From positions 1 to 25,539 of IMG/VR virus record IMGVR_UViG_3300031774_000134: DNA of 25,539 nt; one strand, written 5' to 3'. The notes beneath the pieces are model-generated. The model searched no databases. It saw nothing but the letters and a program-made list of their open reading frames with translations, and was not told the DNA's origin. The stretch comes from a virus. Shown one piece after another: positions 1 through 25,539 of this stretch. Both the position numbers and the translations under genes were made by a program. The number at the start of each line of letters is the position of its first letter. The first letter of the stretch is position 1.

Positions 1-263
1 GTAGCACAACTTATCAAAAACACTCTCAAAAATTACCATCAGGTACTTTTATGAAATGGGGTTATCAAACTGGTAGTGTTGAAGATGTTACTGTAACTTT
101 TCCTACAGCATTTCCTACAAGGTGTAATTCTGTTAGTGTTACATGTAATAGAAATAGTAGATCTGGAGATGGGGCAAACTATGCTTATAGTGTAAGTAAA
201 AATAGTTTTGTGGCTGTAACAGATAGTCCACATGATTTTTGGTGGATAGCTTTTGGTGATTAA
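1..263 (+). CDS. Tail fibre, C-terminal gp53-like domain (5' truncated)
   Basis: The reading frame is open from base 3 at the left edge to the TAA at 261-263, so only the last 86 codons of a longer gene are present. The ATG at 51 lies inside the domain and is unlikely to be the real start. Visible hallmarks are QKLPSGTF, then a Trp-Gly, then VTFPTAFPTRC, and a closing FWWIAFGD. This is the layout of the C-terminal receptor-binding domain found at the end of many phage tail fibres (gp53-like C-terminal family), where the end is typically WIAIG plus one or two residues. The domain forms the tip of the fibre and probably contacts the host surface. The next gene, 10 bases downstream, is a tail-fibre assembly protein, which fits this role. 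Confidence 0.75.
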   Translation, partial: STTYQKHSQKLPSGTFMKWGYQTGSVEDVTVTFPTAFPTRCNSVSVTCNRNSRSGDGANYAYSVSKNSFVAVTDSPHDFWWIAFGD

Positions 264-273
264 AATATAATTT

Positions 274-654
274 ATGAATTATTACGCAACATACGATGAA
301 AACGGTGATTATACAGGTTTTTATACAGAAGAAATACACGGTAAAGATATACCTACACCTAATATTGTACTAACAGAAGAACAATGGCAAAAAGCAAATA
401 GCGTTAGATGTAGAGTTGTAGATGGTACGCATACTGAAATACCTTTTACAGATACTGAAATAAATAACAAAAAATACGCTATATTAAGATCTGAAAGAAA
501 TAATTTATTAAAATCATGTGATTGGACACAATTTTCAGATTCACCATTAAGTAATGATAAAAAACAAGAATGGTCAACATATAGACAACAGTTAAGGGAT
601 CTACCTTCTACTGTAGATATAAATAATATAACATATCCACAAAAACCAAGTTAA
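274..654 (+). CDS. Tail fibre assembly chaperone-like protein
   Basis: This 126-aa protein carries the signature of phage tail (fibre) assembly chaperones of the Phage_tail_APC type. That signature is an Arg-rich helix (LRSERNNLL, residues 71-79), then a DWTQFSD segment (83-89), then WSTYRQQLRDLPS (100-112). The N-terminal half (YYATYDENGDYTGFY) looks like the variable part that recognises the fibre. Proteins of this kind help fold or trimerise the adjacent fibre and are usually not part of the virion. Its place directly after a gp53-like fibre end supports this. The start codon follows a leader of AAAATATAATTT with no Shine-Dalgarno sequence. The stop overlaps the next start by one base (TAATG), implying translational coupling. 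Confidence 0.7.
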   Translation: MNYYATYDENGDYTGFYTEEIHGKDIPTPNIVLTEEQWQKANSVRCRVVDGTHTEIPFTDTEINNKKYAILRSERNNLLKSCDWTQFSDSPLSNDKKQEWSTYRQQLRDLPSTVDINNITYPQKPS

Positions 655-1352
655 TGGCAAGAATAAGTAAATACACACAAGACAACGAAATAATAAAAGA
701 TGATTCTTTATTAGGAACTGATTTCACATCAAAAGCTACTAGAAACTTTTCAATTGAAACAATAAATAACTATTTAGCAAAACAATCTAATATATTAGGT
801 AATATATTTGTTTATAAATATGATCAAAATCAAAGTTATTCTAATTTAGGTCAAGGATTAGTTTCTTTTAATAATAATAGTACTACAAATACACCTTTTT
901 CAGCTGTAACTACAGTTTATTTAAATAAAATAAATGCTGAAAATGGAAATGTACAAACATATTTAGATGAAATAAGGTCTAAAGATGGTGTTTTAACTAT
1001 ATATAATTCTAGTGATACATTAAGTTTTGGAGTTTATAGAGTTCAAACGATTAATTTTTTAACAAACGATGTAATACAACTAACTGTAGACGCGTTAGCT
1101 AGCAATGGCACTTTAACAGGTGGTGATCAAGCTAACATGACCGCAATGTTTCAAAATTCTGATAAAACAGCTGTTAAACAAATATCAGCTCAAACTGTTT
1201 GGGATATAAATCATTCATTAAATAAATATCCAAGTGTAAGCGTTGTAGACACTGGTAATAATCTTGTTTATGGTGATGTACAATACACCTCTTTAAGTAA
1301 TTTAACAATAACATTTAGTGCAGACACTTCAGGTACTGCATATTTAAACTAA
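654..1352 (+). CDS. Putative tail protein with C-terminal beta-sandwich
   Basis: This 232-aa protein has no catalytic motif that I recognise. Residues 1-45 are polar (MARISKYTQDNEIIKDDSLL) and resemble the N-terminal attachment segments of marine phage fibre-like proteins. The middle is beta-rich and Asn/Thr-rich. The last 50 residues contain WDINHSLNKYPSVSVVD followed by YGDVQY and ITFSADTSGTAYLN. This is a recurring C-terminal module of phage tail proteins, with a His-Leu-Asn turn and alternating beta strands. It is probably a virion appendage protein. It starts in a TAATG overlap with the assembly chaperone and ends 9 bases before another fibre-like gene, so it belongs to the same transcriptional block. 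The precise role is unknown. Confidence 0.55.
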   Translation: MARISKYTQDNEIIKDDSLLGTDFTSKATRNFSIETINNYLAKQSNILGNIFVYKYDQNQSYSNLGQGLVSFNNNSTTNTPFSAVTTVYLNKINAENGNVQTYLDEIRSKDGVLTIYNSSDTLSFGVYRVQTINFLTNDVIQLTVDALASNGTLTGGDQANMTAMFQNSDKTAVKQISAQTVWDINHSLNKYPSVSVVDTGNNLVYGDVQYTSLSNLTITFSADTSGTAYLN

Positions 1353-1361
1353 AATAAAACT

Positions 1362-2390
1362 ATGGCAAAATATTTAAGTAATATTGATTTAGCAAATAAT
1401 CAATTACAAAATGCTACACTTCATCCTAATAGTTCTGCTCCTTCAAGCCCATCAGCTGGTCAAGTATATTTTAATACTGGATCTAGCAAGCTTTTTGTTT
1501 CAGATGGTTCAAACTGGATAGATCTAACTGGTGATATAACAGGTATAACCGCTGGAACCGGTTTGACTGGTGGTGGAACAAACGGAGCTGTAACACTGAA
1601 TGTTATCGGTGGAACTGGTATTACAGCAAATGCAAATGACATTGCTATTACAGACACATCTGTTACTGCTGGTTCATATGGCTCAGCAACAGCAATTCCA
1701 ACATTTACAGTAAATGCACAAGGTCAATTAACAGCTGCTGGTACGGCTTCAATAAGTACAGATTTAACAATAAGTGATGCTGAAGGCACGCCTAATACAG
1801 ATGTAGTATCTGTAGGAAGTGATACATTAGTTTTTCAAGGAACTGCTAATGAAGTAACAACATTAGTTTCTAATAATAAAGTAACTATAGGTTTACCCGA
1901 TGATGTTACAATAGGTAATGACCTTGTAGTAACAGGAGACTTAACGGTATCAGGAACGACAACTACTGTAAATTCAGAAACAATTAATTTAGCTGATAAT
2001 ATAATTACTTTAAATAGTAATTTTACTGGTTCTACAGCTACTGAAAATGCGGGTATAGAAGTAGAAAGAGGAGATGAAACAAATGTTGCATTAAGATGGA
2101 ATGAAGCTAATAATATATGGCAAATAACTGAAGATGGTTCAACATATAAGAAAATACAAGTAGTAGAAAACAGTACAAAAGCATTCACTATAGGTGATGG
2201 ATCTGCAACATCTTTTGCGTTAACACACGGTTTTAATACTAAAGACGTTATTGTACAAATATATGATCTAACAAATAACGAAACTGTTTTTGCAGACGTT
2301 ACAAGAAATACAGTTAATCAAGTTACAATTAGTTTTGCCTCGGCACCAGCATCAACTGACATGAGAGTTCTTGTTAGTAAAATAGGATAA
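1362..2390 (+). CDS. Tail fibre-like repeat protein
   Basis: This 342-aa protein is low in Cys and rich in Gly, Thr, Ser, Asn and Val, with strand-turn periodicity typical of trimeric beta-helical fibres. Residues 1-60 contain the motif SAGQVYFNTGSSKLFVSDG followed by NWIDLTG, which recurs in phage fibre proteins just after the attachment segment. A central region of short V-T-G-D strands follows (DLVVTGDLTVSGTTTTVNS). The C-terminal 75 residues form a small beta-sandwich-like module (FALTHGFNTKDVIVQIYD ... MRVLVSKIG), similar in layout to the end of the preceding 232-aa protein. The product is probably a short tail fibre or a fibre base subunit. The start follows AAAATAAAACT with no Shine-Dalgarno sequence. 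Confidence 0.6.
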   Translation: MAKYLSNIDLANNQLQNATLHPNSSAPSSPSAGQVYFNTGSSKLFVSDGSNWIDLTGDITGITAGTGLTGGGTNGAVTLNVIGGTGITANANDIAITDTSVTAGSYGSATAIPTFTVNAQGQLTAAGTASISTDLTISDAEGTPNTDVVSVGSDTLVFQGTANEVTTLVSNNKVTIGLPDDVTIGNDLVVTGDLTVSGTTTTVNSETINLADNIITLNSNFTGSTATENAGIEVERGDETNVALRWNEANNIWQITEDGSTYKKIQVVENSTKAFTIGDGSATSFALTHGFNTKDVIVQIYDLTNNETVFADVTRNTVNQVTISFASAPASTDMRVLVSKIG

Positions 2391-2404
2391 TTTAAATAAA
2401 ATAC

Positions 2405-5400
2405 ATGGCTAAAAAGTTTTTAACCGATATAAAAATAGCCGCAGGAGTATATGATTCTAGTGGAGACATAGGGAACAGTGGACAAGTATTGTCTTCAACT
2501 GGATCTGGTGTAAACTGGATAAATACTACTACTTCTGCAAGTGTTATATACCAAGATGGTTTTACTGGCAATGGCAGCACAACTGCTTTTACTTTAGCCA
2601 ATAGTATAGACAACGAAAATAAAACACAAGTGTATATAGACGGTGTATACCAGCATAAAGATAATTATTCTTTAAGCGGTACAACTCTTACCTTTAGCAC
2701 CGCTCCACCAAATTCAAGTGACATAGAAGTTATATCTTTTAGTAGCGTTACAGCTGCTGATGATATTTTATATGATACAGATTTTGCATCTGCTGGTTTA
2801 ATGACAACCAATGGATCGGGTGTGTATAGCATAACTACAAATAATTCTTCAAACTGGAACACGGCTTATACGTATTCACAAGTTGGGCACTTACCTTTAG
2901 CGGGTGGTGCGATAACAGGAGCTATAACCACTAACAGTACGTTTGATGGTAGAGATGTTTCTGTCGATGGAACTAAATTAGATGGCATAGAAGCTAACGC
3001 TACAGCGGATCAAACAAATGCTGAAATTAGAGCAGCTGTTGAAGCGGCAACTGATTCAAATGTATTTACTGATGCTGATCATACTAAGTTAAATGCAATA
3101 GAGGCTTCTGCTGATGTAACAGACACAGCAAATGTAACTGCTGCTGGTGCTTTAATGGATTCTGAATTAACAGATTTAGCTGGTGTAAAGGCTGTAACAA
3201 TATCTGATTTAGCTACAGAAACATATGTAGATACTGCGGTAAGTGATTTAGTTGATTCTTCGCCTGCAACATTAAACACTTTAAATGAACTTGCGGCGGC
3301 TTTAGGTGATGACCCAAATTTTGCAACTACAACCGCCAATAGTATTGGAACAAAACTGCCGTTGGCTGGTGGAACATTAACTGGAGGATTGACAGGAACA
3401 ACTGCTAGTTTTTCAGGAAGTATAACCGCAAGTGGTAATTCAAATAGTTTTGGAAATACGACTATAGCGGCATTATCAGCTTCAACAGGAACTTTTTCAG
3501 CAAGTGTAACAGCAGCAGGAAATTCTAATAGCTTTGGTGCTACAACTTTTACGGGTAATGTAGGTTTTAATGATAGCACTACGTTAAGTTTAGGTGGAAG
3601 TGGAGATCTATTTTTAATTCACGATGCTACAAATTCTATTATAGGAAACTCTACTGGAAACCTAATAATTAGAAACGATGCAGATGATTCAGATATTATA
3701 TTCCAAAGTGATAATGGCAGCGGTGGCCGAGATAATTACTTGACAATTGATGGTGGTGTTGAAAGAATTTTTGTACATAAACTAATGCGTTTTGATGATA
3801 ACGTTGAACTTCGCTTAGGTGGTAATAACGATATAAGATTATATCATAATTCAACATCAGGTAATAATAATTTTGAAAACCATACTGGCGGTTTATTTGT
3901 TACACAATATGCAGATGATGGTAATATTATTTTTAGAAGTGATGATGGCAGTGGGGGAGTTGCTGAATATATAGTAGTTAATGGTGGTGCTGGAAGTGTA
4001 CAATTAAAACATTACGGAAATACAAAGTTTGAAACTACAAGCACAGGAATTGGAGTAACAGGTAATGGAGTATTTTCAGGTGATATTACAATAGGTGGTA
4101 AAACATATCCTAAATTAAATTTAACAGATAATCAAGGTGTAGCAAGAAATTTCAGTATTGGAACTAATAATGAAACATTTACTGTAAGAAATGAAACAGC
4201 AGGCGCTGATGTCTTTACAATAGCAGGTGCAGATAATGCCGCAACTTTTGCAGGTAGTGTTAAAATTGAATCGAATGATGGGTTAACCATACATGCTACC
4301 ACAGATGCGGTAGATGCCAAAATTGTTTTTAGCTCTATTGTTCCAAGCCTCGATCAAAAGGGGACTTTTGCTTACAATCACGCTAATAGTCTTTCTTATG
4401 GAAGTGCTGAAAGCTTTGTAATTAGTGGTACTGAAAGTACAATGACAATACTTGCTGATGGCAAGTTAATGTATAACGAAGGTATATATTCTAAACCCGC
4501 TTCAGGAACTGGGGCAGGAACAAGAAAAGATAGCAATTGGGATACCGCTTACACGTATTCTCAAGTTGGACATTTACCACTAGCAGGGGGAACTGTAACG
4601 GGCGATATAACAATAAGTAGTACTTCGCCTGAATTAAAAATTGTAGATACAAATAGTTTTACAGACGTTAACGATAGATGGATAGTTAGAGGTGGTACAG
4701 ACACATTAATAATGAGATGGTTTGATTGGTCGTTAGGTGCAAATACAGATGCACTAACTTTATCACCGACAGTAGCAACTTTTGCAGGACAAGTAAACGC
4801 AACAAGATTTATATTACCCTCAACAGGAACTACAACTCCAGTTAATCATTATATTTTCACCAATAATACGAATACTGGAACAGGATCAATGACCATCCAA
4901 GCCGGAGGGGGCTCTGCTGGATATGGTGGTGGATTAAAATTATATTCACATTCTCATGCAACCAAACCAGGGTGGGTTCAAGCTGGTATTTCATCTGGCT
5001 CTGGCGGAAAATTTACTGTAAACACAGCAGGTACTGGGGGTGGTAGCGATGTGTTTATGGTTGATGCAAATGGAACTACCATAAATGGTGCCTCACAAGG
5101 CCTTTCATTCCTTGGTGGTAACAATAGAATATATTTTAATGGCCATAGAGCTTTGGAAGGTGCTACAGATGGAGGCATATTGCAAATTGGGGAAGGATAT
5201 AGTCAAATACGTATTCAAGATACAACATTAATTAAATATTTAACAAGTGCAGACTCCTCAACATTTTTAACATTACACAATGATGTAGGTGCGGATTTAG
5301 ATACTCAAAAAACATTTATTGATTTTATTTTTGAAGACGATAATGATAACGACTGGCCACAAGTTAGAATAGGTGCTGAAGTTGGACATAATGGGAATGC

Positions 5401-6820
5401 AAATTCACAGCTAAAAGAGGGTTCTGGTGCTTTTGTAGTTTATACAAATAATGCTTCAACAAATGACCCAGGTAACCCGTCAAATTTAGCCGAAAGGTTT
5501 AGGGTTGATTACCAGGGTCATACAACTGCTACTGGTAGTTTAAGAGCGCCTATCTTTTACGATTCATCAAACACGGGTTATTATACGTATCCGAGTAACC
5601 AATCTGTATTTTATAGATTAAAATTACAAGGCACTGGTACCGCAAATGCTGCTACGTTAGAAATAGACAACCCATCATCATCTGCATTTATTCATTCGGG
5701 TGAATTATTTACCACTAATATGACGGCTGGTCAGGCTAATATATTTGTTATAGGAAAAGAAGGTAGTACTAAAAATTCCGGTTATATAGGATATAATTAT
5801 GCTTCTGCTGGAAGTAATAACAACTACGTAACAATAGGACATTGGGGTGCGGATCATTTATTAAGAATTTATGGGGACGTGATAACAACGTCGCTTAGCT
5901 TTAGGGGTGATAGTGACGTAAGAGGTACTATATTTTACGATTCAAATGATACTGGATATTATGTAAATCCTGCTAGCACTTCACATCTTAATGTTGCAAA
6001 TTATGGATCGTTGACTTGGGACAACTATTCAAACAACCCCACGGCAAAAATTAATGTGGAAGTGGCAGGGGGAAATGCAATAAACATATATAATACACAT
6101 GAAAATAAAGCTTATTTAAATTTTATTGATTCACAAAGTGATGGCACTCAATATTGTAATTTATCTTTTGATTCAGGTAGTAATTATTTTACTCTAAACA
6201 ATATGGGGAACGATACCATGTTTGTTACTAGTGGTGGTTATAGTAAGTTAACAAACAATGGTAATACAACTTGGAACGCTTATAATTTTCACTCCATAAC
6301 TAACAGTGCAGCTGACCAACCTACGGTTATGATATATAGTCACGCTAGTAGTGGAAATGTATATGGTATAAACGTTTTACATAGGTCCACGAGCGCGAAT
6401 ACCTCAGGTAGATTTTTTTTAGGCGCAACTAATAGTGGTGCTAGTGAAAGAATAAAAATATATTCCAATGGTAATATTCAAAATAGTAACAATAGCTATG
6501 GGCAATTATCAGACATAAATTTAAAAGAAAATATTGTAGACGCTACACCAAAGCTAGATGAAATAAATCAAGTAAGAGTTGTAAACTTTAATTATATAGA
6601 TGATATAAACGAAGAAACGAACGCACCAACTAAACAAATAGGTGTAGTAGCACAAGAATTAGAAAAAATATTTCCAGGGTTAGTATATGAATGCGGTGAT
6701 ACAGAAACACCAACTAAATCAGTAAAATATTCAGTATTCGTGCCTATGCTTATAAAAGCAATGCAAGAATTAACTCAAGAAGTAAAAACATTAAAAAATC
6801 AAATAAATGGCATTAACTAA
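2405..6820 (+). CDS. Giant tail fibre with C-terminal S74 intramolecular chaperone
   Basis: This 1471-aa fibre protein begins MAKKFLTDIKIAAGVYDSSG, a segment like other fibre N-termini here. It then has a long beta-rich shaft with repeated modules: NTAYTYSQVGHLPLAGG twice, LNTLNELAAALGDD once, and two copies of an R-(A/G)-(P/T)-IFYDS-x-(N/D)-TGYY repeat near 5540 and 5918. The end is an S74 (endosialidase-type) intramolecular chaperone. It starts at S1369 in SDINLK, with K1374 five residues on as the expected Ser-Lys dyad, then IGVVAQELEKIFPGLV and VPMLIKAMQEL with a terminal coiled coil. In this family the domain trimerises the fibre and then cuts itself off before the serine, which would release a 103-aa fragment. 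The gene overlaps the next fibre by 14 bases. It is probably a host-recognition fibre. Confidence 0.85.
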   Translation: MAKKFLTDIKIAAGVYDSSGDIGNSGQVLSSTGSGVNWINTTTSASVIYQDGFTGNGSTTAFTLANSIDNENKTQVYIDGVYQHKDNYSLSGTTLTFSTAPPNSSDIEVISFSSVTAADDILYDTDFASAGLMTTNGSGVYSITTNNSSNWNTAYTYSQVGHLPLAGGAITGAITTNSTFDGRDVSVDGTKLDGIEANATADQTNAEIRAAVEAATDSNVFTDADHTKLNAIEASADVTDTANVTAAGALMDSELTDLAGVKAVTISDLATETYVDTAVSDLVDSSPATLNTLNELAAALGDDPNFATTTANSIGTKLPLAGGTLTGGLTGTTASFSGSITASGNSNSFGNTTIAALSASTGTFSASVTAAGNSNSFGATTFTGNVGFNDSTTLSLGGSGDLFLIHDATNSIIGNSTGNLIIRNDADDSDIIFQSDNGSGGRDNYLTIDGGVERIFVHKLMRFDDNVELRLGGNNDIRLYHNSTSGNNNFENHTGGLFVTQYADDGNIIFRSDDGSGGVAEYIVVNGGAGSVQLKHYGNTKFETTSTGIGVTGNGVFSGDITIGGKTYPKLNLTDNQGVARNFSIGTNNETFTVRNETAGADVFTIAGADNAATFAGSVKIESNDGLTIHATTDAVDAKIVFSSIVPSLDQKGTFAYNHANSLSYGSAESFVISGTESTMTILADGKLMYNEGIYSKPASGTGAGTRKDSNWDTAYTYSQVGHLPLAGGTVTGDITISSTSPELKIVDTNSFTDVNDRWIVRGGTDTLIMRWFDWSLGANTDALTLSPTVATFAGQVNATRFILPSTGTTTPVNHYIFTNNTNTGTGSMTIQAGGGSAGYGGGLKLYSHSHATKPGWVQAGISSGSGGKFTVNTAGTGGGSDVFMVDANGTTINGASQGLSFLGGNNRIYFNGHRALEGATDGGILQIGEGYSQIRIQDTTLIKYLTSADSSTFLTLHNDVGADLDTQKTFIDFIFEDDNDNDWPQVRIGAEVGHNGNANSQLKEGSGAFVVYTNNASTNDPGNPSNLAERFRVDYQGHTTATGSLRAPIFYDSSNTGYYTYPSNQSVFYRLKLQGTGTANAATLEIDNPSSSAFIHSGELFTTNMTAGQANIFVIGKEGSTKNSGYIGYNYASAGSNNNYVTIGHWGADHLLRIYGDVITTSLSFRGDSDVRGTIFYDSNDTGYYVNPASTSHLNVANYGSLTWDNYSNNPTAKINVEVAGGNAINIYNTHENKAYLNFIDSQSDGTQYCNLSFDSGSNYFTLNNMGNDTMFVTSGGYSKLTNNGNTTWNAYNFHSITNSAADQPTVMIYSHASSGNVYGINVLHRSTSANTSGRFFLGATNSGASERIKIYSNGNIQNSNNSYGQLSDINLKENIVDATPKLDEINQVRVVNFNYIDDINEETNAPTKQIGVVAQELEKIFPGLVYECGDTETPTKSVKYSVFVPMLIKAMQELTQEVKTLKNQINGIN
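6509..6817 (+). other. S74 chaperone domain of fibre 1, with predicted self-cleavage site
   Basis: This sub-feature marks residues 1369-1471 of the 1471-aa fibre. The catalytic-type Ser (SDINLK, first residue) and the Lys five residues later match the Ser-Lys dyad of S74 intramolecular chaperones. Cleavage is expected immediately before the Ser. The rest of the domain (KQIGVVAQELEKIFP, VFVPMLIKAMQELTQEVKTL) shows the family's conserved QE helix and the C-terminal trimeric coiled coil. Confidence 0.8.
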
Positions 6821-9800
6821 AGTAACAGGTGATTTTATAAAAGCGGGTTCAATAACCCAGGGACACTTACATTCAAGTCACGGTATAACAACATCTCACA
6901 TTGCTGAAGGTGATAAGTTATTTTTTACTAATGCTAGAGTTGATTCAAGAATAGGTAGCTTAAGCACATCAGATTTATCTGAAGGAACAAATTTATATTA
7001 TACTGATGCAAGAGCTAGAGCAGCAATTAGCGGTACTGGTTCCTTAAGTTATAATAGTACAACAGGTGTTATGTCATTTACAATGCCTGCTCAGAATACA
7101 TCAAATATTACTGAAGGTAGTAATTTATACTACACAGATGCAAGAGCTGACGCTAGAATTGCATTACAAGTTGGTAGTAACTTAGATTTAAGTAGTAAAT
7201 CAACTAGTGATTTAAGTGAAGGAACAAATTTATATTATACAGACGCAAGAGCTGATGCAAGGGTTGCTTTAATAGTTGATTCAGCACCTGGAACTTTAAA
7301 TACATTAAATGAATTAGCAGCAGCTCTAGGTGATGATGCAAACTTTAGCACAACAGTTACAAATAGTATTGCTTTGAAAGCACCATTAGCTTCACCATCG
7401 TTTACTGGTAATGCAACTTTTGCAGGGAATATAACAACAACTGGTAGTAGTATAACAGTAGATCCTGCTTCTGGTGATGCAATTTTAGTTTTACAAAGTC
7501 CAACACAAACATTAAGAATAGATCAAAATAGTATAAGAACTAGCACAAACTCTCCAATTTCATTTTTAACTAATAGCACAACAGCACTTGTGCTAGATAC
7601 GTCACAAAATGCAACTTTTTCAGGAGATATTACTGTAACAGGTGGCAGTAATTTATCTACTTTAGATTTGAATGCAGGAACGGTTTGGGATGCTACCACC
7701 CAAGGCACAGGAAAAGGTGCATTACATTTAGACCCTAATAGTGCCACTGACCACGCAGGAGCGGCAATAACATTTGGTGCTTCTGATGCTTCTAATGGTA
7801 CAAATGCGCAAGCAGGTATATATATTAGATCAGATGGTAGTTATGGTACTAAGATGTATTTTTCTACAACTGATTCATATGCTACAGGTTCTAAAACAGC
7901 AATGAACATATTGCATAATGGTCAGGTTAATATCACAAGAAGCAATCTTGTTGTAAACAGTGATGTTAGAGCGACTGTATTTTACGACTCTAATGATACT
8001 ACTTATTACATAGACCCCGCAAGCACATCTACATCAGGAAAATTTAGACAATATGTTAACATAGGTGATAGTTCATCTTATAGTTCAAATACAGGTACTT
8101 GGGGAGCTAGATTAAATGTTGTAGACAATGTACACGCTAAAATAGATGTTGGACAAGATGCTGACTCAATGTTGTCTACTTGGTATACTCACACTGGTCA
8201 TAGTGGTGCTTATTTTGGTATGGTAACAGGACATAACTTGTATTTAACCTCACATAACGCTACTAGACAAGTATTATTTAATGGATATAGTCAAGAAAAT
8301 GGCTCATATAGAGCACCTATATTTTACAGTTCAACTGATACAAACTCTTATTTGAATAATGCACAATTAGTTTTAAGAAGTGGTGACCCTACAATATATT
8401 TTAGGGATACAAACCATAGGTCAGTAGCATTACATAATAATTCAAATAGATTCTACGTACTTGGTGCGCCAGTTGATTCTACTAGCTACACACAAATAAG
8501 TGGCGTTTGGCCCTGGTATGTTCAACTAGATACTAATGATGTTTATACCGGTAGAATAGGATACGCAGGTAACTCTTATAGAGCACCTGTATTTTATGAT
8601 TCAAATGATACCTCATACTTTTTAAATCCTTCCGCTTCTGCCGGAAATGCATTAAAAACCATTGGCGATTGGCGACAAACTAGTAATTCTTGGTCTGGTG
8701 AAGTTGGAGGTAAAATGCAGTATCATAGTGATTCTTGGTATTTACAAGCTGCCGCATATGTACATTTTAGAAACGCTTCAGGTACCAATACTTTCCACGT
8801 TAGCGGCGGCGGTGTTGCGACAGTTTATGATTATTTAATTGGTACTAACTCATTAAGATCACCTATATTCTACGACTCAGATGATACGAATTATTATGTT
8901 GATCCCGCTGGAACATCTAGATTATATCATGCCCAAAATAACAATGGTAGTGAATTTATACATTGTAAACACTCAGGCTCAGACTTTGCTAGTGGTACTT
9001 TAGTAACAACTGACATTCCGGCTAATGCAACCAATGGAGCATCTTATATTATAGAAGTTACCGGTAAAAGTTATTCAGGAGAGCCACCTTTCGCTTTTAA
9101 AGCTCAAGGATATTTGTATAATAATACTATAATTAACCACAGTGGTATTAGTTATGGAAAACACTTAACTTCTACTAACCAAATAAAAGTTTTTAATCAT
9201 TCTGATAATAAACTTGCTTTTTGGTGGCCAAGAATATCTTATTGGAATTCATTTGAAGTAAGAGTAAGAGATGCTGGCGGAGGTTCAAGAAATAGAGCAC
9301 TGACAGTTGTTAATTCAACAGAGCCTTCTTCAAGTAAAAAAGTTACAACAACACTTTCTCAGGCTGCTGTATTAGGTTACAATTATGGAAGTGGAAGTTT
9401 ATATTCTGATCGATTATATGATTCAAATGACACGTCTTATTATGTGGATGCAAATAGTACAAGTAACATAAATAAAATACAAAGTAGTTCAAAACAAGCG
9501 GCGCCAAGATGGGATACAGCTTTTTACGTGTTGCAAGCGCAACATTGGTATGGTGATACTGGTAGTCAAGAAATGTTTATTGGTGAGAGTGGTAATACTA
9601 TAAATATAAGAGGTTCAATAACAGCTGCTGGTGTAATTGATTGTAATGCTGGTCATGGCGCAATAAATATTACAAATTCTTCTATATTATCTTCAGCATC
9701 ATCATCTTGGACAGGTAATCCAGGTGGTGCAGGTAAAATACAATACCATTCAAATAGATGGTATATAGTTGCAGATTCTTCATCAAACAGAATTGTTCAA

Positions 9801-11057
9801 TTCAGAAGAGACGGTAGTGATGTATCTTATATTGATAATTCAGGTAGATTAATGAATGCACCTGATTTAAGAGTACCTATATATTACGATACAAACACTG
9901 CTTATTACGGCGACTTCGGTAGTCACACTCATCTTAACACTATGAGTTGTGCTGGTGGTCTTCTTTTTGGTGATAATTATGGTGTTGGTGTTACTGGATT
10001 ATACTCAAGTTATAGAATACAAACCATATTTAATATGGGCGCTTCATATAAACTTCCAAACGATGGTAACTCAGTTGGAAATGCATATGGTTTATATTGG
10101 TCACACCAGAATGCTGGGACTAAAGGTGGGGCTAACAACTTAGCTTCTCACGGTCTGCTAATAATAGAGGGTGGTAGTTACAAAGGGTCTTGGGGTGGTG
10201 GAAGACTAGTTACAACTAGTGATATTAGAGGTACTATATTTTATGATTATAATAACACTGGTTATTATACAGACCCCGGATCAACTAGTGTTTTAAACGC
10301 GTTGCAATTTAATTATACACAGCATGGTTCTGCTAATAATATAAGAATGGGTAATAGCACCACTATGAATGCTATTTCATCTGGTACTAACAACGCAGCG
10401 TTTGGTGTTGAGGCACTAGGGGGTTGTAGTACTGGTAGTAGAAACTTTGCTTACGGTTATGCGGCATTAGGTAATTTAAGTAGTGGTGGTAGTAATATAG
10501 CTATGGGTGACGCAACGGGTTACAATGTAACTTCTGGAAGCAATAACTTGTTATTTGGTCAAAATGCTGGTAGAACAGGTTATCAGTCCCCTTACCAGTC
10601 TATAGCTGGGATAACAAGTGGTAGTAACCAAATACATATGGGTAATGAAAACCATACTACAGCAAGAATACAGATTAGCTGGACAGTAAATTCAGATGCA
10701 AGAGATAAAACAGATGTTAATCCTTTAGATTTAGGATTAGAATTTGTAAAAAAACTTAATCCTGTTACGTACAGATGGGACAAAAGATCAGACTATGAAG
10801 ATAGAACACCTGATGGAACTAACAAGTTACCAGAATTAACACTAGGGTTTTTAGCACAAGAAGTTGAAGTTGTTGAAAAATCGTTTGGCTATGATGTAGC
10901 TAATAAAACTAATTTAGTTGTTGATAGAATTGTTGACCAAGATCATTACGGTATAACATATGAAAAAATGGTTCCGGTGTTAACTAAGGCAATACAAGAG
11001 CAACAAGCAATTATAGATGACTTGAAGTCAAGACTTGAAACTTTAGAAAATAATTAG
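6807..11057 (+). CDS. Second giant tail fibre with YadA-like repeats and S74 chaperone
   Basis: This 1416-aa fibre begins MALTKVTGDFIKAGSITQGH. It then has three or four EG(T/S)NLYYTDARA(D/R)AR repeats (residues about 40-160) and a LNTLNELAAALGDD module also present in the preceding fibre. Next come seven diverged FYDS-x-DT-x-YY-x-x-P repeats (7965-10289) and a YadA-head-like set of repeats (about residues 1191-1258). The C-terminal S74 intramolecular chaperone starts at S1296 (SDARDK, Lys at 1301) and continues with LGFLAQEVE and YEKMVPVLTKAIQEQQ. Self-cleavage would release 121 residues. The start codon lies inside the end of the previous fibre gene (14-base overlap), so the two fibres are likely co-translated. 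It is probably a receptor-binding or long tail fibre. Paralogous modules shared with fibre 1 suggest duplication or domain shuffling. Confidence 0.85.
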   Translation: MALTKVTGDFIKAGSITQGHLHSSHGITTSHIAEGDKLFFTNARVDSRIGSLSTSDLSEGTNLYYTDARARAAISGTGSLSYNSTTGVMSFTMPAQNTSNITEGSNLYYTDARADARIALQVGSNLDLSSKSTSDLSEGTNLYYTDARADARVALIVDSAPGTLNTLNELAAALGDDANFSTTVTNSIALKAPLASPSFTGNATFAGNITTTGSSITVDPASGDAILVLQSPTQTLRIDQNSIRTSTNSPISFLTNSTTALVLDTSQNATFSGDITVTGGSNLSTLDLNAGTVWDATTQGTGKGALHLDPNSATDHAGAAITFGASDASNGTNAQAGIYIRSDGSYGTKMYFSTTDSYATGSKTAMNILHNGQVNITRSNLVVNSDVRATVFYDSNDTTYYIDPASTSTSGKFRQYVNIGDSSSYSSNTGTWGARLNVVDNVHAKIDVGQDADSMLSTWYTHTGHSGAYFGMVTGHNLYLTSHNATRQVLFNGYSQENGSYRAPIFYSSTDTNSYLNNAQLVLRSGDPTIYFRDTNHRSVALHNNSNRFYVLGAPVDSTSYTQISGVWPWYVQLDTNDVYTGRIGYAGNSYRAPVFYDSNDTSYFLNPSASAGNALKTIGDWRQTSNSWSGEVGGKMQYHSDSWYLQAAAYVHFRNASGTNTFHVSGGGVATVYDYLIGTNSLRSPIFYDSDDTNYYVDPAGTSRLYHAQNNNGSEFIHCKHSGSDFASGTLVTTDIPANATNGASYIIEVTGKSYSGEPPFAFKAQGYLYNNTIINHSGISYGKHLTSTNQIKVFNHSDNKLAFWWPRISYWNSFEVRVRDAGGGSRNRALTVVNSTEPSSSKKVTTTLSQAAVLGYNYGSGSLYSDRLYDSNDTSYYVDANSTSNINKIQSSSKQAAPRWDTAFYVLQAQHWYGDTGSQEMFIGESGNTINIRGSITAAGVIDCNAGHGAINITNSSILSSASSSWTGNPGGAGKIQYHSNRWYIVADSSSNRIVQFRRDGSDVSYIDNSGRLMNAPDLRVPIYYDTNTAYYGDFGSHTHLNTMSCAGGLLFGDNYGVGVTGLYSSYRIQTIFNMGASYKLPNDGNSVGNAYGLYWSHQNAGTKGGANNLASHGLLIIEGGSYKGSWGGGRLVTTSDIRGTIFYDYNNTGYYTDPGSTSVLNALQFNYTQHGSANNIRMGNSTTMNAISSGTNNAAFGVEALGGCSTGSRNFAYGYAALGNLSSGGSNIAMGDATGYNVTSGSNNLLFGQNAGRTGYQSPYQSIAGITSGSNQIHMGNENHTTARIQISWTVNSDARDKTDVNPLDLGLEFVKKLNPVTYRWDKRSDYEDRTPDGTNKLPELTLGFLAQEVEVVEKSFGYDVANKTNLVVDRIVDQDHYGITYEKMVPVLTKAIQEQQAIIDDLKSRLETLENN
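7965..10289 (+). repeat. Seven dispersed FYDS/YY repeats in fibre 2
   Basis: Diverged copies of a roughly 20-residue module begin near 7965, 8307, 8577, 8853, 9399, 9867 and 10224. The consensus is R-x-P-(I/V)-FYDS-N-DT-x-YY-x-D-P-x-STS. Clear examples are ATVFYDSNDTTYYIDP and SPIFYDSDDTNYYVDP. Two further copies lie in fibre 1 (5540 and 5918). Each copy precedes a different beta-rich segment of 80-180 residues, so the module looks like a linker or clasp between interchangeable shaft or adhesin domains. Confidence 0.8.
10377..10580 (+). repeat. YadA-like head repeats in fibre 2
   Basis: About four tandem units of roughly 15-16 residues fit the pattern S-G-x-N-x-x-x-G-x-x-A: GTNNAAFGVEAL, GSRNFAYGYAAL, GSNIAMGDATGYN and GSNNLLFGQNAG. 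This is the left-handed beta-roll repeat of YadA-type trimeric adhesin heads, known from bacterial autotransporters and also from phage fibres upstream of S74 domains. It implies that the fibre is trimeric here. Confidence 0.7.
10692..11054 (+). other. S74 chaperone domain of fibre 2, with predicted self-cleavage site
   Basis: Residues 1296-1416 of the second fibre. The motif SDARDK provides the Ser and the Lys five residues later. The usual Leu before the Lys is Asp here, unlike SDINLK in fibre 1. The conserved AQEVE helix, the GITYEKMVPVLTKAIQEQQ segment and a terminal heptad-like helix (LKSRLETLENN) follow, as in other S74 domains. Confidence 0.78.
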
Positions 11058-11082
11058 TATATTCACTAAAATTAGATACTTG
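11054..11082 (+). promoter_or_regulatory. Weak candidate Bacteroidota-type promoter
   Basis: The 81-base gap after the second fibre is the longest non-coding stretch in the window. It contains TTAG, then 17 bases, then GATACTTG. The Bacteroidota consensus is roughly TTTG near -33 and TAnnTTTG near -7, so the match is partial (about four of six defined bases in the -7 element). Placement just before the codon-biased gene cassette is suggestive only. Confidence 0.2.
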
Positions 11083-11138
11083 CAAAAACAGGTGATAATA
11101 ATAAATAGTTAAAATTAATAAATAAAAAAACAAAAATT

Positions 11139-11480
11139 ATGGCAATTACTTACACATGGGGCATCACGGCTATGAAAAAGGCACCCAGTCTCGACGGTTT
11201 GTCGGATGTGATTACACACGTAAATTTTAAATACGTAGGAACAGATAGTGAAAAAGATTCTGATGATAATTTTTACACTGCTGAATTTTCAGGCGCCTGC
11301 CCAATAAGTGCGCCTGACTCTGAAAGTTTTACTGCATTAGCCGAGGTTACTGAAGCTGACGTGATAGAATGGGCAAAAGCAAACCACCCTGTAGAACATA
11401 TGCAGGAAGTTATTATTAAAAACATTAACGAACAAAAAACACCAAAAAACGTCGAAATCGAGGAATTACCTTGGGCGTAA
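11139..11480 (+). CDS. Conserved phage protein of unknown function (113 aa)
   Basis: This 113-aa protein begins MAITYTWGITAMKKAPSLDG, continues with a beta-strand-rich part (VITHVNFKYVG, FYTAEFSGACPI), and ends in a helix around ADVIEWAKANHPVEHMQEVI. The Trp near residue 7 and the pattern of a short beta domain followed by a Trp-containing helix recall small uncharacterised proteins next to tail genes in marine phages. I cannot name a function. The leader is an A/T-rich stretch ending AACAAAAATTATG with no Shine-Dalgarno sequence. Codon use is noticeably richer in G/C (CTC, GAC, CAC, GCC, TGC) than in the fibre and groEL genes, resembling the capsid gene and suggesting high expression. It is the first gene of a three-gene cassette. 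Confidence 0.65.
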   Translation: MAITYTWGITAMKKAPSLDGLSDVITHVNFKYVGTDSEKDSDDNFYTAEFSGACPISAPDSESFTALAEVTEADVIEWAKANHPVEHMQEVIIKNINEQKTPKNVEIEELPWA

Positions 11481-11520
11481 ATTAAATTAAATTAAGTTAA
11501 ATTAAAATTACATTAAAATT
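11481..11520 (+). repeat. ATTAA(A) tandem leader upstream of the 94-aa gene
   Basis: The whole 40-base gap is built from repeats of ATTAA or ATTAAA, interrupted by only one G and one C, and ends directly at the ATG. There is no Shine-Dalgarno element. Similar shorter leaders precede groEL (ATTAAATTAA before 12160), the gene at 14415 (TTAAAATTAAAATT) and the gene at 11139. Bacteroidota ribosomes initiate at such unstructured A/T-rich leaders, so this probably serves as the translation initiation region. Confidence 0.5.
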
Positions 11521-11805
11521 ATGGAAAACCAAGAAAACAAAATCAGCCAAGACCAATTAGAAGAATTGCAAGGTTATGTAGGAAAACTAAATAATGCTGC
11601 TTCTCAAATTGGAAACCTAGAACTCCAAAAACACCAGCTCAACCACGCTGCTGCTGAAGTTCAAAGCGACTTGCAAAAGTTTCAAGCTAAGCTAGAAGAA
11701 AAGTACGGAAAAATTAAAATTGATATTCAAACTGGTAATTTCGAACCCATTGAGGAAGAAGGTGGCGAAGAAATTGTAGGACCAGAAGTATTAAAGAAAG
11801 CATAA
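11521..11805 (+). CDS. Small coiled-coil protein (94 aa)
   Basis: Residues about 8-65 form one continuous helix with heptad-like hydrophobic spacing (QLEELQGYVGKL, IGNLELQKHQLNH, LQKFQAKLEEKYG). A short strand (KIKIDIQTGNFEP) follows, then an acidic tail (EEEGGEEIVGPEV). Small proteins of this shape, with an EEKYG turn followed by a strand, are common in marine phages and are left without a function. A prefoldin-like or structural role is conceivable, but I have no direct support for it. Codon use is rich in C-ending codons (CTC, CAC, AAC), as in its two cassette neighbours. It lies between the 113-aa and 98-aa genes. Confidence 0.7.
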   Translation: MENQENKISQDQLEELQGYVGKLNNAASQIGNLELQKHQLNHAAAEVQSDLQKFQAKLEEKYGKIKIDIQTGNFEPIEEEGGEEIVGPEVLKKA

Positions 11806-11825
11806 TATAGATAAAACCTATATTA
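11803..11825 (+). other. A/T-rich inverted repeat over a stop codon
   Basis: TAATATAG and CTATATTA are perfect 8-base arms around a 7-base loop (ATAAAAC). The left arm includes the TAA stop of the 94-aa gene, and the right arm ends 10 bases before the next ATG. No U-tract follows and the stem has a single G-C pair, so it is a weak hairpin. It is more likely an RNA-stability or coupling element, or chance in an A/T-rich spacer, than a rho-independent terminator. Confidence 0.3.
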
Positions 11826-11835
11826 ACCATTAACC

Positions 11836-12132
11836 ATGACCTATTTTTATAAAACCTATTCCTGGGGGAACAATAGTACCCAAGGAATACCCGAAGGAAC
11901 CAGAAAGCTTTGGGAACACATCGTTGAGAAAAAAAACTGGCGTATAGTTCAACTACCTAACGGGTTTTTTCAAGCAGAACATAAAGACCTGAATGATGAA
12001 TCCAAATGGATAGATGTTACAAGACGTGAAACTGTAGACAGCTGCGAGGCTGCTATTGATGGAAGTATTGAACATTATCAAAAAAAATTAGAGTTTTTAA
12101 AAGGACCTAAAGTAGTAAAGAGCTTTAAATAA
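11836..12132 (+). CDS. Conserved small phage protein (98 aa)
   Basis: This 98-aa soluble protein is rich in Trp (four) and has the segments IPEGTRKLWEHI, WRIVQLPNGFFQAEHK, WIDVTRRETVDSCEAAID and LEFLKGPKVVKSF. The central beta hairpin followed by a helix and a terminal GPKVVK strand resembles a small conserved protein seen in marine phages, always of unknown function. There is no signal peptide, membrane segment or metal site. It shares the G/C-richer codon use of the two preceding genes (ACC, CCC, CAC, ATC, GAG), which marks the three as a unit that may be strongly expressed. It is followed by a 27-base A/T-rich leader and groEL. Confidence 0.7.
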   Translation: MTYFYKTYSWGNNSTQGIPEGTRKLWEHIVEKKNWRIVQLPNGFFQAEHKDLNDESKWIDVTRRETVDSCEAAIDGSIEHYQKKLEFLKGPKVVKSFK

Positions 12133-12159
12133 AACCACTTACCAATAAAATTAAATTAA

Positions 12160-13719
12160 ATGGAATATAATAACCCAAGTGAGATAGTTAAAGATTTGTC
12201 CTTCGGGGCAGATGCTAACAATAAAATAATGATAGGTGTAGGAAAATTAACACAAGCTGTTAAGTCTACACTAGGAGCTTCAGGAAAATGTGTAATATAT
12301 GAAGATTCATTAGGTAAACCGGTTATAACTAAAGATGGTGTAACCGTAGCTGAATCAGTAATATTATTTGATCCTTTAGAAAATATAGGAGCAACACTTT
12401 TAAAAGAAGCTGCTAAAAACACAGTGAAAGAAGCAGGAGACGGTACCACTACGGCAACCGTCCTTGCTTACTCACTTTTAAAAAATTGTAAAAAAGAAAA
12501 ATATAACATAAGAGATATAAAACTAGGTTTACAAACCGGTTTATTTAAAATAAATAATTACTTAGATAAAATATCTATTGATGTTAAACATGATAAACTT
12601 AAAGATGTTAGCACTATATCGGCTAACAATGATAGTATTTTAGGTTCTATAATTGCTGATGCCTACAATAAGGTGGGTAAAAATGGAGTTGTATTAATGG
12701 AAGAGTCAGAAACTGAAAAAACTTATTACGAAAACGTAGAAGGTGTACAGTTTGACTCTGGTTTGAAATCAAATCATTTAACTACAAACGAAAATAAAGA
12801 TAAATCTATTTTAGATAATCCTTATATATTAATAGTAGCTTCTCCAATTACTAATATTAGAAAAATACAAGCTGTATTAGAACATATAATTAAAACAAAA
12901 AGAAGTTTATTAATTGTGGCTTCTGTAGATCAACAGCCTATGTCTGCATTATTAACTAATAAAGTTAAAGGTAATATTAGGGTTAACGTTGTTGATCTTC
13001 CTGGTTTTGCTTCTACTAAAAGAGATACGATAGAAGATTTAGCCTGTTTAACTGGGGCTAAAATAATAGATGAGCAACTAGGAGATGATTTAGACTTAAT
13101 CCAACCTGATGTGTTAGGTGAATGCTTAAAGTCCATTACAGATGATAAAAACACTGTTCTTACTATAGATGAAGTTAATGAAGAAGCTAAAGAAAGAATA
13201 AAAAGTGTGTATAGCAAAATAGAAACAGAGACTAATGCTTTTATAAAAAATAAATTAGAACAAAGAATAGCAATGTTGACAGGTTCTGTTGCTATTATAA
13301 AAGTTGGTGCTAATTCAAAAGTAGAGTTAAAAGAAAAAAAAGACAGAGTTGAAGACGCGATATATGCAACTAAAGCAGCGCTACAAGAAGGTATTGTTCC
13401 AGGAGGTGGAGTTGCACTTTTAAATGCATCACAAAAAATTAAAGCTGAAAATGTAGGAGAAGAAATATTATTAAACTCAATAAAATATCCTTATTCTGTT
13501 ATAATAGAAAATGCTGGTTTACCATACTTAGAAAGTAATAAAAAAGGATTTGGAATAAATGTTGTAAATGGTAAAGAAACTAATATGTTAAAGGCTGGAA
13601 TAATAGATCCTGTATTAGTTACAAAAACAGCTTTAAAAAATGCAGTTAGTGTTGTTAGTACTATAATATCTGCAGATTGTGTAATTTCTAATATGAGAAT
13701 GAATGCAGGCGATAAATAA
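12160..13719 (+). CDS. groEL: Phage-encoded GroEL-like chaperonin (Hsp60)
   Basis: This 519-aa group I chaperonin (E. coli GroEL has 548 aa) should fold client proteins in an ATP-driven cage. ATPase residues are intact: TLG at 37-39, D59 in ITKDGVTVAES (E. coli D52), DGTTTAT at 94-100 (D87 loop), GGG at 415-417, D399 in VEDAIYATKAA (D398), and D483 in IIDP (D495). The apical domain is about residues 195-375. Departures, from by-eye alignment: the N-terminus is 7 residues longer. Ring-ring residues R452 and E461 are replaced by S446 and P455. Apical hydrophobics Y199, Y203 and L234 become L, H and Q. The GGM tail is absent (it ends NMRMNAGDK). The start at 12160 is the only suitable ATG. The end overlaps groES by 17 bases, in the reverse of the bacterial order. 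Likely clients are capsid or fibre proteins (inference). Confidence 0.95.
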   Translation: MEYNNPSEIVKDLSFGADANNKIMIGVGKLTQAVKSTLGASGKCVIYEDSLGKPVITKDGVTVAESVILFDPLENIGATLLKEAAKNTVKEAGDGTTTATVLAYSLLKNCKKEKYNIRDIKLGLQTGLFKINNYLDKISIDVKHDKLKDVSTISANNDSILGSIIADAYNKVGKNGVVLMEESETEKTYYENVEGVQFDSGLKSNHLTTNENKDKSILDNPYILIVASPITNIRKIQAVLEHIIKTKRSLLIVASVDQQPMSALLTNKVKGNIRVNVVDLPGFASTKRDTIEDLACLTGAKIIDEQLGDDLDLIQPDVLGECLKSITDDKNTVLTIDEVNEEAKERIKSVYSKIETETNAFIKNKLEQRIAMLTGSVAIIKVGANSKVELKEKKDRVEDAIYATKAALQEGIVPGGGVALLNASQKIKAENVGEEILLNSIKYPYSVIIENAGLPYLESNKKGFGINVVNGKETNMLKAGIIDPVLVTKTALKNAVSVVSTIISADCVISNMRMNAGDK

Positions 13720-13960
13720 TTACATCATAATAGAAAAAATAAAAGAAGAATCAAAAAAAGTTAATGGACTTATATTAACTAATAATGATAAAAAAGATAT
13801 ACGTTATTTAAAAGGTCACGTAATAAGTGTTGGTAACCAAACAGATGGTTTAAAACCAAATGATAAAATTTATTATGATAAACATGCTGGCCATATGGTC
13901 GAATATAACGATAAAACATATTATGTTATTAGACAACAAGATGTTGTTATTGTTATATGA
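13703..13960 (+). CDS. groES: GroES-like co-chaperonin, short form
   Basis: This 85-aa protein has the GroES layout: first strand NYIIIEKIKEE (6-16), a mobile loop KKVNGLILTNN (18-28), strand GHVISVGN (38-45), LKPNDKIYYDKH (50-61), and final strands KTYYVIRQQDVVIVI. The loop tripeptide LIL (23-25) replaces IVL of E. coli GroES, which docks on the GroEL apical domain. Between VGN and the GD-like KPND turn, only a few residues remain where GroES has its roof hairpin (E. coli is 97 aa). T4 Gp31 likewise lacks this loop, which enlarges the chamber. The start inside the groEL end (17-base overlap) places M1 where GroES normally begins. The stop overlaps the next start as ATGA. It probably caps the neighbouring GroEL, the host GroEL, or both. 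Confidence 0.85.
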   Translation: MQAINNYIIIEKIKEESKKVNGLILTNNDKKDIRYLKGHVISVGNQTDGLKPNDKIYYDKHAGHMVEYNDKTYYVIRQQDVVIVI

Positions 13961-14397
13961 AACTTTCTTCAAGTGATTTAAAAGAATTACAAATATTAAA
14001 ATACTATAGAATAGTTAGAAAGTGGGCTTGTAAAACATATAAAATAAAAGAAGCGGACTTAGAACTTCTTATATATTTAGACTGTTTGAATAGATTTTCT
14101 ATAAAAGATTTTAAAGATGGTGTTTACACATATAGTTGGGATAAACATCGTTGGGAAAGATTAAGAAACGAGGGTTGGATAGATGTTTGGAGAAATAGAA
14201 ATAGAACAACTATAAAATATAGCATATACTGTGTTTCTTTTAAAACAAAACAATTAATTAGTAGAGTTTACAGAATACTATTAGGTGATGAAGATGTACC
14301 TGTTACTAGAAAAAATATTTTTTATAAAAATAAATCATATACTGATAAAGTTTTTAATAAAGCTTTTGATGATATGATAAAAGATAAAGAACGTTAA
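13957..14397 (+). CDS. Winged-helix (MarR-like) DNA-binding protein candidate
   Basis: This 146-aa basic protein fits a winged-helix pattern. An N-terminal helix (LQILKYYRIVRKWACKTY, residues 11-28) leads to a helix KEADLELLIYLDCL (32-45) and a short F-IKDF helix. A candidate recognition helix and wing follow (KHRWERLRNEGWIDVW, then RNRTTIKYSIYCVS), with a C-terminal helix KTKQLISRVYRILLG. This resembles MarR-family regulators and similar DNA-binding proteins in phages of Bacteroidota. It could regulate late genes or bind DNA during packaging. The fold is inferred from pattern only. It begins in an ATGA overlap with groES, so the two are likely translationally coupled. Lys/Arg content is high and base composition matches its neighbours. 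Confidence 0.55.
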   Translation: MKLSSSDLKELQILKYYRIVRKWACKTYKIKEADLELLIYLDCLNRFSIKDFKDGVYTYSWDKHRWERLRNEGWIDVWRNRNRTTIKYSIYCVSFKTKQLISRVYRILLGDEDVPVTRKNIFYKNKSYTDKVFNKAFDDMIKDKER

Positions 14398-14414
14398 ACC
14401 TTAAAATTAAAATT

Positions 14415-14489
14415 ATGCCTTACGGAAAAAAATCAAAATTAGTTAAAAAAATCTCAAAGAAAAAATCTAAGAAAAAATCTAAGAAATAA
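14415..14489 (+). CDS. 24-aa Lys/Ser-rich basic peptide
   Basis: This is a very short frame starting MPYGKKSKLVKK and continuing as KKKSKK repeats. Three points support it as real. The start is preceded by a TTAAAATTAAAATT leader of the kind used by other genes here. It exactly fills the space between the winged-helix gene and the next gene. Its TAA overlaps the next ATG as TAATG. Small MPYGK-starting basic peptides also occur in other marine phages. More than half of the residues are Lys, so it may bind nucleic acid, but this is inferred from charge alone. Confidence 0.5.
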   Translation: MPYGKKSKLVKKISKKKSKKKSKK

Positions 14490-14746
14490 TGCCTGCAAAA
14501 AGAGTAAGAAAAACTACTAAAGGTAAAAGTAGAAACTTTCGTACTGTTAAAGAAGGCGCCGGTATGACTAAAGCTGGTGTAAAAAAGTATAGAAAAAACA
14601 ACCCTGGTAGTAAATTAAAAACCGCTGTAACAGGCAAAGTAAAAAAAGGCAGCAAAGCAGCTAAACGTAGAAAATCTTTTTGTGCTAGATCAAAAGGTTG
14701 GACAGGTGAAAGAGGCAAAGCAGCTAGAAGACGTTGGAAATGTTAA
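14489..14746 (+). CDS. Arg/Lys-rich small protein (DUF6321-like)
   Basis: This 85-aa, strongly basic protein has segments GAGMTKAGVKKYRKNNPGS, KLKTAVTGKVKKGSKAAKRR, SFCARSKGW and a C-terminal KAARRRWKC. The order GAG, YRK-NPGS, LKTAVTG, SKAAKRRKSFCARS and RRRWKC matches a small family widespread in tailed phages, which I recall as DUF6321. Its function is not established. The two conserved Cys (68 and 85) and the dense positive charge could suit nucleic-acid binding or virion DNA condensation, which is inference. It begins in a TAATG overlap with the preceding 24-aa basic peptide and is followed 10 bases later by another basic protein. Confidence 0.75.
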   Translation: MPAKRVRKTTKGKSRNFRTVKEGAGMTKAGVKKYRKNNPGSKLKTAVTGKVKKGSKAAKRRKSFCARSKGWTGERGKAARRRWKC

Positions 14747-14756
14747 AATTATAATT

Positions 14757-14870
14757 ATGGCAAAAAAGAAATCAAAAAAGAATCCATGTTGGAAAGGTTA
14801 CCAAATGGTAGGTATGAAAAAAAAAGGTGGTAGAAATGTTCCTAATTGCGTTCCTAATAAGAAAAAATAG
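14757..14870 (+). CDS. 37-aa basic Cys-containing peptide
   Basis: The product reads MAKKKSKKNPCWKGYQMVGM and then KKKGGRNVPNCVPNKKK. The frame is open further upstream to an ATG at 14682, but that start lies inside the preceding gene. The ATG at 14757 is preferred because it follows AAAATTATAATT, the leader type used throughout this window, and because the C-x-GY-x-x-x-G-x-KKK-G-x-x-VPNC-VP pattern of similar marine phage peptides begins just after a short Lys-rich N-terminus. Two Cys (11 and 32) might bind metal or form a disulfide. It is the third of three consecutive tiny basic genes. Its TAG overlaps the next GTG start (TAGTG). Confidence 0.65.
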   Translation: MAKKKSKKNPCWKGYQMVGMKKKGGRNVPNCVPNKKK

Positions 14871-15733
14871 TGGAAAACTTTGATCCTGAAATATTTGATT
14901 TTATAAAAAACTTTAAAAAAAATAAATCTATAAATAATAATATAGGTTTTGGTAATAGTTTAATTAAAAATCAAATAAAAGAAACTCAAGATTTACAATT
15001 TTCTAATTCAGGAAGAGGCGGTAATGTTTTAGATGATGATATTGTTTTTCCAGCATTAAAGCGTGGTGCTAAAGCAGTGGACAATGTTAGCGATTTTATA
15101 ATGGATAAAATGTCTCAATACACAGATTTTTCTGATATATCAAAAGAGAATAAACAGTTTATATTTGATAACGTAAGACCCTTGAGTTATCCAAACATCA
15201 CTACTATGACAACTACAATGATTAGTTTAATGGGTAAAAAATTAGGAATAAATAACACAACTCCTCCTTCTTTAGATAAAGATGGTGACTACACAATAGG
15301 TGATGAAGCTTGGGCTATGTCTTTAGGTTTAGAAACTAAAAATAAATATATTATTAAGCAAAATAAATACAAACCTACTAAATCAAAAAACCCTAATGCT
15401 AAATATTATGCTTTAAGTGATGATGTTATTGATTATGAAAAATTGTTAAAAAAAATAGAAAATAAAAAAGTAGGTGATACTGTAAATGTGGAAGGACTTA
15501 CTCCTTATATACGTGAAGGTTTTATGGAATCTGATAAATTTGAAGGAATAGATCCACTACAAAATTTTCAAGTTAGTGTTGGATATGATAAAGATAAAAA
15601 AGAAAAATATATATCTATATATGATAAGTATGATTTTAAAGGACCATTAGAAAGTATAGTAGATGAATTTGAAATATATGATAGAAGATATATAAAAGAA
15701 GAAAAAGGTAAGTATAAATTATCAAAAAAATAA
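14870..15733 (+). CDS. Unknown protein sharing an N-terminal motif with the zincin gene
   Basis: This 287-aa protein of unknown function uses a GTG start. The next in-frame ATG would remove nearly a hundred residues. The resulting N-terminus MENFDPEIFDFIKNFKKNK closely parallels MEELDPNILKLLKKFKAKP of the following gene, which supports the start. A polar linker (15-60) follows, then a helical segment (VDNVSDFIMDKMSQYTDFSD), a Thr/Met-rich stretch (ITTMTTTMISLMGKKLG) and a Lys/Tyr-rich C-terminal half with KKYKPTKSKN-like segments. There is no export signal, and the Met/Thr stretch is too short and polar to be a confident TM. It may be an internal virion or ejection protein, given the shared leader and late position (inference). 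It abuts the next gene with no spacer. Confidence 0.6.
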   Translation: MENFDPEIFDFIKNFKKNKSINNNIGFGNSLIKNQIKETQDLQFSNSGRGGNVLDDDIVFPALKRGAKAVDNVSDFIMDKMSQYTDFSDISKENKQFIFDNVRPLSYPNITTMTTTMISLMGKKLGINNTTPPSLDKDGDYTIGDEAWAMSLGLETKNKYIIKQNKYKPTKSKNPNAKYYALSDDVIDYEKLLKKIENKKVGDTVNVEGLTPYIREGFMESDKFEGIDPLQNFQVSVGYDKDKKEKYISIYDKYDFKGPLESIVDEFEIYDRRYIKEEKGKYKLSKK

Positions 15734-17125
15734 ATGGAAGAACTAGATCCTAATATACTTAAATTATTAAAAAAATTTAAAGCCAAACCAAGATTAAAAA
15801 GATCTGTTAATTCATTGGTAACTAAAAGAATTGATAAAAACAAACTACCTAAATACGAGGATAAAAGAACATATTTTTCTGATAATATAGATTTTGACAA
15901 AGCGCCCACGCAAGAAGAATATCAAAATTATAAACAATTTTTTGAAAAAAATTCAAAATCAAATTTAAAAATAAAAGAATCTAATAGATTAAAATTAGCA
16001 TTAAGATATAGAGATTTTTTTAATAAAGAAGGTATAGAAAAAAGTGAGAGCATAGAAAGATATGATCCTAATTATCACAAGAATCGTACAATACTAAACT
16101 TTAATTTAGGTGAAATAAAAAACAATGCATTAATTAAAAGATTTTCAGAAGAAAGAAATAAAAAGCTTGTTAAATTAATAAATGAAAATGTAAATTTTGA
16201 TACATATAGTGTATTATCAGAAGAATCATACAATAATCGTATACTTGATAAAATAGATAATTTCATTAACATTAGAAACAAAATAAAACCTAAAGATTCA
16301 GTTTCTAATATTAATCAAAAATATTATTCTTATCGAAGTGAAGAAAATGAAAATACGTATCAAATTCAACATAATCCTAGACAAGGATACTACGCGTATG
16401 ATAAATATTATGATAAATATTATCCAGAAAATATTTATAGAACCGTTTTAGACACAAAGGATAAAGATTTTATAAAAGTAAATGAATTAGATAAATCTAG
16501 AGGAAAATATAACACAGATAAGTATTCATATCATGCTAGAGATTTTAATAGATATAATTTAGAGGAACAATTAAACTTTGGTTTATCGAGACCTGTTTTT
16601 CATGATGAAAAAGGAAAATTCACAGGCCTTGGCACTATAGGTTCATATGATGTTGGTTCAAAAACAATTCATTTAAGTCATAGAATGGCTCAAAATCGAG
16701 GTACGGGTTCAGCATTTTTCCTCCCTTCAGAAAGTATTGACAATGTTGAAAACATATTGTTACATGAAGGTTTACACGCAACAGAGTATCCTGTAGGTAA
16801 AGTGCCAACAATAGCCCCAGGAACACGTGGTTTTGCTTTTGGTCAAGAATCACCTACAAACCCAACTCACCTTTCTGGTTTAGATGCTGTTTTAGGTTTA
16901 GCTTATAAAACCAAATTTTCAACAAGGGGTCCTAATCCTTATAAAAACCAAAACATGGAGTTTGGTGCATGGTTTGAGCAAAATTTGTTAGAATCAAAAA
17001 AAGAAGGTAAATTTAAAGGAGGAATGCTTTTTAGAGGAATAGACTTCCAAGAAGAAAATAAAAAAGAAGATCCAGGATTAGCTAAAAGAAATAGAATAAA
17101 ATTTTTACAATCAATATTAGATTAA
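15734..17125 (+). CDS. Putative zincin-like metalloprotease (HExxH)
   Basis: This 463-aa protein has a long Lys/Asn/Tyr-rich N-terminal part (1-265) and a better-conserved C-terminal domain. Within the latter, NVENILLHEGLHATEYP (337-353) contains HEGLH at 344-348, the zinc-binding and catalytic HExxH signature of zincins. E409 in QNMEFGAWFEQ, about 60 residues later, is a plausible third ligand as in glutamate-type zincins. Upstream strands (GTIGSYDVGSKTIHLSHRM) form the expected edge-strand region. It could process virion proteins, cleave host peptides during entry, or be a virion-borne structural zincin. No peptidoglycan motif is visible. The N-terminus (residues 1-18) resembles that of the preceding protein. 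Three bases separate it from the next small gene. Confidence 0.65.
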   Translation: MEELDPNILKLLKKFKAKPRLKRSVNSLVTKRIDKNKLPKYEDKRTYFSDNIDFDKAPTQEEYQNYKQFFEKNSKSNLKIKESNRLKLALRYRDFFNKEGIEKSESIERYDPNYHKNRTILNFNLGEIKNNALIKRFSEERNKKLVKLINENVNFDTYSVLSEESYNNRILDKIDNFINIRNKIKPKDSVSNINQKYYSYRSEENENTYQIQHNPRQGYYAYDKYYDKYYPENIYRTVLDTKDKDFIKVNELDKSRGKYNTDKYSYHARDFNRYNLEEQLNFGLSRPVFHDEKGKFTGLGTIGSYDVGSKTIHLSHRMAQNRGTGSAFFLPSESIDNVENILLHEGLHATEYPVGKVPTIAPGTRGFAFGQESPTNPTHLSGLDAVLGLAYKTKFSTRGPNPYKNQNMEFGAWFEQNLLESKKEGKFKGGMLFRGIDFQEENKKEDPGLAKRNRIKFLQSILD

Positions 17126-17128
17126 AAT

Positions 17129-17281
17129 ATGAAATCAAAAGGTTTAGGAGATACTGTAGAAAAAATAACAAAAGCCAGTGGCATTAAAACTATTGTAGAT
17201 AAAGTTTCTAAAGGTTTGAATATTCCATGTGGTTGTGAAGGTAGAAAAAAACGTTTAAATGAAATGTTTCCATATAAATAA
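17129..17281 (+). CDS. 50-aa conserved phage protein with CGC motif
   Basis: Read directly: MKSKGLGDTVEKITKASGIK, TIVDKVSKGL, then NIPCGCEGRKKRLNEMFPYK. The pattern GLGDTVEKITKASGIK, CGC, RKxxLNxxFPY is one I associate with small proteins beside the lysis and terminase genes in Bacteroidota phages. The function is unknown. An amphipathic helix occupies residues 5-30. The CGC pair at 34-36 could bind metal or a redox partner. It starts three bases after the zincin stop (AAAATATG leader) and ends six bases before the holin. Confidence 0.7.
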   Translation: MKSKGLGDTVEKITKASGIKTIVDKVSKGLNIPCGCEGRKKRLNEMFPYK

Positions 17282-17287
17282 AATAAA

Positions 17288-17749
17288 ATGAGTGATAAAA
17301 AAAAGAAATTTGCACAAACTACTGTAGGTAAACTTTTATTTGGTGCTGCATCGTTAGTAAACCCTACTTTAGGTAATTTAATTAGTGGAGCTTCAACACC
17401 AGCAGAAGCTATAGCAGCAATAGGTAAATCTGACGTAAGTAATGACGATAAAATAAAATTACAACAGCTTATATTTGAACAACAAAATAAAGAAATGGAA
17501 AGCATCACTTCAAGATGGCAAGCAGATTCTATGTCAGATTCATGGCTTTCAAAAAACGTACGTCCGCTAGTTTTAGTGTGGTGTATTGTTATATTTTCAT
17601 TAGCGGGTATATTAGATAGTGTAGAATCAATACCATTCCATATAGGTGAAACATGGAACGATACTTTTGAAAAAGTTATGATGTCAGTTGTATTAGCTTA
17701 TTTTGGAGGACGAAGTGGAGAAAAAGCAGCAAGTATATTTAAAAAATAA
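17288..17749 (+). CDS. Three-TM holin (GTA-holin-like)
   Basis: This 153-aa protein probably forms the membrane lesion that times lysis. A weakly hydrophobic segment lies at residues 13-34 (VGKLLFGAASLVNPTLGNLI). A helical cytoplasmic region follows (52-75, KIKLQQLIFEQQNKEM), then SRWQADSMSDSWLSKNVRP, and two clear transmembrane helices at about 92-110 (RPLVLVWCIVIFSLAGIL) and 127-142 (FEKVMMSVVLAYFGGRS). The RWQADSxSDSWLSKNxRP segment before a TM is the hallmark of the 3TM holin family first described for gene transfer agents. No endolysin is recognisable in the window, although the zincin two genes upstream is a remote candidate partner. Confidence 0.8.
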   Translation: MSDKKKKFAQTTVGKLLFGAASLVNPTLGNLISGASTPAEAIAAIGKSDVSNDDKIKLQQLIFEQQNKEMESITSRWQADSMSDSWLSKNVRPLVLVWCIVIFSLAGILDSVESIPFHIGETWNDTFEKVMMSVVLAYFGGRSGEKAASIFKK

Positions 17750-17752
17750 AAT

Positions 17753-17971
17753 ATGAATTTAATTAGAAAAATAAGTGTAGGCAGAGACTATAAAGACTCT
17801 GCAATGCACTATGCAGTTGGCCAAGAAGTATATGGTGGCCATATTATATGTGATATTATTGAAAAAGAAGAAAAATTTAGTATATTTATAAAAAAACAAG
17901 GTGAAATACTACCTTGGAAAGATTTTAATAAAAATATGGCTGTTAGTGTAGAATATAATTTACAATATTAA
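17753..17971 (+). CDS. Conserved small protein (72 aa), unknown function
   Basis: This 72-aa soluble protein begins MNLIRKISVGRDYKDSAMHY, followed by VGQEVYGGHIICDIIE, FSIFIKKQGEILPWKDFN and VSVEYNLQY. The run of short beta strands with a Gly-Gly turn suggests a small beta-barrel or SH3-like fold. I recall similar proteins in the lysis-terminase interval of marine Bacteroidota phages without a known role. It lies 3 bases after the holin and ends in a TAATG overlap with the 195-aa gene, so it is part of one translationally coupled run. Confidence 0.65.
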   Translation: MNLIRKISVGRDYKDSAMHYAVGQEVYGGHIICDIIEKEEKFSIFIKKQGEILPWKDFNKNMAVSVEYNLQY

Positions 17972-18558
17972 TGCAAAGTTTATATGCTTTTATTGTTGAA
18001 CCTATTAAATCAAGATATAATAATATTAAAAAAGTAGGTGAAAAAAACTTAATATTAAATACCGAGATACAAGATCATAGATATGTTAATAGAAATGCAA
18101 TTATATTATCTGTACCTAAAAACATAAAAACAAATATAAAAATAGGAGATGAAGTAATAGTTCATCATAATATATTTAGAAGATATAATAATATAAGAGG
18201 TGAAGAAGTAGATAGTTCATCTTACTTTAAAGAAAATAAGTATTTTATTTATTTAGATCAAATTTTCATGTATAAACAAAATAAAACATGGAAATCAATT
18301 GATGATTTTTGTTTTGTAAAACCTATTGAAAAAAATAAGTTTTTTTCTACAGAAAAGGAAAGTGAATTAATAGGTATCGTTAAGTATATAGAAAACAATA
18401 AAATTATTAAAAAAAATACACTAATTGGATTTACTCCAAATAGTGAATATGAATTTATTATAGATAACGAAAGACTATATAGAGTTCCAATTAAATCAAT
18501 TTGTATAAAATATGAACGTCAAGGACACGAAAAAGAATATAATCCAAGCTGGACATAA
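17971..18558 (+). CDS. Putative tandem GroES-like co-chaperonin
   Basis: This 195-aa protein reads like two GroES-type barrels in a row. Domain 1 (about 5-102) has strand YAFIVEPIK, a loop NNIKKVGEKNLILNTEI with LIL at the place of the GroES mobile-loop tripeptide, strand NAIILSVP, the turn IKIGDEVIVHHN (56-67), an insertion (70-90) and a closing YFIYLDQIFMYK. Domain 2 (about 112-182) has DFCFVKPIEK, a loop, ELIGIVKYIE, IKKNTLIGFTPNSEYEF, and closing LYRVPIKSICIKYE. Both repeat the GroES order strand-loop-strand-(K)GD-strand-closing strands. The fold is inferred by pattern alone; the family may otherwise be an uncharacterised phage protein. It also shares the N-terminal string QSLYxxIxEPIK with the large terminase. 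It overlaps the next gene by 47 bases. Confidence 0.5.
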   Translation: MQSLYAFIVEPIKSRYNNIKKVGEKNLILNTEIQDHRYVNRNAIILSVPKNIKTNIKIGDEVIVHHNIFRRYNNIRGEEVDSSSYFKENKYFIYLDQIFMYKQNKTWKSIDDFCFVKPIEKNKFFSTEKESELIGIVKYIENNKIIKKNTLIGFTPNSEYEFIIDNERLYRVPIKSICIKYERQGHEKEYNPSWT

Positions 18559-18784
18559 AGCTGTAGATGAATTAATAAAAGTAGCTAAAGAACCTATAGT
18601 AGATTCAGATGATGATATATCTGCTGATAGATTAAAGAATGCTGCTGCTACAAAAAAACTAGCTATATTTGATGCTTTTGAAATACTAAATAGGATACAG
18701 GAAGAAGAAAGTTTATTAGAAAATAAACCTATAGAAAAAAAAGAACAGAGTTTTAAAGGTTTTGCTGAAAGAAGATCTAAATAA
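18512..18784 (+). CDS. Putative small terminase subunit or packaging accessory
   Basis: This 90-aa helical protein lies directly upstream of the large terminase (TAATG overlap), the usual position of a small subunit. Segments: IIQAGHKAVDELIKVAKEPI (10-29), an acidic hinge DSDDDIS, then a long helix DRLKNAAATKKLAIFDAFEI and LNRIQEEESLLEN, and a C-terminal FKGFAERRSK. Related-looking short proteins precede terminases in phages of Bacteroidota. No classical helix-turn-helix is evident in the N-terminus, so assignment rests mostly on position and helical make-up. The start at 18512 lies 47 bases inside the preceding gene, with no better downstream ATG. Confidence 0.45.
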   Translation: MNVKDTKKNIIQAGHKAVDELIKVAKEPIVDSDDDISADRLKNAAATKKLAIFDAFEILNRIQEEESLLENKPIEKKEQSFKGFAERRSK

Positions 18785-20988
18785 TGTACGAACAAAGTTT
18801 ATATAAAATAATAGAACCTATTAAAAAAACTACTATTAATAGATTGAATAAATCAAAAAAATGGGAGTATGGTTATAACAAAGAATATGATTTAGTAGTT
18901 ATAAGTAAAACAGGTGAAATAGGAGATGTGTATAGCATACAGAACTTAAAAATAGCATTGCCTAAAACACAAAAAGTTTCTAATGAAAACAATAAATGGC
19001 AACAACACGAATATCCTAAGGAACTAAAAAGAATTAAAAGTATATTTGACTGGAAAGAACTACCAAATGAATTTAAAGAAAAATGGCATAAATATATTGA
19101 CAGAGAGTTTACGAGACGTGAAGAAGGTCATTGGTTCAATAATAAGGGCAATTCTACTTATATTACTGGGACTCATTATATGTACTTGCAATGGACAAAA
19201 ATTGATGTCGGAAGACCTGATTTTAGAGAAGCAAACAGATTATTCTTTATTTTCTGGGAAGCATGTAAAGCAGATAAACGATGTTATGGAATGTGCTATC
19301 TTAAAAATAGACGTTCAGGTTTTTCATTTATGGCATCAGGAGAAACTGTCAACTTAGCAACTATATCTTCTGACGCACGCTATGGTATATTGTCTAAATC
19401 TGGAGCTGATGCTAAAAAAATGTTTACAGATAAAGTAGTACCAATATCGATTAATTATCCATTTTTTTTTAGACCTATACAAGATGGTATGGATCGACCT
19501 AAAACTGAGCTTGCATATAGAGTACCTGCATCAAAATTTACACGTAAAAGACTAGAATCTAAAGATAAACCTCAAGAAATGGAGGGATTAGATACAACCA
19601 TTGATTGGAAAAATACGGGTGATAACAGTTATGATGGTGAAAAGCTTGCACTTCTTGTACATGATGAAGCTGGAAAATGGGAAAGACCAGAAAACATATT
19701 GAATAACTGGAGGGTTACAAAAACAACCTTGAGGTTAGGTAGTAGAATTATAGGTAAATGTATGATGGGTTCAACAAGTAACTCTCTTGATAAAGGTGGA
19801 AATAATTTTAAACAATTATATTATGATTCAGACGTCACAAAAAGAAATAAAAATGGACAGACTCGCTCTGGATTATATAGTTTGTTTATACCTATGGAAT
19901 GGAATTACGAAGGATTCATTGATACTTATGGATTACCTGTATTCGACACACCAAAAGAAGCAGCTATTGGACCTCATGGTGAAACTATCGACATCGGGGT
20001 CATTGAACATTGGGAAAATGAAGCAGATGGTTTAAAAAGCAATCATGATGCTTTAAATGAGTTTTATAGACAGTTTCCAAGAACAGAGGAACATGCTTTT
20101 AGAGATGAAACAAAAAATAGTATATTTAACTTAGTTAAATTATATGAGCAAATAGATTACAACGAAGATTTAAAAAGTAGTGGTATTGTTACTAGAGGTA
20201 ATTTTCAATGGAAAAATGGAGTTAAGGATACTGAGGTTAATTTTTATCCCGATATGAAAGGTAGATTTTATATTTCATGGATTCCACAAATGAATTTACA
20301 AAACAATGTTGTAATGAAAAATGGTTTTAAAAAACCAGGTAATGAACATATTGGTGCTTTTGGTTGTGACTCTTATGATATATCAGGTACTGTTGACAGA
20401 AGAGGATCTAAAGGTTCTTTACATGGTTTAACTAAATTTAGCATGGAAGATGCGCCAATAAATACATTTTTTTTAGAATATGTTGCAAGACCACAAACTG
20501 CAGAAATATTCTTTGAAGATGTACTTATGTCTTTAGTTTTTTATGGGATGCCACTATTAGCTGAAAACAACAAACCTCGTTTACTTTATTACTTAAAAAG
20601 AAGAGGTTATAGAGGGTATTCTATGAATAGACCTGATAAAACATATAGTAGATTATCAACAACAGAAAAAGAAGTTGGTGGTATACCTAATACAGGTGAA
20701 GATATTAAACAAGCTCATGCTGCTGCAATAGAAACATATATACAGCAACATGTAGGAATAAAACCTGATGGATCTTACGGTTCTATGTATTTTAATAGAA
20801 CATTAAATGATTGGTCAAAGTTTGATATAACAAATAGAACAAAATTTGATGCTACTATAAGTTCTGGATTAGCTATAATGGCTTGTAATAGGCATTTATA
20901 TACTCCTAGAGCGGATAAAGTAGTTAAAAAACTAGATTTTGGATTTAAAAAATACGATAACAGAGGATTTTCTTCAAAAATAATATAA
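18784..20988 (+). CDS. terL: Terminase large subunit (packaging ATPase/nuclease)
   Basis: This 734-aa motor protein cuts concatemeric DNA and pumps it into proheads through the portal. The ATPase half shows a deviant Walker A, KNRRSGFSF (174-182), of the R-x-x-G-x-S type common in terminases. It also has a Walker B KLALLVHDEAG (287-297, D294 E295), and a coupling motif MMGSTSN (327-333). FYRQFPRTEEHAF (427-439) is the terminase signature between the two halves. The nuclease half has an acidic strand GAFGCDSYDISG (524-535, D529/D532), LLAENNKPRL (591-600, E594) and later aspartates in DWSKFDITNRTKFD. It is longer than T4 gp17 (610 aa). N-terminal residues 4-14 (QSLYKIIEPIK) resemble the upstream 195-aa protein. 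The portal gene follows after 3 bases. Confidence 0.9.
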   Translation: MYEQSLYKIIEPIKKTTINRLNKSKKWEYGYNKEYDLVVISKTGEIGDVYSIQNLKIALPKTQKVSNENNKWQQHEYPKELKRIKSIFDWKELPNEFKEKWHKYIDREFTRREEGHWFNNKGNSTYITGTHYMYLQWTKIDVGRPDFREANRLFFIFWEACKADKRCYGMCYLKNRRSGFSFMASGETVNLATISSDARYGILSKSGADAKKMFTDKVVPISINYPFFFRPIQDGMDRPKTELAYRVPASKFTRKRLESKDKPQEMEGLDTTIDWKNTGDNSYDGEKLALLVHDEAGKWERPENILNNWRVTKTTLRLGSRIIGKCMMGSTSNSLDKGGNNFKQLYYDSDVTKRNKNGQTRSGLYSLFIPMEWNYEGFIDTYGLPVFDTPKEAAIGPHGETIDIGVIEHWENEADGLKSNHDALNEFYRQFPRTEEHAFRDETKNSIFNLVKLYEQIDYNEDLKSSGIVTRGNFQWKNGVKDTEVNFYPDMKGRFYISWIPQMNLQNNVVMKNGFKKPGNEHIGAFGCDSYDISGTVDRRGSKGSLHGLTKFSMEDAPINTFFLEYVARPQTAEIFFEDVLMSLVFYGMPLLAENNKPRLLYYLKRRGYRGYSMNRPDKTYSRLSTTEKEVGGIPNTGEDIKQAHAAAIETYIQQHVGIKPDGSYGSMYFNRTLNDWSKFDITNRTKFDATISSGLAIMACNRHLYTPRADKVVKKLDFGFKKYDNRGFSSKII

Positions 20989-20991
20989 TTA

Positions 20992-23409
20992 ATGTCAAAA
21001 CAAATAACAAAAGGACGGTTTCCTAGCCAATCAGCTAGTGATGGTGAAAAATCTTCATCTACATATGGTTTAGAAGTTGCAAAAGCTATAGAAGCTGAAT
21101 GGTTTAAAAGAGATTCAGGTTCTGTTAGATACTATGCTAATAGAGATCAATTTCACAGATTAAGGCTTTATGCTAGAGGAGAGCAGAGCATACAAAAATA
21201 TAAAGATGAATTATCAATTAATGGTGATTTATCATATTTAAATTTAGACTGGAAGCCAATACCTATAATTCCTAAGTTTGTTGATATTGTAGTAAATGGT
21301 ATATCAGAAAGAATGTATGATATAAAAGCTTATTCTCAAGATCAAGCTTCTATAGATACAAGAACAAGTTATGTTGATTCTATTGTTAGAGACATGAAAA
21401 ACAAATCATTATTTGATGAGTTACAGGATTCTTTTTCAATTAACATGTACAATAATGACAGAGAAACTTTGCCAGAAACACAAGAAGAGTTAGAACTTCA
21501 TATGCAACTTGATTATAAACAATCAATAGAAATAGCTGAAGAAGAAGCAATAAATAATGTTTTTGACTATAATAAATATGATTTATTAAAAAAGAGATTA
21601 GATTATGATTTAGCTGTTTTAGGTATTGGAGCTGTTAAAAATAGTTTTAATACTTCTGAAGGTATAAAAATAGATTATGTAGATCCTGCTGATCTAGTTT
21701 ATTCATATACTGAATCACCATACTTTGATGATATATATTATGTAGGAGAGGTAAAAAGAGTTAGCTTGATTGATTTGAAAAAACAGTATCCTGAATTAAA
21801 CAGTGATGATATTAAAGAATTAGAAGACTCTAGCAATAGTGCTATGTTATATAATAAGTCTTATTCTTCTGCAGATTCTCCAGATAATAATTACGTTTAT
21901 ATTTTATATTTTGAATATAAAACATTTAATAATCAAGTTTATAAAATTAAAGAAACATCAACTGGTTCACAAAAATCTATAAAAAAGACTGATCAATTTG
22001 ATCCACCAAAAAATGCAGAAAACAGGTTTCAAAAAGTAAATAGATCAATAGAGGTTATTTATGAAGGTGCTAAAATAATTGGATCAAATAAACTACTTAA
22101 ATGGAAGTTAGCAGAAAATATGACAAGACCATATTCTGATATAACAAAAGCACAACTATCTTATAGTATTGTTGCTCCACGTATTTATAAAGGTAAAATA
22201 GAATCTTTAGTAAGTAGAATGACAACGTTTGCTGATATGGTTCAATTGACTCATTTAAAATTACAACAAGTATTATCAAGAATGGTACCGGATGGTGTTT
22301 ATTTAGATGCTGATGGTATAGCTGAAATAGATTTAGGTAACGGAACTAATTACAATCCACAAGAAGCATTAAACATGTATTTCCAAACGGGTTCTGTTAT
22401 AGGTAGATCTATGACTGGTGATGGTGAATATAATCATAGTCGTATGCCAGTTCAAGAATTACAATCATCTTCTGGTGGACAGAAAATAGCTAGTTTAATT
22501 CAATCTTATAATTATTATTTACAAATGATTAGAGATGTGACTGGTTTAAATGAAGCAAGAGATGGTAGTATGCCTGATAAAAATGCTTTAGTAGGTTTAC
22601 AAAAAATAGCCGCTGCTAATTCAAATGTTGCTACTAGGCATGTTTTACAAGCTGGATTATATTTAACTTTAAAAACAGCAGAAGCAATATCATTAAGAGT
22701 TTCTGATGTGTTACAATATGGAAATACAACTCAAGCATTTATAAATGGTGTTGGTAAATTTAATGTGGCTAGTTTAAAAGAAATACAAACGTTACATTTG
22801 CATGATTTTGGTATATTTTTAGAATTAGCTCCAGATGAAGAACAGAAACAAATTCTTGAAAATAATATTCAAATGGCATTACAACAAAAGCAAATAGAAA
22901 TAGAAGATGCTATTGATGCGAGAGAGGTTAAAAATTTAAAACTTGCTAATCAATTACTTAAACTAAGAAGAAAGAAAAAGTTTGAAAAAGATAGACAACT
23001 TCAAATGGAAAATATTGAAGCTCAAAGCAGATCAAATGCACAAGCTGCGCAGGCTGCTGCTCAGAGTGAAGCTCAGAAAGAACAGGTGATAATGCAAGGT
23101 AAAGCTAAAATGTCAGAAATAGAACATCAATTTGAAATACAAAAGCTTGAAAGAGAAGCTGAAATTAAAAAAGAATTAATGTTTCACGAGTTTCAACTTA
23201 ACATGCAGCTTAAACAAGCTGAAACACAGGTGATAAATAATAAAGAAGAATACAAAGAAAACAGAAAAGACAAAAGAACAAAAATACAAGCTACACAACA
23301 AAGTGAGCTTATAAACCAGCGACAAACTGGAAAACCACCAAAAGATTTTGAATCTGCAGGATTTGATAATTTAGGTGGATTTGGATTAGAACAATTTGAT
23401 CCAAGATAA
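20992..23409 (+). CDS. Portal protein
   Basis: This 805-aa protein, directly downstream of the large terminase, forms the dodecameric DNA gate at one capsid vertex. The N-terminal part shows a portal-like core: YYANRDQFHRLRLYARGEQS, WKPIPIIPKFVDIVVNGI, a helix-rich stem region, and the conserved-type segment TGLNEARDGSMPDKNALVG (about 510-530). Residues about 615-760 are an almost uninterrupted charged helix (Gln/Glu/Lys/Ala-rich, e.g. AQAAQAAAQSEAQKEQV), predicted to be a coiled coil and comparable to the C-terminal barrel or crown of large P22-like portals. The tail ends GGFGLEQFDPR. The long core plus barrel explains a size well above T7-like portals (about 535 aa). The scaffold gene follows after a 26-base A/T-only spacer. 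Confidence 0.85.
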   Translation: MSKQITKGRFPSQSASDGEKSSSTYGLEVAKAIEAEWFKRDSGSVRYYANRDQFHRLRLYARGEQSIQKYKDELSINGDLSYLNLDWKPIPIIPKFVDIVVNGISERMYDIKAYSQDQASIDTRTSYVDSIVRDMKNKSLFDELQDSFSINMYNNDRETLPETQEELELHMQLDYKQSIEIAEEEAINNVFDYNKYDLLKKRLDYDLAVLGIGAVKNSFNTSEGIKIDYVDPADLVYSYTESPYFDDIYYVGEVKRVSLIDLKKQYPELNSDDIKELEDSSNSAMLYNKSYSSADSPDNNYVYILYFEYKTFNNQVYKIKETSTGSQKSIKKTDQFDPPKNAENRFQKVNRSIEVIYEGAKIIGSNKLLKWKLAENMTRPYSDITKAQLSYSIVAPRIYKGKIESLVSRMTTFADMVQLTHLKLQQVLSRMVPDGVYLDADGIAEIDLGNGTNYNPQEALNMYFQTGSVIGRSMTGDGEYNHSRMPVQELQSSSGGQKIASLIQSYNYYLQMIRDVTGLNEARDGSMPDKNALVGLQKIAAANSNVATRHVLQAGLYLTLKTAEAISLRVSDVLQYGNTTQAFINGVGKFNVASLKEIQTLHLHDFGIFLELAPDEEQKQILENNIQMALQQKQIEIEDAIDAREVKNLKLANQLLKLRRKKKFEKDRQLQMENIEAQSRSNAQAAQAAAQSEAQKEQVIMQGKAKMSEIEHQFEIQKLEREAEIKKELMFHEFQLNMQLKQAETQVINNKEEYKENRKDKRTKIQATQQSELINQRQTGKPPKDFESAGFDNLGGFGLEQFDPR

Positions 23410-23435
23410 TTTTTTAAATTTTATAATATTTTATT

Positions 23436-24620
23436 ATGTCAGAAATCAAAATGAAACCAGTTGAAGACAATTTGTCTACAGCTGAAAAAGAACAAGAATT
23501 AGTCGATCAAACTAGTGGACAACAAGAAGATGGCGTTTACAAAGTTGATTTAACTAAACAACCAGAAGAAAAAACCGTTGAACAACCTCCTGTTGAAAAA
23601 GTAGAAGAAGCTAAAAAACAAGAGGAACCTGTTGAACAGATTAAAGAGGAAGAAAAACAAGTTGAACCTCAAGAACAAGAAGAAGTAATAACATTAATTA
23701 AAGAAGAAAAAGATGGCATACAAGTGCAAGAGCAAGGGCAAGTACAAGAAAAGCAGCCCGAAGAAAGTCAAGTCTTACAAGAAGAAGTAAAACTAGAATA
23801 TCCTGAAGATGTTAAGAAACTCATGGATTTTATGAGTGAAACTGGCGGAACATTACAGGATTATGTAAAATTAAATGTTGATGTTGAATCACTAGGTGAT
23901 GATGACCTATTGTTAGAATACTACAAATCAACAAAACCTCATTTAAACAATGATGAAATCAATTTTTTGTTAGAGGATAAATTTTCTTATGATGATGAAA
24001 TAGATAAAGAAAGAGATATTAGAAGAAAAAAATTAAACTACAAAGAAGAAGTCGCTAGCGCAAAAAAATATTTAGCTAACGCAAAAAGTAAATACTATAA
24101 TGACATAAAATCTGGTTCTAATTTTTCTCCGGAAATTAAAGAAGCTATAAATTTTTATGATAATTATAAAAAAGAGCAGAACGAATTAACTGCTCAGCAG
24201 CAAAAGTCAAATGAACATTTTGTTAATCAAACTAATAATGTTTTTAGTGATAAATTCAAAGGTTTTGAGTTTAAAGTTGGTGAAAACAAGTTTAGATACA
24301 ACGTAAAAGATGTTCAGACAACTAAACAAGCACAAAGTAACATATTAAGTGCATTTGAGACGTTCTTAGATGACAAAAACATGTTAAAAGATGCTAATGG
24401 TTATCATAAGGCACTTTATGCTGCTAGAAACGCTGATTCAATAGCGAATCATTTTTATGAACAAGGAAAGTCAGATGCTATAAAGCAAATGTCTGCAGAA
24501 GCTAAAAATATTAATATGGATCCTAGAAGGATTGGTCAAAATATAGATTCTGGAGGAATGAAAGTGAGAGCTATAAGCGGCGATGATAGTTCAAAATTAA
24601 GAATTAAAATTAAAAAATAA
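23436..24620 (+). CDS. Capsid scaffolding protein
   Basis: This 394-aa protein lies between portal and major capsid genes, the standard place for the scaffold. Residues 1-125 are low-complexity and Glu/Gln/Val/Pro-rich with EE(Q/K)-PVE repeats, probably disordered. Residues 125-300 are helical (VKKLMDFMSETGGTLQDYVK, EEVASAKKYLANAKSKYY). The C-terminal part contains YHKALYAARNADSIANHFYE and EQGKSDAIKQMSAEAKNINM, a pattern seen at scaffold C-termini of Bacteroidota phages, and ends in a basic RIKIKK. A basic C-terminus is the typical capsid-binding end of scaffolds. It directs prohead assembly and is lost or cleaved before packaging. No protease motif is visible, so it is unlikely to be a scaffold-protease fusion. 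It is followed 18 bases later by the capsid gene. Confidence 0.75.
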   Translation: MSEIKMKPVEDNLSTAEKEQELVDQTSGQQEDGVYKVDLTKQPEEKTVEQPPVEKVEEAKKQEEPVEQIKEEEKQVEPQEQEEVITLIKEEKDGIQVQEQGQVQEKQPEESQVLQEEVKLEYPEDVKKLMDFMSETGGTLQDYVKLNVDVESLGDDDLLLEYYKSTKPHLNNDEINFLLEDKFSYDDEIDKERDIRRKKLNYKEEVASAKKYLANAKSKYYNDIKSGSNFSPEIKEAINFYDNYKKEQNELTAQQQKSNEHFVNQTNNVFSDKFKGFEFKVGENKFRYNVKDVQTTKQAQSNILSAFETFLDDKNMLKDANGYHKALYAARNADSIANHFYEQGKSDAIKQMSAEAKNINMDPRRIGQNIDSGGMKVRAISGDDSSKLRIKIKK

Positions 24621-24638
24621 CTTTAAAAAAAACAAATT

Positions 24639-25539
24639 ATGGCAATTACATTAGGGAGCGGAACTACAACTCCAGCTCCAGTTAAACAAACTTTGTCAAC
24701 AAACTACATTGACTTTACATCGGCTGCAGAAAAAGGATGGGCGCAACAATATCTTCCAGACTTATATGAAGCAGAGATCGAAAAGTTCGGTGATAGATCT
24801 GTTGGTGGGTTTTTAAAAATGGTAGGCGCAGAAATGCCTATGAGTTCAGATCAAATCATTTGGTCAGAACAAGGAAGATTACACCTATCTTACTCAGGTG
24901 GTACACTAGTAGCTGATTCGAGTGGTTCAAATTCTATAACAGGACTTACTGATCACGCTATTAGAGTAGGACAAACCGTAGTGGTAAGTGATGGTACAGC
25001 TGTCGTAAAAGCTTATGTATCAGCGGTTGCTTCATCAGCAATAACAGTTAAATGTTACACAAACTCTACTGGTTGTGTTGGTGGAGGTTTAACAGCTGGA
25101 TCTGGAATTAAACTTTTCGTATACGGTTCTGAATTCAAAAAAGCTGACACTGGTATGAACGAAGCGGTTAAGCCAAGTTTCCAGTCTTACACTAACAACC
25201 CAATTATCTTAAAAGATAAATATGAGATCTCTGGATCTGATGCTTCTCAAATTGGATGGGTTGAAGTTACAGGTGAAGCTGGTCAGTCAGGTTACTTATG
25301 GTATATCAAAGCTGAAGGTGATACTAGAAAGAGATTCGAGGATTACTTAGAAATGGCGATGATTGAATCAGAAAAAAATGTTAATACAAATTTAGCAGAC
25401 ATCGCAGGAACTGAAGGTTTATTTGCTGCGGTAAAAGATAGAGGTCACATCCATGAAGATGGTATTGACGGTTCTTCTGCTTCTGATGATTTAGCTGATT
25501 TTGATAACATGCTTAAGAAATTAGATAAGCAAGGAGCTA
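24639..25539 (+). CDS. Major capsid protein, N-terminal 300 residues (3' truncated)
   Basis: The frame opens at ATG 24639 (MAITLGSGTTTPAPVKQTLS) after a CTTTAAAAAAAACAAATT leader and stays open to the right edge, where the window stops one base into codon 301. Position after the scaffold, high Gly/Ala/Thr content and strongly biased codons (TTC, ATC, GGT, AAC) indicate the major capsid protein. An N-terminal arm region (NYIDFTSAAEKGWAQQYLPD) leads to a long helix (LYEAEIEKFGDRSVGGFLKM). A beta-rich P/E-loop-like region and a spine-like helix follow (RKRFEDYLEMAMIESEKNVN). This is consistent with an HK97-type fold, though I infer the fold rather than see a diagnostic motif. Insert-like strands (about 90-165) could form a surface domain. 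Confidence 0.8.
   Translation, partial: MAITLGSGTTTPAPVKQTLSTNYIDFTSAAEKGWAQQYLPDLYEAEIEKFGDRSVGGFLKMVGAEMPMSSDQIIWSEQGRLHLSYSGGTLVADSSGSNSITGLTDHAIRVGQTVVVSDGTAVVKAYVSAVASSAITVKCYTNSTGCVGGGLTAGSGIKLFVYGSEFKKADTGMNEAVKPSFQSYTNNPIILKDKYEISGSDASQIGWVEVTGEAGQSGYLWYIKAEGDTRKRFEDYLEMAMIESEKNVNTNLADIAGTEGLFAAVKDRGHIHEDGIDGSSASDDLADFDNMLKKLDKQGA

Follow-up and report, generated by a model that had tools for sequence, protein, structure and literature searches.

A phage GroEL lacking the GroEL inter-ring contacts, a candidate single-ring chaperonin with its own GroES

The window analysed here is the whole of a 25.5 kb IMG/VR record (25,539 nucleotides), a virus fragment with PHROG matches for its large terminase, portal and structural genes. 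The relatives of its terminase include those of the Flavobacterium elemo phages, of phages of Cellulophaga and Maribacter, and of a podophage from Manatee Spring. By sequence, the window is related to podophages of Flavobacteriia, and the terminase kinship makes a host among the Flavobacteriia probable. At 2405-6820 and 6807-11057, two tail-fibre-like proteins of great length (1471 and 1416 residues) are encoded. Both have a terminal Peptidase_S74 (chaperone of endosialidase) domain, and these fibres thus have intramolecular chaperones in addition to the phage GroEL/GroES pair. This pair consists of groEL (12160..13719, plus strand, 519 residues), coding for a group I chaperonin, and groES (13703..13960, plus strand, 85 residues), which overlaps the 3' end of groEL and matches Pfam Cpn10 (5.2e-15) and PHROG GroES (9e-17). 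All parts of groEL discussed below lie on the same strand.

The phage GroEL was compared with several sets of sequences. The family set comprises 86 non-redundant close GroEL relatives from IMG/VR, with the window counted in and hundreds of further matches present in the database; its members are mostly marine phages with their own GroEL and GroES. The cellular set holds 81 proteobacterial-type GroELs, including that of E. coli, and is extended to 85 by one GroEL each of Bacillota, Fusobacteriota, Cyanobacteriota and an Enterococcus-like type. The remaining sets comprise 74 other viral GroELs and 17 named phage GroELs. AlphaFold2 was used for monomer predictions, with a Citrobacter GroEL (98% identical to that of E. 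coli) as the control.

In the family, groES lies directly downstream of groEL, overlapping or abutting it, in 85 of the 86 members, while in the other viral set it is located upstream of groEL where found (51/74). The groEL-then-groES order with a short overlap (loci L001-L031 and L132-L211) is opposite to the arrangement usual in bacteria, where groES precedes groEL. Directly 3' of groES, a gene for a 146-residue protein (13957-14397) occurs at 84 of 85 family loci, with a mean column identity of 82%, higher conservation than that of GroEL, and no known family; profile searches with it returned nothing informative. Cellulophaga phi38:1/Calle and Maribacter Panino encode remote relatives of it (28-32%), and since these do not adjoin groEL, a role as a chaperonin accessory is unsupported. 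A small basic protein of 85 residues (14489-14746), with a DUF6321 match (5.6e-11), is encoded in 48 of the 85 family loci.

The groEL product is a group I chaperonin by its full-length Cpn60 fold and its sequence. It matches Pfam Cpn60_TCP1 (9.7e-54) and PHROG groEL (8.6e-129), passes the cut-off of the NCBIfam GroEL subfamily NF000592, and is 38% identical to E. coli GroEL over the whole protein by BLASTP. Many GroEL/Hsp60 chains of similar conformation match its AlphaFold2 model, with TM values of about 0.8-0.87. The equivalents of the ATP-site residues T30, G32, D52, G86-T91, D398, G415 and D495 are invariant or nearly so in the window and the family. An earlier sequence-only reading of this DNA had described the ATPase residues as all kept, and this is borne out for T30, G32, D52, D87, G88, T89-T91, I150, D398, G415 and D495, but Ala takes the place of P33 in 85/86 members of the family, the window included. 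The allosteric salt-bridge positions R197-E386 and D83-K327 are lost in the family, where R197 is replaced by Ser or Cys, E386 by Lys, and K327 by Asp or Asn.

Values of dN/dS between close relatives of the phage GroEL range from 0.03 to 0.12, which indicates strong purifying selection and rules out decay of the gene; the same reading had also judged the gene not to be decayed, from its ATPase residues. It is highly improbable that the protein builds no folding cage, whether as a decayed or moonlighting chaperonin or through mixing of its subunits with host GroEL. Such an explanation could draw on the loss of both salt-bridge pairs and on the change of several residues at the substrate/GroES site, but it is countered by the purifying selection, by the nearly invariant ATP site, and by the groES found directly downstream in 85 of 86 members.

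The elements that join the two rings in GroEL are altered throughout. Helix Q (E. coli 462-471) carries S463 and V464, two of the contacts mutated in the single-ring variant SR1. This helix is absent in 84 of the 86 family members and kept in 85/85 cellular GroELs, a baseline formed almost only by Proteobacteria; in an alignment, an ancestral FCB GroEL (double ring) has equivalents of R452, E461, S463 and V464, all of them present. The spacing from N457 to D495 amounts to 32 residues in the window and 38 in E. coli, with 32-34 in 84/86 family members, 38-39 in 81/81 Proteobacteria, and 38 in the single GroELs of Bacillota, Fusobacteriota, Cyanobacteriota and the Enterococcus-like type. Over the shorter interval from N457 to G477, 13-15 residues are found in 84/86 family members (the exceptions being L186 with 18 and L184 with 21), compared with 19-20 in 81/81 cellular GroELs and at least 17 in 74/74 other viral ones. 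In the place of helix Q, the model of the window protein (mean pLDDT 85.8) has a coil over residues 452-463 (13513..13548; mean pLDDT about 90), a loop with six residues deleted and a hypervariable sequence within the family. The Citrobacter control, on the other hand, has a helix at 462-471, identical to the published limits of helix Q (PMC7185714). A comparison of helix propensity over the helix Q segment was uninformative.

The two other contact elements are affected as well. Helix D and the turn that follows it (residues 96-116, 12445..12507) have lost three residues at the contact region K105-A109, the helix being one turn shorter than that of GroEL; the helix D region has 22-26 residues in the family against a constant 25, and the helix is predicted at 96-112 in the window protein and at 89-108 in the control. 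The segment formed by helix N, a short N-O loop and helix O (residues 418-443, 13411..13488), delimited by alignment and AlphaFold2, lacks seven residues around E434, and this contact site is missing or unrecognisable. Helix O is predicted at 432-440 (434-446 in the control), and the spacing from G416 to P450 is 26 residues in 85/86 family members as against 32-34 in cellular GroELs (33 in E. coli). At the C-terminus, the last strand and a short end (residues 507-519, 13678..13716) are without the GGM tail, whose absence had been observed before and extends to 86/86 family members; a GG-rich tail is found in 74/81 proteobacterial GroELs. Taken together, the spacing census and the models show that all three contact elements (the end of helix D, the E434 site, and R452 with helix Q) are shortened or lost. 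The GroEL inter-ring contacts are thus absent from the phage GroEL, and its GroEL-type ring-ring interface is almost certainly gone.

The loss of this interface had originally been proposed from four substitutions within 13495-13539, a stretch that indeed encodes S446-N460 (SVIIENAGLPYLESN), with P444, N451, G453, P455, L457 and E458 all at the positions given for them. The equivalence of S446 (13495..13497) to R452 is secure, as the spacing between P450 and N457 does not vary across the family, the cellular GroELs or the other viral ones, and the position is unconstrained across the family (K in 23, A in 17, S in 12, E in 8 and H in 7 of 86). The ungapped pairing of P455, L457 and E458 with E461, S463 and V464, however, fails, and alignment methods disagree around the six-residue deletion: phmmer pairs P455 with E461 and has 463 and 464 deleted, BLASTP aligns L454, Y456 and L457 with 461, 463 and 464, and MAFFT has 461-464 deleted in 86/86. 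None of the four SR1 contact residues is retained under any of the three. Two or three of the four residues are thus shifted by profile alignment, which speaks against the original pairing, but the cause of the shift is a deleted segment, and this strengthens the conclusion that the interface is lost. By themselves, the four SR1-position substitutions would be weak evidence, because phage GroELs that keep helix Q and some cellular GroELs vary there too: R452 is retained in only 30 of the 74 other phage GroELs with helix Q, and position 461 is Asn in the Fusobacterium and Trichormus GroELs.

A count of the residues shared with E. coli proved of little help. For the 14 inter-ring residues listed in PMC8774168, whose numbering is that of E. 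coli plus one, the identity to E. coli is 9% in the family (35% gaps), 39% in the other viral GroELs and 73% in the cellular set. In the window, 2/14 inter-ring residues are kept, a low identity that does not reach significance on its own (Fisher p=0.10); intra-ring residues have diverged to the same degree, with 3/23 kept, and are identical in only 16% in the family. Low identity at the inter-ring sites was therefore dropped as a proof, the intra-ring sites having diverged equally, and variability within the family was used in its place. With the family reduced to 90% redundancy, entropy at the ten inter-ring positions still alignable averages the 95th percentile, compared with the 44th for intra-ring, the 28th for substrate/GroES and the 25th for ATP positions. 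This excess is significant against the remaining equatorial positions (p=5e-7) and against the intra-ring ones (p=8e-6), and it persists with gaps ignored. In cellular GroELs the inter-ring entropy is not raised (p=0.17), and other viral GroELs are intermediate, at the 75th percentile. Among the family sequences, this analysis leaves no conserved bottom-face interface.

These values also bear on the idea that this is a conventional double-ring GroEL in which co-evolution has made the interface unrecognisable, as it has the intra-ring contacts. The divergence of the intra-ring residues in the window (3/23 kept), in a protein that must still form a ring, and the variation of cellular GroELs at 461 and 463 would be compatible with it. 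Nevertheless, intra-ring positions are moderately conserved within the family, as they are in cellular GroELs, whereas the inter-ring ones are the most variable of all, and helix Q is deleted rather than substituted, making such an interface improbable. With helix Q deleted, helix D and the N-O loop shortened, the bottom face unconstrained, and purifying selection elsewhere, the earlier view of a functional chaperonin with a weakened or different interface is upheld.

The co-chaperonin shows changes of its own. Its mobile-loop tripeptide (IVL in E. coli) is LIL in the window and mostly hydrophobic in the family (LEL, LIM, LLI or LIL), and the equivalent of I25 is Leu or Phe in all family GroES. 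Of 79 distinct GroES of the family, 32 have Glu as the middle residue of the mobile loop (GLEL). The roof hairpin (equivalents of G44-G62) has 8-9 residues, compared with 17 in E. coli GroES, and the phage GroES appears from its sequence to be missing the roof loops, like T4 gp31, which is without them (PMC6318259). On the GroEL side, the apical site carries L234->Q in 86/86 and Y203->H in 74/86 members, suggesting that the apical binding site has been altered in step with the mobile loop. These changes matter because GroEL-SR does not release wild-type GroES, and a weakened GroES contact restores its function in vivo (PMC5575113). By analogy, the phage pair may solve lid release through a weakened contact, although the apical changes might increase, and not decrease, the affinity for the lid.

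The best explanation of these features, and a somewhat probable one, is that the protein is a functional phage group I chaperonin that has lost the ring interface and acts, at least mainly, as a single heptamer capped by its own GroES. One phage GroEL ring would bind ATP and substrate, and the cognate GroES, encoded by the overlapping downstream gene, would cap it. The lid would then depart after hydrolysis without any trans-ring signal, since the re-tuned contact between the apical site and the mobile loop is proposed to be weaker than that between SR1 and GroES. The likely clients of such a chaperonin would be phage virion proteins.

Ring number is here inferred, and the chances that the phage GroEL works mainly as a single ring are put slightly above even. 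Against it, the GroEL mutant E461K retains the 14-mer form in crystals (2eu1), and the chaperonin of phage EL, in which helix Q is missing and helix D is shortened, forms double rings in the apo and ADP states that split with ATP (PMC7185714). The main rival is therefore an EL-like behaviour, with weak or re-registered double rings that are held by new 1:1 bottom-face contacts, form with ADP or in the apo state and come apart when ATP binds. In addition to EL itself, human mHsp60 lends it plausibility: the two inter-ring salt bridges of GroEL are missing from this protein, which can be isolated in single-ring form but uses double rings too (PMC8292379). However, EL builds its contact from a longer helix N, an additional helix N2 and the long loop 479-503, while the window protein is shorter here, not longer: G415 and D495 are 67 residues apart, whereas E. 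coli GroEL has 80 residues in this interval and the EL protein about 92. Moreover, the family retains no conserved bottom-face residues from which a shared new interface could be made, and EL-like double rings are accordingly regarded as rather unlikely.

Should the single-ring reading be true, this natural GroEL, paired with its own GroES and lacking a ring interface, would reveal the way in which evolution, outside mitochondria, achieved lid release from one ring. Trans-ring ATP signalling is held to be necessary for the release of GroES and substrate, and the single-ring reading would test whether folding cages need two rings. There is an even chance that the family represents a large natural phage lineage with an obligate single-ring GroEL and its own GroES, combining a roofless lid, the lack of a tail and the lack of a trans-ring signal, and its pair would then be the first of its kind known outside mitochondria. 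Since at least 86 non-redundant natural variants are available, alongside related phages whose GroEL still has helix Q, the transition from double to single rings would be testable. The case also bears on the question of single-ring ancestral group I chaperonins (PMC12696368).

GroEL in Cellulophaga-type marine phages was already known (PMC5332604), so that the mere presence of a phage groEL is not new. No report of ring-interface loss in this lineage was found in the literature searched; the principal study of chaperonins in marine viruses, Marine et al. 2017 (ISME J), lies outside it and may mention these features. In a quick tree with several long branches, the family forms one clade (SH-aLRT 100), with Maribacter phage Panino and Flavobacterium phage elemo as the nearest named rows (96), and lies far from EL and OBP. 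The region of helix Q is also shortened in Cellulophaga phi38:1/Calle and phi14:2, Panino and OBP, for which the same tree, with its long branches, asks at least three changes. The Cellulophaga and Panino phages resemble the window as phages of Flavobacteriia with this shortening, but the Cellulophaga GroELs are distant (about 38% identity), the lengths of helix D and the N-O loop differ in phi38:1/Calle, phi14:2 and Panino, and the losses of helix Q in these phages and in the family are probably separate. The podophage with the closest terminase (62%), MW202828, arranges groEL and groES as the window does (L292:25934-27562); its GroEL keeps the helix Q residues and is only distantly related to that of the window, offering a natural comparison.

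Among the characterised phage chaperonins, EL gp146, OBP gp246 and AR9 gp228 are likewise encoded by phages. In EL, helix Q has been replaced and helix D is shorter, and OBP, reported to be single-ring (PMC9598537), is short in the helix Q region. AR9, reported to be single-ring as well, is not short there, so that the deletion of helix Q is no universal mark of single rings. These are giant-phage proteins about 25% identical to GroEL, of which the window protein is a closer relative; with phmmer, EL gives a weak match in two pieces (2.6e-22), compared with about 1e-97 for GroEL, and membership in the EL/OBP/AR9 group was rejected on this match and on the position of the family among GroEL-like phage proteins in the tree. 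The sequence-only analogy with phage chaperonins stands as regards the change of the interface, but EL, OBP and AR9 act without a co-chaperonin (PMC9598537), and the conserved adjacent groES argues against such a mode of action here.

Compared with E. coli GroEL/GroES, the phage pair has the same domains and ATP site, the 38% identity given above, and a GroES partner with a mobile loop, but the phage GroEL is without helix Q, the GGM tail and the R197/E386 pair, helix D and the N-O loop are shorter, the gene order is groEL-groES, and the roof hairpin of GroES is shortened. The engineered single ring SR1 (R452E/E461A/S463A/V464A) shares the absence of the same four contacts. Unlike SR1, the phage case is natural, a helix is deleted instead of four residues being substituted, the K105-A109 and E434 sites are changed as well, and the GroES is its own and re-tuned. 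T4 gp31 and RB49 CocO are also phage-encoded GroES analogues, but they use the host GroEL, in place of which a phage GroEL is found here. Finally, human mitochondrial Hsp60/Hsp10 resembles the phage pair in lacking the GroEL inter-ring salt bridges, existing as a single ring and working with a lid, and differs from it in that double-ring forms are found too. Human Hsp60 retains the helix Q region.
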